Assembly: GCF_013177315.1 (NCBI RefSeq)
Contig: NZ_CP053661.1
Coordinates: 1,984,001 to 2,048,000, forward strand
From: Thermoleptolyngbya sichuanensis A183
GTDB taxonomy: Bacteria; Cyanobacteriota; Cyanobacteriia; Elainellales; Elainellaceae
Direction of reading: 5' to 3'
Length of the DNA stretch: 64,000 nt
Under the pieces are notes generated by a model that ran no database searches, was not told where the DNA came from, and saw only the letters and a list, made by a program, of their open reading frames with translations. Below, piece after piece: positions 1 to 64,000 of this stretch. Each line of letters starts with the position of its first letter. Position 1 is the first letter of the stretch. Made by a program: the position numbers and the translations under genes.

Positions 1-1
1 G

Positions 2-1807
2 CTGGCGGGGCTGCTGTCTGGGCTGGTGGTGTCGCAACTGCCCGACAGCTTTCGGGACAACACGGGTCTGCAAGATCTGCTCAGCGGCGGCAATGCTGCC
101 TGGTACTTGCTGCTGCTGGCCTTTGGCGCAAAGTTTTTGCTGACGCTGGTGGCCTACGGGTCGGGTGCGCCGGGGGGAATTTTTGCGCCGTCGCTGATTT
201 TGGGGTCGGCGCTGGGAGCGCTGGTGGGCATTACGGGCAGCGGGCTGGAGTCGCTGCTGGGGCTTGCGCCGCATGTCAGTCCGGCCAGTACCTATGCGCT
301 GGCAGGGATGGGCGCATTTTTCAGCGCGGTGACGCGGGGCCCGGTAACGGCGATCGTCATCGTGTTTGAGATTACAGCCAATTTCAACCTGGTGCTGCCG
401 CTGATGATTGGCTCAGGCATTGCCTATCTGGTGGCGCAGCGGCTGGTGGGCAGCTCGTTTTATACTCGACTGCTGGAGTGGAACGGCATCCAGATTCAGT
501 CGCCAGGAACCCAGCCCGCGCCCTGGCAAAAGCTAACGGCGGCAGCGGTGATGCAGCGGCGGGTGGAAACGCTGTCGAGCAGTTTGTCGCTGGATGAGGC
601 GAAGCAGGCCTTTGCGCGATCGCACCATCGCGGGTTTCCGGTTGTAGACAACGGACGGCTGGTGGGCATCGTCACCCAGAGCGATTTGTCGGCTCCAGAG
701 CGGCAGCCCGCCAATCCTGCGGCCGCCACCCTGTCGGACATGATGACGGCCCAGCCCGTAACCGTCCGCCCGTCCGACTCGCTGACCCATGTGCTGTTTT
801 TGCTGAATCGGTTTAAGGTCAGCCGCTTACCCGTCACGGATGGATCAAAGCTGGTGGGCATTATCACCCGCGCCGACATTATTCGCGCCGAGTCGGATCA
901 GCTCACGGGCGAGTCGCTGCAACTGGGACCCCGTCCCGCACCTTCCTATGAAGTTTATCGGACGCGATCGCCCGCCACGGGTCGGGGTCGGCTGCTGCTG
1001 CCCGTCAGCAATCCCCAGACGGCTCCGATTTTGGTGAAACTGGCGGGGGCGATCGCCCAGGAGCGGGGCTATGAGCTAGAGGTGCTGCACGTCATCCTGG
1101 TGTCGCGGGCCCATCCACCCTCAGAAACCGCCGTCCGCACCACCCAGGGGCGGCGCTTGCTGCGGCAGATTGAGCATTTGGGGCAAGACTGGCAGGTTCC
1201 TGTGCATACGCAGATTCGGGTAGCCCACGACGCAGCCCAGGCCATGCTAGAGGCCATCAAGGCGCGGCATATTAACCTGGTGCTAATGGGCTGGAAAGGC
1301 AGCACCAGCACGCCAGGGCGCGTATTTGGCACAACGGTAGACACCCTGATTCGCCAGGCCCCCTGCGACGTGGTGCTGGTCAAGCTGGGCGAAGAGACTC
1401 GATTCAATCATTGGCTGCTGCCGCTGTCGGGCGGGCCCAACGCGCAATATGCCCTGACGCTGCTACCTGCGCTGACCCGCCTCAGCCCCGACCCCAGCAT
1501 TAAGCTCTGTCAGGTGTTGCCTGTAGACGAGCCGCTGGCGGATCTGTCCGTGATGGCGGTGGCAATGGACGAACTGCGCCAGCGGGTCAACTGTTCCATT
1601 ACCACCCGCCCGATTCGGGGACATTCCGTACCGGGGGCGATTTTGCGGCTGGCCTGGCAGGAACCCTGCGATGTGATTGTGCTGGGGGCAAGCCGCGAAA
1701 GTCTGCTGCAACAGGCACTCACAGGCAACATCCCTGAGGCGATCGCCCGCAGCAGCGATTGCACCGTGATTTTGGTCAGAGCGGCGATCGCCCCAGACGA
1801 GTCCTAA
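2..1807 (+). CDS. ClC-type chloride channel/antiporter with CBS pair and two UspA domains (5' part cut by window edge)
   Basis: The reading frame is open from the first bases of the window, so the N-terminal half of the channel lies outside. The visible part opens with the last ClC membrane helices, including the family motif GSGAPGGIFAPS at about residues 46-57 counted from an internal GTG at 26. Two CBS motifs follow (about 175-290), then two tandem UspA-like alpha/beta domains (about 320-455 and 460-590). ClC proteins move chloride, often in exchange for protons. CBS pairs and UspA domains commonly bind adenine nucleotides, so regulation by cell energy state is an inference. This long ClC-CBS-UspA-UspA architecture is the odd feature. 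The family call is secure; the transported ion is not shown by the sequence. Confidence 0.88.
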   Translation: MAGLLSGLVVSQLPDSFRDNTGLQDLLSGGNAAWYLLLLAFGAKFLLTLVAYGSGAPGGIFAPSLILGSALGALVGITGSGLESLLGLAPHVSPASTYALAGMGAFFSAVTRGPVTAIVIVFEITANFNLVLPLMIGSGIAYLVAQRLVGSSFYTRLLEWNGIQIQSPGTQPAPWQKLTAAAVMQRRVETLSSSLSLDEAKQAFARSHHRGFPVVDNGRLVGIVTQSDLSAPERQPANPAAATLSDMMTAQPVTVRPSDSLTHVLFLLNRFKVSRLPVTDGSKLVGIITRADIIRAESDQLTGESLQLGPRPAPSYEVYRTRSPATGRGRLLLPVSNPQTAPILVKLAGAIAQERGYELEVLHVILVSRAHPPSETAVRTTQGRRLLRQIEHLGQDWQVPVHTQIRVAHDAAQAMLEAIKARHINLVLMGWKGSTSTPGRVFGTTVDTLIRQAPCDVVLVKLGEETRFNHWLLPLSGGPNAQYALTLLPALTRLSPDPSIKLCQVLPVDEPLADLSVMAVAMDELRQRVNCSITTRPIRGHSVPGAILRLAWQEPCDVIVLGASRESLLQQALTGNIPEAIARSSDCTVILVRAAIAPDES

Positions 1808-2347
1808 CACCGCTGTCCGACTAGACAGCCCCATTTTCAACCCCATTCATCCCATTTTCAGCCCCATTTATTTCCCCATTTATGATTGAGATGATCCGCC
1901 TTGACGCGATTACAGATGCGATCGCCTGGGAACTCTGTAATAGATAGACCTGATCAGGCGTGGTCATGAATGGTCACGAGTAAACTGCAAAGGGACTGCA
2001 AGTAGCCTGCAAGTAGCTTGCACGTCTTTTGTCATACTGTGTCATCAGGCAGCGATTGGGCATTCCAGAAGCCTTGGCCACTGACCAGCCCTTTGAGCAG
2101 GGAGGCTTTGCCCAACCACTCAAGCTCCATGATTGAAGATGACTAAAATAGCCGTTACTAATCGTCATCATGAATCGCCATCACGACGCTTGAACAGGCA
2201 GCAGCAGATACGGGTGCAACAATTGCAACAATTAGGAAGCTAGGCAGCCAGTCGATTAGCTGGGTAGCAAGACTTTACACAACCTGAGGGTCAGTTAAAG
2301 CAGCTTCACGGCAGCCTAGGTATTCTCCAGGCTCACTCAGCCTGACG
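1808..2347. other. Intergenic spacer with short direct repeats
   Basis: No convincing gene is seen in this stretch. It has a run of CCCCATTT-like units (about 1829-1884), a small inverted repeat CTGTC/GACAG just after the channel stop, and a repeated GCAAGTAGCCT/GCAAGTAGCTT pair near 2000. It must carry the promoter of the downstream cyclase gene, but I cannot pick one with confidence. Confidence 0.5.
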
Positions 2348-4363
2348 TTGATTCAGCCGTCTTGCCCTAAACCACCCGTGAACACTCCACCCTTCTCCAG
2401 CTTTGCAAAAACCTGGCAAACGCTTCAGCCAAACCTGCTGGCGGGGCTAAAAGCAGCAACCGTGACTGGGCTTGCTATCACTGGGCTGGTGCTGGGGCTG
2501 CGGCAAGTGGGCGGGCTGGAGCCGCTGGAACTGCGGATTTATGACCGGATGGTGCGGCTGCGCTTCCGGGACGGATTGCTTGGCGATTCGCCCGATTCGC
2601 CCGACCCACGCCTGCTGGTGGTGGAAATCACCGAAGCGGATATTCAAACACTCCAGCGGGCTACACCGTCGGATGAAACCCTGGCCAGGGCGATCGCCCA
2701 GCTTCAGCAATACCAGCCCCGCGTCATCGGGCTAGACCTGCACCGCGACGTGCCCCAAGAGCCGGGTCATGCTCAACTCCAGGCCCAGCTTCAAGCCGAT
2801 AATCTAATTGCCATCGCCAAGCTGGGCGAATCAGCGGGCGATTCGCGAAGCGATCCGTCCCGGAATCGCATTCCGCCACCGCCAGGATTCCCTCCAGAGC
2901 GAGTGGGCTTCAACGATTTTGTGATTGACCGGGACGGCGTAATTCGCCGCAGCCTGCTATATGCCCACACCGACACCGAAACCCATACGTCCCTGTCGCT
3001 GCGGCTGGCGCTGGCGTATCTCAAGCCAGACGACATCCGCCCGCGCCCCAGCGCCGCCAATCCCGAAGATTTGCAGCTTGGCGCATCCGCCTTTGTGCCG
3101 CTACAAGCCCACTCCGGGGCCTATCAGCGCCTCGACAGCAGCGGCTACCAAACCCTGCTGAACTATCGCGCCCGCCAAAATCCGGCTCGCCGCATCAGCT
3201 TGAGTCAGGTCTTGTCGCAGGACATTTCGCCAGAGTGGGTGCAGGACAAAATTGTGCTGATTGGGATGACGGCTCCCAGCGGCAAGGATCTGTTCTACAC
3301 GCCCTTTAGCGCGGGCGAGCAGGTGTCGCACCAGATGCCCGGTGTGGTGGTTCATGCCCAGATGGTGAGCCAGTTTCTCGATGCTGCCACGGGAGCGCGA
3401 TCGCCCTTCTGGTTTTGGCAAGAGTGGCAGGAGTGGCTGTGGATTTGGGGCTGGGCAACGGTCAGCGGGGCAGTGGCCTGGGCGGTGCGCCATCCGATTG
3501 CGCTGGGGCTAAGCAGCGTAGGACTGCTGGGATTGATTGGGGGCGCGGGCTTTGGGCTGTTTTTGCAGCAGGGCTGGGTTCCAACGGTGGCTCCGGCGAT
3601 CGCCTCGATGATGTCACTGGGGACGGTCGTCGCCTACCGAGCGCAACAGTCGCACCGCCAGCAGCAGATGGTGATGACGCTCTTGGGGCAAAACACCTCG
3701 CCTGAAATTGCCGACGCGCTGTGGAATGCCCGCGATCGCCTGCTGGCCTCAGGAAAATTGCCAGGTCAGCGGCTCGTCGCCACGATGCTGTTTACCGATA
3801 TCAAGGGCTTCAGCACTATTTCTGAACAAATGCCGCCGGAAGCACTGCTGGAATGGCTCAACGAATACCTGGAAGCCATGACCCACGAAATTCAGCAGCA
3901 CCACGGCATTATCAACAAGTTCACGGGCGACGGGCTGCTGGCGATTTTTGGCGTGCCTATGCCCCGCCTGGAGGAGCGCGAGGTGGATGAAGATGCCTAT
4001 CAGGCGATCGCCTGCGCGTTGTCGATGGGCAAACGGCTGGAGCAACTGAACCAGATCTGGCAACAGCGCAGCCTTCCGCCGATTCAAATGCGGGTGGGCA
4101 TTTTCACCGGGCCCGTGGTGGTGGGCAGCCTCGGCGGCAAGGAGCGGATGGAATACGGCGTGATTGGCGACAGCGTGAACACGGCATCGCGGCTGGAAAG
4201 CTGCCTCAAGGATCGCCAGGTGGATCTCTGCCGCGTGCTAATTGCCGAGGAAACCTTGATGCACGTTAAAGGAAAGTTTCAGGTGGAATCCTGGGGGCCA
4301 CTGGCGCTCAGCGGCAAGCAGCAGCTTGTGGAGGTCTATCGGGTGATTGGCTATGCAACGTGA
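2348..4363 (+). CDS. CHASE2-domain membrane-bound class III nucleotide cyclase
   Basis: The protein has 671 residues. A first hydrophobic segment lies near residues 33-50. A CHASE2 sensor domain (about 55-330) is followed by a cluster of membrane helices (about 350-430) and a C-terminal class III cyclase domain (about 470-660). Metal-binding aspartates are visible in LFTDIKGFS and in FTGDGLLAIFG. The glycine-rich turn GGKERMEYGVIGDSVNTASR carries the transition-state Asn and Arg. The lysine before FTGD favours ATP. The second purine-specificity position appears to be Gly, not the Thr or Asp usual in adenylyl cyclases, so the product (cAMP or cGMP) is not certain. The start used is TTG at 2348; GTG at 2378 is an in-frame alternative. 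CHASE2 is an extracytoplasmic sensor whose ligand is unknown. Confidence 0.9.
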   Translation: MIQPSCPKPPVNTPPFSSFAKTWQTLQPNLLAGLKAATVTGLAITGLVLGLRQVGGLEPLELRIYDRMVRLRFRDGLLGDSPDSPDPRLLVVEITEADIQTLQRATPSDETLARAIAQLQQYQPRVIGLDLHRDVPQEPGHAQLQAQLQADNLIAIAKLGESAGDSRSDPSRNRIPPPPGFPPERVGFNDFVIDRDGVIRRSLLYAHTDTETHTSLSLRLALAYLKPDDIRPRPSAANPEDLQLGASAFVPLQAHSGAYQRLDSSGYQTLLNYRARQNPARRISLSQVLSQDISPEWVQDKIVLIGMTAPSGKDLFYTPFSAGEQVSHQMPGVVVHAQMVSQFLDAATGARSPFWFWQEWQEWLWIWGWATVSGAVAWAVRHPIALGLSSVGLLGLIGGAGFGLFLQQGWVPTVAPAIASMMSLGTVVAYRAQQSHRQQQMVMTLLGQNTSPEIADALWNARDRLLASGKLPGQRLVATMLFTDIKGFSTISEQMPPEALLEWLNEYLEAMTHEIQQHHGIINKFTGDGLLAIFGVPMPRLEEREVDEDAYQAIACALSMGKRLEQLNQIWQQRSLPPIQMRVGIFTGPVVVGSLGGKERMEYGVIGDSVNTASRLESCLKDRQVDLCRVLIAEETLMHVKGKFQVESWGPLALSGKQQLVEVYRVIGYAT

Positions 4364-4375
4364 TTAAGTATTGGA

Positions 4376-5326
4376 CTAAAGCCTTTCTTTACGGACGGCG
4401 CGAAACATTCCGAAGCGGCACAGCCCCACGCTAAAGGCCAGCCACATGAGTAGAATGGTCGGCACTTCTCGCAGCGACTTAATCAAACCGGGAACGCCAA
4501 ATTTCACCAGGCCCGCTGGTCGCGCGATGCCCTGCCAAATCGAGTCGGGCCAGGAGGGCAGCGTTTCCTTTGACCAGTCCGCAGTGGTGACGGGGCCCTC
4601 GGTAAGTCCTGTGGCTTCTAGCAGTTCCGAAAACCCTTCGATGCTGGCGAACTCCGGATGCGACCATTGATCCAGCAATTGCCGCATGACGGTGCGTTCC
4701 CAGAGATTCAGAGGAATTTGGCGATCATCCCGCTGGTTCCAGTCGGCCACCACCAGCACGCCGCCGGGTTTCAGCACGCGCATCAGTTCCTTGGCAAAGA
4801 TTGCTTTGTCGGGCATGTGCGGCCCGGCTTCCACCGACCACACCACGTCGAAGCTGGCATCGGGAAAAGACAGCGCCATCGCGTCGTCTACCAGAAACTT
4901 GGCGCTGACTCCGGGCGGCGTAAGATCCTGCGCCCGCTTTACCTGCTGGGGGCTGATGGTGATGCCCGTAACGTTGAAGCCGTAGTCTTGCGCCAGGATG
5001 AGGCTGCTGCCGCCGATGCCACAGCCCACGTCTAGCAGGGTAGAACCGCGCGGCAAGCGATCGAGTCCGCCCCAGCGCACCATTTCATGCACAAAGTCGG
5101 CTTTGGCTTTGAGAAAATCTTTGCGGCGGGGCGGGGAGCCGTAGTGCCCCAGATGAATATGTTCGCCCCAATAAAATTCCAGGATGCCGTCCTGTGTCCA
5201 TTCGTCGTAAGAACGGGCGACAGACTCGCCGGACTGATAGCGGCGGGCGGTGAGCAGGTAAAGGATCGTGCCGATGAGCAACATTGCCAGCAGCAGGATG
5301 AGGGCGATCGCCAAGAGAGAACCCAT
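4376..5326 (-). CDS. MPBQ/MSBQ methyltransferase (tocopherol and plastoquinone pathway)
   Basis: This SAM-dependent methyltransferase has 316 residues. An N-terminal membrane anchor (about residues 4-26) precedes the Rossmann fold, whose SAM-binding motif is LLDVGCGIGGSS. Further motifs are VTGITISPQQVKRA, VWSVEAGPHMPDKA and RVLKPGGVLVVADW. From memory the sequence is very close to Synechocystis Sll0418, the 2-methyl-6-phytyl-benzoquinone methyltransferase. It is less like the gamma-tocopherol methyltransferase Slr0089, which has no such anchor. The expected role is methylation of phytyl- and solanesyl-benzoquinols at the membrane. It converges on the cyclase gene with only 12 bp between the stops, so the two transcripts probably overlap. 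Confidence 0.88.
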   Translation of the reverse strand: MGSLLAIALILLLAMLLIGTILYLLTARRYQSGESVARSYDEWTQDGILEFYWGEHIHLGHYGSPPRRKDFLKAKADFVHEMVRWGGLDRLPRGSTLLDVGCGIGGSSLILAQDYGFNVTGITISPQQVKRAQDLTPPGVSAKFLVDDAMALSFPDASFDVVWSVEAGPHMPDKAIFAKELMRVLKPGGVLVVADWNQRDDRQIPLNLWERTVMRQLLDQWSHPEFASIEGFSELLEATGLTEGPVTTADWSKETLPSWPDSIWQGIARPAGLVKFGVPGLIKSLREVPTILLMWLAFSVGLCRFGMFRAVRKERL

Positions 5327-5637
5327 GCTTTATGTCGCGTGTCCGAGTTTGATGTAAATCGTTTGAGTAGAGCGTTTGAGTAGAGCGGTGAGCGCGTCGA
5401 ATCCCAATCTCAAATACGATTGTAACGTTACTTTAACGTCGAACTCGACTAGCGCAGTGAGGCAGCACTCGACCTAGCGTTGGCCTTATCGCGTTTGGAG
5501 GGCGATCGCCATGAAGCAGCGCCTTATCAGAGCAGAACTACGAAGCCCCAAACTCCCAAGACGCTGCCAGATGTTGCTGAACGCAAATATGTCAAACGCA
5601 AATATGTCAAATACGAATTTCACACTCTGCGGGAAGC
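5327..5637. other. Intergenic spacer with direct repeats
   Basis: No gene is seen. Two short tandem duplications are present: GTTTGAGTAGAGCG twice (about 5362-5387) and ACGCAAATATGTCAAA twice (about 5580-5610). A TAACGTTACTTTAACG stretch lies near 5421. Confidence 0.5.
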
Positions 5638-5940
5638 TTAGTCTCGATCTTCTCGCTTAGAAATGACGTTGAAATTCTCGTCTAAAAAAACGTCGTATTC
5701 TTTGCCGTCGTTGCAGCGCACGTCTTCGGCTTCAAAGCCAACGCCCTGGATATAATCCACATCGCCAACCACCGGGCATCCCTGAGACTGAAGCACTTCG
5801 ACGACTCTCGCCCGCTCTTGGGGAGTTGCATCTCGATCGATATCAGCCCGGGCCGCCTGGGAGGTCAGCATTCCTGCCGATATCAATAGCAAAGAGACAA
5901 TGCCGCTGCCAGAAAACCGGATTAAAGATAAGCCTTTCAT
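5638..5940 (-). CDS. Small exported protein, possibly PepSY-like
   Basis: The 100-residue product has a clear Sec signal peptide: basic start, hydrophobic core at about residues 10-24, and a likely cleavage site after SQAARA. The mature part is small and acidic. It has a segment VGDVDYIQGVGFEAEDV followed by a cysteine and a beta-strand-like DGKEYDVFLDENFNVISK, which recalls the end of a PepSY fold. Two cysteines could form a disulfide in the periplasm. No neighbour suggests a pathway. The product is unknown; PepSY is only a resemblance. Confidence 0.6.
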   Translation of the reverse strand: MKGLSLIRFSGSGIVSLLLISAGMLTSQAARADIDRDATPQERARVVEVLQSQGCPVVGDVDYIQGVGFEAEDVRCNDGKEYDVFLDENFNVISKREDRD

Positions 5941-6172
5941 GCAAAACTCCTATGTTTTACAGTCAATAAACTGCTCATAGGCTACCGATACGGGCACACG
6001 AGTTTGTTCTATCAAGAGGTATATTCACAGACAATCAAGCGAAGGAAATTCTTAATCCTCTAAGAGATACCTGCCTTGCTCCAGATCTATTTCTCTGGTC
6101 ATGTAAGGCTTGATGAAACCGTATGATGAAGAACCGTATGATGAAACGCATCGACGTTGCACGAGGAAGCCA

Positions 6173-6280
6173 ATGGAGTCAATGGATTCTCTGAACTGGG
6201 TGATGGGCGGGCTAGCCGTGGCAATTTTGATCGGCGGAATGCTGATGATGTTTACGACGGTGTTTACCACCAAGCGATAG
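6173..6280 (+). CDS. Putative 35-residue single-span membrane protein
   Basis: A short frame starts at ATG 6173, preceded by GAGGAAG at a good distance; ATG 6182 is an alternative. It encodes a short polar N-terminus, one hydrophobic helix (about residues 9-29, rich in Gly, Met, Leu and Val) and a basic TTKR end. This is the layout of the small subunits of cyanobacterial thylakoid complexes such as photosystem, cytochrome b6f and NDH-1. I compared it from memory with PetL, PetM, PetN, PsbM, PsbT, PsbX, PsaI, PsaJ, PsaM and Ycf12 and found no match. Coding status rests on the ribosome-binding site and the clean membrane-helix pattern only. Confidence 0.5.
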   Translation: MESMDSLNWVMGGLAVAILIGGMLMMFTTVFTTKR

Positions 6281-6294
6281 AAAGATTGCGGCCG

Positions 6295-6621
6295 CTATCC
6301 ATCGCGGCGATGTACCCGAAATTCTTGCTCTAGCGTAGGTAGCTCAATGGTGTCCTGGGCAAGCTGGGCGATCGCCTCCACATCAGCCAGTTTTTCTCGC
6401 AAAATCTCGACCCGATCCTGGAGGCGGGCGCGAATTACCTGCGGCCCGGCGCTGACGCAATCGCTACAGGCTTCTCCACAAATTACGCCCTGGTCGTTGT
6501 AGATCACCGCCAGCAGGAGTTGGTTTGAGCCGCTGCGGATGGGGCGAGACTCACGGCCGCAAATCGAGCAGAATACTGGAACGTTGCCAAAATAAATGCT
6601 TTGTTCCCAAACGATCTTCAC
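6295..6621 (-). CDS. Conserved-looking small protein with CxxC zinc-ribbon-like motifs
   Basis: The 108-residue protein has one CxxC pair in FCSICGRES and a second cysteine group in CGEACSDCV about 25 residues later. This suggests a zinc-binding ribbon. A predicted helical segment follows (about residues 60-95). No catalytic motif is visible. It converges with the small membrane-protein frame 14 bp away. Function is unknown; a nucleic-acid or protein-binding zinc knuckle is possible. Confidence 0.6.
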   Translation of the reverse strand: MKIVWEQSIYFGNVPVFCSICGRESRPIRSGSNQLLLAVIYNDQGVICGEACSDCVSAGPQVIRARLQDRVEILREKLADVEAIAQLAQDTIELPTLEQEFRVHRRDG

Positions 6622-7384
6622 AGGCCTAACCTCGATTGCGTGGCGCTAGATGGCAGAATCGGGCGGATCTTAGGACGGTCAGATCCAGCAGAGCCAGACT
6701 TCAGCACTGCCCGAAGACTCGATACGGCGCACTCGTTGACAGGTTGACAGAGCGGCCCCTCAATTCATCCCTAGTTTGTGACCAAAAGCCTAGCCTTGCT
6801 GTTTGGTTTAAGGATGTTTTCTGAATCACAGATTTGGGGGTGTAGACCGTGAGACGTTTGAAGAATGGCCACAAAAATTGCCTCACAGGCCAGGAATCCG
6901 GTCGCTGCAAGGCAAGGACAGTTAAACGCTACTTATAGTGTGGAGGGCGATCGCCCTCATGAACTCGGTCGCTGTGCCGATTTCTTGGGTGTCCTGTAGC
7001 ACGATCGCATCTATCTTAGGGAATAGCCTGGTGATCTGGGTCACAGCTTACCGTCCGAGTCTTGTGCAGGAACGAGTCGGGTTTGGGAGCGGGAGAGCCG
7101 CCCGACAGTGCCTTGTTGTCGGGATTTGCAGGTCTTTTATAGAGAATTGCTGGGGAGATTATGGGGCGATCGCGCTGCAATTCCTCAAACACCTGCCCAT
7201 CATTGGGTTTACAAAACGTTACTTTTTTATGCACCCTGGGCAGATTAAATACAGTCAGTCCTCTAGAACTGCGTCTAGTAGAACTGCGCCTAGCATCCCT
7301 TCAATAGTCAATTGCGACTGCTGACTCATCAATTCTTTCGCGTTTATCCCTTATCCCATCCATCCATCCTGCGAAGAACCCTCT
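6622..7384. other. Long intergenic region, no confident gene
   Basis: Frames on both strands here have no ribosome-binding site or recognisable protein pattern, so I call none of them. A near-duplicate TAGAACTGCGTC/TAGAACTGCGCC occurs at about 7263-7290. GAATTGC and GCAATTC arms near 7144-7183 could pair across a 25-base loop. Confidence 0.4.
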
Positions 7385-7864
7385 ATGCTTAGCCAGATGA
7401 AACGCCTCAGCCTGGAGACCGAAGGCCAGTATGCGACCGATGCAGACCTGCAATTCTTGCGAGATTACGCAAAATCCTACGGGCTGCGAGTCGAAACCTA
7501 TCGGCGCATCCAGAACGCCGAGGCGCTGCTAGTGAGCCAGGTTCAGCAATACATGATGAGCAAAGACCCAACTCTGTTTCAGAACGGCGACAATGACCTG
7601 ACGACAAAGTGGAAGCGGGATACCGTGCGGGTGCTGCGCTATTCTGCGGTGGCGATGCTGCTGAACGATCCCGAAACACTGCAAGAGCGCTTTTTGCTGT
7701 GGTTTCAAACCATCATGCGGGCCTTTGGAGCACAGCAAAGCTGCAACGCAACCTATGAAGCCATGCAGCATGTGGTGCAGCAACATCTGACCCCTGTACA
7801 GGCCAGCCTGTTTTGCCCCATTTTGGAAATTAATCGGCATCTGCTGGGGGGCAGCAACGCCTAG
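7385..7864 (+). CDS. Phycobilisome-family (globin-like) protein lacking the bilin-binding cysteine
   Basis: The 159-residue sequence follows the all-helical phycobiliprotein pattern. Its helix E segment KWKRDTVRVLRYSAVAML aligns with the AACLRDMDYYLRYATYALV type segment of allophycocyanin beta-type subunits. The conserved Arg-Asp pair is kept at residues 78-79, but the chromophore-bearing cysteine two residues before is replaced by Trp76. Only two cysteines remain (120 and 144), both outside the usual bilin site. It therefore probably carries no covalently bound bilin at the canonical site. It stands alone, away from any phycobilisome operon. A regulatory, structural or chaperone-like role in the phycobilisome is inference. 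Confidence 0.75.
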   Translation: MLSQMKRLSLETEGQYATDADLQFLRDYAKSYGLRVETYRRIQNAEALLVSQVQQYMMSKDPTLFQNGDNDLTTKWKRDTVRVLRYSAVAMLLNDPETLQERFLLWFQTIMRAFGAQQSCNATYEAMQHVVQQHLTPVQASLFCPILEINRHLLGGSNA

Positions 7865-8290
7865 CCAATATACTCCACAGTCCACAGGCTTCCTAAGCGA
7901 GACGGATTGCCAACGGCTCACGCAGGGGGCCGTTGTTTTGGCGACAGCCTTTTAGCGATAGGTCGCCCTGGAGGTTCGCACTGGCTGGAGATTCGCACTG
8001 GGCCTGTTGTTACGCCGGGTGATTGTGACAAAGCGTATTGTTACGAAGCGTGTTGCTACGAAGCGCATTGTTACGAAGCGCAATGCTGCCAATCCTGAAT
8101 TAGCCTACCGAATTCTGTAAATTTTAGAAGGCGATCGCCCCAAAACCGTGGTTTTTTGTTTCGGGGGCCACGTCCATCCGTTATTAGAGAATATATTCTA
8201 GAGAATCAGAAGTAATACGGATGCTTCGCGGGGCTGTTGACTCACGGGGCGGTATGCTTTAGGTGATTTTGACTGGGGTGAGGGTTCGCT
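7865..8290. other. Intergenic region with tandem 15-mers and a short palindrome
   Basis: No confident gene. The stretch holds four 15-bp tandem units (listed separately), a 12-bp palindrome AGAATATATTCT at 8188-8199, and a T-rich imperfect hairpin near 8135-8165 that could weakly terminate the upstream gene. Confidence 0.45.
8026..8085. repeat. Four tandem 15-bp units
   Basis: Four adjoining copies of a TTACGAAGCGTATTG-like 15-mer lie at 8026-8040, 8041-8055, 8056-8070 and 8071-8085. They differ by a few bases each. The period is a multiple of three, and one frame reads as a CYEA(H/C/Q) repeat, but no good start codon supports translation. Confidence 0.85.
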
Positions 8291-10489
8291 ATGCCAGTAA
8301 GACGTTTTGAGTTGCGATCGCCCGAAGGGGGCGCGGATGGGTTTGGCATGTATTTGGGCGGAGCGGGACAGTCGGGCGCAGCCAGCGGCCTCGCGCCAGA
8401 AGCGCTAACCCGCCCCCGGTCAAAATCCTGGCGATGGCTGATTGTGGGGTTGACTAGTTGCGCGGCCTTGGGCGGCGTGGCGGCATCGGCGCTGCTGTGG
8501 ATGCTGATGCTGCCGCCCGCGCCCGATTGCAAAACGGGATCTCCGCTGGCTCCCGATATGGAGCGGCTATTTTGCGCTCAGCAGGCGGCTCGGTCGGGCG
8601 AACTGACCGAACTGCTGTCTGGCCTGGCGCTGATTGAAACCTGGACTCCGGAGCATCCGCTTTATAAGGAAGCCCAGCGGTCGGTTGAAGAGTGGTCGAA
8701 GGGGCTGCTAATCATCGCCCGCCAGAAGATGAACGCCAGCGACCTGCAAGGCGCGGTGGAAATTGCCCAGCGCATTCCCAAATCTAGCTCGGTGCGGGCC
8801 GATGCAGAGGCGGCGATCGCCACTTGGCAGGGCATCTGGCGGCAGGGCGAGGCGCTGGTGGCGGCTGCTCAAACTGCGATGAAGGAACAGGCCTGGGGCA
8901 ATGCCTCGGAGGTGATCCGCGACCTAGGCGAGATGAGCCATCCCTACTGGGGCAACCAGCGGGCCCGGGCGCTGTCGGAGCAACTGCTTGTGGAACGTAA
9001 GGCACGCCAGCAGTTTGCCGAGGCTCAGAAGATCGCCCAGGCGGGTAAGCTGCCCGATTTGGCAAAGGCGATCGCCCAGGCAGGACGAATCGACAAGGGC
9101 AGCTATGCCTGGAGCGATGCCCAGCCCGTGCTGAACCAGTGGAGCGATCGGCTGCTGGGCGCAGCATTCCAGCTTTGGCAGGAGCAAAAGTTTGACCAGG
9201 CGATCGCCCTCACCAAGCAGGTCGAGGTCAATCCCGGTCGGGCTGAAATGGCGAAGGATTTAATCCAGCTTAGCGAAGCGCGGAAGCTAGCCGTTTCCAC
9301 CTGGACAAACTGGGTCGCCACGCCGCAGCACGTGATCAGCCTGATGGAGGCGATCGCTGCCGCAAAGCAGATCAAGCCCACCAGCGCCTACTATGCCCAG
9401 GCGCAAAGCAGTCTAGCAAGCTGGCAGATTCAGCTAGATGGGCTGCGGCAGTTGCAACTGGCCCAGATGACGGCGGGCGTGGGAACCGTGGAGACGCTGA
9501 AGACGGCGATCGCCCAGGCCAGCAAGGTCCAGCCCGGAAATCCCCGCCGCCTGCAAGCCCAGACCATGATCGCTCACTGGCATCGCGAAATCGAGCGGCT
9601 CGAAGACCGGCCGCTGCTAGCACGGGCGCGACGGCTGGCTACCGAGGGGACAGTGGCCTCGCTGCAATCGGCGATCGCCCAGGCCGGGCAAATTTCCGAA
9701 GGTCGGGCGCTGCGGGGCGAAGCGCAGTCCTTGGTGCGCGACTGGACGCGCCAGATCCAGGTGATCGAAGACCAGCCCTACCTAAACCTGTCTCGGACGC
9801 TGGCACGGCGGGGCCGGCTGCGAGAGGCGATCGCCGCTGCGGCGCTGGTGCGTCCCAACCGGGCGCTCTACCCCCAGGCGCGGGCTGCGATTCGCGATTG
9901 GCAGGCAGAGCTAAATCGGTTCAACGCCTCGCCGATGCTGCCTGAGCGACCCACCCCTAGTCCTAGCCCAGCCTTGGAACCCCCCTTCGGAAGCAGCCGA
10001 TCGGGCGCGATCGCCCCTGGAGCAGACGCTTCGTCTGACGAGACAAAAGAGCCGAAATATCGCTTGCCGCAGGCCCCCACCCGCAGCACTCCGGGTCAGC
10101 CTGCGCCATCGGGCACCCTCCCCCGCCCATCTGTGCCAGCGCCCATCGCGCCTGAATCTAGCGCTACGCCCCAGCCTGAATCCACGCCCAAGGATATTTC
10201 TGGACTGGCGGAACCCGAAGCGCCTCAGGTTATGCCGCCTGCGCCGCCTGCGCCGCCTGTGAACGTTGCGCCGCCGCGTGTGGTAGAGCCGCCGCCGCGT
10301 GTGGTAGAGCCGCCACCGCGATTTGAGCGTCCCCAGGCAGCGCCCGTGCGGGAGGCTCCGCCCGAAGCTGCTCCGGTTCGTCGGGAACGCCCCGCCGCGA
10401 TGGAATCCGTCCCCGTGTCGCCGCCTAGCGAACCCGGGCCCCAGGCAATGGAGCCAGAATCCGCCAATTTCACCGAGTCGCACTCCTAG
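8291..10489 (+). CDS. Membrane-anchored helical-repeat protein with proline-rich C-terminus
   Basis: The 732-residue protein has a basic Gly-rich cytoplasmic N-terminus, one membrane helix (about residues 48-74), and a long domain made of at least five degenerate 55-60-residue helical repeats. The repeats share the form AIAxAxxIxxxxxxxxxAQxxIxxW and are clearest at about 245-545. The last 180 residues are rich in Pro, Ala and Glu, including PRVVEPP repeats. No enzyme motif is present. The repeats look like a protein-interaction scaffold on the outer face of the membrane. The start has GGTGAGGG upstream. I do not recognise a named family; function unknown. Confidence 0.75.
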   Translation: MPVRRFELRSPEGGADGFGMYLGGAGQSGAASGLAPEALTRPRSKSWRWLIVGLTSCAALGGVAASALLWMLMLPPAPDCKTGSPLAPDMERLFCAQQAARSGELTELLSGLALIETWTPEHPLYKEAQRSVEEWSKGLLIIARQKMNASDLQGAVEIAQRIPKSSSVRADAEAAIATWQGIWRQGEALVAAAQTAMKEQAWGNASEVIRDLGEMSHPYWGNQRARALSEQLLVERKARQQFAEAQKIAQAGKLPDLAKAIAQAGRIDKGSYAWSDAQPVLNQWSDRLLGAAFQLWQEQKFDQAIALTKQVEVNPGRAEMAKDLIQLSEARKLAVSTWTNWVATPQHVISLMEAIAAAKQIKPTSAYYAQAQSSLASWQIQLDGLRQLQLAQMTAGVGTVETLKTAIAQASKVQPGNPRRLQAQTMIAHWHREIERLEDRPLLARARRLATEGTVASLQSAIAQAGQISEGRALRGEAQSLVRDWTRQIQVIEDQPYLNLSRTLARRGRLREAIAAAALVRPNRALYPQARAAIRDWQAELNRFNASPMLPERPTPSPSPALEPPFGSSRSGAIAPGADASSDETKEPKYRLPQAPTRSTPGQPAPSGTLPRPSVPAPIAPESSATPQPESTPKDISGLAEPEAPQVMPPAPPAPPVNVAPPRVVEPPPRVVEPPPRFERPQAAPVREAPPEAAPVRRERPAAMESVPVSPPSEPGPQAMEPESANFTESHS

Positions 10490-10506
10490 CGCTGCCGCCA
10501 GATATA

Positions 10507-10550
10507 CGCCTGATTACGCCAGACATAGGCCAGATTACGCCAGACATGAT
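10507..10550. repeat. Short direct repeats between convergent genes
   Basis: GATTACGCCAGACAT occurs in near-identical copies separated by about 20 bp, with a third degenerate copy just upstream. There is no hairpin, so it is not a terminator by structure. Confidence 0.7.
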
Positions 10551-10616
10551 TCCTGCTTTGGGACTGCTTTGGGAAATTTGGCCTATGGATTAGCTCGTTT
10601 GTCTAAACTGGTTTGC

Positions 10617-12914
10617 CTAGACTAGCCGAACAGAGCGTTGGCTCCAGCCTTGCGGAGCAACATCGCCCTCTGAAGGAATAACCTGGGCGACCGCCCTCGA
10701 TTCGAGATACCCAGCCTGGTGAAGTGCGGACAAACAGTCCGGAGCCGTTTCTGCTGGCACACAGCCCAACAGCCCGCCAGCGGTTTGCGGGTCAAACAGG
10801 ATATCGGCTGGAATTTCGGAAGAGCGCGACGGAGACCTTTGCTCCCAATCCCGCACCCAGCAGGCCGCAGCCAGGTTTTGCGGATGCAGAGAACTGCGGA
10901 ACCCCTGCTGCAACGTTTCTGCTGCACCGGGCAACAGCGGCAGTGCCGACAAATCTAGCTGCACGCCCACAGGCTCCGATGCTCGCAGCATTTCCACTAA
11001 ATGCCCCAACAGCCCAAAGCCTGTAACATCTGTGCAGGCATGAGCGCCATGCCCCTGAAAGATTTTCGCCGCCGTCTGGTTTGATTGCAGCATCGTGGTG
11101 ATCGCCCCTTCGATCCAGCGGCCCTTGGCTCGTCGCTGCATCTCTGCGGCAAACAGCGTGCCCGTGCCCAGTGGCTTTGTCAGAATCAGCACATCACCCG
11201 GTCGCAGTCCACCCTTGGGCAGCAGTTGGGACGATTCCGCCAGACCATTGCAGGCAAAGCCCAGCGCCAGTTCCGCTCCCTCCACCGTATGCCCGCCCAT
11301 CAGCACTGCCCCGGCAGCGTGTAGAACTTTGGTCGCCCCCGCCAGCAGGTGAACTAGCATCTCCTCTTGTTTGGCAGGCGTGGCGTAGGGCAGCGTGGCG
11401 ATCGCCAGCGCACTCTGCGGACTTGCCCCCATTGCAAATAGGTCGCTCAGCGCGTGGTTTGCCGCAATCTGCCCAAACACAAACGGATCATCCACCAGCG
11501 CCCGAAAGTAATCCACCGTTTGCAGCAGCACCCACCCTGCTGGAACCTCTACCGCCGCCGCGTCATCCGGCGTGTCTAGCCCGATCAGGATATCGTCACG
11601 CTGAAGTGCGGGATACTCTGCCTGCACTCGTTGCAAGGCGCGATCGAGCGGCTGGCTACCGATTTTGGAGCCACAGCCCGCGCAGGGGAGAGAGTTGGAA
11701 GCGCGGCGGGATGGGGCGAACGTCCTGCGTTCGACCCGCTGGCTCCTCATCTCTGGCAAGTTCGAGAACTTTTCCATAAAGCGGCGATCGATGCGGTCTT
11801 TCCACTGCCAGAACCAGGGGGTGGGGCCAACGTGCAGAGGGCCGCGAGAGGCAACAGCCGTGCAATCGCCCAATCCAACCAGGATCAAAAACTCCTTTTG
11901 CGGCACGAAGGGCTTCGGCGGCTGGCCCAGCAGAGCGCGGCGCAGATTCTCCACCAAGGGCTTGCCCTGGCGCACAGCAAACACGCCTGCCTTAGGGCGC
12001 GGATGGCGAACCATCGTGGCCACGTCGCCCGCTGCAAAAACGTAGGGATGCGAGATAGATTGCAGGCAGTCATTCACCTGGATAAAGCCGCGATCGTCGG
12101 TTGCTAAGCCGGATTCCTTGAGCCAGGATGCGGCCGAGGCTTGCGTCACCCAAAAGGGGCGATCGCACTCGATCCAGCGCCCAGACTCGCAGCGCAATCC
12201 GTCGGGTTCCACGGCTGCCACCGTTTCCCCCAGATGAAGCTGAATGCCCCGCTGGGCAAGGATATGCTGCATCTTGCGTCGCATTCCGGGGCTGCGCTCT
12301 GGCAAGATTTCGCGACCGCGATGCACCAGATGAATTTCCAGCGGCGTGTCGAGATGGCCTGCCTGTTGCAACACCTGCCGCAGCCGCGCCCGTATATTCA
12401 GCGCTAGCTCTACGCCGCCCGCGCCACCGCCCACAATGCCCAGTCGCAGAGGACGCTGGGGCTGTTCAGACACCTGCTGAACGATCGCCTCCCATTGGGT
12501 CAAAAACTGCGAAATCGGCTTCACGGGAATGGCGTACTCCGCCGCGCCGGGAACCGTGGAGACTGCGGGTGTGCTGCCAATATCGATCGAGAGCCAGTCG
12601 AAGGCGATCGCCGGATGGTGGGCACACAGCACCCGATTTTGCGCCAGATCCAGACCAACCGCGCGATCGCCGATCAGCCGCACCCCAGCAAACCTCGCCA
12701 GTGGCCGCAGGTCAATGTGGCACTCGTCAAATTCGTACAGCCCTGCCACGTATCCGGGCAGCATTCCCGAATAGGGCGTGTGCATCACGTCGGTAATCAG
12801 CGTCAGCCGCGCGCCAGGAATCGGGTTCATGCCCCACATTCGGAGGGCGATCGCGTGGCTGTGTCCGCCCCCGATCAGCACGAGGTCTTGTGTAACAGGC
12901 GTGGGCGCTTCCAA
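10617..12914 (-). CDS. selD: Selenide, water dikinase fused to an NADH-dehydrogenase-like flavoprotein
   Basis: The 765-residue fusion has two parts. Residues 1-390 are a pyridine-nucleotide-disulfide/NDH-2-like domain with an FAD motif LVLIGGGHSH, a second nucleotide motif LGIVGGGAGGVEL (158-170) and the C-terminal FAD motif FAAGDVAT. Residues 405-765 are SelD, which makes selenophosphate from selenide and ATP. The catalytic Cys and Lys of the family appear as Cys414 and Lys417 in CAGCGSKIG. Selenophosphate here most likely feeds selenouridine in tRNA; no selenocysteine machinery is in view. The start is TTG, 2 bases after the lepA stop, so both are read from one mRNA. The flavoprotein could supply reduced selenium, which is inference. 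Confidence 0.9.
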   Translation of the reverse strand: MEAPTPVTQDLVLIGGGHSHAIALRMWGMNPIPGARLTLITDVMHTPYSGMLPGYVAGLYEFDECHIDLRPLARFAGVRLIGDRAVGLDLAQNRVLCAHHPAIAFDWLSIDIGSTPAVSTVPGAAEYAIPVKPISQFLTQWEAIVQQVSEQPQRPLRLGIVGGGAGGVELALNIRARLRQVLQQAGHLDTPLEIHLVHRGREILPERSPGMRRKMQHILAQRGIQLHLGETVAAVEPDGLRCESGRWIECDRPFWVTQASAASWLKESGLATDDRGFIQVNDCLQSISHPYVFAAGDVATMVRHPRPKAGVFAVRQGKPLVENLRRALLGQPPKPFVPQKEFLILVGLGDCTAVASRGPLHVGPTPWFWQWKDRIDRRFMEKFSNLPEMRSQRVERRTFAPSRRASNSLPCAGCGSKIGSQPLDRALQRVQAEYPALQRDDILIGLDTPDDAAAVEVPAGWVLLQTVDYFRALVDDPFVFGQIAANHALSDLFAMGASPQSALAIATLPYATPAKQEEMLVHLLAGATKVLHAAGAVLMGGHTVEGAELALGFACNGLAESSQLLPKGGLRPGDVLILTKPLGTGTLFAAEMQRRAKGRWIEGAITTMLQSNQTAAKIFQGHGAHACTDVTGFGLLGHLVEMLRASEPVGVQLDLSALPLLPGAAETLQQGFRSSLHPQNLAAACWVRDWEQRSPSRSSEIPADILFDPQTAGGLLGCVPAETAPDCLSALHQAGYLESRAVAQVIPSEGDVAPQGWSQRSVRLV

Positions 12915-12916
12915 GG

Positions 12917-14722
12917 TTATTGCAGCTTCAGCACTGCCATAAAGGCTTCCTGCGGCACGTCCACCGTCCCGATCGCCTTCAGACGTTTCTTACCCTTGGC
13001 CTGCTTTTGCAGCAGCTTTTTCTTGCGGCTGATGTCGCCGCCATAGCACTTGGCCAACACGTCTTTTCGCAAGGCCGGAATGTGTTCGCTGGCCACCACG
13101 CGGCTACCGATAGCGGCTTGCAGCGGGATTTTGAACTGGTGGCGCGGAATGAGTTCCTTTAGCTTTTCGACCAGCGCCTTGCCCACATAATAGGCTTTGT
13201 CGCGGTGAACAATGGTCGCCAGCGGGTCAACCGGGTCGCCGTTGATCAGGATATCCAGCTTCACCAGGGGATTCTCGCGATAGCCGATGAGGTGGTATTC
13301 CATGCTGGCATAGCCGCGCGATCGCGACTTCATCTGGTCAAAAAAGTCCGTCACCACCTCCGCCAGCGGCAGTTCATAGGTCAGCGTCGTGCGCCCCTGG
13401 GTCAAATACTTCATATCTTTGAACACGCCCCGGCGAGACTGGCTCAGCTCCATCAGCGGGCCGACAAACTCCTCCGGCGTAATCATGTCCACCTGCACAT
13501 AGGGTTCCTCAATCGCCTCGCGCTTTTGAGGATCGGGCAGGTGGCTGGGGTTGTCGATATAGACCTCGCTGCCATCTAGCAGACGAACCTTGTAAATCAC
13601 CGATGGAGCCGTGGTAATCAGATCCAGGTCGTATTCGCGCTCCAGTCGTTCCTGCACAATTTCCATGTGCAGTAGCCCCAAAAAGCCGCAGCGGAACCCA
13701 AAGCCCATCGCGCTGGAGGTTTCGGGTTCGTATTGCAGTGCCGCGTCGTTCAGCCGCAGTTTTTCGAGCGCCTCTCGCAGGTCTTCAAACTCATCGGCAT
13801 CGGTAGGGAACAGTCCGCAAAACACCATCGGCTTGGCTTCGGTATAGCCAGGGAGCGGTTCCTTGGCTGGAGCCGTCGCCAGGGTAATGGTGTCGCCCAC
13901 TCGCGCATCGGCCACTGCTTTGATGGCAGCCGACAGATAGCCCACTTCGCCTGCGTGCAGTTCGTCTACCTGGATTTGGTTGGGCGACAGCACCCCCAGT
14001 TCGTCGATTTGATACTCTTTGCGGGAAGCCATCAGCCGGATGCGATCGCCCTTCTTCAGCGTCCCATCCATCACCCGGAAGTAGACAATCACGCCGCGAT
14101 AAGAATCGTAGTAGCTGTCGAAAATCAGCGCCCGCAGCGGCTCCTGCACCGTGTCGCGGGGCGGCGGCACCAGATGCACGATGGATTCCAAAATCTCGCT
14201 GATGCCAATGCCCTCTTTCGCCGAGGCAAGAATGGCGCTGCTGCAATCCAGCCCGATAATTTCTTCGATTTCTCCCTTGACCCGATCTGGCTCTGCCCCC
14301 GGCAGGTCGATTTTATTTAGCACCGGAATGATTTCCAGATTATGCTCCAGCGCCAGGTACACGTTTGCCAGAGTTTGCGCCTCCACGCCTTGGGAAGCAT
14401 CTACCACTAGCAGCGCACCTTCGCAGGCGGCCAGAGAGCGCGACACCTCGTAGGAAAAGTCTACGTGCCCCGGCGTGTCGATCAGGTTCAGCACGTAATC
14501 CTGCCCGTCTTCGCCGCGATAGTTCATGCGGGCTGCCTGGAGCTTGATCGTGATGCCGCGCTCTCGCTCCAGCTCCATATTGTCGAGAAATTGCTCCTTC
14601 ATTTCTCGATTGCTGACAGTGCCCGTCGTTTGCAGCAAGCGGTCGGCCAGCGTGGACTTGCCGTGGTCGATGTGGGCAATGATGGAAAAGTTGCGGATGT
14701 TTGAGACGGGAACGTCGGTCAT
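12917..14722 (-). CDS. lepA: Elongation factor 4 (LepA), ribosomal back-translocase GTPase
   Basis: This full-length 601-residue LepA has the G1 motif AHIDHGKST, the effector region RERGITIK, G3 DTPGHVDF and G4 NKIDLP, all in the first 140 residues. EF-G-like domains follow, and then the LepA-specific C-terminal domain ending in [22 protein letters not shown]. It acts on the ribosome during stress such as high salt or low temperature. It is the first gene of a two-gene operon with selD. Confidence 0.98.
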
Positions 14723-15541
14723 AGACGCAAAGCATCAAGGGGTAAAAGGGGCGGCAATGCTTAGAAGAACCGCAAGAGAAACCAGGCAGTGAATCGTCCT
14801 TAAGGCATACCGCTTAAGATATTGTAATGCTTCTCTCTGCCGGACGCATCGGCAGTCCCTTGAGTCGTCTTGGGTTTCGCCGCAGTTGAGAGGAACCAGA
14901 TGACCTATGATTTCTAAATAGATCGAGATAGATCAAATCAAGATAGATCAAGTTGTAGCGTATTGTTTTACGCTGCAAGGCGGCCTATAGGGATATTAGG
15001 CCTTGTGGGCAATTCAATTCAGGGGTGCTTGGGAAGAAGGGCGATCGCCCCTTCGTTTAAGAACCAGAATCTTTAAGAGCCAGCATCACGCACAAAAGTG
15101 GGTACAGCTTTCTGGAGTAGGGTGCAATAGAGATGCAGTAGAGGTGCAGTAGACAGGTCTTAAGCCGAGTGGATGGTTGTTCCAGTGCCGCCAAGGGGGT
15201 TTGGACACAGAAGGCTTTTCTGGATACAAACGCTCTCGCCCGCGAAAGGCTCCTGCTGGAATCCAGACGAAACGCTGCTTCCTCTGCGGCCTGCCACCGC
15301 TAAGACTCAAAATCTAAACCGAGATCTAAACCAAGCTCAACACCAAGCTCTACAAATCAAGATTTACAATTCAAGCCATTAAGTTCACAACTCACAACAT
15401 TAGATTCCCTGTACAAAACGATTTAGGGCAGAATTTACTGTAAGTCGTTAGATTCTCATCCTGGAAGCGTGTCTGTATAGGCTAGCCAGGCAATATCAGC
15501 GACGGAACAAATGCGGAACGGTGAGAGAGTAAGACAATTCT
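14723..15541. other. Long intergenic region, no gene seen
   Basis: This is the spacer between divergent lepA and the small ribbon-helix-helix gene. It contains imperfect tandem pairs: AGATAGATCAA near 14927-14951, and GCAGTAGAGGTGCAGTAG near 15133-15150. No tRNA cloverleaf or RNA element was recognised. A small RNA cannot be excluded by eye. Confidence 0.4.
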
Positions 15542-15889
15542 ATGAGCGACCCTGTTGTGGAATCTAATGCTGCGAAGACTGATGGTGTGAAGACTGATGG
15601 CATGAACGCTCAGGCCGGTGTTCAGGGTTCAACTCAGGAGGCGATCGCCCCCACAGACCCGCCACCCGCCGCCAGGCCCAGAGCAACGGCTGGAAATAAG
15701 GTCGATTTGTCAATCCAGATCGACGCTGAGCTATTGAATCAGATTGGGCATCTCACCAGCGATCCGAGCAAAGTGATCGAAGTCGCCGTGCGTCAATGGC
15801 TGCGGGGGGGAGCCTCGCGGGACGACGACCTGACGCGATCGCTCCAGCGCAATCCGCCTGTTCCCCCCCGTGGAGAATGGAACGACTAG
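15542..15889 (+). CDS. Small protein with ribbon-helix-helix-like core
   Basis: The 115-residue protein has an unstructured Thr/Pro/Ala-rich first half. A segment of about residues 53-87 follows, VDLSIQIDAELLNQIGHL then a helix ending in VAVRQWL. This matches the strand-helix-helix plan of CopG/CcdA-type DNA-binding proteins. The tail is basic and proline-rich. No toxin gene lies beside it, so an antitoxin role is not supported. A DNA-binding regulator is the best guess. Confidence 0.55.
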   Translation: MSDPVVESNAAKTDGVKTDGMNAQAGVQGSTQEAIAPTDPPPAARPRATAGNKVDLSIQIDAELLNQIGHLTSDPSKVIEVAVRQWLRGGASRDDDLTRSLQRNPPVPPRGEWND

Positions 15890-15935
15890 CTGATTGCTGT
15901 AGGAATCACGGATTTGCTTTAAAAGCCGTTGCAGA

Positions 15936-15954
15936 TAGCCTCTGCGACAGGCTA
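15936..15954. repeat. Short inverted repeat TAGCCT/AGGCTA
   Basis: A perfect 6-bp inverted repeat with a 7-base loop lies between the ribbon-helix-helix gene and the kinase gene. There is no T-run, so it is more likely a dispersed hairpin repeat of the kind common in cyanobacteria than a terminator. Confidence 0.5.
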
Positions 15955-16032
15955 CGTTAGGCGAAGATACTTGCTGAACCTGATTCCAAGAACATTTTGC
16001 GCGTTTTAACTCACTGTCTCCGATGCACGCTG

Positions 16033-17880
16033 ATGACCTTGTCTGAAGATTCTTCTAGTTCTGTCGTTGGCCCGGCAGATGTAGCGATTGCTAGGCGACC
16101 CGGCGGCCCACTCCAGAAACCGCCCTCCATTGGTGATCTCATCTTCATACAAGACGCTGCGGGAACCTACCTTTCCTTCTCCTGGAAAGACGCAGATCGC
16201 TATGGACTGGGTTCTACGGACTTGGTCGGTCGGCCGATTGAGGAAGTCGAGTTTGCGCCAGCCGCCCTTGCGCCCTACTTACAGCGGATTCGCATGGTGC
16301 TTGATTTGGGCAGCCCCGATGGGTTTTCCTACTTGTTTCGCTGTGGCGGGCAGTATCTCGTTTTTGACCTCGCGCTCAGCCCCATTCTGCAAGTCAACGC
16401 GCTGCCTTCAGCAGTCATCGTCACGGGGCATCTGCTCTATGCCTGCACCGATGACCAGGCCCACCTGCTGCTAGAATCGCCCCCTCGCTTCAGCACGCTC
16501 CGGGGCAGCGGCTCCATCTTTTATCAAAAGGCACTGACTCGCGTTGCCTGGAACATCCGCCATACGCTTGACCTCGATGCCATCTGGCAGCAAACCGCCA
16601 CAGGACTGGGTGAAACGCTCAACCTGAGTCGCTGTTGGGTGTGTGCTTACCCCGCTGAAGAGGGAAAAGCGCAGATCATGGCAGACTATCGACAAGATGG
16701 GGCGGCGGAGTGCGTCGGGCAAACGCTGGATTTACCGCACTTTCCCTACTTGCAGCAGGCCGTTTCCACGCTCCAGCCCGTTAGCACCACGCAGATTGAT
16801 GAAGAAAGCGGTAGGGAGATGGCAATTTTGGCGATCGCCACCTGCCACGATGGCCAGCCCAACGGACTCCTTGTGCTGTACCAAGATGATGAAGCTCAGG
16901 TGTGGAGACAGTCCGAAATCGAGCTAGTTCAGGAATTTGCAGAGCAGATTGGAACGGGGCTGGCCCATGCCAGTTTGTACGCAACGAGCCGTCGCCAGGC
17001 CGAGCGACTGATGCAGCAGTATCACGACCTCGAGGAGAGCCGTCGCCAGGCCGAAGAAGCCTCCCGCCTCAAGAGCGAGTTTTTGGCCAACACGTCCCAC
17101 GAGCTACGCACCCCGCTCAACGGCATGATTGGCTTCCTCAAGCTCATCGTAGACGGCATGGCGGACGATCCCGAAGAACAGGGCGAGTTCATCGAAGAAG
17201 CCTACCGCTCAGCGGTAAACCTAAACGACATCATCAATGACATCCTGGACATTGCCAAAATCGAAGCAGGCAAGCTCGAAATCGAGATTAACCCGGTCAA
17301 GCTCGATGACCTGATGGACGATGTGGAACGCTTTATCCGTCCCCAGGCCGAACACAAGCATCTGAGCTTCAAAATTTGCAAACCTGAAACGCGAGATCCA
17401 ATCATCCTGAACGGCAACTATCAGCGCCTCCGCCAAGTGCTGCTGAATCTGTTGGGCAACGCCATCAAGTTCACCCACGAAGGCGGCATCACCGTTACCA
17501 CCGACATCCTGCCCCGCCAGTCCGATCAGGACAAGGGCTATGCCAAGATCAGCGTGGTCGATACGGGCATTGGCGTTTCGCTAGAGAAGCAAGACCGCCT
17601 GTTTCAGTCCTTTAGCCAGGTAGACGGTTCCCGGACTCGGCAATATGGTGGCACGGGGCTGGGCCTGGCCATTTCCCAGAAGCTTGTAGAAGCGATGAAG
17701 GGCGAGGTGAATTTCTACAGCCTGGGCGAAGGTCTGGGGTCTACGGTTACCTTTACTGTGCCCCTCCATCAGCACCCGGTGCTAATCGCTAGACAGTCTG
17801 AAGAGGAAGATGCGGATCTGGCAGACTTGGCAGACTTGGCAGACTTAGCAGACTTGGTAGACCTGGATACGATGGAGTAG
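16033..17880 (+). CDS. PAS-GAF sensor histidine kinase
   Basis: The product has 615 residues from ATG 16033; an upstream in-frame TTG at 15997 is less likely. The order is a PAS-like domain (about 30-130), a GAF domain (about 165-315), a short coiled linker, a HisKA domain with the phospho-acceptor in [11 protein letters not shown] (His356) and a HATPase domain. The ATPase shows the N box LLNLLGNAIKFTH, G1 VVDTGIGV and G2 [10 protein letters not shown]. There is no receiver domain, so the partner response regulator is elsewhere. The C-terminus ends in an acidic Asp-Leu-Ala repeat coded by tandem 9-mers. The GAF region shows no obvious bilin cysteine motif, so I do not call it a phytochrome. 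The signal is unknown. Confidence 0.9.
   Translation: MTLSEDSSSSVVGPADVAIARRPGGPLQKPPSIGDLIFIQDAAGTYLSFSWKDADRYGLGSTDLVGRPIEEVEFAPAALAPYLQRIRMVLDLGSPDGFSYLFRCGGQYLVFDLALSPILQVNALPSAVIVTGHLLYACTDDQAHLLLESPPRFSTLRGSGSIFYQKALTRVAWNIRHTLDLDAIWQQTATGLGETLNLSRCWVCAYPAEEGKAQIMADYRQDGAAECVGQTLDLPHFPYLQQAVSTLQPVSTTQIDEESGREMAILAIATCHDGQPNGLLVLYQDDEAQVWRQSEIELVQEFAEQIGTGLAHASLYATSRRQAERLMQQYHDLEESRRQAEEASRLKSEFLANTSHELRTPLNGMIGFLKLIVDGMADDPEEQGEFIEEAYRSAVNLNDIINDILDIAKIEAGKLEIEINPVKLDDLMDDVERFIRPQAEHKHLSFKICKPETRDPIILNGNYQRLRQVLLNLLGNAIKFTHEGGITVTTDILPRQSDQDKGYAKISVVDTGIGVSLEKQDRLFQSFSQVDGSRTRQYGGTGLGLAISQKLVEAMKGEVNFYSLGEGLGSTVTFTVPLHQHPVLIARQSEEEDADLADLADLADLADLVDLDTME
17812..17867 (+). repeat. Tandem 9-bp units inside kinase gene
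   Basis: About six copies of GCAGACTTG or near-identical 9-mers encode the C-terminal Ala-Asp-Leu repeat of the histidine kinase. Units are almost identical at DNA level, so copy number may vary by slippage without breaking the frame. Confidence 0.85.
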
Positions 17881-17904
17881 CGGCAGTTAGCGTGGCTGTC
17901 CCTC

Positions 17905-17998
17905 AGATATACCTCTCAGGTATACCTCTCAGACATATCATAGATGTACCTTAGAGTAGCGGTAGCTCTAGGGTAGCGGTAGTTCTAAGTAGCGGTAT
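17905..17998. repeat. Two clusters of short tandem repeats
   Basis: ATATACCTCTCAG-like units and then TAGNGTAGCGGTAG-like units follow one another in the spacer before thiS. No function is evident. Confidence 0.6.
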
Positions 17999-18067
17999 CA
18001 AACGGGCGATCGCTCTTAAGCCCTTGCCGTAGCATAAATCTAAGCCGTCTTCTGGGTGATCTCTGCT

Positions 18068-18274
18068 ATGTCGATTACGCTTCAGGTCAATGGCGAACCC
18101 CGCACCTGCGAGCCGGATACCTCGCTGCCGCAGTTTTTGGAGCAACTGGGTATGAATCCGCGCCTAGTGGCGGTGGAATATAACGGCGAGATTTTGCACC
18201 GCCAGTTTTGGGAAAAGACCCTCATGCAGGCGGGCGATCGCCTGGAAATTGTCACCATTGTCGGCGGCGGCTAA
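18068..18274 (+). CDS. thiS: ThiS sulfur-carrier protein
   Basis: The 68-residue protein has a beta-grasp pattern: MSITLQVNGEPRTC, then SLPQFLEQLG, ending in the required Gly-Gly with VGGG at the C-terminus. After adenylation and thiocarboxylation at the last glycine it donates sulfur for the thiazole ring of thiamine. ATG 18068 fits the family start better than the in-frame GTG at 18056. No other thi gene is adjacent. Confidence 0.92.
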   Translation: MSITLQVNGEPRTCEPDTSLPQFLEQLGMNPRLVAVEYNGEILHRQFWEKTLMQAGDRLEIVTIVGGG

Positions 18275-18620
18275 TGCAAAGACTTGTTGCAAAGACTATT
18301 GCTCAATTTAGGGCAATCTAATTAGGGCAATCTAACCTGGGGTTTTCAAGTACGGTCATCCCTCCTGAAACCCACTGCTAGCCGCCCTCAGCGCAAAACG
18401 GAGCGCGTTACATTAGAAGTATTGAATGGCTGTGTAACGTTTTCTAAAGCTTTGTTGCTAAAGCTCTGCAAATTTTAGCTCGGCAAACTGCTTAGCTCGG
18501 CAAACTGCTTAGCTCAGCGAAACCATTTAGCTCGGCAACTCGGCAAACTGCTTAGCTCGGCAAACTGCACAGCCTGCCCCACGGGCATTGCCCGAAACGT
18601 TTATATGAGGGCTTGAGGCA
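18275..18620. other. Intergenic region with 17-bp tandem array
   Basis: The stretch contains a double TTAGGGCAATCTAA near 18308-18335 and then the 17-bp array listed separately. It must include the promoter and leader of the DUF1517 gene. Confidence 0.5.
18475..18568. repeat. Tandem array of 17-bp TTAGCTCGGCAAACTGC units
   Basis: Exact copies are at 18475-18491, 18492-18508 and 18552-18568. Degenerate or partial copies lie between them. The array ends about 50 bp before the start codon of the DUF1517 gene, so it probably lies in its leader or promoter. Confidence 0.9.
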
Positions 18621-19622
18621 ATGGGAAAGTTCTTTTCTCAAGTATGGCGGCCCCTGCTTCGGCCGCTGGTGGTTTTCTCTCTAATTGCAACATTGGTGTT
18701 TGGCAATGCAGGTAGCGCTCTGGCCCTGAGTCGGGGCGGCGGCCGCATCGGCGGCGGCGGGTTTAGCGTGCCCAGCCGCACCTATACCAGCCGTCCGGCT
18801 CCATCCTATGGCGGTGGCGGCTATTATCCCGGTGGTTATCCTGGCGGCGGCATTGGGTTTCCGCTGGTGTGGGGGCCGATTTTCTTTGGCGGCGGTGCGG
18901 GCAGCCTGTTCACCATTCTGATTTTTCTCTCACTTGCATCATTTATCGTACGGAGCGTCCGAGCCGCGCAGTCTGATGCGAATGGCTATGACGACCTGGG
19001 CTATGGCGCAGCGTCGCCCACGGTTTCGGTGGCCAAAGTTCAAGTGGGGCTGCTGTCTGGCGCTCGCGGCTTGCAGGCAGACCTGGATCGGCTGGCGAAA
19101 ACGGCGGATACGGGTTCCAAAGAGGGGCTGACGGAGGCGCTGCAAGAAACGACGTTGGCACTGCTGCGGCATCCCGAATATTGGGTCTATGGCGGCACGC
19201 AGTCGGCACAGTATCGCCTGGAGGCGGCTGAGGCACAGTTTAACCGACTGGCGCTGGCAGAGCGCAGCAAATTTAGCGAAGAAACGCTGTCGAATGTCAA
19301 CCGCCAGTTGCGGCAGGCGGGAACGACTTCGGCCGCCCTGGCCACGACGGGTACGGGTGAGCTGGTAGCGGCAGAACAGCCGACAGAAATCCAGTCGCAG
19401 GGTGAATATATCGTGGTGACGCTGCTGGCGGCAACGCTGGGCAAGCTGGATTTGCCCGTGGTGAATTCGACGGAAGACCTGCGTCGGGCGCTGTCGCAGA
19501 TGGGATCGGTGTCGAGCGATCGCCTCTTGGCGCTAGAAATTCTCTGGACCCCCCAGGTGGAGGGTCAGACCCTCTCGTCAGATGAGCTAGTCGCTGAGTA
19601 TGCTGATTTGAGATTGGTCTAG
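18621..19622 (+). CDS. DUF1517 family membrane protein
   Basis: The 333-residue protein has an N-terminal signal or anchor (about residues 14-36). A Gly/Ser/Tyr-rich low-complexity stretch with GGGGYYPGGYPGGG follows, then a membrane segment (about 93-112) and the soluble DUF1517 domain (about 140-333) with the typical EALQETTLALLRHPEYWVYGG. The family is conserved in cyanobacteria and plant plastids, and its biochemical role is not established. It is transcribed toward the fused glycosyltransferase gene, and a shared hairpin separates them. Confidence 0.88.
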   Translation: MGKFFSQVWRPLLRPLVVFSLIATLVFGNAGSALALSRGGGRIGGGGFSVPSRTYTSRPAPSYGGGGYYPGGYPGGGIGFPLVWGPIFFGGGAGSLFTILIFLSLASFIVRSVRAAQSDANGYDDLGYGAASPTVSVAKVQVGLLSGARGLQADLDRLAKTADTGSKEGLTEALQETTLALLRHPEYWVYGGTQSAQYRLEAAEAQFNRLALAERSKFSEETLSNVNRQLRQAGTTSAALATTGTGELVAAEQPTEIQSQGEYIVVTLLAATLGKLDLPVVNSTEDLRRALSQMGSVSSDRLLALEILWTPQVEGQTLSSDELVAEYADLRLV

Positions 19623-19648
19623 CTAGCCTGTAGATAATGGGATACGTT

Positions 19649-19679
19649 AGGGATTGAGCCTTCAATCCCTATTTTTTTT
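19649..19679. terminator. Rho-independent terminator between convergent genes
   Basis: AGGGATTGA and TCAATCCCT form a perfect 9-bp stem with a 4-base loop, followed by seven T on the plus strand. It terminates the DUF1517 transcript and overlaps the stop codon of the opposing glycosyltransferase gene. Confidence 0.88.
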
Positions 19680-21038
19680 ACGAATTTTGAAGGGGTCTGG
19701 CGGCAAATTTTTTGACCGCGATCGCCGATAGAACTGAGTAATTCTCTCTAGAGGCACGCCCAACCCAGCGGCGATTAGCACGCTCTGATTGATCAGCGTC
19801 GTCTGCCACACCCCCAGCGCTTCCCACCGCCGCGCCGAAGTCGATACCACTGCTGGGGCGATCGCCACTTTGCCCAAGGTCTGAGCCTTTCGTACCAGCT
19901 TCAGATCTTCCAGAATCGGCACCTCTGGAAAGCCGCCCAGTTGCCAGAAAGTGTCTGTTCGCAGAAATAGCGCCTGATCGCCGTAGGGCAGGCTGAACCA
20001 GCGCGATCGCCAGCGCACCCCCCGCTCCACCCAGCGCAATCCCGGCAAGGTTCCGTCAATCAACAGGTCAAACGCCCCCAGCACCACGCCCGGTTGGGCC
20101 AGGGTTTGCTGCACCAGATGGGGAAACTTCTGGGGCAGGCGAGTGTCGGCGTGGAGGAAAAGCAGAGTTTTCCCCATCGCGGCGGCGGCTCCGGCATTCA
20201 TCTGGCGGGCGCGACCGGGAGCGGAGTGGACGACCGTTGCGCCATACTGCTGAGCGATCGCCCGCGTGTCGTCCTGGCTGCCTCCGTCTGCCACAATCAC
20301 TTCCAATGTGCCAGAGGGCGATAGGGTTTCCAGCAGGCTCGGCAATTCTGCGGCTTCATTCAGCGTTGGAATGATCACGGAAATCACCTGCTTCCGCAGC
20401 GCCTCCCACACGGGCAAGTCGGCAGCAGTGTCAATGTCCGTCAGTGGGTCAAGCGTTGCTACCGAGAGATGGAGAGCTTGGGCGATCGCCCTAGTCTGGG
20501 CAAACACACGCTCTGTGCCCCAATCAATGCCGCTGAACAGATCTGCAAGGGGCTGCCGCAGGCCGATGAGATAATAGCCGCCATCGGTGGCCGGCCCCAG
20601 CACCAGGTCATGGCTCTGCAACGCGGTAAAGGCCTGCTGCAAAATTACGGAATCCACGCTGGGGCAGTCTGCACCAATCACCACGACCCGCTCGGCTCCA
20701 GCGGCGATCGCCCGTTCCACCGCACTCAACAGGCGATCGCCCAAGTCTCCTGACGGCTGCGGATGCAGCGCCCAGGAGGTTCCCAGCCAGTCTGCCATTT
20801 GGGACAATTCGCCCCCCGCAAACCAGATTTCTGCCGAAATAGGGCGGGTCGAATTCTCCGCCGTCGGAGACAGGAGGGGACGGATTTGCCGCAGCACCTG
20901 CGCGGTCATCTGTCGCTGAAGCTGGGCGGATCCGGTTTCTCCCAAATGCGGAATGAGGCGCGTTTTCGTGGTTCCTGGCTGGGGATAGCGCGAAAACAGA
21001 ATTAGATGATTGGCAAGAATCACGGCTAAAAATTCCAA
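19662..21038 (-). CDS. Fused TIGR04282 and TIGR04283 glycosyltransferase-like protein (arsenosugar-type)
   Basis: The 458-residue protein joins two families that are usually separate genes. Residues 8-210 form the DUF2064/TIGR04282 nucleotidyl-sugar-like domain (LILFSRYPQPGTTKTRLIP, VVVIGADCPSVD, LGPATDGGYYLIG). Residues 218-440 form a GT2 domain of TIGR04283 type (SVIIPTLNEAAELP, VIVADGGSQDDT, GRARQMNAGA, LLFLHADTRLP). The families are named for arsenosugar biosynthesis, but their exact substrates are unclear and no arsM or ars gene lies here. The start is TTG at 21038 or GTG at 21023, with no ATG nearby. Fusion suggests sequential steps in one pathway. Confidence 0.85.
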   Translation of the reverse strand: MEFLAVILANHLILFSRYPQPGTTKTRLIPHLGETGSAQLQRQMTAQVLRQIRPLLSPTAENSTRPISAEIWFAGGELSQMADWLGTSWALHPQPSGDLGDRLLSAVERAIAAGAERVVVIGADCPSVDSVILQQAFTALQSHDLVLGPATDGGYYLIGLRQPLADLFSGIDWGTERVFAQTRAIAQALHLSVATLDPLTDIDTAADLPVWEALRKQVISVIIPTLNEAAELPSLLETLSPSGTLEVIVADGGSQDDTRAIAQQYGATVVHSAPGRARQMNAGAAAAMGKTLLFLHADTRLPQKFPHLVQQTLAQPGVVLGAFDLLIDGTLPGLRWVERGVRWRSRWFSLPYGDQALFLRTDTFWQLGGFPEVPILEDLKLVRKAQTLGKVAIAPAVVSTSARRWEALGVWQTTLINQSVLIAAGLGVPLERITQFYRRSRSKNLPPDPFKIRKKNRD

Positions 21039-21192
21039 TTTTGGGGTGAAATGTTAAGGGGCGATCGCCAAGATGGCGGGGCAAAGAGTCTTACTAGAAA
21101 GTCTGATGAGAAACGCTGTAACTACCAGGTAGAAAAGATTCTCCCGATCCCTCCTCAGTCTAGGTCGTCATTCATCGAGCTTTGGAAAAAAA

Positions 21193-21223
21193 TTGACCTT
21201 TGTACTCTGAAATGAGCTAAGAT
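21193..21223 (+). promoter_or_regulatory. Candidate sigma-70 type promoter
   Basis: TTGACC (21193-21198) and TAAGAT (21218-21223) are spaced by 19 bp, about 30 bp before ATG 21251. Spacing is slightly long. Recognition is by eye only. Confidence 0.35.
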
Positions 21224-21250
21224 GTTGGACAAAATTTGAGGGAATTTGCC

Positions 21251-21733
21251 ATGGGCTTCAAGTTTAAGATATTGGCTGGACTGCTCACCCTGGCAACGTC
21301 GGGTGGGGCGCTGGGGTCAGGGGCGATCGCCCAGACTGTCACTTCAACCCGCAGCGCAGACGACATTCAGACACTCCAGCAAGCGTTTGAGGACGCTTAC
21401 TATGGTGCCAGCGGCACTTTCTTTGGCAACCGAGGCATTGTGAACTCCTTCACCTGGTTCCTTGGCCCCTTCCCCGAAAACAACATCATCACCGATGCGC
21501 GGCAGGTGCATCGACTCTACGTAGACGCTTCAAACCAGCAAAATCTGGACGGCCCCATCATCCGCACTGCCGATCTGAATAATCCCTTCGATACCTCACT
21601 GCTGCTGCTGCCTCCCTCTCAACCCCTCCGCCCACTTCCTGCGGGTCCTCAGTTTCCGCCCTTCAGCCAGGGTGTTCCAGGAGATCCTCAGCCTGCGCCG
21701 CGTCCGGCCGGCCCGGTTCGAGGCCTCTGGTAG
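21251..21733 (+). CDS. Exported protein of unknown function
   Basis: The product has 160 residues from ATG 21251, which has GAGGGA upstream. A signal peptide (about residues 1-28, ending GAIAQ) is followed by a helix-forming segment with QTLQQAFEDAYYG, an aromatic middle part and a proline-rich tail. The central FFGNRGIVNSFTWFLGPFPEN looks structured. No cysteine or enzyme motif is present. I do not recognise a family. Confidence 0.6.
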   Translation: MGFKFKILAGLLTLATSGGALGSGAIAQTVTSTRSADDIQTLQQAFEDAYYGASGTFFGNRGIVNSFTWFLGPFPENNIITDARQVHRLYVDASNQQNLDGPIIRTADLNNPFDTSLLLLPPSQPLRPLPAGPQFPPFSQGVPGDPQPAPRPAGPVRGLW

Positions 21734-21943
21734 CATCCTGGAAGCAGGCTAGACAAAGCAGGTTGGATATAAACAGGTTGGATAAAGCTAGGCGAGCTAA
21801 GGTTTAGCCCGTGATTAGTTCACCTGTGACCGATTTGCCTGTAACTGATTCTGGCTAACAGCCATTCGCAACTGCCAGTTTTCAGTCACCTGCCAGTTTT
21901 CAACACGAGTTGCAGCAAGTCCTGTTGCAGCAAGCCATTATGC

Positions 21944-21980
21944 AAGCGCCACGCGGTTAGATGTTCAGCGTGGCGCTTTT
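21944..21980 (+). terminator. Rho-independent terminator-like hairpin
   Basis: AAGCGCCACGC and GCGTGGCGCTT form a perfect 11-bp stem with a 13-base loop and end in TTTT. It lies about 210 bp after the exported-protein gene, so it may end that transcript or a small RNA upstream. Confidence 0.75.
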
Positions 21981-22320
21981 GCTGTTACTGCAACGTTTTT
22001 CTCGACCGTTCTTAGTCTGGCTCCCAGCGCTTTCCAGGCTCAGCCTTGCCGCTTATCCAGCGATGGTGCTTGTATAGGCAATTCTTATCAAAAATCAGCG
22101 TGGACTATGCATCTCAAAAGAAATACGACAAACTAGGGGAAACTTGTCGGCTCGTCTAGTACCCCGCGAAACAGAGGCAGCGCGAGAATTCCTTGCTTTC
22201 TCCTGACTTAAAAGCTGAAACGCTTTCATAGGAAGGAACTGGGCGATCGCCCCCCTGATGAGTATTTTTACTTCAAATTGTCTTCTTTATTAACTTCTGA
22301 TAAGAAAGAGGGCTATATAA

Positions 22321-22348
22321 TTGACACGTCTTTTGCAAAAATTAACCT
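22321..22348 (+). promoter_or_regulatory. Candidate promoter of the DUF4912 repeat-protein gene
   Basis: TTGACA (22321-22326) is followed after 16 bp by TAACCT (22343-22348). It lies about 35 bp upstream of the start codon in an AT-rich stretch. Confidence 0.35.
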
Positions 22349-22384
22349 AAAAAATCCCTGCTCACGTCTAGGCTGCCCTCAACA

Positions 22385-25300
22385 ATGCTGCGAAACCCAG
22401 AAACATCTTTCACCCTACTAGCCCTGCTAGTTGCCCTCGGCGGCGCTCCTGGTTTACTTGGACTGCGGTGGGTAGTTCCAACTCTGGCACAATCTACGCC
22501 GCCAGAATTCCCGCTGCCTGCCAGCGTTCCGGCAGACACTTCCGTTACTATAGACGGCTCTGCCAGTATGACGCTGATTAATGAAAGTCTGAAGGCCCGC
22601 TTTGAGGAACGCTACCCTGGCACCCGGGTCAACCTTGCCGCAGGCGGCACAGATGCGGCGCTACAAGCCTTACTGGCTGGAGACCTGGATCTGGTGGCAG
22701 TGGGGCGCGACCTGACCCAGGCAGAGCGGGATCAGGGATTGGTAGAGGTTCCCCTCAGCCGAGAAAAAATTGCCATCATTGTAGGCGCAGACAACCCCTT
22801 TGCAGGCGATCTGACGTTTGAGCAGTTTGCTCAGATTTTCCGGGGTGAAATTACGGACTGGTCGCAGGTTGGTGGGCCACCTGGGCCGATTCGCTTTGTC
22901 GATCGCCCTGCTTTTAGCGATACACGCCAGTCACTCAGCAACTATTCAGTGTTTCAGGCAGCGCCCTTTCAAACTGGGCCCAACGCCGAGCAGATTGCGA
23001 CAGACGACACGGCAGCAGCGGTGCAGGCGCTTGGGGCAGATGGGATTAGCTATGCTATCGCCAATCAGGTGTTGAACCGGGGTGACGTGAAGATCGTGCC
23101 CATGCACCAGACCTTGCCTACCGATCCTCGCTATCCCTTTTCGCAGCCAAGGGGCTATGTCTATCGCGGCACACCAACTCCGCCTGTGCAGGCATTTTTA
23201 GGATTTGCGACCTCGGAACCCGGTCAAGAAGTGGTAGAAGAGGCGCGTGAACAAGAAGCCACCGCAGTTGCGCCAGCGGCTCCGGTCGCGCCAGTACCCG
23301 CCACCCCCAGTCCCGTGCTGGATGCCGCGCCCACAGTCGTCACTCCACCGCCATCGAGTAATCAACCCGAAGGCTGGCTGCCCTGGCTGGCGCTGTTGCT
23401 GCTCGGAGCGTTGCCCTTCTTGCTGGGGCTATTTCGGCGGCGAGAGGCCGTGGCTCCGGTTGCGCCGCCGCTGCGCCCAGTGGCCACTGTCGCACCGCCC
23501 CGCCAAGTTCCCGCCAGCCGGATTGTGTTAACCCCGCGCAATGCCGAAGATGCCTACGCCTATTGGGAAGCGCCAGAGGCTCATAAAGCAGATCTGAAGC
23601 GCCAGGGCGGACGCGATTTGAAGCTGCGGATCTACGACGTGACGGATATTGACCTTGATCGGCAGCCCGCCCACAGCGTCCAAGAATACGATGTGGCTGA
23701 AACCGACCAGGATCGGCATGTGCCTATCATGGCGGGCGATCGCGACTATCTCGCAGAAATTGGCTACACCACCAGCGACGGACGCTGGCTGAAGCTGGCC
23801 CGATCCAACTCGGTGCGCGTGCCCACGATCCTGTCTGCGGCTGAAGCAACTCCTACTCCAGTCGTGCCGCCCGGTGTGCCGCCTGTCGTGCCGCCTGTGG
23901 TCGCTCCAGTTGTGCCGCCTCCAGCGGTATCCGTTTCTCCAACAGTGCCCGCTCCAGCACCTACCCCAGTGGAACCCAGTATGGATGAATCTGCTGTTGA
24001 TGAGCCTGATGTTGATGAACCTGTTGTAGCAACGCCAGAGCCAGAAACCCCCACTGTGCCGCCGATTGCTGCGGCTTTGGGCACGGGGGCAACGCTGGCA
24101 GCAGGCGCGGCTGCGATGGCAGCGCTGGCCAAGGAAGATGACCAGTCTGCTGTTGAAGCGGCAAAGTTTGATGTAGGGCAAACGGATCTGTCGGCTGAGC
24201 GACTGGCCGATGTAGACACGAATCTACCCGACTTGCCTGATGGCTACGGCGAGAGCCGAATTGTGCTGATGCCTCGCGATCCGCAGTGGGCCTACACTTA
24301 TTGGGATGTGCCCGACCAACACAAGGCACTACTGCGCGGTCAGGGCGGACAGCGGCTGGCGCTGCGGCTATACGACGTGACCGATATTGATGCCCATAGC
24401 CAGCGTCCCCATAGCGTGCAGCAGTACGACTGTGACGAGCTAGCCCGCGACTGGTATTTGCCCATTCCGGTGAGCGATCGCGATTATTTGGTTGAAATTG
24501 GCTATCTCACACCAGATGGTATGTGGCTGGTTCTGGCAAGATCTAATGCGGTTCGCATTCCGCCAATCTACCCGTCCGACTGGTTTGAGGATCAGTTTAT
24601 TACGCTGGGTTGGGATGAAGACCGGCGCGGCAAGACCTTCCTGCGATTGATTCCGCCAGGGCGACGAGTGGCAGACACGGGCAACCCCATCTACGACGAG
24701 ATTTTTGACATGGCCGAGTCTGCCGAGGCAATGCGTCTGGCGGGTTCGCTCTATGGTTCTATGCAGCAGGTTCCGGCCTCGGTGCAGGGTTCCCATCAGA
24801 TGGAATCGGGCGCAGCGCTGAGTTCCATGCAGGCCTCTGGGGCAGCCATTAGCAGCTACGTTCACTCAGAATCTGGGGCAGCGCTGAGTTCCATGCAGGC
24901 CTCTGGTGCAGCCATTAGCTCGTTTGTTTTCTCGGCTGAAATGGGCCAATGGTCGGGGAAAACCGAGTCTGGCGTGGGCCTATACACTGAGTCGGGTGTG
25001 GGTCGATATACCGAATCGGGCGTGGGCATGTCCGGCGTGGGCATGTCTGGCGTAGGCATGTCCGGCGTGGGCATGTCCGGCGTGGGCATGTCTGGCGTGG
25101 GCATGTCCGGCGTAGGTCGATACACCGAGTCCGGCGTGGGGATGTCGGGCGTGGGCATGTACACCATGTCGGGCGCAAGACTTTATACCGAGTCTGGCGG
25201 AGCGCTTTACACGATGTCGGGTGTGGGCCTGTACACCGAGTCGGGTGTGGGTCGATATACCGAGTCGGGCATGGGCATGTCCGGCGTGGGTATGTACAGT

Positions 25301-25963
25301 ATGTCCGGTGTGGGCATGTCCGGCGTGGGTATGTACAGTATGTCCGGTGTGGGCATATCCGGTGTGGGCATGTCTGGCGTGGGTATGTACAGTATGTCCG
25401 GTGTGGGCATGTCTGGCGTGGGTATGTACAGTATGTCCGGTGTGGGCATGTCCGGCGTGGGCATGTCCGGTGTGGGCATGTACAGTATGTCCGGCGTGGG
25501 CATGGGCTATCCGGGGCCGATGAGCTATGCGCGGATGTCGGGCGTAGGGATGTACACCGAGTCGGGCGCAGGTCTGTATACGATGTCGGGGGCTGGGATC
25601 TACAGCCAGTCGGGTGTAGGGATACCGAACTTCTCTGGCATTGGCATGTCGGGTGTTGGCTTCTTTGGTTCTATGCCGCCGATTCGGGCGCGGAAATTCT
25701 GGCTAGTGGCAGATGCAGAACTGATTATTTACGGCGCAACGGAGCCAGATGCCTCGGTGACCATTGCTGGACGGCCTGTGACACTGAATCCCGATGGCAC
25801 ATTCCGCTTCCAGATGTCCTTCCAGGATGGCACGTTGGACTTCCCGATTTTGGCGGTGGCGGCGGACGGCGTTCAGACCCGCGCGGTCCATATGCGGTTT
25901 AATCGAGAAACGCCAGAACGCCGCACTAGTACAAAGGACGAGGCGATGGATCAGCCTTACTAG
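22385..25963 (+). CDS. PstS-like/DUF4912 membrane protein with long SGVGM repeat tract
   Basis: The protein has 1192 residues. After a signal peptide it has a periplasmic phosphate-binding-type domain (about 50-290; TIDGSASMTLINESLKARF, then DLVAVGRDL). A membrane helix follows (about 329-350) and then two DUF4912 domains (about 377-490 and 622-740), each with SRIVL(T/M)PR, YxYWxxP and RLYDVTDID. Two 22-residue copies beginning ESGAALSSMQASGAAISS come next (about 806-849). A tract of about 230 residues is then built from SGVGM, ESGVGRYT and MSGVGMYS units. A beta-rich C-terminal domain (about 1095-1180; FWLVADAELIIYGATEPDAS) closes the protein. DUF4912 proteins are common in cyanobacteria but of unknown role. 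Localised phosphate sensing or scaffolding is speculation. Confidence 0.88.
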   Translation: MLRNPETSFTLLALLVALGGAPGLLGLRWVVPTLAQSTPPEFPLPASVPADTSVTIDGSASMTLINESLKARFEERYPGTRVNLAAGGTDAALQALLAGDLDLVAVGRDLTQAERDQGLVEVPLSREKIAIIVGADNPFAGDLTFEQFAQIFRGEITDWSQVGGPPGPIRFVDRPAFSDTRQSLSNYSVFQAAPFQTGPNAEQIATDDTAAAVQALGADGISYAIANQVLNRGDVKIVPMHQTLPTDPRYPFSQPRGYVYRGTPTPPVQAFLGFATSEPGQEVVEEAREQEATAVAPAAPVAPVPATPSPVLDAAPTVVTPPPSSNQPEGWLPWLALLLLGALPFLLGLFRRREAVAPVAPPLRPVATVAPPRQVPASRIVLTPRNAEDAYAYWEAPEAHKADLKRQGGRDLKLRIYDVTDIDLDRQPAHSVQEYDVAETDQDRHVPIMAGDRDYLAEIGYTTSDGRWLKLARSNSVRVPTILSAAEATPTPVVPPGVPPVVPPVVAPVVPPPAVSVSPTVPAPAPTPVEPSMDESAVDEPDVDEPVVATPEPETPTVPPIAAALGTGATLAAGAAAMAALAKEDDQSAVEAAKFDVGQTDLSAERLADVDTNLPDLPDGYGESRIVLMPRDPQWAYTYWDVPDQHKALLRGQGGQRLALRLYDVTDIDAHSQRPHSVQQYDCDELARDWYLPIPVSDRDYLVEIGYLTPDGMWLVLARSNAVRIPPIYPSDWFEDQFITLGWDEDRRGKTFLRLIPPGRRVADTGNPIYDEIFDMAESAEAMRLAGSLYGSMQQVPASVQGSHQMESGAALSSMQASGAAISSYVHSESGAALSSMQASGAAISSFVFSAEMGQWSGKTESGVGLYTESGVGRYTESGVGMSGVGMSGVGMSGVGMSGVGMSGVGMSGVGRYTESGVGMSGVGMYTMSGARLYTESGGALYTMSGVGLYTESGVGRYTESGMGMSGVGMYSMSGVGMSGVGMYSMSGVGISGVGMSGVGMYSMSGVGMSGVGMYSMSGVGMSGVGMSGVGMYSMSGVGMGYPGPMSYARMSGVGMYTESGAGLYTMSGAGIYSQSGVGIPNFSGIGMSGVGFFGSMPPIRARKFWLVADAELIIYGATEPDASVTIAGRPVTLNPDGTFRFQMSFQDGTLDFPILAVAADGVQTRAVHMRFNRETPERRTSTKDEAMDQPY
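24801..24932 (+). repeat. Tandem 66-bp duplication in the coding sequence
   Basis: Two nearly identical 66-bp units encode the consecutive 22-residue modules that begin ESGAALSSMQ. Differences are mostly at the end of the second unit. Confidence 0.85.
24965..25660 (+). repeat. SGVGM-coding minisatellite
   Basis: Dozens of 15-bp units of the type ATGTCCGGCGTGGGC alternate with TACACCGAGTCG-type and TACAGTATG-type inserts. All units keep the same frame. Synonymous differences between units (GGC/GGT, TCC/TCT/TCG) show both recent duplication and older divergence. Confidence 0.95.
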
Positions 25964-26005
25964 GGCCTGGCATGATCCTTCCTTGGTGATCCTTCCTTCA
26001 AGACC

Positions 26006-26572
26006 TTAAAGAGCGCGATCGCCCCGTCTCTGATTCTGGGCTGCCTGAGCGGCCTGCTCAGAGACACGCTCATAGAGCCGTTCAAGCTGCTGAAATAGAC
26101 GGCTGCTGCGGTCGATGTCGGTTTCGCAGCCGCGAATCTCTTCGGTCTTCCCGTTCGGGTAAAACCGATAGACGGCTTCTGGCCCATCGGCAGCCAGCAG
26201 GCAGAGATTTGGGATTGGATTGCGGACATTTGTCTCGCTGCGGATCTGGTCAAAATCGGCGCGGGCAATGCGCGATCGCAGTTGTTGCAGGGTTCCTCGG
26301 CGGATGCGTCCGGTGGCGCGATCGCCGACGCTGTTGGCATAGCGGTAGCTGCCGTCCGGATATATTGTCACTTCTGAAAAGCAGCCTGGCGGATAGCAAA
26401 AGCCACCCTCGCGGCGAACCGTGACCAGAGGAGTTCCGCCCTGGCTGACTGGCTGGGTCGGAGCAGGCCCATTTTGAGCAATGGATAAGCGGTTGGGTGG
26501 AGCGGCGATCGCGGCGCTGGCGATCGCCAAACACAGTCCCACAACCCCAACCGTCAATGGCCAAGTTTTCAT
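26006..26572 (-). CDS. Exported protein of unknown function
   Basis: The product has 188 residues from the ATG at 26572; this start gives a proper signal peptide (MKTWPLTVGVVGLCLAIASA) that the longer frame to 26644 would bury. The mature protein contains REGGFCYPPGCFSEVTIYPDG, a conserved-looking beta segment with two cysteines, and further cysteines at LCLLAADG and RGCETDID that may form disulfides. The tail is Gln/Arg-rich. It converges on the DUF4912 gene. No family recognised. Confidence 0.65.
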   Translation of the reverse strand: MKTWPLTVGVVGLCLAIASAAIAAPPNRLSIAQNGPAPTQPVSQGGTPLVTVRREGGFCYPPGCFSEVTIYPDGSYRYANSVGDRATGRIRRGTLQQLRSRIARADFDQIRSETNVRNPIPNLCLLAADGPEAVYRFYPNGKTEEIRGCETDIDRSSRLFQQLERLYERVSEQAAQAAQNQRRGDRAL

Positions 26573-26679
26573 CCCGAAGCCCTCACAGAAACTCAATACT
26601 GCTACTTTAAGTTCCTGCTTGCTTTGGAGTCGTGGAGTTACCAAAACTGAAACTTGCAGACCTCCGCCAGTTCAGACCG

Positions 26680-26702
26680 AGTTCAGACCGAGTTCAGACG
26701 AT
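26680..26702. repeat. Triple 10-bp direct repeat
   Basis: GTTCAGACC(G/A) occurs three times in tandem in the upstream region of the exported-protein gene. No function evident. Confidence 0.5.
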
Positions 26703-26864
26703 ATTGCACCTTCAAGACGCGGCACTGGTTCATAAAAGGAAGATGTAGCACTTGAAGTGCTGACTATGCAAAGACCTCAGCCGATTTTGACTACAGACTG
26801 CAAAAGTTTGTCCGCAAGGGCTTTGCGAGGCTTATCCTCCACTAACAGTCCAGTGCCCAAGACG

Positions 26865-27059
26865 CTACTTCGAGCCAAACTTTGCTTTGGCCTGTTCATA
26901 GACCTCTTCAGTAATCTGCGTTATGCCGGCCTCTTCAGCAAATTTCTCGATCTTTTTGCGGGCGGCCGGACGCACAAAAAAGGGAATTTCTTTCAAACGG
27001 GCTTCGGCTTCGGGAGTCCAGGCGATCGCGCTACTCATAGAAATGGGTTCCACCTGCAT
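26865..27059 (-). CDS. Small PCP_red-domain protein (protochlorophyllide-reductase C-terminal-like)
   Basis: The 64-residue protein consists almost only of the PCP_red module: WTPEAEARLKEIPFFVRPAARKKIEKFAEEAG, then ITEEVYEQAK. This domain is otherwise found at the C-terminus of the ChlB subunit of light-independent protochlorophyllide reductase. Free-standing copies are common in cyanobacteria and their role is unknown. GAAGGG precedes the ATG at 27059; an internal ATG at codon 8 is possible. Confidence 0.85.
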   Translation of the reverse strand: MQVEPISMSSAIAWTPEAEARLKEIPFFVRPAARKKIEKFAEEAGITQITEEVYEQAKAKFGSK

Positions 27060-27144
27060 TGTTCTGCCCTTCTAGTTTAGGCGCATTGGTTGGGAGATTT
27101 GCGGGGTCATCCGATCCCTGCATCTTGATCCCTAAATCCTTAGG

Positions 27145-27195
27145 CAGTGTCTTAAAACTTTCTAGGTCATTGATTGCCTTGAGTCGATCCCCCTA
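27145..27195 (+). repeat. Dispersed repeat, copy 1
   Basis: CAGTGTCTTAAAACTTTCTA and the following 28 bp match the copy at 38691-38738 with about 8 differences, mostly transitions. It adjoins the palindromic element listed next. Confidence 0.8.
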
Positions 27196-27270
27196 AATCC
27201 CCCTTGAAAAGGGGGACTTCCAGAGCAGTTTTGCCCGTTTCCCCTCTTCTTAAGGTGGGCTAGGGGGATC
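27186..27270. repeat. MITE- or REP-like palindromic element with CCCCCT termini
   Basis: Terminal inverted repeats GATCCCCCTA and TAGGGGGATC bound an 85-bp element. It contains an internal hairpin TCCCCC/GGGGGA and no coding capacity. Elements of this CCCCCTAAATCCCCC type are widespread in cyanobacterial genomes. Confidence 0.75.
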
Positions 27271-27466
27271 AAAGGGTTTTAAAACACGCCCTAGGACTGA
27301 CGCATCTGGACGATTTCTTAGGGGCTGCGCGAGAAATCCTCTAAAACTCAATAGAGCCTATCGCGAGTGCGTAAGTCCTGATCCCGATCCCCTTGTCTGA
27401 TACACTTTTGACAAGAGGTACACGTCGCTCAAACGACGAAAAATCAAGCAGTTTGGAGGGTATCCG

Positions 27467-28507
27467 GTGGAAAGTACACTCGGTTTGGAAATTATCGAAG
27501 TGGTAGAGCAAGCGGCAATCGCCTCTGCTCGGTTGATGGGCAAAGGGGATAAGAACGAAGCCGACCGGGTCGCTGTAGAAGCCATGCGCGAACGGATGAA
27601 CAAAATCCACATGCGCGGACGGATTGTGATCGGTGAGGGGGAGCGCGACGAAGCGCCCATGCTCTACATCGGCGAAGAAGTGGGCATCTGCACCCGAGAA
27701 GATGCGGCAGCCTTCTGCAACCCTGACGAACTGCTGGAAATCGACATCGCTGTGGACCCCTGCGAGGGCACCAACCTCTGCGCCTACGGTCAGCCCGGTT
27801 CGATGGCAGTGCTGGCGATTTCCGAAAAGGGTGGCCTGTTCAACGCGCCCGACTTTTATATGAACAAGCTGGCCGCGCCCCCCGCAGCCAAAGGTAAGGT
27901 CGATATCCGCAAGTCTGCCACGGAAAACCTGAAGATCCTGTCGGAATGCCTGGATCGGGCTATCGACGAACTGGTGGTGGTGGTGATGAAGCGCGATCGC
28001 CATGATGCGCTGATCAAGGAAATCCGCGAAGCTGGGGCCCGCGTCCGCCTGATTACCGATGGCGACGTGTCTGCTGCGATTTCCTGCGCCTTTGCAGGGA
28101 CGAATATCCACGCGCTGATGGGCATTGGCGCTGCGCCCGAAGGCGTGATTTCTGCGGCGGCGATGCGGGCGCTGGGTGGCCACTTCCAAGGGCAGCTTGT
28201 GGCCGACCCCGCCGTCGTGATGACCAAAGAGTGGGCTAACAAAACCAAAGAAGAGAACATTGCCCGCCTCAAGGAAATGAACATCACCGATCCGGATCGG
28301 GTGTATGAATGCGAGGAGCTGGCATCGGGTGAAACAGTTCTGTTCGCCGCCTGTGGTATCACCTCCGGCACGCTGATGGAAGGGGTTCGTTTCTTCAAAG
28401 GGGGGGCCCGCACTCAGAGCCTAGTCATCTCTACCCAATCCAAAACCGCCCGCTTCGTTGACACCATCCACATGGGCGATAATACCAAACACTTGCAACT
28501 GCGCTAA
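27467..28507 (+). CDS. glpX: Class II fructose-1,6-/sedoheptulose-1,7-bisphosphatase
   Basis: The 346-residue GlpX-type enzyme uses GTG as start codon. Metal and phosphate site motifs are visible: [33 protein letters not shown] and [12 protein letters not shown]. In cyanobacteria this enzyme performs both the fructose and sedoheptulose bisphosphatase steps of the Calvin cycle in the cytoplasm. It is a single-gene unit followed by a terminator. A CTTGTC/GACAAG inverted repeat lies 45 to 65 bp before the start and could be regulatory. Confidence 0.97.
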
Positions 28508-28539
28508 GCTGCAAACACCCGTCGCTCAATAACTGCGAA

Positions 28540-28568
28540 AGAGTCAGGTTCCGATCTGGCTCTTTTTT
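28540..28568 (+). terminator. Rho-independent terminator of glpX
   Basis: AGAGTCAG and CTGGCTCT form an 8-bp stem with one G-T pair and an 8-base loop, followed by a T-run. It lies about 30 bp after the stop codon. Confidence 0.8.
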
Positions 28569-28652
28569 GCTCTTTTTAGCGCAAGTTTGTCGTGCAGGTT
28601 TTTAGCGCAAGCTTGTAGTGCAAGTTAGCAGCTCACAAAGAGAGTTAGGATC

Positions 28653-29414
28653 ATGCTCTGGCTCATCGGCGGTACGCAGGAAAGCGCGGTGCTGGCGCGA
28701 GATCTGGTAGCACAGGGGATAGACTGCGTGGTGACGGTGACGACGGCGGGGGCGCGGCGGCTATATCCAGACACCGAGTGCTGTCGCGTATGGGTTGGTA
28801 AGCTGACCCCAGAAGCGGTGAGCGAGTTTTTGCAGACGTACTCAGTTCGCGCCATTCTGGATGCGTCTCACCCGTTTGCGGCGGCGGTGTCTGAACTGGC
28901 GATCGCCACTGCTGTTGAGCTACACCTGCCCTACCTGCGCTTCGAGCGATCGCCCGTGGAAGGCGTTGCGCCGGGGGAATGGGTCTTTCCCAGTGTCGAG
29001 GCGCTGTTGGCAACCGATTTGCTGATCAACGAGCGGGTCTTGTTGACCATTGGCTATCGCTATTTGCCGCTGTTTCAGCCGTGGCAGGATCGGGCCATCC
29101 TGTTTGCCCGCATTTTGCCATCGCACGAGGCGCTAGGAGGGGCGATCGCCGCTGGGTTTACCCCCGATCGGCTAATTGCGCTGCGTCCGCCCATTGCTGC
29201 ACCCCTAGAAAAAGCGCTCTGGCAACAGTGGCAAATTTCCCTTGTGGTGGCCAAAGCGTCTGGCAGTCCCGGCGGCGAAGACATCAAGCGCCAAGTTGCC
29301 GCCGACCTCGGCATTAAACTCGTCACCCTGGCGCGACCTGCGCTGGCCTATCCCCAGGTGACAAGTGACCGGGCGATCGCCCTGGACTTTTGCCGGAGGG
29401 CACTGGCGCAATAA
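28653..29414 (+). CDS. cobK: Precorrin-6A reductase
   Basis: The 253-residue protein has the family start MLWLIGGTQESAVLARDL, the middle motif ILDASHPFAAAVSE and the late motif SLVVAKASGSPGGEDIK. It reduces precorrin-6A or cobalt-precorrin-6A with NAD(P)H during cobalamin ring synthesis. GGAT precedes the ATG. No other cob gene is adjacent and I see no cobalamin riboswitch upstream. Confidence 0.92.
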   Translation: MLWLIGGTQESAVLARDLVAQGIDCVVTVTTAGARRLYPDTECCRVWVGKLTPEAVSEFLQTYSVRAILDASHPFAAAVSELAIATAVELHLPYLRFERSPVEGVAPGEWVFPSVEALLATDLLINERVLLTIGYRYLPLFQPWQDRAILFARILPSHEALGGAIAAGFTPDRLIALRPPIAAPLEKALWQQWQISLVVAKASGSPGGEDIKRQVAADLGIKLVTLARPALAYPQVTSDRAIALDFCRRALAQ

Positions 29415-29465
29415 ATGCCAAACAGCGCTGGAGCCATGAGGCGCTGGGCTGACCTGATGCCCCCC

Positions 29466-30755
29466 TCACTCCGCCTGCCCAAACACCCGATCCAGTCGTC
29501 GCTGCGCTGCGTCGATGGCCGCTGTAGGCGTATTCTGGTTCAGCAAGACGGATTCTACGGCCCGGCCTAGCGCATCGGAAATGCGGTTATAGCCCGGAAC
29601 TATGGGGCGCGATCGCTCGTATTGCGTCTGGTCTAGAAACACCTGCACAGCGGGCTGTTGGGTGAGGAAGGTCTGATAGTCCTGGCTCTGGCGCGATCGC
29701 AGGTTGACGGGTAGATATCCAGTGGCGATCGCCCACTCGGTCTGAAACGCCTCACTCAGCACATATTCACCAAACACCTGGGCGGCCTGCTCTCGCGCCG
29801 GGGTGGAGTGGAAGAAAAACAGATTTTCGCCGCCCGTGCTGGTGGCGGGCCGCAGGCCAGCCGGAATCGGCATCACGCCAAACTCTGCACCCGCCTGCCG
29901 AAGCTGCCCCAGGGTCCACGGCCCGGTTAGCTGCATGGCCACCCTGCCGGCCAGAAATGTGTCTAGCTCATAGCCCCGCTCTGGCTGCGAAAGAATCGCG
30001 GAGCCATCGTTTACCAGGTCTTGCCACAACTGCAACGCGGCGATCGCCCCCGGCGAAGCCACCCGCACCGCGCCCTGTTCTGCCACGATTTCTCCACCGC
30101 CGCCCCAGAGAAACGGCAGCCACATAAACACCGTCCATTCGCCCTTGCCCAGCGGCAGCAAGAGGCCATGCTGATTTTTTTCGGGAATCGTCAGCGCCTT
30201 GGCCACCTGGCGAAACGCATCCCAGGTCTGGGGTAGCTCGCGAATGCCCGCCGCCGCAAACAAGCTGGGTCGATAAAACACACCGACATTGTTGGTGCCA
30301 AAGGGAATCGACCAAGTTCGCCCTTCCCACTGCATCGACTCGCGCAGCGCTGGGTCAATCTCGGCGGCGACGGAGCAGGTGGAAAGCCAGTCATCGAGCG
30401 ATCGCAGTGCCCCCAGTTCCACCAGTTGCCCCGTAATCATCGGCGCATACCACAGCATATCCGGAGCTGCATCGCCCACCACCGCTGCCAAAATCTTGGG
30501 AATTTGCTGGTCGCCCTGTCCTACATATAGCGCCTCTACCTGGATCTGCGGATGCGCTTCGTTAAACCGATCCACCAGCCGCTGCAACACCGCCCGATTG
30601 GACGGTGGATTGACCCCATGCCAGAGCGTCAGATGCGTGATGCCATCGGTCGCCGCCGCAGGCTGGCAGCCCGTGAGCAATAGGAGACTGGTGAGGAGCA
30701 GAGCAAAAAGGCGCATTGGGGCAAGCGGGGTAACCGAGGAGACGGAGTGAATCAT
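29466..30755 (-). CDS. Orphan ABC-type sugar-binding lipoprotein
   Basis: This is a 429-residue family 1 extracellular solute-binding protein. The lipobox LLLTGC ends a classic signal; the best start may be the Met at codon 14 (30716), though ATG 30755 has GGAG nearby. The mature protein has LTLWHGVNPPSNRAVLQ, PDMLWYAPM, and IPFGTNNVGVFYRPSLF, typical of carbohydrate-binding members. No permease or ATPase gene lies in the neighbourhood, so the transporter partner is elsewhere. The substrate cannot be read from the sequence. Confidence 0.88.
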   Translation of the reverse strand: MIHSVSSVTPLAPMRLFALLLTSLLLLTGCQPAAATDGITHLTLWHGVNPPSNRAVLQRLVDRFNEAHPQIQVEALYVGQGDQQIPKILAAVVGDAAPDMLWYAPMITGQLVELGALRSLDDWLSTCSVAAEIDPALRESMQWEGRTWSIPFGTNNVGVFYRPSLFAAAGIRELPQTWDAFRQVAKALTIPEKNQHGLLLPLGKGEWTVFMWLPFLWGGGGEIVAEQGAVRVASPGAIAALQLWQDLVNDGSAILSQPERGYELDTFLAGRVAMQLTGPWTLGQLRQAGAEFGVMPIPAGLRPATSTGGENLFFFHSTPAREQAAQVFGEYVLSEAFQTEWAIATGYLPVNLRSRQSQDYQTFLTQQPAVQVFLDQTQYERSRPIVPGYNRISDALGRAVESVLLNQNTPTAAIDAAQRRLDRVFGQAE

Positions 30756-30773
30756 ACTCCAACGCCCTTCTCC

Positions 30774-31949
30774 TCAGCCCTGCCGGAACGGTAAATCGGC
30801 GTTGATCGCCTCAATCTCCTGCTGCTCTAGCTCGTTGACCTCCTGGATGTAGTGATTCAGGATTTGCGACAGGCGCGGTTCATAGAAACGGTGCAGAGAA
30901 TGATTGGGCGTGGCGGGGAAGCCGCGACGCTTTTTGTGGCGGCCGCCTGCGCCGGGGTCGAAGGTCTGGATATTGTGGGCGATCGCCCATTCGATCGGCG
31001 TGTAGTAGCAGGTGTCGAAGTGCAGATTCTCAATCTCTTGCAGCGACCCCCAATAGCGCCCGTATAGCTGATCTCCCTTGGTAAAGCAAAGCGACATGCC
31101 AATGGGGTGCTGCGGATCTTGCTCGGCATAGGCCGCAACTATCACCGTGCGGTGGCGATAGGTGGGATGAAGCTGCTCAAAAAATTGCCGCGTCAGATAT
31201 TTGCTGCCCCACCAGCCAAACTTGTCGCAGGTGTCGCTATAGAAGCGATACATCAGGCTGTATAAAGCCTTGGGGATTTCATCTCCGGCGTGAACCCGCA
31301 TCGTCAGCCCTGCTGCGGCGACAGCTTTGCGCTCGCGCTTGATGTTGCGGCGCTGATTGGCGTTGAAGCTGCCGAGATAGTCGTCGAAGGTCTGGAAGCC
31401 GTGGTTTTGCCAGATATAGCTGTGGTGCAGCCAGGGCCGAAATCCGTGCGGCTCGATCATCGGTCGCCAGGTCGGGTCGGCATAGAGAAAGTGGCATCCC
31501 GAAATATTGTTGCTGATGCAAAACTGGTCGATCGCCCCCACCATCAGCGCCGTCAGTTCCGCTTCGTCTTCTCCGGGGGCGATCAGAAAGCGGTAGCCCT
31601 CCGCTGGGGTAAAGGGCGACATGCCCAGCAGCTTGGGATAGTAGGCAATTCGCAGCCGCTGCGCCAGTTCTGCCCACTGTTGGTCAAATACAAACTCGCC
31701 GTAGCTGTGGCCCTTGAGATACATCGGCGCGGCGGCAATCAGCGTGCGTTCGCGCCAGAGGGTGAGGTGATTGGGCAGCCAGCCCGCCTTGGCCGTGGTG
31801 CTGCCGGAGCTTTCCAGATTGTGCAGCCAGTCCCATTCCAAAAACGGCGTTTTAAGCGGCAGTGCCAGGTCGTCCCAGGCAGATTGGGGCACTTCGGCGA
31901 TCGCCTGAATCCAGTTCACAGTAAGGCGGGGGCGAGTCTGTTCGGGCAT
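30774..31949 (-). CDS. FemAB-like GNAT-fold acyltransferase (PF04339 type)
   Basis: The 391-residue protein has the family hallmarks TPFLEWDWLHNLESSGS near the start, then RRNIKRERKAV, RYWGSLQEIENLHFDTCYYTPIEWAI and the C-terminal DPGAGGRHKKRRGF. This uncharacterised group resembles FemAB peptidoglycan aminoacyltransferases. Its natural substrate is unknown. It lies upstream of the sugar-binding lipoprotein gene with 18 bp between, so co-transcription is likely. Confidence 0.82.
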   Translation of the reverse strand: MPEQTRPRLTVNWIQAIAEVPQSAWDDLALPLKTPFLEWDWLHNLESSGSTTAKAGWLPNHLTLWRERTLIAAAPMYLKGHSYGEFVFDQQWAELAQRLRIAYYPKLLGMSPFTPAEGYRFLIAPGEDEAELTALMVGAIDQFCISNNISGCHFLYADPTWRPMIEPHGFRPWLHHSYIWQNHGFQTFDDYLGSFNANQRRNIKRERKAVAAAGLTMRVHAGDEIPKALYSLMYRFYSDTCDKFGWWGSKYLTRQFFEQLHPTYRHRTVIVAAYAEQDPQHPIGMSLCFTKGDQLYGRYWGSLQEIENLHFDTCYYTPIEWAIAHNIQTFDPGAGGRHKKRRGFPATPNHSLHRFYEPRLSQILNHYIQEVNELEQQEIEAINADLPFRQG

Positions 31950-31950
31950 T

Positions 31951-31985
31951 TTGGGATTTTGGATTTGGGATTTTGGATTTGGGGC
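31951..31985. repeat. A/T-biased repeat TGGGATTTTGGATTT
   Basis: Two tandem copies lie just upstream of the acyltransferase gene. The reverse complement of the same unit recurs at 38866-38902 before the ABC transporter gene. Confidence 0.7.
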
Positions 31986-32079
31986 GTTCAGGGTGGGGGA
32001 CGGGGACGGGGTTCATCCCTGGCGCTTGATCATGCCAGCGCCCGCCATGCCGATACGAAACATCTCTTTACAACGTAGA

Positions 32080-32817
32080 TCAATCTTTCGCTCGATGCAG
32101 GCGATAGTGCAGAAAAACTTCTTGGGCGATCGCCTCTACGGAGAGCAGTTCCAAACGGGGTGCGGCAGCTTCTAGCCAGCCAGGGCCACTGACGGGGGTC
32201 GGGGCCGTGTATCCGCCCAGCAGCAGAGGACAGACGGTAATCCAGAGATCCTCTACGGCATCGGCGGCAATCAGCGCCGCCACTAGTTCGCCCCCACCGC
32301 CTAGCACCAGACGGTGAATGCCCAACTGGAACAGCAGAGGCAGGGCAATCGCCCAATCCAGCCCCGTCGGAGTTTCCGGCAGAGCAAACACCTGGGCGAA
32401 TTCAGACCCCGCCCGCCAGCGGTCGGCCCCGGCGGCAGTGGTCAGCAGCCAGCGGGGAACGGGCTGCTTGAAGAACTTGAGATCCGCCTTGAACTCGGCA
32501 GTGCGGGAACAGACGATGTGGACAGGCTGGGGCGATCGCCCTGTTGCCTGCCGCTGCTGGAGCAGATCGGGATGGGTGATGGGCAGCGTTGTACCGTAGG
32601 CCCGCAGCGTCGTTGCACCAAACAAAAAGCCGTCTGCCTCAGCCAAGCGGGCTTCCAGATGGGCTTTATCGCGGGCAGAGCCAAACCGAGCAGGCGATCG
32701 CCCCACGTCTGCGATCTTGCCATCCAGGCTCATCGCCAGTACAACCGTGATGGAGGGCATCGGGCGAAACGAGAGAGACGGGCGTGGTGTCGGTTCTGGC
32801 AGCTTGCCTAAAATCAT
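32080..32817 (-). CDS. RibD C-terminal-domain reductase
   Basis: The 245-residue protein contains a complete RibD_C/dihydrofolate-reductase-like fold: ITVVLAMSLDGKIAD, GFLFGATTLRAYG, then HRLVLGGGGELVAALIAADAVEDLWITVCPLLLGG. It lacks the deaminase half of bifunctional RibD. It could be the pyrimidine reductase of riboflavin synthesis or a related NADPH reductase. The first 19 residues are poorly typical, and the Met at codon 20 (32760) may be the true start. Confidence 0.82.
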   Translation of the reverse strand: MILGKLPEPTPRPSLSFRPMPSITVVLAMSLDGKIADVGRSPARFGSARDKAHLEARLAEADGFLFGATTLRAYGTTLPITHPDLLQQRQATGRSPQPVHIVCSRTAEFKADLKFFKQPVPRWLLTTAAGADRWRAGSEFAQVFALPETPTGLDWAIALPLLFQLGIHRLVLGGGGELVAALIAADAVEDLWITVCPLLLGGYTAPTPVSGPGWLEAAAPRLELLSVEAIAQEVFLHYRLHRAKD

Positions 32818-33229
32818 AAAAGAGCGCTCTAAAAACCTAAGAAATCAGAAAATTAGTCTATAAAATCAGCTAGGTTCTACGCACTTGTGAGCGATTTTCT
32901 GGATTTTGGACGATTTTTCACGGGCTGCAATCGAGAAAAATCGTCTAATTGCGGAGTTTCTATCCGTTTTTCAGCGTTTGGCAAACTGGCACATGAGCAG
33001 GCTGGCATATCAGCAGACTGGCACAGAAGCAGACTGGCACAGGAGATGAAGACGGTAAGTTAGACAGCAGATTACGGCTAATTGCGCCTCTGAGTATTTC
33101 CGCGAAAGCTTTCCAACTTTATGAAGACTTCAAGAAGTTTGCCTGGTCTGAACAAATCTGTGGCTCGGTCAGAAGCAATCAAATCTTAGTGTTTTAAAGT
33201 GGAGTATGCCCTTTAGGTCGGGAATCGCT
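32818..33229. other. Intergenic region with a 19-bp tandem repeat
   Basis: There is no gene. GCAGACTGGCACAGAA-like units are repeated three to four times at about 32983-33047. The region separates divergent RibD-like and kinase genes and must hold both promoters. Confidence 0.5.
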
Positions 33230-35239
33230 ATGCCTGGTGGTCAGCCCTCCTTCCGCCGCTTGCTGCTGATGCGAATTTTGCTGCTTAGCATTCCCATCTT
33301 GCTGTTGGGGGTGGCAGTGACGTTTCGCAAAGCCCGCACCAGCCTCCTCGAAACAGCACGGCAAAACCTGACCGAGAGCGCGATTCGTAAGGGCAACCTG
33401 ATTCAGAGCAGCATCGACTCGCTTCAAACCAGTCTGGCGATCGCCAGCCAGACCGAAAGCTTGCAAGCCGGGGACATGGCTCGAAGCCAGCTTTTTCTGG
33501 AAAAATTGCTGCCCCAACTGCCGGGGGCCCAGTGCTTGCAGTTGACGGATTTGTACACCGATCAAATCGTTGCAAGCACCTGCGGCAGTGAGCCAATCAA
33601 GTCGCTCGACGACCATCCCTGGCGCTACCAGCCCGACTCCAGCGCTATTAATCCTTTCCAGAGGTCTGTCCTAGATACCCAGCCGCGACGGCGGGTGCGG
33701 CAAGAACCAATGAATAGCCAGCTTGATCTGGTGATCAGCACTCCTGTTTACACCAACGATGGCAGACCCCGCTATGGGCTGACGGTGCAAACGGTGCTGC
33801 GACAGATTGAGGTGGCGCAGCCCTGGTCGTTGCTGGGCTATACGACGGTGATCGACCAGGACGGGACATTCCTGTCGCACCCATTTCCCGAAAAGGTAGG
33901 ACGCAATATTGCCGAAGAGGGCGATCGCGATCGCTTTGAAAACATCCTGGAAAATACCGCTAGGGGCGATGGGGCAGTGCGTCACCTGTTCAACTTTTCA
34001 GGCGACAGCACCGAATGGCTGGCAGGCTTTACGCCCATCGAAGTCAGCATCAGCCCCACCGAAAAACGCATCTGGACGGTGCTGGCCGTTACCCGGCTTG
34101 ACTACGCGCTAGAGGGTCTAAAGTCCATCAGCCAAATCCTGGCGCTGCTGACGGGTGGGCTGCTCACGGCACACATGCTGGCGATGCTCTACATTGCCCG
34201 CGATATCTCTCTGCCCATCGAAAAGCTCGGCAAATACGCCCGCCATCTGGATCGGCGCGATGTTAAAGCTCGAATGCCCAAAAACTTTCAGGTGCGCGAG
34301 CTAAACCAACTCGCAGAAGTGCTAAACAGCATGGTCAGCCGCTTGGAAGATCGCGCCAACGAGCTAGAGTCGGCCTGGCAAGAGGCCGAAGCCGCCAACC
34401 AGCTCAAGAGCGAGTTTTTGGCGACGACCTCCCACGAACTGCGAACGCCGCTCAACGCCATCATCGGCTGCATTCGGCTGGTGCAAGACGGCTACTGCGA
34501 CACCCGCGAAGAGGAACTGGATTTGCTGGAGCAGGCCGATAAGGCAGCAATTCACCTGCTCAAAATCATCAACGACCTGCTAGACATTCGCGGCATCGAG
34601 CAGGGTAAGCTGCGGCTCTTTCTAGAAGTGGTGGATCTGCGGCAAATCTTGAAGGAAGTGCTGGAGCTACAGGCGGTTGAAATTCAGCGAAAGCAGCTCC
34701 GGCTGACGGCTCCTGATCTCGATGAGCAAATTTTGGTGCGGGCTGACCCAGCTCGGCTGAAGCAAGTGCTGCTGAACGTCGTATCCAACGCCGTGAAATT
34801 TACCGACGAAGGCAGCATTACGATCGACATTCGCCGCAACCAAAAGTCTGAGTTTAGCAAGCTGGTCAGCGACGGGGTTTCCCTCAATGGAGACGGTGGG
34901 GATTTGACAAACCCCAACACCCGCCCCCAAGACTGGATTGTGGTTTCGGTCAAAGACACGGGCATCGGCGTAGACCCAGAACAGCAGGACAAGCTATTTC
35001 GCCCGTTTGTGATGGCGGACGGCTCTACTACCCGCAAGTTTGAGGGCACGGGGCTGGGGCTGGCAATCTCGCGCAACTTGGTGGAGCGCATGGGCGGCAC
35101 GATCGACCTCTACAGTGAGGGACTGGACAAAGGCACGACCGTCGAAATTACCTTGCCTGTGGTGGATGATTCCCAAACCTCAACCTTCGATCCCGACACT
35201 AAGGCAGACACCCCAGAGCGCATTAAGGTTAGTTCATAA
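33230..35239 (+). CDS. Cache-domain transmembrane sensor histidine kinase
   Basis: The product has 669 residues from ATG 33230, chosen because GGGA lies at a good distance; ATG 33206 is in frame but crowded by its GGAG. The order is a first membrane helix (about 15-35), a large periplasmic Cache-type sensor (about 40-295; [12 protein letters not shown] is typical), a second helix (about 300-325), HAMP, and HisKA with [11 protein letters not shown] (His402). A HATPase domain follows ([34 protein letters not shown]). No receiver domain is present. Its partner and ligand are unknown. Its core resembles the PAS-GAF kinase at 16033, but the sensors differ. Confidence 0.9.
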
Positions 35240-35259
35240 GGTCGATTGGGCAATGCGTC

Positions 35260-35964
35260 CTAATCGCGCCAGAGAGCAATGCCGCCCAGTAGTCCTGCAA
35301 TATTGGGCACGGCCTTGGCGCGGGGGGGCAGGGTGAAGTTGATTTCCTTGGCGTTGCCGCCGCCGAGGTAGAGATAGTCGTAGTTAAACACGCGCTGCCA
35401 TTGGGCGATCGCCTTTTCTAGCCGTTCGTTCCACTTTTTCTTGCCGCCCTCGTCGAAGGCAGCGCGGCCCAACTGCTGTTCGTAGGTCTGCCCTTTGCGA
35501 AACTCGTGGTGTCCCAGTTCCAGGTTGGGCACGAGTCGCCCGTTCAGGAACATCGCCGAGCCAACGCCCGTGCCCAGGGTGATCACCATTTCTACGCCCG
35601 TTCCGGCGATCGCCCCTAGCCCCTGCATATCGGCATCGTTGATCACGCGCACAGGCGCTTGCAGCTTTTCGATCAGCACCGTCGCCAGATCTACCCCAAT
35701 CCAGTCGGGATGCAGGTTCGCGGCGGTTTCTGTGATGCCATTTCGCACCACGCCCGGAAACCCGACCGAAACCCGGTCAAAGGCTTTGCCGCTGGCCAGT
35801 CCCAAAATTCCCTGAATCATCGGCCCTGGCTTGGCGGGGTCGGGGGTGGGAATGCGATCGCGCTCTGTCACAGGGTTGCCTGCTTCGTCCAGCACCATCA
35901 CCTTGATGCCGCTGCCGCCGATGTCTACTGCCAGGGTATGAAGAGGGGGTGTTGTGGTTGTCAT
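35260..35964 (-). CDS. ppgK: Polyphosphate glucokinase (ROK family)
   Basis: The 234-residue protein carries the ROK phosphate motif LAVDIGGSGIKVMVLD, the sugar-binding loop GFPGVV, VINDADMQGLG with the catalytic Asp, and the glycine-rich LGTGVGSAMFLNG. The length and GHHEFRKGQTYEQQLG segment fit PpgK enzymes, which phosphorylate glucose with polyphosphate, often also with ATP. Donor preference cannot be decided by eye. It converges on the kinase gene with 20 bp between. Confidence 0.88.
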   Translation of the reverse strand: MTTTTPPLHTLAVDIGGSGIKVMVLDEAGNPVTERDRIPTPDPAKPGPMIQGILGLASGKAFDRVSVGFPGVVRNGITETAANLHPDWIGVDLATVLIEKLQAPVRVINDADMQGLGAIAGTGVEMVITLGTGVGSAMFLNGRLVPNLELGHHEFRKGQTYEQQLGRAAFDEGGKKKWNERLEKAIAQWQRVFNYDYLYLGGGNAKEINFTLPPRAKAVPNIAGLLGGIALWRD

Positions 35965-36267
35965 GTCGCCTGTTAATCCTTATGAGCAAACTATAGAGGC
36001 TGTTTGCGGGCTAAGGCGGCGGATTTAAGGAACTTTGAAAAGTTGGTGCCCCAGTTAATCCTCCGGCAGGGCGCTACGAATGAACGTGCCACAAGCGCGG
36101 TAAACGCTGACCGAGCACGCCAACATCGCAAATCTAGCATCGCAAATCTAAAATCGAGACAGGTCAGCAGGCTCATTGCCCTCGTCAGCGTCAGTTGGTT
36201 CAGTAAAGCATTCCAAAAATCCCCCTCGCGGGGCAGTATCTTGGCTGAATTTCGCCTGTTTTTGCCC
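35965..36267. other. Spacer upstream of lnt
   Basis: The lnt frame stays open upstream to 36004, but the extra sequence is built partly from repeated spacer DNA (ATCGCAAATCTA units near 36124-36150) and does not look like protein. The ppgK and lnt promoters must lie here. Confidence 0.45.
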
Positions 36268-38124
36268 ATGCCGACCCTTTTGAAGCTGTTTGGCAACATC
36301 CGCAAACCACTCACCCAGGCTCTAACCCAGCCTCTAACCCAGCCTCGTCCCCGTCGCATCTGGGGGCTGGTCGCTCTGCTTGGCGGACTGACGATGGGCT
36401 GCACGGTTGCGCCTGCGAACGCCTGGTGGCTGGCGTGGGTGGCGCTGGCTCCGCTGTGGGTCATAGTGAGGAGAAATTCTGGGTGGGGCGATCGCGCTTC
36501 TTCATCCGATTCCCCGCAATCCCCCTTGATAACGAGGACGTTTCGGTGGGGCGATTCCCGTCAAGATTTCTTCGCGAATTGCGCGTTGCTCCCGATCCTC
36601 TGGGGCATGGGCTACCACGGTCTAGCCCTCTCCTGGATCGTGGATCTGCACCCGCTGACCTGGATGGGGATTCCCTGGCTGGGCAGCGTGGCGATCGCCC
36701 TCTTCGCCTGGGTGTTCATTACCCTCTGGGGCGCAGCCATCCCCCTAGTCTGGAGTTTGGGTTTTTCCCTTGCCGCTCGCTTGTTTCGCCCCACGCTCCC
36801 ATCCGCCCACCCGCCTACCCGCCCACTTTTCCTGATTCTGACTGGAACTGCCCTCTGGTGCGCCACCGAAACCCTCTGGAGCCATAGCCCGCTCTACTGG
36901 ACCTCCCTAGCGCTGACCCAAAGCCCCCACAACCTGCCAATTTTGCATCTGGGGCAACTGTCTGGCCCGACAGCGGTGACGGCGGCGATCGTGGCGGTGA
37001 ACGGGCTGCTGGCAGAAAGCTTTTTGGCGTGGCGCACTCGTCCGCAGCGTGTGTCGGCAGAACCGGAGCGCAATTCGCAAAGCGCCCCCAACGGGAATCA
37101 CCCGCCGCTTCCAGGTTCCCCATCAAGCGCGAGTCGGTATCTAGCGCTGGCGCTGGCGCTGCTGGCGACGACGCATCTGGGCGGCTGGGTGCTGCTGCGG
37201 CAACCGCTGGCAGATCAGGACAACCAAGCGCTGACGGTGGGGCTGGTGCAGGGCAATGTGCCAACGCGGATCAAGCTGTTTGAAACGGGCGAACGGCTGG
37301 CGCTAGAACGCTATACCCAGGGCTACAACGCGCTGGCGGATGCAGGCGTAGATCTGGTGGTGATGCCGGAGGGGGCGTTTCCCTGGGTGTGGGTGGGCAC
37401 GGCGCAGCAGGCGCGACATCCCCTCTACCAGGCAGTGCTGGCGCGGGGCGTTCCGGCGATTGTCGGCACGGTCGGCTGGCAAGAACGCCGCATGACTCAA
37501 AGCCTGTTTGCCCTCGCTCCCAATGGCGAGATTGCCGGACACTACGACAAAGTGAAGCTAGTGCCCCTGGGCGAATACATTCCCTTTGAGGAGGTGCTGG
37601 GGCGCGTAGTGGGGCGGCTGTCGCTCATCCAGGGTTCGATGCATCCAGGGCACTTGGAGCAGCGGTTTGATACACCAGTGGGACGGGCGATCGCCGCCAT
37701 TTGCTATGAATCTGCCTTCAGCTACTTATTTCGGCAGCAGGCGGCGGCGGGCGGCGAGTTTATCCTGACTGCCTCCAACAACGACCCCTACCCCCGCCGC
37801 ATGATGCTGCAACACAAGGCCCAGGACGTGATGCGGGCGATTGAGAGCGATCGCTGGGCTGTGCGCGTCACCAACACGGGCCTGTCTGGCATCGTCAACC
37901 CGCACGGAGAAACGGTCTGGCTGTCGGGGGATCAAACGCTGGAAACCCACGCTGCCTCGATCTATCGCCGCCGGAGCAAAACGCCCTACGTCCGCTGGGG
38001 CGACTGGCTGCTGGTGCTGTTGGCAGGGCTGAGCGTGATTCGTGAAGCGATCCCTACGGGAATTCCTCTTATTGCTTCTTGGCTTCGTAGGTCACGAAAT
38101 TCCCCAAAACCCCCACCGTCTTGA
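36268..38124 (+). CDS. lnt: Apolipoprotein N-acyltransferase
   Basis: The product has 618 residues from ATG 36268, longer than the usual 500-540 because of an N-terminal tail and a Ser/Pro-rich insertion near residues 70-100. Membrane helices fill the first half. The nitrilase-like periplasmic domain follows, with the expected triad Glu368 (VMPEGAFPW), Lys428 (HYDKVKLVPLGEYIP) and Cys479 (ICYESAFSY). It transfers the third acyl chain to the N-terminal cysteine of lipoproteins, such as the sugar-binding lipoprotein nearby. No ribosome-binding site is clear at 36268. Its 3' end overlaps the convergent DUF4359 gene by 56 bp. Confidence 0.9.
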   Translation: MPTLLKLFGNIRKPLTQALTQPLTQPRPRRIWGLVALLGGLTMGCTVAPANAWWLAWVALAPLWVIVRRNSGWGDRASSSDSPQSPLITRTFRWGDSRQDFFANCALLPILWGMGYHGLALSWIVDLHPLTWMGIPWLGSVAIALFAWVFITLWGAAIPLVWSLGFSLAARLFRPTLPSAHPPTRPLFLILTGTALWCATETLWSHSPLYWTSLALTQSPHNLPILHLGQLSGPTAVTAAIVAVNGLLAESFLAWRTRPQRVSAEPERNSQSAPNGNHPPLPGSPSSASRYLALALALLATTHLGGWVLLRQPLADQDNQALTVGLVQGNVPTRIKLFETGERLALERYTQGYNALADAGVDLVVMPEGAFPWVWVGTAQQARHPLYQAVLARGVPAIVGTVGWQERRMTQSLFALAPNGEIAGHYDKVKLVPLGEYIPFEEVLGRVVGRLSLIQGSMHPGHLEQRFDTPVGRAIAAICYESAFSYLFRQQAAAGGEFILTASNNDPYPRRMMLQHKAQDVMRAIESDRWAVRVTNTGLSGIVNPHGETVWLSGDQTLETHAASIYRRRSKTPYVRWGDWLLVLLAGLSVIREAIPTGIPLIASWLRRSRNSPKPPPS

Positions 38125-38485
38125 AGCGATAGGCCGGCAGCAGTTGCGGCGGCAAAAAGGAGCGAATCTCCGCAGGCAGCAGCCGATGGGCAGACAGGTT
38201 CGTTTGATAGAGGCTCAGCACGCCATAGTTAGAGCGCTGCGTATTGTCGGAAATGATTTCCCGCAAATCGCCCTGGTTGTCTTCTACCAGATCCGCACAA
38301 AGGTCTTCCAGGTCGATGCCCAACACATCGGGCGCATCGGGACATACTTCCTGATTCAAATACTCGGATAGACGAGCGGTGGCATATTCATCGTAGGCCG
38401 CCTCACCCGGATTCGTCGCCGCCATGCCAATGCCCGCAGCAGCGATCGCCAGCCCGATCCAAATTCCAATCGATCCGCGCTTCAT
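38069..38485 (-). CDS. DUF4359-like exported protein
   Basis: The product has 138 residues from the ATG at 38485, which has GGAG upstream; the frame also reaches 38515. One N-terminal hydrophobic segment (about residues 5-23) acts as signal or anchor. The mature part has YDEYATARLSEYLNQEVC and a second cysteine in LEDLCADLV, fitting the DUF4359 pattern. The last 18 codons overlap the end of lnt on the opposite strand. The role is unknown. Confidence 0.75.
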   Translation of the reverse strand: MKRGSIGIWIGLAIAAAGIGMAATNPGEAAYDEYATARLSEYLNQEVCPDAPDVLGIDLEDLCADLVEDNQGDLREIISDNTQRSNYGVLSLYQTNLSAHRLLPAEIRSFLPPQLLPAYRFKTVGVLGNFVTYEAKKQ

Positions 38486-38918
38486 ACGCTCCGTTACCCA
38501 TGCGTGCCAATGCATTCCAGACCTATTTCGCTAGCCTAGCGTAGATCCCCGACTGATGCCTGTCGTCCCCATTCCAAGGATTTCAATCCCACAGGGCGAT
38601 CGCGCTGATGCCCCCACCGGGCAATTACAATTGGGCAATGACCATAGGGACGCTTGCGAGGGGCAGAGAGTTTCTAGACAGTGTTTTAGACAGTGCTTTA
38701 AAGCTTTCTGGGTCGTTGATTGCCTCGAGTCGATTCCCTTGCACCCCCCTCAACAAACAGAAACGCAATTGAGGGAAGGAGCTACGCGCTTCATCCTCAG
38801 TATCAACGATTCTCCCAGGTAGCGACGAAGGAAGCTGCCGGAAGCTTGTAGACGCTTGATTAGCAATCCAAAATCCAAAATCTCCAAAATCCAAAATCGC
38901 CCACCCTCTTCCCCCAAC
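38486..38918. other. Intergenic region with dispersed repeats
   Basis: There is no gene. It contains copy 2 of the dispersed repeat (listed) and an A-rich AATCCAAAATCC repeat (about 38866-38902) just before the ABC transporter start. Confidence 0.5.
38691..38738 (+). repeat. Dispersed repeat, copy 2
   Basis: The sequence matches 27145-27192 with about 8 differences. A partial third copy, TAGACAGTGTTTTAGACAGTG, lies immediately upstream. This copy lacks the full palindromic element present beside copy 1. Confidence 0.75.
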
Positions 38919-40667
38919 ATGGTCATCTCCCGTTTCCAACGACTGCGCCAATACCTCCGCCCCCACTGGCGACTGGCCGCAGGCGGCATTCTGGCGCTGC
39001 TCCTGGTGAATGGCATCGGGGTCTATATTCCGCTGCTGCTGCGGTCGGGCATTGACGAGCTTCAGCAAACCTTCAGCTTTGGCCGGGTGACGTTCTACGC
39101 AGGGTGGATTTTTGCCCTGGCATCAGTGATGTGGGGAATGCGGATTTTGTCGCGCATCTGGCTATTTGGCGTGGGGCGGCTGGTGGAATTTGACCTAAAG
39201 CAGCGGATTTTTAGCCACCTGCTGATGATGGAGCCGGCCTATTTTGCTGAAAATACAGTCGGCGATTTGATCAGCCGGGCCACTAGCGACGTGGACAATA
39301 TTCGGCGGCTGCTGGGGTTTGCCGTGCTGAGCTTAGCGAATACCATCTTTGCCTACACGCTGACGCTGCCTGTGATGCTGAGCATTGACGTGCGGCTGAC
39401 GGTGGTGGCGATCGCCATTTACCCGCTGATGTTTTTCCTGGTGCATCTGTTTAGCGATCGCCTGCGAAACCAGCAGCTTCAGGTGCAGCAGCGCACCTCT
39501 GACCTCAGCGATCTAATCCAAGAAGACATCAGCGGCATTGCCCTGATCAAAATCTATGCCCAAGAAGAAAACGAGCGCCAGGCTTTTGCCGAGCGCAACC
39601 AAAACTTGCTGAAGGCAAACCTGGCCCTGGCCCGCACCCGCACGACGCTGTTTCCCCTGCTGGGCGGCTTGGCGAGTATTAGCCTCTTGGTGCTGCTGGC
39701 GCTGGGGGCGGGCGAAATTGCCAGTGGGCGCATCAGCATTGGCGATTTTTTGGCGATGCTGCTGTATGTCGAGCGGCTGGTGTTTCCCACGGCGCTGCTG
39801 GGCTTCACAATCACGGCCTACCAGCGCGGCGAGGTCAGCATCGACCGGGTGGAATACATTCTGGCGGAGCAGCCCAAAATCGACGATGCGCCCGACGCGA
39901 TTCATCTGCCCCGGTCGGAGGTGCAGGGCTGGCTTTGTGCCGACCATCTCAGCTATACCTATCCGGGTGCAGTTCGGCCCGCGCTGGATGGGGTGAGCTT
40001 CAAGATTCAGCCGGGTGAAACGGTGGCAATCGTCGGCCCCATCGGCTCTGGCAAATCCACCCTGGCAAACGCCCTGCCCCGCCTGCTGGACATTGCGCCA
40101 GGACAGGTGTATCTCGACGGCTACGACATTACGCAAATTCGACTGCGAGACCTGCGGGGGGCGATCGCCTACGTGCCCCAGGAGAGCTTCCTGTTCAGCA
40201 CGACGATTAAAAACAATATTCGCTATGGCGACCCCAAAGCCGAGCAGGACGAGGTAGAGGCCTCCGCCAAGCAGTCGCAGATTCATCCAGAAATTCTCAA
40301 CTTTCCGCAGCAGTATAAAACCATCGTTGGCGAACGCGGCATCACGCTCTCTGGCGGACAGCGACAGCGCACAGCCCTAGCCCGCGCTCTGCTGATCGAT
40401 GCGCCCGTACTGATTTTGGACGATGCGCTCTCCAGCGTGGACAACCAGACCGCGACGGAAATCCTCACCAACCTGCGAGAAGGAACTCAGCGGAAGACGG
40501 TGCTGTTCATCACGCACCAGCTCTCGGCTGCCGCCCTAAGCGATCGCATCTTGGTCATGGATGGCGGGCGCATTGTGCAAGCGGGACACCATGCCGAACT
40601 CCTATCGCAACCGGGTCTATATCAGACGCTCTGGGAACAGCAAAAGCTGGAAGAAATTCTTCAATGA
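38919..40667 (+). CDS. ABC transporter, fused permease and ATPase (MdlB/MsbA type exporter half)
   Basis: The product has 582 residues from ATG 38919; upstream in-frame sequence is repeat-derived spacer. Six membrane helices occupy about residues 1-310. The ATPase domain has Walker A GPIGSGKST near residue 373, Q loop YVPQESFLFS, signature LSGGQRQR and Walker B VLILDDALSSVD with an H loop FITHQLS. It should work as a homodimer or with another half-transporter. The substrate (lipid, drug or peptide) is not deducible. No partner gene is adjacent. Confidence 0.92.
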   Translation: MVISRFQRLRQYLRPHWRLAAGGILALLLVNGIGVYIPLLLRSGIDELQQTFSFGRVTFYAGWIFALASVMWGMRILSRIWLFGVGRLVEFDLKQRIFSHLLMMEPAYFAENTVGDLISRATSDVDNIRRLLGFAVLSLANTIFAYTLTLPVMLSIDVRLTVVAIAIYPLMFFLVHLFSDRLRNQQLQVQQRTSDLSDLIQEDISGIALIKIYAQEENERQAFAERNQNLLKANLALARTRTTLFPLLGGLASISLLVLLALGAGEIASGRISIGDFLAMLLYVERLVFPTALLGFTITAYQRGEVSIDRVEYILAEQPKIDDAPDAIHLPRSEVQGWLCADHLSYTYPGAVRPALDGVSFKIQPGETVAIVGPIGSGKSTLANALPRLLDIAPGQVYLDGYDITQIRLRDLRGAIAYVPQESFLFSTTIKNNIRYGDPKAEQDEVEASAKQSQIHPEILNFPQQYKTIVGERGITLSGGQRQRTALARALLIDAPVLILDDALSSVDNQTATEILTNLREGTQRKTVLFITHQLSAAALSDRILVMDGGRIVQAGHHAELLSQPGLYQTLWEQQKLEEILQ

Positions 40668-40771
40668 AATTCTTCGATAGCGCGTCCATCAGAGCGTTCG
40701 CAGAGAATTGCAAAGGAGTTTACAATCATTAATACTTGTTAATGTATTGCCCCTTGCCTCTAGAACTCCCC

Positions 40772-41164
40772 ATGCTGAGCGAACTGCTGCCGTTCCGACT
40801 GGCGATTGACTCGACCACCGTTGCAGGCGTTGGGCTGTGGGCGCTGGCGCTATACCTCGGCTTTTCGCCCCTAAGCGACTGGGTGATGGATCAGATTAGC
40901 CGCTGGCTGAACTTCGCCGAGCGATCGCTCTACACCTCACAAGCCGAGTTTGAGCGCACCCGCGCCGCCCGCGAAGCCCAAAACAGCTTCTATGCCTCGC
41001 TGCTCAGCGTGATTCCCTTTGTGATTGCTGGTGCGGGACTGAACTATCTAAGTGACGTAAGCCTGGGGCGCAGTTGGTCGGTCAGCATGGGTATTTTGTC
41101 TGTCATTGGCGCGGCAGTGTACGAACTGGGGCGGCGCGACGGCCAGGCCTCGGACGAGGAGTAG
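40772..41164 (+). CDS. Small membrane protein of unknown function
   Basis: The product has 130 residues from ATG 40772. It has three hydrophobic segments (about 10-30, 75-95, 100-120). An amphipathic basic segment lies between the first two, containing RSLYTSQAEFERTRAAREAQNSFYASLLSVIPF. It follows the ABC transporter gene in the same direction after about 100 bp, so co-transcription is possible. I do not know the family. Confidence 0.65.
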   Translation: MLSELLPFRLAIDSTTVAGVGLWALALYLGFSPLSDWVMDQISRWLNFAERSLYTSQAEFERTRAAREAQNSFYASLLSVIPFVIAGAGLNYLSDVSLGRSWSVSMGILSVIGAAVYELGRRDGQASDEE

Positions 41165-41698
41165 GATTTGCATCGTAGCCTGAACGCTCTGATTTCGGAC
41201 GCTCTGATTTCAGACGCTTTGCGTGATGCCAGACTCTTGCACTACGCTTGACTTGAACCCAGTGCGATCGCCCTTCAGAAGATTCTCAGCATCTTACCTG
41301 TCTCCGCTCAGGGAGACATTAGGCTGGCTGCAGCTTGGCGGTTCATGCTTAAGCCGACACCTCGCTGGCTCTTGCGGCCCCTACCGGAGCGATCGCCAAT
41401 CCTCAAGCCCAGACCTGCATCTCCACTCAAATTGAAATTGCTTGTTGAAATTGCTTGAAATTGCCCAACAGTAGGTGTCTGTTCTGGACACAGGTGTGTT
41501 CAAAGCAGTCGGATATGATTTGGTGCCGTATGGCAAACGTCACTATCGGCTACGTCACGCTGGGACAATAGTCCGGCTTTCCACGGCTACATCTACTACT
41601 GTCTGCTCAGCACAGGGCGATCGCGCATCTAGTGATCCATCGCACTGTGCAACTTTCTATTCGTAAGGGAGTCTCATCCAGCAGCGTGTTTAAGCATT
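41165..41698. other. Long intergenic region, no confident gene
   Basis: Contains a double ACGCTCTGATTTC unit (about 41185-41215) and a triple GAAATTGCTT unit (about 41433-41463). A GTG-initiated frame at 41475-41666 has no protein-like pattern and is not called. Confidence 0.4.
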
Positions 41699-42295
41699 CT
41701 AGGGTTTCACCACGATTTGCTGGGTCGCTTGAATTGGCTGTCCGTTATGCATCAGCGCTTCGTGCCCGTTTGCGTTCAAGCTGACGGTAATTTCGTGGGT
41801 TCCAGGGGCGAGGCTTTCCAGGTAATACCAGTTTCCATACAGGCGGGTTATCTTCACCCCGTCAATGTACAAATGACCGTGCCCTTCCTGGAAACTGCTG
41901 GTTTGATTGACCCGCTCTGGTGCAAAGGCAAAGTTTGTCACCTGAATTTCCAAATTCCAGCCCCGACGAGCATCTGGATGAATCACCAGTTCGACCGTGG
42001 GAATGGGCTGTCCGGCAGGAATTTCCAGCATCCCGTGTTCGTGGTCATGTGCGCCCTGATGCGGGGAATGGGGCGGGTGGGCATGGGTTGAGCCTGCGTC
42101 GTGCGGTTGGCTATGCGAGTGTCCTTCGTGGGCGTAGCGCAGGGGCATGGAGGTAGAAGCGTGAATCAGACCTGTGGGAACTGCGATCGCCCCACAGCCA
42201 ACGGCAATTCCTGCAAGGATCGCTTCGCGAATCGCCCAGCCCAGTTTGAACCCCTTTCTCGTATTATCTAATCTTTTCTTACTCATCCTACTCAT
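41699..42295 (-). CDS. Histidine-rich periplasmic metal-binding protein
   Basis: The 198-residue protein has a basic N-terminus, a hydrophobic signal or anchor (about residues 20-47), then a His-rich stretch (about 56-88) with HEGHSHSQPH and HDHEHG. A beta-sandwich-like domain follows, containing GHGHLYIDGVKITRLYGNWYYLESLAPGTHEITVSLNANGHE. Such proteins usually bind copper, zinc or nickel in the periplasm. No metal transporter lies beside it. The start is ATG 42295, with a second ATG three codons later. Confidence 0.75.
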   Translation of the reverse strand: MSRMSKKRLDNTRKGFKLGWAIREAILAGIAVGCGAIAVPTGLIHASTSMPLRYAHEGHSHSQPHDAGSTHAHPPHSPHQGAHDHEHGMLEIPAGQPIPTVELVIHPDARRGWNLEIQVTNFAFAPERVNQTSSFQEGHGHLYIDGVKITRLYGNWYYLESLAPGTHEITVSLNANGHEALMHNGQPIQATQQIVVKP

Positions 42296-42355
42296 CTTTC
42301 TTGATCATCTGCATCTTGAAGGCGTGAAATGCACACGTCAAATGAATACCTGACG

Positions 42356-43294
42356 CTAGCCGATCGAAGTGTGCGATCGCCATTGTTTGAGCAACTGCAC
42401 CGCCTGCCGATAGGTATCTGGCGCAAGCTCCGGGTGTTCGCCAAAATAGCGCACCGACTCTCGCAGATCGGCGATCGCGCTGCCAGACTCACCGCGCTGC
42501 TGTCGCACCATTGCCCGCCCAAAATACGCCTCTGCATAGGTTGGATCAATGGCAATGGCCTGGTCAAAATCGCTCAGAGCCGCCACCAAGTTTCCATCAC
42601 GGTGATAGGCGCAGGCGCGGTTGAGGTAGGCGCGGGCATTGCCACTATCCAGTTGGATGGCCTGCGTCAGGTCGGCGATCGCCCCTCGCAAATCGGACAC
42701 CAGCAATTCCGCCAGCCCCCGATCGGTGTAAATTTGGGCCAGCATCTTGCGGTCTTGGGGCGGAGCCTGTCGCAGCGCCTCACCATAATCCACAATGGCC
42801 TCCCGATACGCTGCCTGCGCTACCTTTGCCAGTCCGCGATTGTATCGGGCGCGGGGGTCGTGGGGCGTGAGGCTCAGCAATTGCGTAAAGTCAGCGATCG
42901 CCTCGTCTAGGCTGCCCTGACGATAGTGCGCCAGCCCACGATTGAGATACGCTTCGGTATTGCGCGGATCGAGCCGCAGCGCTTGGGTGCAGTCGTCGAT
43001 CGCCTCGGCATACTCGCGCTGATAAATTCGCGCCAGACAGCGATCGCCATAGGCCGCTGCCAAATTTGGGTTGGCGCGGAGGGCCTCGCTGAAGGCCGCG
43101 ATCGCCGCTGGATAATCGCCCTGCCGAAACGCCGCCACCCCAGCGGTCAGGGCTGCTCGATCGGGCTGCTGGGACGCAACCTCGGCGGCGATCGCGCTGG
43201 AACCTCTACTCCACCAAAGGGTCAACATCAGCCCCAGCGCCACCAGCCCCAAAACCATACGCTGCGAAACCCGCCGAGGGTCTGGCTCCTGCAT
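42356..43294 (-). CDS. TPR-repeat membrane-anchored protein
   Basis: The product has 312 residues from the ATG at 43294, 7 bases after the petJ stop; the frame extends upstream into petJ but this start fits an operon. One membrane helix (about 12-32) is followed by about seven TPR motifs such as AAIAAFSEALRANPNLAAAYGDR and EAIADFTQLLSLTPHDPRARYNRG. TPRs bind proteins. Being in the petJ operon it could help assemble electron-transfer complexes on the lumenal side, which is inference. Confidence 0.85.
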   Translation of the reverse strand: MQEPDPRRVSQRMVLGLVALGLMLTLWWSRGSSAIAAEVASQQPDRAALTAGVAAFRQGDYPAAIAAFSEALRANPNLAAAYGDRCLARIYQREYAEAIDDCTQALRLDPRNTEAYLNRGLAHYRQGSLDEAIADFTQLLSLTPHDPRARYNRGLAKVAQAAYREAIVDYGEALRQAPPQDRKMLAQIYTDRGLAELLVSDLRGAIADLTQAIQLDSGNARAYLNRACAYHRDGNLVAALSDFDQAIAIDPTYAEAYFGRAMVRQQRGESGSAIADLRESVRYFGEHPELAPDTYRQAVQLLKQWRSHTSIG

Positions 43295-43301
43295 GGGCCA
43301 C

Positions 43302-43643
43302 CTACCAGCCCTTCTCGGCTTGATCGAGGACATAGGCAGCGACGGCGGCAATTTGCTCATCGGTCAGCCGTCCCTTAAACGCAGGCATCCCGGCTTTGCC
43401 GTTGGTTACCTGAGTCGTGATGGCGGCGACGGAATTCATGCCAAATTTTTCCAGCGCTTCTTTCTTCAAGGTTTTTTCGGCATTCACCAGGTTAATACCC
43501 CCCGCGTGGCAAGCGGCACAGTTGGCGCTAAATACCTTTGCACCCGTCGCCAAATCCGCATCAGCACGGGCAGGCAGGGCGATCGCCCCCAGCCCAATCA
43601 CCAGCGACAGCACAATCGAAAGCGCCTGCAAAATTCGTTTCAT
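43302..43643 (-). CDS. petJ: Cytochrome c6
   Basis: The 113-residue precursor has a signal peptide ending PARA, mature start at about residue 27, heme attachment CAACH at residues 42-46, and the axial methionine in [10 protein letters not shown]. It carries electrons in the thylakoid lumen from cytochrome b6f to photosystem I or cytochrome oxidase, often replacing plastocyanin when copper is low. GGAG precedes the start. It is co-transcribed with a TPR protein gene. Confidence 0.97.
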
Positions 43644-43770
43644 CGTTGTGTTCTCCAGATATCAACCTTCTGGAGGCTTATCGTCTCGAAGTCTAGCCGC
43701 ATTGTCAAAAGACAGCCCGTCAAATCAGATCCCTTTGGCGCTTCACTAGGGACTTCAAGCCTCTCTTGCT

Positions 43771-43797
43771 CCCTTTCTCCCAAATTGGGAGAAAGGG
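43771..43797. repeat. Perfect 27-bp palindrome CCCTTTCTCCCAA/TTGGGAGAAAGGG
   Basis: Two 13-bp arms flank a single central base, and the right side continues into GTTGGGGGATGAGGG. Sequences of this type recur widely in cyanobacterial and other genomes as mobile palindromic repeats. Confidence 0.8.
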
Positions 43798-44202
43798 TTG
43801 GGGGATGAGGGCAAATCGAAAGTTACACATCGCGTTTCTCTTGCCTTTCCTCAGCGTTCAATAAGCTGGTTCTCAGTTGGAGGCGGCTGTCTAAGGGCAG
43901 CGTCTCCAAAAGTTAGTGAGCGCATCGTCCGCCCAACTCTGGCGGCGGTCTGGGTTTCTCAGGACACTCCGGATTCTAGCAAAGCCGTTTAGTTGGATTT
44001 CCGGCTCCTGCGTCAATGCTGGCGGGTGTGGCGATCGCCTCCTTTCCTGGTCAACACCAGACTGGCGGCACTATCAAACCAAGTTCATTAGCTCCTCAAG
44101 CGGGATAGGCCTTGCCTGCTCCGCTTTTTCTTAACTGCTGCGCGGGCCACCCTTCCTCAAGCCTTGCCATAGGCTGAATAGAGCCGCAGGACTAGTTAAG
44201 AC

Positions 44203-44243
44203 AAAAGGCGCAGAGATATCTACTGGATACCTTTGCGCCTTTC
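44203..44243 (-). terminator. Terminator of the ftsH gene
   Basis: On the minus strand, AAAGGCGCA and TGCGCCTTTT form a 9-bp stem with a 20-base loop, about 30 bp after the ftsH stop, ending in TTTTGTC. Confidence 0.75.
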
Positions 44244-44269
44244 CTGTTGAATCGGAACCTGAACGAGGC

Positions 44270-46105
44270 TTAGCTCTGGGTCAGCCAGGGTTGAAGACCT
44301 TCGGGGGCCTTCACCTGGGCGAGAATTGCCGCCAGCGTGCTGCCTTCCAGCACCTCCTCTTTGAGCAGGGTTTGGGTGGCAGACTCCAGCAGGTCGCGGT
44401 TGAGGCGGAGGATGTCCAGCGCCATGTCGTGGGCCTTGTCCAGCGCTTGCTTGACCTGGCGATCGATTTCGGCGGCCACCTCTGGGCTGATGGCGCGGCG
44501 AGTGCTGCCCCCATCGAGGAACTGCGCCTGGTTTTTGTCGAAGGCGATGGGGCCGAGGGTTTCGCTCATGCCGTATTGCGTGATGGCGCGTTCCGCTAGG
44601 TCGGTGGCCCGCTGGATGTCGTCGCTGGCTCCGGTAGACACCTTGCCAAAGACGATTTCTTCCGCAGAGCGCCCGCCCAGCAGCGTTGCCAACTGGCCGC
44701 GCAGTTCATCTTCAAGCAGCAAGAAGCGATCGCTCTCCGGCGTTTGCACCGTATAGCCCAGCGCCCCCAGTCCGCGGGGCACGATGGAGATCTTCGACAC
44801 CTTAGTATTTCCAGGCATCAGCGCCCCCACCAGCGCATGGCCCACTTCATGATAGGCAACGGTCTGCCGCTCCAGCGGGGTCAGCACGCGAGAGCGCTTC
44901 TCCAACCCCGCAATCACCCGCTCGATGGCTTCGTTGACATCCGCCATCAGCACGGCCTGGCGATTGTTGCGGGCGGCCATCAGCGCCGCTTCGTTGACCA
45001 AGTTGGCCAGGTCAGCCCCGGAAAAGCCTGCCGTTTGAGCGGCGATCGCCTCCAGATCCACATCCTCTCCCAGCTTCACTGGGCGGGCATGAACCTTGAG
45101 GATTTGCAGACGGCTGCTCTTGTCTGGGCGATCCACCAGCACTTGCCGATCGAAGCGGCCAGGGCGGCGCAGCGCCGGGTCAAGGATTTCTGGGCGGTTG
45201 GTGGCGGCGATCACGATCACGCCGTCGTTGCCGTCGAAGCCGTCCATTTCCGTCAGCAGTTGGTTTAGCGTCTGGTCGCGCTCGTCGTTGCCGCCGACGG
45301 GGTTGGCGCTGCGGGTTTTGCCGATGGCATCTAGCTCATCGATGAACACGATACAGGGAGCCTGACGCTTGGCGCGGTTGAACAGATCCCGCACGCGAGA
45401 CGCGCCCACGCCAACAAACACTTCCACAAACTCCGAGCCAGACATGCTGATGAAGGGCACGCCTGCTTCTCCGGCGATCGCCTTGGCCAGCAGCGTCTTG
45501 CCCGTCCCCGGCGGGCCCACTAGAAGCACACCCTTGGGAATCTTCGCCCCAATGCGGCGATACTTCTCGCCATTCGCCAAAAAGTCCACAATTTCTTGCA
45601 GTTCTTGTTTAGACTCGTCTACGCCGGCCACATCAGCAAAGGTGACCTTCCCTTTACCCGCCTGGTTATAGACGCGGGCGTTGCTTCTGCCCATGCCCAT
45701 GCCTACGCCCAGCCCGCCAAAGCCGCCGCCAAAGTTATTGCCCAAGCCACTCCCAAAACTGCTGCCAGGGGTGCTGTTGTTGGAGCCACCCCCCGCCTGA
45801 TTCAGCCTTGCCAGCCAAGCAAACATCCCCACCAGCATCCCGGTGGAAAGTAAGATACCTGCCACTAGCCCAGAGGTGTCGCCGTTGTCATCGAGCTTGG
45901 TAAAGGGTACGCCGTGGCGACGCAGCAGACCCGGCAGCGTGTCGGTCGGGCCGTTGGGAAGGGTGTAGAACTGCTCTCCACCCAATTCTGGTTTCAGCGA
46001 GTAATCAATGCGATCGCGCTTAATCACAACCCGCTGCACCTGGGATGATTTCACCTGATCGAGAAAGGTGCTGTAGGTCGAAAGGGAACGAGAATCCGGT
46101 TTCAT
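44270..46105 (-). CDS. ftsH: FtsH4-like AAA+ zinc metalloprotease lacking the first membrane helix
   Basis: The product has 611 residues from the ATG at 46105; the frame continues to 46165 without adding a membrane helix. The FtsH extracytoplasmic-type domain ([20 protein letters not shown]) begins at once, followed by a single membrane helix (about 78-100) and a Gly-rich linker with [12 protein letters not shown]. The ATPase has Walker A GPPGTGKT, Walker [11 protein letters not shown] and [23 protein letters not shown]. The protease motif is HEVGH near residue 419. The core is closest from memory to cyanobacterial FtsH4. FtsH normally has two N-terminal helices, so missing the first alters topology or targeting. 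Confidence 0.9.
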
Positions 46106-46518
46106 CGGCAGTAAGTCCTGAATGCAACAAGCATGAAAAAGGCGATCGCTCAATTCACATCGCACTTCTCACATTCTTGATTTTCAGGGCGATCGCCCTA
46201 ACTCAGAGAGCCGAAAACCTCACTCAATCAGGCGGGTTTCCCGAAGGACTCACGCTCTAGAAATGCAATCATGGCGGTTCTTACCATACTTAAGTGGGGT
46301 TTTCCGAAGATAGACCCCCATTGCAGAAAAGGTCTGCCTTTCGGAGCGCACTGACTCAATCTGCTGAGAGATCTCGCTCGCAGGCATTGGACGATAGGCT
46401 TTGGGCAAAGCTGCGGTTTTCCAAATTTTCTGAAACCGTGTTTGGATTGATTTCCTTGATCTTATCTTGACTGACCTTCCTGGCTAACCGTTGAGAACGC
46501 CCCATCAAGCACTTCCCT

Positions 46519-48093
46519 ATGACACGACTCCCAATGGCACAAAATCCGAGTTCCACCCAATCTTTCTGGATAGACTCCACCCAGGATGTTTCTACCTATC
46601 CCAACCTGATCAGCGAAACCTTTAACGACGTTACGATCGATGTCGCTATTGTTGGCGCGGGCATGGCTGGACTCACCGCCGCCTACCAGCTTGCCAAGTC
46701 GGGCAAAACCGTTGCCGTGATCGAGGCGGGGGCGATCGCCGCTGGGGTGAGCGGGCATACGACTGCCAAAGTGACCTCGCTACACCAACTGATCTACGCG
46801 CAGTTGCTCAAAGATTTGGGCGAAGAGAAGGCGCGGCTCTATGCCGAAGCCAATCAGACAGCCGTGGAATTTGTGGCGCAACTCGTAGAGCGAGAGCAGA
46901 TTGACTGTGACTTCAGCCGCCAGACCGCATACACCTTTGCCGAGTCCGCCGATCAGCTTCAGTCCATCCGCGATGAGGCTCAGGCGGCGCAAACGCTAGG
47001 GCTACCCGCCAGTTTCGTCACCGAAACGCCGCTGCCTTTCCCCATTGCCGGGGCCGTTGCCTTTAGCAACCAGGCTCAGTTCCATCCGCGCCGCTATCTG
47101 GCGCACCTGGCAAGGGCGATCGCCGCTGATCCCAGCAACTACATCTTTGAGCATTCTCGCGTTCTGGAAATCAACGAGGGCGAACCCTGCCAGATTGTGA
47201 CCGCACAGGGCACGGTTCACGCCAAGGACGTGCTGGTGACGACGAACCTGCCGTTTTTGGATCAGGGACTGTTCTTCGCCAAGTCCTATGCCAAGCGGTC
47301 GTATATCATCGCTGCGCCAATTGAGGGCGATCGCGCTCCCCAGGGCATGTTCATCGGCACGGGCGAGGGCTATCGTTCTATCCGCACCACACCCTACCAG
47401 GATCGGCAACTGCTGCTGATTGGCGGCGAGGGGCACAAAACGGGCAGCGATGAGGCCACCGAGGAACGCTTCGAGCGGCTGGAGGAATACGCGCGATCGC
47501 GCTTTGGGGTGCGAGACATCGCCTATCGCTGGTCGAGTCAGGATTTCGTCTCCTTTGACAAAGTGCCCTACGTTGGCAAGCTCACGCCCATGACCCATCA
47601 CCTCTACGTGGCAACAGGCTTTAGCCTGTGGGGGATGACCAACGGCACGGCGGCTGGGCTAGTGCTAGCCAACACGATTTTGGGCATCGAAAATCCCTGG
47701 GCAGATCTCTACGACTCGCTGCGGGCCACGCCGTTTGTCACCGCCGACTCGCTCAAGAACAACCTGGAGACGGGGATACACTGGGTGGGCGATCGCCTCA
47801 AAGCGCTCCAGCACCACTCCTTTGACGAAGTGGCCATGGGCGAGGGCAAGCTCATCACCATCGAAGGCAAACAGCTTGCCGCCTATCGAGATGAAACCGG
47901 ACAAGTCCACGCCGTATCGCCCGTCTGCACTCACCTGGGCTGCATCGTGAACTGGAACGCTGCTGAGAAAAGCTGGGACTGCCCCTGCCACGGCGGCCGC
48001 TTTAGCTGCCAGGGCGAGGTGCTACACGGGCCACCCGTCGAAAACCTGGAGGTCTACCCAGTAGCTACCACCGAAACGGTCAGCACTCGATAG
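46519..48093 (+). CDS. FAD-dependent oxidoreductase with C-terminal Rieske 2Fe-2S domain
   Basis: The 524-residue protein has a DAO-type FAD domain (about 38-420) with VAIVGAGMAGLTAAYQLA and the second half motif HHLYVATGFSLWGMTNG. It ends in a Rieske domain (about 435-515). Cluster ligands are Cys470, His472, Cys488 and His491 in CTHLGC and CPCHGG, with Cys475 and Cys490 placed as in disulfide-bearing Rieske proteins. It is a soluble enzyme whose substrate is unknown; glycine/sarcosine-oxidase-like amine oxidation is possible. ATG 46519 is used; ATG 46534 is an alternative. Confidence 0.92.
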   Translation: MTRLPMAQNPSSTQSFWIDSTQDVSTYPNLISETFNDVTIDVAIVGAGMAGLTAAYQLAKSGKTVAVIEAGAIAAGVSGHTTAKVTSLHQLIYAQLLKDLGEEKARLYAEANQTAVEFVAQLVEREQIDCDFSRQTAYTFAESADQLQSIRDEAQAAQTLGLPASFVTETPLPFPIAGAVAFSNQAQFHPRRYLAHLARAIAADPSNYIFEHSRVLEINEGEPCQIVTAQGTVHAKDVLVTTNLPFLDQGLFFAKSYAKRSYIIAAPIEGDRAPQGMFIGTGEGYRSIRTTPYQDRQLLLIGGEGHKTGSDEATEERFERLEEYARSRFGVRDIAYRWSSQDFVSFDKVPYVGKLTPMTHHLYVATGFSLWGMTNGTAAGLVLANTILGIENPWADLYDSLRATPFVTADSLKNNLETGIHWVGDRLKALQHHSFDEVAMGEGKLITIEGKQLAAYRDETGQVHAVSPVCTHLGCIVNWNAAEKSWDCPCHGGRFSCQGEVLHGPPVENLEVYPVATTETVSTR

Positions 48094-48133
48094 ATAAGAA
48101 GCAGATAAGAAGCAGGTAAGAAGTTCGACAGAG
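48094..48133. repeat. Triple AGATAAGAAGC unit after the Rieske gene
   Basis: AGATAAGAAGC, AGATAAGAAGC and AGGTAAGAAG follow the stop codon in tandem. Confidence 0.65.
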
Positions 48134-48210
48134 AAAGGCTTCGACGTGCGGTGTAGAAACGCCATACCACACGTCATCCATTTGTAGCCTCCAACTAACT
48201 TATCTATCCA

Positions 48211-49272
48211 TCAGTCGGACGGTTGAAACACAAACGGTGCTGCGGACACAAACTGACTGGAGACTTCGCCAGAGAAGATCACCTGCTGTCTGTCGCCCAG
48301 ATCCAGCGTTCTGACCCCAGAAGCGGGCGAAAAGTCCACCTTTTTCGAATCTACCCAAAACACATTGGGCGAAATTGCCGACTCGAAGTAATACAGCTTG
48401 TCCTTGTGATCCGCCACAACACGCCAGCGCGTGGTCGATAGGTTGGGCTGGTCAGATATGCTGATACCATAGGGAACCGACACATTTCGCATGACGCTGA
48501 ATACGGACGCGGCGGCAATGCGCGGATCGTCGGTTTGGGGAATGGCGTTGATATAAAAGCTGGCACGGGCAAAGCGGTCGGTGGCGCGGCTGGTTCCGGG
48601 CAAAAAGCTGAGTCCGTCTATCTGTTGCCAATAGGATGTGATAGCAAGCTGCTGCTCAAACACTGGCTCGTTGGTCATGACCTGATAGTCGCGGCTGTGG
48701 TGAATTTGCAGTTCCCCATCTACCCATTCCAAAATAGCGCTGTCGCCCGTGGCATCCGAGAGTGAAAGGTGAATCGTTGCCAGTCGCCCCGGCTGGCCGG
48801 GCACTTCGCCCGCCCCCACATGAAACGGGTTGGCGCGGATATGCTCGATTGCTTCCGACACGGTTGCAAAGTTATCTAGAAAATATTGCGCCCAGATGGA
48901 TAGCGAAAGGCGCGGCGTTCTGCCGTCGTTTTCTGGGTATTTCGACGTAGCGAGCCACTGGGCATTCACCACTAGTCCTGGCTCGTTCATGCCGTCTACG
49001 GTAGCAATGTTGTAGCCACTGACGATCAGGCTGCCGTACTTAGAAGTCCACCGCATTGAGTTGGGGCCGGCCGCCGCGCCGTTGCGCTCCATTCCCCGTG
49101 GAAAAATCCACAAATTGCTGAGAATTTCGAGCTTCCAGTCCATAGTGCGCCCAGTGAGGACACGCCCTGCGGGGCCCTGATAGACGGCCCGCGTACAGGC
49201 TTCGGCCGGTGCTGCAACGAGGAGCGTTGTGGAGAGTAATAGAGCAAACAGAGCCTTTGGGATACGTTTCAT
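48211..49272 (-). CDS. Exported Ntn-hydrolase, choloylglycine/penicillin-V-acylase family
   Basis: The 353-residue protein has a signal peptide cleaved after AEA, which would free Cys26 as the N-terminal nucleophile (CTRAVYQGPAGRVLTGRTMDW). The conserved Asp of the family (GRTMDW) and an Asn in VMTNEPVFEQQ are visible. Family members split linear amides: bile salts, penicillin V or acyl-homoserine lactones. In a cyanobacterium bile salts are unlikely; signal quenching or peptide processing in the periplasm is a guess. It is monocistronic. Confidence 0.9.
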   Translation of the reverse strand: MKRIPKALFALLLSTTLLVAAPAEACTRAVYQGPAGRVLTGRTMDWKLEILSNLWIFPRGMERNGAAAGPNSMRWTSKYGSLIVSGYNIATVDGMNEPGLVVNAQWLATSKYPENDGRTPRLSLSIWAQYFLDNFATVSEAIEHIRANPFHVGAGEVPGQPGRLATIHLSLSDATGDSAILEWVDGELQIHHSRDYQVMTNEPVFEQQLAITSYWQQIDGLSFLPGTSRATDRFARASFYINAIPQTDDPRIAAASVFSVMRNVSVPYGISISDQPNLSTTRWRVVADHKDKLYYFESAISPNVFWVDSKKVDFSPASGVRTLDLGDRQQVIFSGEVSSQFVSAAPFVFQPSD

Positions 49273-49571
49273 AGTGTACTGGGTGTTACCAAACTGAGCA
49301 TCTTAGCATTTGCGACGCATCCTATCTCGATCGCCCTCTGCGTTTCAAGATCAGCAGACTGCAAGCTCACACGTTCATTCAGGGCCGCCTGTAGCGCTTT
49401 GCGACTTCCCCCATCCCCTTAAACCCTGTCCTTAAACCCTTTAAGTATCAGCACCTTAAACCCTTTAAATATCAGCAAACGATGACAAGTCCGAGCTGGA
49501 TCGTATCTGAAACTACAAATCTTATCCATTGCGCTTGCTAATCTCCGTCTAATTCAACAAAAGAATTTAGC

Positions 49572-49710
49572 TTCTAGGGTTCCGGCTTTCAGAGTGTTGA
49601 TTTAGACGTTCTGCGTAAGCGACTGGTCCAAGAGGGGCAGGCTGGTTTCAGAGCATTTCACCACTGAGGTCTCTGCCAGTTCCACGGCGGGATAAAAGCC
49701 CGGGAGACGG
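49572..49710 (+). promoter_or_regulatory. Guanidine-I (ykkC) riboswitch aptamer
   Basis: Three hallmark segments of the ykkC class are present in order: CTAGGGTTCCG (49574-49584), ACTGGTCCAAGAG (49622-49634) and CACGGCGGGATAAAAGCCCG followed by GGAG (49683-49706). Spacing fits the aptamer with its variable central stem. The class binds guanidinium and turns on detoxification or assimilation genes. It lies about 110 bp before the guanidine hydrolase gene on the same strand. Confidence 0.93.
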
Positions 49711-49745
49711 TTGCCTTGTGCGGCCTGTTTCCTGGGCTTTGTTGT
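49695..49745 (+). terminator. Riboswitch expression platform, terminator-like hairpin overlapping the aptamer
   Basis: AAAGCCCGGGA (49695-49705), part of the conserved 3' aptamer segment, can pair with TCCTGGGCTTT (49730-49740) in an 11-bp stem, followed by GTTGTTG. Ligand-stabilised aptamer folding would block this stem, giving transcription when guanidine is present. The following U-run is weak, so termination efficiency is uncertain. Confidence 0.65.
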
Positions 49746-49816
49746 TGCATCTGATTTTTGCATTTGATTGTTGCATTTTGTTGTTGCATCCAGATTGAAC
49801 GAGTTGAACAGGCGTT

Positions 49817-51001
49817 ATGACGAACGAACCCAATTTTCAGGCTCCCAATTCTTTCAGCTTCGAGGCGCAGCGGGCGCTGGAGCGCGAGGCGAGGCTACCG
49901 CTGACGGGCTGGCAGCAGGAGGTGTCTAAGGGGTTGGAGTATGGGCTGGAGGCGGCGGACAGCATCCGCGATCGCTCTATTCCCACCTTCTCTCGCGGCG
50001 AACTGCCCCACTATGCAGGCATCAATACCTTTTTGAAAGCGCCCTACTTAGAAGACGTGCGGAAGGTGGGAGAGTATGACGTGGCGATCGTCGGCATTCC
50101 CCACGACTCTGGCACCACCTACCGTCCTGGCACGCGGTTTGGCCCCCAGGGTATCCGCCGCATCTCTGCCCTCTACACGCCATATAACTTTGAACTGGGC
50201 GTAGACCTGCGGGAGCAAATTACGCTGTGCGATGTGGGCGATGTGTTTACCATCCCCGCCAACAACGAAAAGTCGTTTGACCAAATTTCCAAAGGGGTTG
50301 CCCATGTGTTTGCGTCGGGAGCCTTCCCGATCCTGCTGGGTGGCGACCACTCCATTGGCTTTCCCACGGTGCGCGGCGTGTGTCGGCATTTGGGAGATAA
50401 GAAAGTCGGCATTATCCACTTTGATCGCCATGTGGACACGCAGGAAACCGACCTGGATGAGCGGATGCACACCTGCCCCTGGTTTCACGCGACCAATATG
50501 GCAAACGCCCCCGCCAAAAACCTGGTGCAACTGGGCATCGGCGGCTGGCAGGTGCCGCGCCAGGGGGTGAAAGTATGCCGCGATCGCGCGACAAACATCC
50601 TCACGGTGACTGACATTACGGAAATGGGAATCGACGCTGCCGCAGAATTTGCTCTAGAGCGGGCCCTCGATGGCACTGATTGCGTCTGGATCAGCTTCGA
50701 CATCGACTGCATCGACGCGGGCTTTGTCCCTGGCACAGGCTGGCCAGAACCGGGCGGGCTGCTGCCGCGAGAAGCGCTGGCCCTGCTGGGCAAGATCGTC
50801 CAGCGTGCGCCCATTTGCGGACTGGAGGTGGTGGAAGTTTCGCCCCCCTACGATGTCAGCGATATGACGGCGCTGATGGCGACTCGCGTAATTTGCGACA
50901 CGATGGCGCATCTGGTTATTTCGGGGCAACTGCCGCGCCGGGAAAAGCCCGCTTACATTCACGCCGAAGCAAATATGGCGGTGGATCAGGCGTGGTCGTA
51001 G
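49817..51001 (+). CDS. gdmH: Nickel-dependent guanidine hydrolase (ureohydrolase family)
   Basis: The 394-residue protein has an N-terminal extension (about 1-75) not found in ordinary agmatinases. The arginase fold follows, with metal ligands in GGDHS (His178), FDRHVD (Asp203, His205, Asp207) and SFDIDCID (Asp295, Asp297). From memory it is very close over its full length to Synechocystis Sll1077, once annotated as agmatinase and later shown to hydrolyse guanidine to urea and ammonia with nickel. The guanidine riboswitch upstream and HypA/HypB-type genes downstream support this use. Database annotation as SpeB would be misleading. Confidence 0.92.
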   Translation: MTNEPNFQAPNSFSFEAQRALEREARLPLTGWQQEVSKGLEYGLEAADSIRDRSIPTFSRGELPHYAGINTFLKAPYLEDVRKVGEYDVAIVGIPHDSGTTYRPGTRFGPQGIRRISALYTPYNFELGVDLREQITLCDVGDVFTIPANNEKSFDQISKGVAHVFASGAFPILLGGDHSIGFPTVRGVCRHLGDKKVGIIHFDRHVDTQETDLDERMHTCPWFHATNMANAPAKNLVQLGIGGWQVPRQGVKVCRDRATNILTVTDITEMGIDAAAEFALERALDGTDCVWISFDIDCIDAGFVPGTGWPEPGGLLPREALALLGKIVQRAPICGLEVVEVSPPYDVSDMTALMATRVICDTMAHLVISGQLPRREKPAYIHAEANMAVDQAWS

Positions 51002-51009
51002 CGATGGAG

Positions 51010-51075
51010 AATCTGTGCATGAAATGATGCGCTTAATGATGCGCTTAACGTCTATTTCTAACGTCTACTTATATT
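51010..51075. repeat. Short tandem units after gdmH
   Basis: AATGATGCGCTTAA occurs twice and TAACGTCTA(T/C)TT twice in direct succession between gdmH and the HypA-type gene. Confidence 0.55.
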
Positions 51076-51171
51076 GTCGTGATGCGTGTTGGGGCGATCG
51101 CCCTCATCCCCAATTGCTATCCGTTTCTAGTTCCACCCAGCGTTCTCGCTTTACTCCTCCGTTAATCTGAT

Positions 51172-51552
51172 ATGCATGAAACCGACATGACCAAAGCGCT
51201 CATCCTGACGGTCAAAGACTGGTGGGAATCGCAGCCCGATCGCCCCACCATTCAGTGCATCCATCTGATTGTTGGGCGATTTACCTGCGTCGAACCCGCT
51301 AGCCTGCGGTTCGCCTTTGACGTGCAGACCCAAAACACCTTCCTGCACGGTGCAGAGCTAGCGATTCAGGAAACGCCCCTGATTGCCTTTTGCCACACCT
51401 GCCAGCAGGAGTATGCGCCGGAGATTGGGCTGCAATATGCCTGCCCCACCTGCCACGCGCCTATGGATGACATCCGCTCTGGGCGAGAACTCAAAATTGA
51501 CCGGATTGAATACGCCGCCGCCCACAGCACTGACCTGGCCACCCTCCGGTAA
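51172..51552 (+). CDS. ghaA: HypA-type nickel chaperone for guanidine hydrolase
   Basis: The 126-residue protein starts with MHET, the nickel-binding N-terminus of HypA (Met1, His2, Glu3). It has the structural zinc site as two CxxC pairs, Cys74/Cys77 and Cys91/Cys94. The IQCIHLIVGRFTCVEPASLRFAF segment matches the HypA core. Its position between the hydrolase and a HypB-type gene points to maturation of GdmH, as for the accessory proteins GhaA and GhaB, and not of a hydrogenase. No hydrogenase gene is in view. Confidence 0.9.
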   Translation: MHETDMTKALILTVKDWWESQPDRPTIQCIHLIVGRFTCVEPASLRFAFDVQTQNTFLHGAELAIQETPLIAFCHTCQQEYAPEIGLQYACPTCHAPMDDIRSGRELKIDRIEYAAAHSTDLATLR

Positions 51553-51652
51553 GTAACTCGGCATTTTGCCTTTTACTCACTCGGCGGATGACTCGGCTAA
51601 AACGCTCGACTGACTGACTCGACATACTCTCGATACCCACCGTTGAACCACC

Positions 51653-52423
51653 ATGCACCTGACCCACGACGCTGCGATCGAAATGAACCTGCTCCACGCC
51701 AACCAAGCCGGAGCCGACCACAACCGCGCCCATTTTGACGAATGGGGCATCACCTGTCTGAACCTGATGAGCAGTCCCGGCGCGGGCAAGACGGCCCTGC
51801 TGGAGCGCACCCTGGAGCAACTTGCGCCCCAAATCAACATTGCTGTGATTGAAGGCGACATGATCACAGAACTCGATGCTGACCGCCTGCGCCAGCACAG
51901 GGTTCCGGTGGTTGCGATCAATACTGGGCGATCGTGCCACCTGGATTCGCGCATGGTGGCAGGCGGCATTCACCTGCTAGAACACCAGTGCAACCCGGCA
52001 ACGCTCGACCTAGTGCTGGTGGAAAATGTGGGCAACCTAGTGTGTCCAGCAGAATTTGAAGTGGGAGAACACGCTAAGGTCGCGCTGCTCAGCATAACCG
52101 AGGGCGAAGACAAGCCGCTGAAATATCCCATCATGTTCCGCGAAGCCGATTGTCTGCTGATTACCAAGATGGATTTGGCTCCGCATCTAGAAGTGGATCT
52201 GGAAAAGCTGGTGGCAAACGTGCGCCAGGTCAATCCGCGAGTGGCTATCTTACCCGTTTCCGCCAAAACTGGGGCAGGACTGGAGGCGTGGTTTGATTGG
52301 GTGCGATCGCAGCTTCATTCACCCAATCCATCACAAAACCATTCATCAGACCCTTCGCAAGACCCTTCACAAAACCATTCGCCCCATCCTGCGGACTCCT
52401 CCTCAATGGCGATCGCCCCCTAG
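51653..52423 (+). CDS. ghaB: HypB-type GTPase for nickel insertion into guanidine hydrolase
   Basis: The 256-residue protein has Walker A SSPGAGKT (40-47), the metal-site Cys95-His96 in [20 protein letters not shown], and the guanine-specificity motif TKMD. The N-terminus contains several histidines but not the long His-rich stretch of some HypB proteins. The C-terminus adds about 35 residues rich in Ser, Pro, Asn and His ([16 protein letters not shown]), coded by repetitive DNA. GTP hydrolysis would drive nickel delivery from the HypA partner. Confidence 0.9.
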
Positions 52424-52608
52424 CAGGGTTTGCAATCAGGGCTTTGCATCAGGCGTGCAACAACGCACAGTCAGCAGTTGGGGCAGGGGTCACCTCCGGC
52501 CAGAGACACGACCCCACCCCAACTGGCTCCCAGACCGACCGAAACCAAATCGATGACAGCTTAATCCACTGTCAACCGTTCACTCTTATCGACCAGGAAC
52601 AACTCATT

Positions 52609-54111
52609 ATGGCAGAACATATCTTTTTCTGGGGGATTATTGTATTCCTCCTGGGAACCTTGGGCGTTGGCGTTTGGGCTTCCAAGCAGATCAAAGGCGA
52701 CAGCGTGAATTACCTTGTCGCAGGGCGAGGCCTCGTCTTGCCCCTAGCGGCGGCGACCCTCATGGCCCAGTCTGTGGACTCAAACGCCACGATGGGCAAT
52801 ATGGATCTCTCGTCTCAGTTTGGCTTTTGGGCGGGCGCGTCCCTACCGCTGGGGCTGGCGCTCTGCCTGCTTCTCACGGCGCTGTTTTTTGCCAAGCCGA
52901 TGAACCGCATGAAGCTGATCACGCTGCCCGATTTCTATCGAGTCAAGTATGGTCGGCGCGTTGAGGTCGTCGCCTCGGTGATCATGGTGCTGAGCTTTGC
53001 CTTTTTGCTGGCAGGTAACCTGGTGGCGGGCGGCTTCCTGTTTCAGGGCTTTTTGGGTACGAGCTACACAGCAGGCGTGCTGCTGATTGCCACCATCGTC
53101 TTTGCCTACACGGCTAGCGGCGGGCTGTTTGCCGTAGCCTACACGGACGCAATTCAGGTGGCGATCGCCTTCTTGGGAACCCTGGCGCTGCTGGGCTTCA
53201 TGAGCAGCAGCTTTGGGCTGAATGTACCCGAAGGCATGGGGCCGCTGGCCCTGGGACAGTTGGTAGACCCCGGCCAGGGAGCCGCAGTGAACTGGGCCAC
53301 CCTGCTGGCACTGGGGCTGGGCGACATTGTGGCGATCGACTTTATGGCGCGGGTCTTTGCCGCCGAAAGCCCCGAAACCGCTCAGCGGGCCTGTCTCATC
53401 GGCTCTCTGGGAACCGTGATTATCGGCGTTCCCTTTGCCATGATGGCGTTGGGCACACCGGGCATCCTGTCTGGGCTGGGCATCCAATCTGACGGCCCCA
53501 TCCTGCTGTCGCTCCTCAAAAACGTGGCGCCGCCGCTGCTCAGCCTGCTGGTGATCGCTGCGATTCTGTCTGCGTCTCTCTCCACCGCCGATGGCGCAAT
53601 TTTGGGAACCTCGTCGGTGATTGCCCACAACATTCTCGGCGTTCGCCACACCGACCATAACGCCGGGGGCGATCGCCTGCTAGCGCTCACCCGCACGATG
53701 GCACTGGTCATCACCATCCTGGGCGTAATCTTTGCCCTGCTGGTGCCCCAAACAGGTATCTTGCTGCTGCTGGCGTTTGACCTGGGCTTTGCGGGGCTGC
53801 TGGTGCCGCTGGCGGGCGGGCTATATTGGCCCAAAGCGACTCGCTACGGCGCAATGGCCTGCATTTTGGTGGGCACGGTAGCGCGGCTGCTGTTTTTTGT
53901 GCTGATGCCTACCATGTTTGGCGCAGACAACACGTTGCTCTACATTCCCAACCCTATCTTCACCGCCGACTTTGACGGATTCCCGACGCTGATCAGCCCG
54001 CTGCTGGGGCTAGCCGCCTTTGTGATCGTGTCGCTGATGACCCAGCGCAGTCGCGGCGCAGCGCCCGAAGTGGTGGATTTGGAGGCGATGCAGCCCGCTG
54101 AGAGGTCGTAG
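52609..54111 (+). CDS. Solute:sodium symporter, candidate guanidinium (or urea) transporter
   Basis: The product has 500 residues from ATG 52609; the frame is open upstream into ghaB but that part is not membrane-like. About 13 membrane helices follow the SSS-family pattern: VNYLVAGRGLVLPLAAATLMAQSVDSNATMGN near the start, FAYTASGGLFAVAYTDAIQ in the middle and AAILSASLSTADGAILGTSSVIAHN, which holds the sodium-site serine/threonine residues. It is the fourth gene of the guanidine module on the same strand. Synechocystis instead has ABC transporter genes at this place, so a functional replacement is plausible. Substrate is inferred only from context. Confidence 0.85.
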   Translation: MAEHIFFWGIIVFLLGTLGVGVWASKQIKGDSVNYLVAGRGLVLPLAAATLMAQSVDSNATMGNMDLSSQFGFWAGASLPLGLALCLLLTALFFAKPMNRMKLITLPDFYRVKYGRRVEVVASVIMVLSFAFLLAGNLVAGGFLFQGFLGTSYTAGVLLIATIVFAYTASGGLFAVAYTDAIQVAIAFLGTLALLGFMSSSFGLNVPEGMGPLALGQLVDPGQGAAVNWATLLALGLGDIVAIDFMARVFAAESPETAQRACLIGSLGTVIIGVPFAMMALGTPGILSGLGIQSDGPILLSLLKNVAPPLLSLLVIAAILSASLSTADGAILGTSSVIAHNILGVRHTDHNAGGDRLLALTRTMALVITILGVIFALLVPQTGILLLLAFDLGFAGLLVPLAGGLYWPKATRYGAMACILVGTVARLLFFVLMPTMFGADNTLLYIPNPIFTADFDGFPTLISPLLGLAAFVIVSLMTQRSRGAAPEVVDLEAMQPAERS

Positions 54112-54178
54112 AGAAAAAACGAAGAGCGAAGAACGAAGAGGGAAGAGGGAAGAGGGAAGAACGAAGAGGGGAAAAAGG
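54112..54178 (+). repeat. Polypurine GAAGAACGAAGAGGGAAGAG tract
   Basis: Tandem GAAGAACGAA and GAAGAGG units follow the symporter stop. Related units and their inverted form recur at 54575-54700. Confidence 0.8.
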
Positions 54179-54292
54179 CGTGCTAAGGGGGGTGGAGAGT
54201 TGACGGGTTGGGATAGGCAGGTTGGGATAATGGAGGGAGTCTCGGACGCAATCTAGCAATTCCACCCCTTAATTTCTCTATCCCCGATTCCC

Positions 54293-54571
54293 ATGTCCTA
54301 CCAAGTCCTCGTCTGCCAGAGCAACGCCTGTCGCAAGGCAAAAGCGCAGCAAGTGCTGGCGGCATTTCGAGCGGCAAGTTTAGAGGGGGTGGAGGGGGTA
54401 GAAGTTGTGGCGAGCGGCTGTTTGGGGCAGTGCGGCAACGGGCCGATGGTGCTGGTGTTGCCAGACGAGGTGTGGTACTGGCGCGTGCTGCCAGAAGAAG
54501 TGGGGGCGATCGCCCATCAGCATCTCCAGTTGGGGCGACCCGTCGAAGCGATGCGCCTGCGTGGGGTATAA
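54293..54571 (+). CDS. Thioredoxin-like 2Fe-2S ferredoxin-type protein
   Basis: The 92-residue protein has four cysteines placed as in the thioredoxin-like 2Fe-2S ferredoxin family: Cys8 and Cys13 in VCQSNACRK, Cys43 and Cys47 in SGCLGQCGNGP. It likely carries a single cluster and transfers electrons in the cytoplasm. Partner is unknown. It is bracketed by the polypurine and polypyrimidine tracts, which isolate it from both neighbours. Confidence 0.88.
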   Translation: MSYQVLVCQSNACRKAKAQQVLAAFRAASLEGVEGVEVVASGCLGQCGNGPMVLVLPDEVWYWRVLPEEVGAIAHQHLQLGRPVEAMRLRGV

Positions 54572-54574
54572 AGG

Positions 54575-54700
54575 GAAAAAAGAAAAAACGAAGAACGAAG
54601 AACGAAAAACGAAAAGCAGAAGTTTTCTCTCTTCCCTCTTCTCTCTTCTCTCTTCGTTCTTCCTTCTTCGTTCTTCCTTCTTCCCTCTTCCCTCTTCCCC
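54575..54700. repeat. Polypurine then polypyrimidine inverted-repeat tract
   Basis: Roughly 40 bp of A/G-rich GAACGAAGAACGAA units are followed by about 75 bp of TTCTTCCCTCTTC/TTCGTTCTTCC units on the same strand. The halves are complementary and could form a long hairpin in the mRNA just upstream of the acyltransferase start. Confidence 0.85.
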
Positions 54701-54702
54701 AA

Positions 54703-56109
54703 ATGCCCTCCCCTATCACCCAAGTCCAACCCCCGCTGGAGTTTATTCCGCCCGATTTTGACCCGCTGGTTTATCGGGGGATGTGTGCGGTGCTGCCGTC
54801 CTGGATGAAGCTGCGAGTGGCGATCGCCGATGTGGAGGTGGAAAACACCAAGCAATTGGTTGAGTTGTTTCAGCAGTTTCAGGCGGGGAAGACGCGATTT
54901 TTGCTGGCGTTTCGGCATCCCACGCCGGATGACCCGTTTTCGCTGCTGTGGTTGCTGTCGCGGTCGGTGCCCCAGACGGCGCGAGAGTTGGGCGTGTCGC
55001 TGCAAAAGCCAGTTCACGCCCACTTTATCTATGACCGGGGGATTCCGCTGTGGGCAGGAAAGTTTGTCGGCTGGCTATTGCCCAAGATGGGCTGTGTGCC
55101 TGTGAAGCGGGGCAAGGCAGATCTGGTGAGCCTGAAGGCGGTGCGCGATCTGTTTGCGAATGGTCAATTTCCGATGGCCGCCTCGCCAGAGGGCGGCACG
55201 AATGGACACAACGAAATCGTTAGCCCGCTGGAGCCGGGAATTGCTCAATTTGGCTTTTGGTGTGTGGAGGATTTGCAAAAAGCCAAGCGGACAGAAACCG
55301 TGGCGCTGCTGCCCGTGGGCATCCAGTATCACTACATCACGCCGCCCTGGCGATCGCTCGAACAGCTCCTTCTGGATTTGGAATATGACACGGGTATTCG
55401 GGCCAGCGTTTCGCCGACGGCCTATCTGGGCCTGCAAGACGGCACAGAACCCACGCTAGAGCAGCAGACCCAGCTTTATCAGCGGCTATTAAACCTGGGC
55501 GAAACGTTGTTAACGCAGATGGAGAATTATTACAGCAAATATTACGGGCGATCGCTCGTGTTGCCCGACTTGCCGGCCGATGCCGACCCCAACGCCCGCC
55601 TGGCCGCCCGCCTGAAGTCGCTGCTGGACACGGCGCTGAGGGTGGCAGAAGAATTTTTTGCGATCGCCCCCAAAGGCAGCCTCACCGATCGCTGTCGCCG
55701 TTTGGAGCAAGCCGGGTGGGAGCGCATCTTTCGCGAAGACCTGAATCTGGAGGCGCTGTCGCCCGCCGAGCGCGGTCTGGCAGACCGCATCGCCGAAGAG
55801 GCTGACCTGCGGATCTGGCACATGCGCCTGGTGGAAAATTTCGTCAGCGTCACCGGCCGCTATGTCATGGAAAAGCCCACCGCCGAGCGCTTTGCCGAAA
55901 CGCTGCTGCTGCTGCGAAACATGGTGAACCGCCTCAAGGGCGAAGCACCCAAACCGCCCCTGCGTCTGGGGCCGCGCCGCGTGGTGATGACGGTTGGCAC
56001 GCCCCTCTCGGTGAGCGATCGCGCTGAGCAATATCGCGCCAACCGCCGCGAAGCCGTCACACAGTTGACCCAAGACCTGCAAACGGCGATGGAAAGCCTG
56101 ATTCGGTGA
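54703..56109 (+). CDS. PlsC-like glycerolipid acyltransferase
   Basis: The product has 468 residues from ATG 54703; the frame continues upstream only through the polypyrimidine tract. It has the HX4D acyltransferase block FRHPTPDD and the substrate block PEGGTNGHN in place of the usual PEGTR. A hydrophobic stretch lies near LWAGKFVGWLLPKMG. The C-terminal half (about 270-468) is a helical extension not found in short PlsC enzymes. It may be an atypical lysophosphatidate acyltransferase of membrane lipid synthesis. The substrate is not certain. Confidence 0.8.
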   Translation: MPSPITQVQPPLEFIPPDFDPLVYRGMCAVLPSWMKLRVAIADVEVENTKQLVELFQQFQAGKTRFLLAFRHPTPDDPFSLLWLLSRSVPQTARELGVSLQKPVHAHFIYDRGIPLWAGKFVGWLLPKMGCVPVKRGKADLVSLKAVRDLFANGQFPMAASPEGGTNGHNEIVSPLEPGIAQFGFWCVEDLQKAKRTETVALLPVGIQYHYITPPWRSLEQLLLDLEYDTGIRASVSPTAYLGLQDGTEPTLEQQTQLYQRLLNLGETLLTQMENYYSKYYGRSLVLPDLPADADPNARLAARLKSLLDTALRVAEEFFAIAPKGSLTDRCRRLEQAGWERIFREDLNLEALSPAERGLADRIAEEADLRIWHMRLVENFVSVTGRYVMEKPTAERFAETLLLLRNMVNRLKGEAPKPPLRLGPRRVVMTVGTPLSVSDRAEQYRANRREAVTQLTQDLQTAMESLIR

Positions 56110-56436
56110 GTGAGCTTGCTGGCAGCCGATGCAGGCATGGTCGAGCAGTGGTGTGTTGGCTGCGATACTTCATTTGATTAACTTCATTTGATTAATTTGA
56201 TTAATGATTAATTTGATTAAACAGATGTTGTGATTAAACAGATGTTGCAGAAACCTTAAGAGAGATTGAGGACTTCGGGCGATCGCTCAACTCACGCTTT
56301 ACGCTTAGTCCATTAGTTTTATGCGCTTCAACTTGCGTTGCCTTTTGGGGTAAGCGAGATGCGCCTCACTGGGCGATCGCCAAAGCCGCCGCAATGCAGG
56401 TTTGCCAACCACTCAAGGCTAAATGGGTTAACGGTC
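56110..56436. other. Intergenic region with AT-rich TTGATTAA repeats
   Basis: TTGATTAA units in several phases fill about 56169-56246, including a double GATTAAACAGATGTTG. There is no gene. The AT content contrasts sharply with the flanking genes. Confidence 0.55.
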
Positions 56437-56745
56437 ATGAATATGGAAAAATATCGCGTCACTTGCACGCTGTCCTTTGGAGATATTTACGGTCAGGTGG
56501 TGGTCTGGCTGGTGGTCATTTTCCTCAGCCTGGCCAGTGCGCTGGCGCTGATGGGCACGAGTCGCCCGCTGTTTGCCCTGGTGACGGTAGGGCTGATCCT
56601 GGTGCTATCGCTGCCGTTCCTGCTGTTTGCCTTCGTCACGACGCTGCTCAACCACATCGAGTTTTCGTCGGTCGATCCTGCTACAGAAACCACCAGCAAA
56701 AAAGTGACCGTTTCGGGCCAGCGCCCCGCCCAGAGCCTCAGCTAG
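56437..56745 (+). CDS. Small two-helix membrane protein of unknown function
   Basis: The product has 102 residues from ATG 56437, or ATG 56443 two codons on. A polar N-terminus (MEKYRVTCTLSFGDIYGQ) precedes two membrane helices (about 20-43 and 46-72), and a polar Thr/Ser-rich tail follows. It lies just upstream of the flavoprotein gene but a terminator separates them. Family not recognised. Confidence 0.65.
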   Translation: MNMEKYRVTCTLSFGDIYGQVVVWLVVIFLSLASALALMGTSRPLFALVTVGLILVLSLPFLLFAFVTTLLNHIEFSSVDPATETTSKKVTVSGQRPAQSLS

Positions 56746-56797
56746 CCCCCCTTCTCCGCCTCAGAAAGTCGCTACTTTCTATCGCTACTTTCTAAAG

Positions 56798-56830
56798 AAG
56801 TTCCCTGCCAATCGGCGGGGAGCTTTTGTT
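56798..56830 (+). terminator. Rho-independent terminator before the flavoprotein gene
   Basis: CCCTGCC and GGCGGGG form a 7-bp stem (one G-T pair) with loop AATC, flanked by AAG and CTTTTGTTTT. It ends the small membrane-protein transcript. Confidence 0.72.
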
Positions 56831-56876
56831 TTACGCCACCATAGAGAACAGGAGAACACCGACCCAGCACACTAGC

Positions 56877-58604
56877 ATGATTGATCACGACGTTGTGATT
56901 GTGGGCGGCGGACTGGCCGGATGCCGCGCCGCTGTCGAAATTGCCCGCATGAATCCATCCCTCAGCGTGGCGGTGATTGCCAAAACGCACCCGATTCGCT
57001 CCCACTCGGTCGCTGCCCAGGGCGGCATGGCGGCCTCGCTCAAAAATGTCGATAGCGAAGATTCTTGGGAAGCCCACGCCTTCGACACCGTGAAGGGATC
57101 TGACTATCTCGCCGACCAGGACGCAGTGGAAATCCTCACCCGCGAAGCGCCCGACGTGGTGATCGACTTGGAACACATGGGCGTGCTATTTTCGCGCCTG
57201 CCTGACGGACGCATCGCCCAGCGAGCCTTTGGCGGCCATTCCCACAACCGCACCTGCTACGCCGCCGACAAAACCGGGCACGCCATCCTGCACGAACTGG
57301 TGAACAACCTGCGGCGTTACGGCGTTCACATCTACGACGAGTGGTACGTCATGCGCCTGATTTTGGAAGAGGAGCAGGCGAAAGGACTGGTGATGTTCCG
57401 CATTCGCGATGGGCATCTGGAAGTGGTGCGGGCAAAGGCGGTGATGTTTGCTACGGGGGGCTATGGGCGCGTGTATAACACCACGTCCAATGACTTTGCC
57501 TCGACAGGCGACGGGCTGGCCATGACGGCAGCCGCCGGATTACCCCTGGAAGACATGGAGTTTGTGCAGTTTCACCCAACAGGCGTGTATGGCGTGGGGG
57601 TGCTGATTTCGGAGGCGGTGCGCGGCGAAGGGGCCTACCTGGTGAACTCGGAAGGCGATCGCTTCATGAAGACCTACGCCCCCAGCCGCATGGAACTGGC
57701 TCCGCGAGACATTACCTCACGGGCGATCGTGAAAGAGATTCGAGCCGGACGCGGCATTCACCGAGACGGCAGCGCGGGCGGCCCCTTCGTCCATCTCGAC
57801 GTGCGCCACCTCGGTCGCGAAAAGATTATGAGCCGCATTCCCTTTGCCTGGGAGGAAGCTCATCGGCTGCTGGGCGTAGACGCGGTGCATGAGCCGATCC
57901 CTGTGCGCCCGACGGTGCATTATTCGATGGGCGGCATTCCCACCAACACTGACGGACAGGTGCGGAGCGGCGACGAGACGCTAGTGGAAGGCTTTTTTGC
58001 CGCCGGGGAAACGGCCTGCGTGTCGGTGCATGGCGCAAACCGCCTGGGCAGCAACTCGCTGCTAGAGTGCGTGGTGTATGGGCGGCGGACGGGGGCGGCG
58101 ATCGCCCGCTATGTGCAAAACCGCAAGCTACCCGACCTGAACGAGACACCCTACCTCAGCGAAGCCCGTCAGCGTATCCAAACCCTGCTCGACCAGCGCG
58201 GCGAACACCGAATCAACACGGTGCGGCAAGCCTTTCAGGACTGCATGACCGATCACTGCGGCGTGTTTCGCACTGAAGAGGTAATGCAAGCAGGGCTGCA
58301 AAAGCTGCAAACGATTCGCCAGCAGGCGGGCAATATCTTCCTAGACGACAAAGGCAAACTGTGGAACACCGAGCTAATCGAAGCTCTGGAGCTACAAAGC
58401 CTGCTCACTGTGGGCGAAATCATCCTCACGGGCGCACTGAACCGCAAAGAAAGCCGGGGGTCGCACTGCCGCGAAGACTGCCCCGATCGCGACGATGTGA
58501 ACTTCCTTCAGCACACAATGGCTTACTACTCGCCTGCGGGCATTGAGCTACGCTATCGCCCGGTGACTATCACTCAGTTCCAGCCCCAAGAGCGGAAATA
58601 CTAG
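56877..58604 (+). CDS. sdhA: Succinate dehydrogenase/fumarate reductase flavoprotein subunit
   Basis: The product has 575 residues from ATG 56877. It has the FAD motif VVIVGGGLAGCRAAVEIA, covalent-FAD context HSVAAQGGMAAS, active-site region QFHPTGVYGVGVLISEAVRGEGAYL, the catalytic arginine motif APRDITSRAI, and HYSMGGIPTNTDGQV plus ANRLGSNSLLE near the end of the FAD domain. It oxidises succinate to fumarate, feeding electrons to the membrane quinone pool. The iron-sulfur subunit gene is not adjacent, as is usual in cyanobacteria, where sdh genes are scattered. Confidence 0.94.
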   Translation: MIDHDVVIVGGGLAGCRAAVEIARMNPSLSVAVIAKTHPIRSHSVAAQGGMAASLKNVDSEDSWEAHAFDTVKGSDYLADQDAVEILTREAPDVVIDLEHMGVLFSRLPDGRIAQRAFGGHSHNRTCYAADKTGHAILHELVNNLRRYGVHIYDEWYVMRLILEEEQAKGLVMFRIRDGHLEVVRAKAVMFATGGYGRVYNTTSNDFASTGDGLAMTAAAGLPLEDMEFVQFHPTGVYGVGVLISEAVRGEGAYLVNSEGDRFMKTYAPSRMELAPRDITSRAIVKEIRAGRGIHRDGSAGGPFVHLDVRHLGREKIMSRIPFAWEEAHRLLGVDAVHEPIPVRPTVHYSMGGIPTNTDGQVRSGDETLVEGFFAAGETACVSVHGANRLGSNSLLECVVYGRRTGAAIARYVQNRKLPDLNETPYLSEARQRIQTLLDQRGEHRINTVRQAFQDCMTDHCGVFRTEEVMQAGLQKLQTIRQQAGNIFLDDKGKLWNTELIEALELQSLLTVGEIILTGALNRKESRGSHCREDCPDRDDVNFLQHTMAYYSPAGIELRYRPVTITQFQPQERKY

Positions 58605-58618
58605 CAGAAATATCAACC

Positions 58619-58785
58619 GTTGGGACTTACGCAGAGCGATCGCCCTTCATCTTGCAGCACCCGTGCCTCTGGGCGATCGCCCTTCATCTCCCAACGCTCG
58701 TACCTCTCGGCGATCGTGTTGCCCACCCAATTTTGTAAACTGGGCAAGCGCTAAATAAAAACCTGGGCAAGCGCTAAATAAAAAA
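58619..58785. repeat. Cluster of direct repeats between sdhA and the atp operon
   Basis: A GTTGGGACTTACGCAG motif, common in cyanobacterial repeats, is followed by two or three copies of a unit of about 44 bp centred on GCGATCGCCCTTCATCT (58637-58718). A double GGGCAAGCGCTAAATAAAAA unit then lies at 58742-58785. Confidence 0.75.
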
Positions 58786-58823
58786 GCTTTCCGTGAGCGT
58801 GTAAAGGTGTGCGCTCACGGAAA
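58777..58823 (-). terminator. Terminator of the ATP synthase operon
   Basis: On the minus strand a perfect 12-bp stem TTTCCGTGAGCG/CGCTCACGGAAA with a 12-base loop is followed by GCTTTTTTATTT. It lies about 45 bp after the atpG stop. Confidence 0.9.
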
Positions 58824-58868
58824 ACTGCTGTTATTTTTTGGCTTACTACTTGCAACTACTGCTCACAG

Positions 58869-59819
58869 CTACTGCAAGGCGTTTGCACCTGCCACCACCT
58901 CAAGAATTTCCTGGGTGATCGCGGCCTGACGCGCCTTGTTATAAGTCAGTGTCAGTGTCTTCATCAGTTCGCTGGCGTTGTCACTGGCGTTGTTCATAGC
59001 AGTCATCCGGGCGGCCAGTTCGCTGGCGGCGGACTCTTGCAGCGCCCGCAAAAGCTGGTTATTGAGATAGAGCGGCAGCAGCGCGTTCAAAATCTGCACT
59101 GGATCTTGCTCAAAGATCATGTCTTGGGGGAAAGACCGTACATCTGGCGTAGCGACTTTTTCCCGCTCCACCGCAAACTCGCCGCATCGAGTCGTCAGCC
59201 GGAAGATTTCGTCATCTGGTGTTTCCAGTCCCTGCGGGTCAAGCGGCAGTAGCGTCTGAATCACCGGGCGAGAACTGACCAACGACACAAACTTGGTATA
59301 GATTAGCTCGACCCGATCCACGGTTTCCGACAGGAACAGCGACAGCACCTCATCAGAAATCTTTGCCGCTTCCGCAGCCGTTGGGATTTGCTCTAGCCCG
59401 GAAAAGCTGGCATCGATGGGCTGGTTGCGGCGCTGGAAGTATTGCAGCGCTTTCCGTCCAACCAATACAAAGCGATAGTTTAGACCCTCGGCCTGTAGCT
59501 CGCGGGATCGCGCTTCTGCCCGTTTGATGATGTTGCTGTTGTAGCCGCCACACAAACCGCGATCGCCCGAAATCACCAGCAGCCCAACGGTCTGCACCTC
59601 CCGCGACTTCAGCAGCGGCAGATCGACATCTTCAAACTGCATCCGCGCTTGCAAGCCGTATAGCACCTGCGCCAGACGATCGGCAAAAGGGCGAGTCGCA
59701 ATCACCTGCTCCTGGGCGCGGCGGACTTTTGCAGAAGCCACTAGGCGCATTGCCTCTGTAATTTTCTTGGTATTCTTGACCGACTGGATGCGATCGCGAA
59801 TTGCCTTCAGGTTTGCCAT
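58869..59819 (-). CDS. atpG: ATP synthase gamma subunit
   Basis: The 316-residue protein has the N-terminal helix [27 protein letters not shown], the Rossmann-like core with [18 protein letters not shown], and the C-terminal helix [22 protein letters not shown]. The insertion typical of cyanobacterial gamma (about 195-230, [19 protein letters not shown]) is present without the paired redox cysteines of the chloroplast form. It is the rotor shaft of F1. Last gene of the operon in this window. Confidence 0.98.
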
Positions 59820-59821
59820 AG

Positions 59822-59932
59822 TTAGGAGTTAGGAATTAAGGGTTAGGAGTCGAAGCGGTTAGAGGGAAGAGGCAGGCATTAGAAATACAAACCCATGCTG
59901 ATTCCTAAGACCTGGCCCCTGACACCCTATCC
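59822..59932. repeat. TTAGGAGT-type direct repeats between atpA and atpG
   Basis: GTTAGGAGTTAGGAATTAAGGGTTAGGAG and a CCTAA-rich counterpart lie in the 113-bp spacer. They may form a weak hairpin that lowers read-through into atpG. Confidence 0.5.
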
Positions 59933-61483
<1,551 letters not shown>

Positions 61484-61574
61484 TCAGGTTGTAATACCCG
61501 TCGGGATGAAAGTAATAGATTCTTTATGGATCAAGGGGAACCAGTAAAGGCAGCCAGTTGTCCGGGGGTGCTTC

Positions 61575-62132
61575 CTAGCTAGAACCCATTAGCTTCAGTC
61601 CGATGCGTCGCAGTTGGCCCCGCAGGCTTGTGTCATACACTTGAGAACCCACCTTGATCACGACTCCACCAATCAGATCAGGATTGATGCGAGTTTCCAA
61701 ATCAACTTGCTGGGCACCCGTCAGCTCTTTGACCTTGTTGCGAACCGCTTCTTGCTGGGCTTCGGTCAATTCAACAGGCGCACTGACCTCCGCCAGAACG
61801 GCCTGCTTCAGTTCGCGCAGGAGCGCCTGATACTGCTTGCAAATGTTGTCTAGAAACAGAATTCGACCCCGATCCACCAGCAGAAACAGAAAGTTGAGCG
61901 TATAGGGATGAACCTGCTCTGATGCAAGCTGGCGCAAAATGCCTTTCTTGGCCTCAGGCTTAATCAGCGGGTTCGCCAAGACTTGCTGAAGTTCTTCTGA
62001 TTCGGCCAGGAGCGATCGCAAGAATGCGACATCTTCACCAAAGCGGTCAATCAAATCACTGGATTTGGCAAGCGACATCAAAGCCTGTGCGTAAGGCTCC
62101 GATACTTCGGATGCTGTAATTGAATCTCTCAT
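61575..62132 (-). CDS. atpH: ATP synthase delta subunit
   Basis: The 185-residue protein starts at the ATG at 62132, 4 bases after the atpF stop, with GGGAGG in the atpF end as its ribosome-binding site. The N-terminal helical domain has EPYAQALMSLAKSS, and the C-terminal end GVVIKVGSQVYDTSLRGQLRRIG is diagnostic. It joins F1 to the peripheral stalk. Translational coupling to atpF is likely. Confidence 0.97.
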   Translation of the reverse strand: MRDSITASEVSEPYAQALMSLAKSSDLIDRFGEDVAFLRSLLAESEELQQVLANPLIKPEAKKGILRQLASEQVHPYTLNFLFLLVDRGRILFLDNICKQYQALLRELKQAVLAEVSAPVELTEAQQEAVRNKVKELTGAQQVDLETRINPDLIGGVVIKVGSQVYDTSLRGQLRRIGLKLMGSS

Positions 62133-62136
62133 TTCG

Positions 62137-62691
62137 CTAACCTCCCAATGCCGCAATGCCGCGATCGATTAATTGCTGCTGGGCATTTTCGCTCAGTCCG
62201 CCTTTCAACCTTGCCTCGACCTGCTGGAGCGCAAGCGCTGCCACTCGCTGACGCAGTTCGTTCACAACGCGCTGCTCTTCTGCGGCGACATCCTGATCCG
62301 CCGCCGCCTGCATTCGAGCCACATCCTGCGTCGCCTGCTCTAGAATTGCGGCACTCGCTGCGGCTGCCTGAGCTTCTGCTTCTGAGCGAATACGAGCCGC
62401 TTCTTCTTGAGCCTGTGCCAGCTTTTGCTGCTGCTCTGCCAGGAGAGCGGCGGCTTCCTGCTTGCGCTGCTCCGCTTCCTTGATCGAAGCTTCGATTTTC
62501 GCCCGCCGATCGCTCAGCGTTTTCCCTAAAAAGCCGCGACCAAAATATACCAAGACACCAATGATGATGGCGAGGTTAATCAGGTTTGTGTCTAGCAGGT
62601 CAAAATTCAGCCCGAAGCCGCCTTCTTCGGCCGCTTCAGCCGCTTCTCCCGCTGTTGCGGCGATCGCCAACAAACTCCCTAGTATCTCCAT
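62137..62691 (-). CDS. atpF: ATP synthase subunit b
   Basis: The 184-residue protein has a short N-terminal leader segment, a membrane helix (about 34-54, [18 protein letters not shown]), and a long Ala/Gln/Glu-rich coiled coil (about 60-165). With b' it forms the peripheral stalk. The leader region [18 protein letters not shown] resembles that of cyanobacterial b subunits, which may be processed. Confidence 0.97.
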
Positions 62692-62824
62692 CTGTGAATG
62701 CCCGAATCTGCGTCTTTGATTGATTCACGAGTTCAAAACAGGTCTCTGGAAAGCCAACCGAAGAGCAACGTCAACTAGCACAACACCAGAAAACGCTGCG
62801 ACCTAGCGGCTTGCCCCGTCAGCG

Positions 62825-63307
62825 CTAGCCAAGCGCAACACCACCCGTCACCTTTTCCAAAATCTGACGGCTCAATTCATCCACCTGCTGCTCTAAAGAC
62901 TGCAATGCCGCAGCCTTTTGAGCGTCTAAGTCCTTTTGCGCTTGCTCTCGCTGAGCCTGAGCAATCTGCTGGGCTTCGGCAATCTTTTGAGCTGCGATCT
63001 TCTGAGCATCTGCCTCAGCCGCTGAGACAATTGCGATCGACTGACGGCGAACCTCGGCTGCCTCAGTCTCATACTGCTTAGCCAGCGCCTCTGCTTTTGC
63101 CAGACGCTCCTTCGCCTCTGACTGATTGGCGCGGATGTAGCCCTCGCGGTCATCCAGTGCCTTTCCCAACGGCTTGTAAAAAGTGACGTTGAGCACTGCA
63201 ACCAGCAGCATAAACTGAAGCGCCATCAGCGGCAGTGTGGCATCCAGGTCAAACAGACCACCGCCGCCCTCTTCAGCCAGTAAGAATGTCCAATAAACCA
63301 TATTCAT
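62825..63307 (-). CDS. ATP synthase subunit b' (b2)
   Basis: The 160-residue protein has the divided-b hallmark [33 protein letters not shown] with one membrane helix (about 25-48), then a Gln/Ala-rich coiled coil. It pairs with b as a heterodimeric stalk, a feature of photosynthetic bacteria and chloroplasts. It lies upstream of atpF with 133 bp between. It is called atpG or atpF2 in different naming systems, so no symbol is given. Confidence 0.97.
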
Positions 63308-63507
63308 TCGCCCCGACTAACTTTTTGGGGTTCTACTAACCAAACCATCTGCACTAACGTCGAAAGCACTGTCGAGGAGCGTTGCCCAAAGTTGGATACC
63401 TGACTCAAGCGCGATCGCCCGACAACAATACACTCAAGTCCAAAACACTCAAGTCTAAGCAAGCCTGTGGCTGAAATGCCCTGCACCCCAGCCACACAGC
63501 CCATCTC
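63308..63507. other. Spacer between c and b' genes
   Basis: There is no gene; a GTCCAAAACACTCAAGTC/ACTCAAGTCTAAG repeat lies near 63430-63460. No clear hairpin is seen. Confidence 0.4.
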
Positions 63508-63774
<267 letters not shown>

Positions 63775-63933
63775 TTACAGAACGAGAAACACGTCAGCAA
63801 ATGCGTGATCCGGCTTGCAAAATCAGCCCATGTAAAGGCGATCGCACACCTCACACAACGACCGTCGATTGCACTGACGACTGCTGCAATCGAGTCGCAT
63901 GAACGGGGAATTCACACACCCCAACTGAGGATG

Positions 63934-64000
63934 CTAGTGCTCCTCATGCCCTTCACCGTGGTGATCCTCCATTGCCTCGCCGATGTAGGCTGCCGCCAGC
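63934..64000 (-). CDS. atpB: ATP synthase subunit a, C-terminal end (cut by window edge)
   Basis: The last 21 codons are visible: LAAAYIGEAMEDHH followed by an acidic His-rich end and TAG. This is the typical C-terminus of cyanobacterial subunit a, which precedes subunit c in the operon. It is called atpI in chloroplast-style naming. Confidence 0.93.
   Translation of the reverse strand, partial: LAAAYIGEAMEDHHGEGHEEH

Follow-up and report, generated by a model that had tools for sequence, protein, structure and literature searches.

A methionine- and glycine-rich SGVGM repeat tract in a cyanobacterial DUF4912 protein, and the expansion of its linker motif across lineages

Silk fibroin consists of GAGAGS-type crystalline repeats, and the flexible methionine side chains of the GroEL GGM tail and of the methionine-rich end of Ffh/SRP54 are thought to bind hydrophobic clients. 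The unit of elastin-like polypeptides is given as VPGXG in the available text of PMC4072924, and the disorder of elastin is ascribed to high combined proline and glycine in that of PMC5703643. According to the available text of PMC8394241, methionine-rich low-complexity domains of yeast Pbp1/ataxin-2 form condensates that are undone by methionine oxidation. The tract described here lies in a 64,000-nucleotide stretch of the Thermoleptolyngbya sichuanensis A183 genome (the window), in a protein with DUF4912 domains (PF16258). The Pfam name of this domain gives no function, and no function was found for the family, which is matched in 97 of 98 genomes sampled from its class; the tract offers a first handle on the role of these proteins. 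DUF4912 is also mentioned in open-licence literature in cotton callus work, as far as the accessible part of that source goes. No publication on the tract was found in the open-licence literature, where SGVGM matches were unrelated by title, in line with a preliminary description, to which no described cyanobacterial protein with the motif was known.

The repeat tract and its host protein

The tract (aa 860-1094), which the preliminary description had placed within a few bases of its limits (at 24965-25660), is real and occurs within a conserved cyanobacterial protein family (Table 1). Its units starting with SG comprise 17 of eight residues (SGVGMYSM, SGVGRYTE, SGVGLYTE and similar), 15 of five residues, 12 of which are SGVGM, one of 16 and one of six. 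SGVG occurs 28 times, compared with a mean of 0.13 (maximum 2) in shuffles of the whole protein and 0.41 (maximum 3) in shuffles of the tract only (n=2000 each), and repeat arrays were found independently at the DNA level by TRF. The composition is Gly 29%, Ser 17%, Met 14%, Val 12%, Tyr 8% and Pro 1.3%, so that the tract is methionine-rich, in keeping with the recurrent Met first described; 22 of the 34 units have Met at position 5, and Tyr lies mostly within the 8-residue units. A second, small duplication (ESGAALSSMQASGAAISS, two copies), a feature not in the preliminary description, occurs just upstream. The pentapeptide-repeat Pfam family gave no match at E up to 1, a search in which most weak hits are lost to the HMMER filters. 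That the tract might be an assembly artefact in a single genome had been raised as an objection; a genome of the same genus (G001) carries 26 units, against 37 in the window by the same wider count, and the tract is therefore not such an artefact.

Table 1. Layout of the open reading frame that holds the repeat tract (positions in the window)
Feature	Position	Strand	Basis
Open reading frame, 1192 aa: signal, phosphate-binding-type domain, transmembrane segment, two DUF4912 copies, tract, C-terminal domain	22385..25963	+	
Predicted signal sequence, hydrophobic from about aa 7, end near TLAQ	22385..22492	+	Hydropathy; cleavage site inferred
Phosphate-binding-protein-type domain (PF12849)	22529..23218	+	Pfam E 8e-35; PDB E 4e-60
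Predicted transmembrane segment (about aa 332-350), then RRR	23378..23434	+	Hydropathy
DUF4912 copy 1, limits approximate	23500..23830	+	Pfam stretches, profile scan
DUF4912 copy 2, fibronectin-III-like fold in model	24245..24589	+	Pfam, model
Predicted helix ahead of linker repeats	24686..24757	+	AlphaFold2 model residues 178-201
ESGAALSSMQASGAAISS stretch, twice in linker	~24803..24925	+	Sequence; TRF array 24812-24912
Tract of SGVGM / SGVGxYxx units (34 SG-units over 235 aa), disorder predicted	24962..25666	+	
Conserved C-terminal beta-sandwich domain	25682..25948	+	Alignments, models, fold comparison

Domain matches, alignments and models uphold the placement of the tract, after DUF4912 and before a conserved C-terminal domain. 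The two DUF4912 copies and the phosphate-binding-type domain, all N-terminal of the tract, were absent from the preliminary description. In Pfam, the protein scores 261.3 bits against DUF4912 (cut-off 29.4, two stretches) and 121.3 bits against PF12849 (PBP_like_2, cut-off 27); the PstS subfamily TIGR02136 (NCBIfam) falls below its cut-off (92.8 vs 206.6 bits). The nearest solved chain to the N-terminal domain is Sll0540 (9l8j; 240 residues aligned, E 4e-60), in whose alignment the expected ligand residues are, by eye, kept only in part. No solved sequence relative of the DUF4912-linker-C-terminal part was found at E up to 1. DUF4912 resembles mainly fibronectin-III domains in fold (best 8fn8, Z 9.6, rmsd 3.5 over 94 residues), which is fold likeness without functional meaning. 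For the C-terminal domain, many sandwiches of Ig- and CBM48-like type match in fold, the best being 2yn3 (Z 6.5, rmsd 2.2 over 62 residues); no fold identity was assigned, and Glucodextran_B scores below its Pfam cut-off.

DUF4912 and the tract come after a signal sequence, the phosphate-binding-type domain, a hydrophobic segment and RRR, and the tract is therefore predicted to be cytoplasmic rather than surface-exposed as first proposed. Among long forms of the family with a hydrophobic segment, 37 of 41 ORFs are more positive after it, and a hydrophobic segment of any kind occurs in 2 of 149 short ORFs (simple 19-residue hydropathy window, with several genomes counted twice). The short form, a paralogue that carried Rho_N in all three cases scanned, has no signal. 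Structure prediction, put forward earlier as a check, gave pLDDT of ~30 and neither helix nor strand for the tract in two AlphaFold2 models, in neither of which a beta-solenoid or other tract fold appears; such low confidence fits disorder and falls short of proof, and the tract is predicted to be disordered on its own. The Gly-rich pentapeptide periodicity would suit an elastic fibre or a surface layer outside the cell, like elastin or silk. With a predicted cytoplasmic position, Pro at 1.3% against the high Pro and Gly of elastin and its VPGXG unit, a 2P+G value of 0.32 (mean 0.33, maximum 0.41 in 44 expanded tracts) and no GAGAGS-type repeats in the tract, that function is very unlikely, and the proposed likeness to elastin and silk is not borne out. 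A fibre or a redox role, as put forward at first, is conceivable.

Expansion of a common linker motif

The tract is the expanded state of a motif that all linkers read contain, and the expansion depends on lineage. The 98-genome set gave 120 places and two loci of the window's own genome, and 4 of these 122 ORFs were cut, without a readable linker. At least one SGxG unit is present in 118 of 118 readable linkers (median 3), which are 83-398 aa long; some genes were counted twice in the unit spacing and residue counts of this survey. Ten or more units occur in 24 of 89 genomes (maximum 47), the other nine being unfetched, cut or unmatched, with 20 of 33 genomes in the window's family and 4 of 56 elsewhere; a Spirulina has 71. 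The linker expanded several times independently, often in two proteins of one cell. Across 44 distinct expanded tracts, Met averages 17.7%, against 1.9% in the rest of the same proteins, with Gly 31.5%, Ser 17%, Pro 0.8%, charged residues 1.9% and Cys absent from every tract. No family-wide operon was evident among the best 80 of 478 loci, which are biased towards tract-bearing relatives; the commonest neighbour family was present at 17 of the 80.

A serious rival to a functional tract is a neutral or nearly neutral spacer, in which a duplication-prone linker tolerates any soluble flexible filler and length barely matters. We consider this quite possible, somewhat on the unlikely side. Unit number varies widely within one genus (43, 39, 28 and 18 in long forms of g12), the median linker retains three units, and different seeds of one linker were expanded by lineage (SGxGM, SSYAV and HVPGSAQ). 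An SSYAV linker reaches 508 aa with two SGxG units, and in Phormidium LEGE 05292 SSYAV was expanded without Met or Gly while the long paralogue was not expanded. Against a neutral spacer stand the narrow composition of the 44 tracts, joint expansion in two unlinked paralogues and low pN/pS within tracts. Over the five unit codons in 26 tracts from 13 genomes, pN/pS is 0.08-0.68 (pS ~0.5-0.7); picking units by SG lowers it at positions 1-2, and positions 3-5 alone give 0.14-0.90. From these codon comparisons, unit residues appear to be kept by selection.

By analogy with the GroEL GGM tail and the methionine-rich end of Ffh/SRP54, the tract might instead be a methionine-bristle surface that binds hydrophobic clients. 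Of 30 loci with a Gly-Met pattern, 12 are what we take from their sequence to be GroEL (9) or Ffh (3) tails, which favours the analogy; 16 others belong to this family, and the last two are a DUF4912 protein with an MAGIG stretch and a 62-aa ORF. The Pfam matches include no chaperone domain and the SSYAV tract has no Met, and client binding would be an unlikely role.

Paired expansion in the membrane and Rho_N paralogues

In 58 genomes with both paralogues, both tracts are expanded (threshold 6 units) in 21, only the short form in one, only the long form in one and neither in 35. Independent contrasts give r 0.52 (one-sided sign-flip p 0.005). Seven f16 pairs in this test were split into short and long by length; their removal gives 17, 1, 1 and 32 genomes, r 0.59 and p 0.003. 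The association is carried by few branches: r falls to 0.23 (p 0.04) when the top three of 57 contrasts are dropped and to 0.10 (p 0.15) when the top five are. The RpoB tree used here left out the basal f16 genomes G142 and G224, the cut short copy of G246 has at least 13 units, and G011, G012, G023, G027, G035, f3, G269 and G439 lie outside the test.

The coincidence of gains on branches depends on the threshold. At six units, two of three long gains coincide exactly with a short-gain branch (chance 0.003-0.010 in simulation); with a short-form threshold of five, all three do (0.00002-0.00012), and at seven or ten units one of five does. Within the first set, the lengths of the two tracts were uncorrelated over 13 expanded genomes (rho -0.10), and 25 automatically assigned f16 pairs gave rho 0.40 (p 0.05). 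Discordant cases include three f3 genomes (short form 11-13 units, second signal-bearing copy 4), G206 (7 and 3), G000 (7 and 37) and G001 (5 and 26). Expansion also occurs where a genome gave a single match (three Spirulina; G118, 63 units), and a long partner is therefore unnecessary for expansion. A general rise of Gly-Met repeats was not seen in one control, in which genome-wide GGM-repeat counts had medians of 5 and 5 in 22 and 36 genomes (p 0.30).

Plain gene conversion between the paralogues was rejected, since no exact 30-mer is common to their two tracts in the 13 genomes of the window's set (f16 left out). Words of 12 and 15 bases common to the paralogues of one genome exceed a pairing null (p 0.002 and 0.009), exact 24-mers are common to both in two genomes, and the two paralogues of one genome are also a little closer to each other in amino-acid words (p 0.01-0.02). 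On these word counts, some exchange or shared codon use may occur between paralogues of a genome.

Proposed role and comparison with known systems

Our best reading, held tentatively at a little below an even chance, is that the tract acts as a self-associating Met/Gly/Ser low-complexity tether. It is the grown form of a short SGxG-bearing linker, in which unit duplication changes copy number and unit residues are kept, as pN/pS indicates. Predicted to be both cytoplasmic and disordered, it has a nearly uncharged, Cys-free composition that would make it a sticker-and-spacer segment, and like tracts would associate weakly with one another. The membrane-anchored protein with its periplasmic phosphate-binding-type domain and the soluble Rho_N paralogue might thereby gather in common assemblies near the membrane; the main clue to these is that, in three separate lineages, both paralogues have an expanded tract. 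In a bolder version, which we think quite improbable, SGxGM tracts would be a new, repeatedly evolved bacterial 'velcro' by which the membrane-anchored receptor of phosphate-binding type and the soluble Rho_N protein, of nucleic-acid-binding type, co-assemble as sub-membrane condensates, dissolved when photosynthetic oxidants oxidise ordered methionines, so linking nutrient sensing and redox to a nucleic-acid-bound protein. The family offers a natural series, from 2 to 71 units, for testing how the assembly of bacterial low-complexity proteins depends on the number of repeats. Should the tract prove to be no more than a tolerant spacer, it would still provide a clear example of linker growth that recurs and is biased by motif.

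Among described systems, the window protein is a member of the DUF4912 proteins, with its long SGxGM linker outside the domain. Its N-terminal domain is similar to that of Sll0540/PstS-type proteins and is followed here by a hydrophobic segment, copies of DUF4912 and a tail predicted to be cytoplasmic. A pentapeptide period with Gly-Val-Gly is common to the tract and elastin-like polypeptides, whereas the tract unit has no Pro, has Met as its last residue and is predicted to be intracellular. GroEL GGM and Ffh tails are also rich in Gly and Met, but they are short and near the C-terminus, whereas the tract forms a linker in the middle of the protein and can reach 71 units. Methionine-rich low complexity is common to the tract and yeast Pbp1/ataxin-2, with the Met contents given above and predicted disorder placing the tracts within that class; the likeness is one of composition, and the regular SGxGM units are particular to the cyanobacterial proteins.

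The tract protein and its family

The repeat tract of the window protein is real, holding 28 copies of SGVG against a shuffle maximum of 2 for the whole protein and 3 for the tract alone; the window sits within one 5.5 Mb contig. Elsewhere on that contig lies a second protein (L009) that combines a Rho_N domain (Pfam) and a single DUF4912 with a linker of 7 SGxG units and with the window protein's C-terminal domain; hydropathy finds no hydrophobic segment in it.

Features of the window protein, its paralogue and the neighbourhood
Feature	Position	Strand	Basis
ORF, 1192 residues	window 22385-25963	+	ORF call
Hydrophobic N-terminus	N-terminal half of window protein		hydropathy
Phosphate-binding-protein-type domain	aa 49-278		Pfam
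Second hydrophobic segment, then RRR	about aa 332-350		hydropathy
DUF4912, two stretches	window protein		Pfam
SGxG repeat tract	aa 860-1094		
Conserved domain, ~90 residues	C-terminal to tract		
Second paralogue, 479 aa	L009 9377-10816		
DUF1517 protein, Gly/Tyr-rich stretch near N-terminus	window 18621-19622		
11-base tandem copies x3, GTTCAGAC with CGA spacer	window 26669-26699		

The tract protein belongs to a family carrying DUF4912 and the C-terminal domain. A search with the tract and C-terminus together found matches in 97 of 98 genomes, and 122 ORFs with the C-terminal domain were read (120 fetched places and two own-genome loci). Two architectures recur. The short form begins with a Rho_N-type N-terminus; in the long form one to three DUF4912 copies were detected, and the window's own long form has the phosphate-binding-type domain. 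In a phylum-wide sample the C-terminal domain was matched in 38 of 79 genomes, comprising 30 of 31 in the window's class and 8 of 48 outside it (30-55% identity).

Several variants occur. L400 (contig C277 of genome G439) is a 1535-aa long form in which six DUF4912 copies are combined with a short linker, and the short form of the same genome has an SSYAV tract. Three f3 genomes encode a third form of about 420 aa (L406, L407, L408) with a signal-like N-terminus, DUF4912, the C-terminal domain and an unexpanded linker, leaving no room for a phosphate-binding-type domain. In family f32 the second copies, of the long form, carry divergent C-terminal domains, and in-frame stops in four of these genomes (G135, G207, G236, G126) look as if the long form were decaying there.

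The tandem repeats in the table lie upstream of a minus-strand gene ending at 26006 and adjoin the phosphate-binding-type gene; their 8+3 layout resembles that of cyanobacterial Pho boxes, with different letters. In up to 12 of the 80 named loci (best 80 of 478), including L126, L135 and L136, the short-form gene has downstream of it, in nearly every case on its own strand, a putative sugar ABC transporter set comprising a binding protein, permeases and an ATPase; representatives are from Microcoleus and Oscillatoriales.

Recurrent linker growth from an SGxG seed

Linkers have grown repeatedly out of a pre-existing SGxG seed. All 118 readable linkers among the 122 ORFs, covering 89 genomes, hold at least one SGxG unit (median 3); a basal example, L191, has the terminal stretch SSYVFPSGVGMWAVPTVSGLTMSGVGMSGVGFSAS. 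Ten or more units are reached by 20 of the 33 genomes belonging to the window's family versus 4 of 56 others in the 98-genome set, and by 18 of 80 named loci, picked by likeness as the best 80 of 478, among which Spirulina sp. CCY15215 has the most (71). Units in expanded tracts are mostly spaced by 5 (31%) or 8 (27%) residues, and residue 5 is Met 862 times, with Leu next (171). Alternative seeds have expanded elsewhere (SSYAV in Phormidium sp. LEGE 05292; HVPGSAQ in genome G013), a variety that fits a tolerant spacer. A pattern scan matched 55 of 388 genomes; its classification covers 30 fetched loci, namely 16 SGxGM-form family members (one cut before the C-terminus), 9 resembling GroEL tails, 3 resembling Ffh tails, one DUF4912 protein with a MAGIG stretch and one 62-aa ORF.

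Joint expansion of the two paralogues

The two paralogues grow together, within limits. Unit numbers of short and long forms gave rho 0.81 in the first 28 genomes holding both; few branches carry this signal, and a second family, f16, was therefore examined. Its 25 automatically assigned pairs gave rho 0.40 (p 0.05), and with length-assigned pairs included the short form has at least 7 units in all 8 genomes whose long form has at least 10. Among the 58 genomes placed on an RpoB tree, both forms are expanded in 21, the short only in 1, the long only in 1 and neither in 35 (contrasts r 0.52, p 0.005); removing length-assigned pairs gives 17/1/1/32, r 0.59 and p 0.003. Expanded clades comprise 11 f1 genomes, the window genome with its same-genus neighbour G001, and 9 f16 genomes. 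With a threshold of 6 units, an exact match to a short gain is seen for 2 of 3 long gains, and for all 3 if the short-form threshold is lowered to 5; at 7 or 10 units it is seen for 1 of 5. Dropping the five largest contrasts lowers r to 0.10 (p 0.15), and short and long unit numbers are uncorrelated among 13 expanded genomes from the first set. Discordant pairs occur in f3 genomes, G206 and the SSYAV lineage, and Spirulina and G118 have an expanded tract with one family match found per genome. Genomes read later are concordant (G012, 48 and 43 units; G011, 28 and 22 or more; G023, 23 and 34 or more); all are in the same family and add no independent support.

Predicted disorder, probable selection and a possible tether

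In 41 of 45 long ORFs a hydrophobic segment occurs after residue 200 and ahead of the first DUF4912 detected, some segments being rich in Ala and Gly and perhaps not spanning a membrane; the side after it is more positive in 37 of these 41, and any hydrophobic segment is found in 2 of 149 short ORFs. From this pattern the tract is predicted to be cytoplasmic in both forms. It is also predicted to be disordered: the AlphaFold2 model of aa 591-1192 (59 sequences) reaches pLDDT 95 in DUF4912 and 91 in the C-terminus (means of ten) and about 30 across the tract, without secondary structure, and tract plus C-terminus modelled alone behaves alike (tract ~30, no secondary structure).

Selection on unit residues is indicated. 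When units of 26 tracts from 13 genomes are taken to descend from a single ancestral unit, synonymous differences are ~0.5-0.7 per site, nonsynonymous ones are fewer, and pN/pS is 0.08-0.68. Unit picking by SG depresses this ratio at two of the five codons; restricted to positions 3-5 it is 0.14-0.90, with the short tracts of the window genome and G001 giving the two highest values. The long forms of these two genomes share 95% identity in the second DUF4912 and the C-terminus, and their linkers of 364 (window) versus 294 residues are 88% identical where aligned.

Weak self-association of the tracts would draw the paralogues together, making the tract a tether that joins them. We advance this tentatively, at somewhat below an even chance, because a tolerant spacer accounts almost as well for length turnover and seed variety.

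The DUF4912 model resembles fibronectin-III domains in fold comparison (top hit with Z 9.6 and an rmsd of 3.5 across 94 residues). For the N-terminal domain of the window protein the literature comparison is Sll0540, listed as a homologue of phosphate-binding protein in PMC3610870 and PMC11221513. The tethering tract would find its analogy in Met-rich low-complexity domains that form condensates which oxidation dissolves (PMC8394241).
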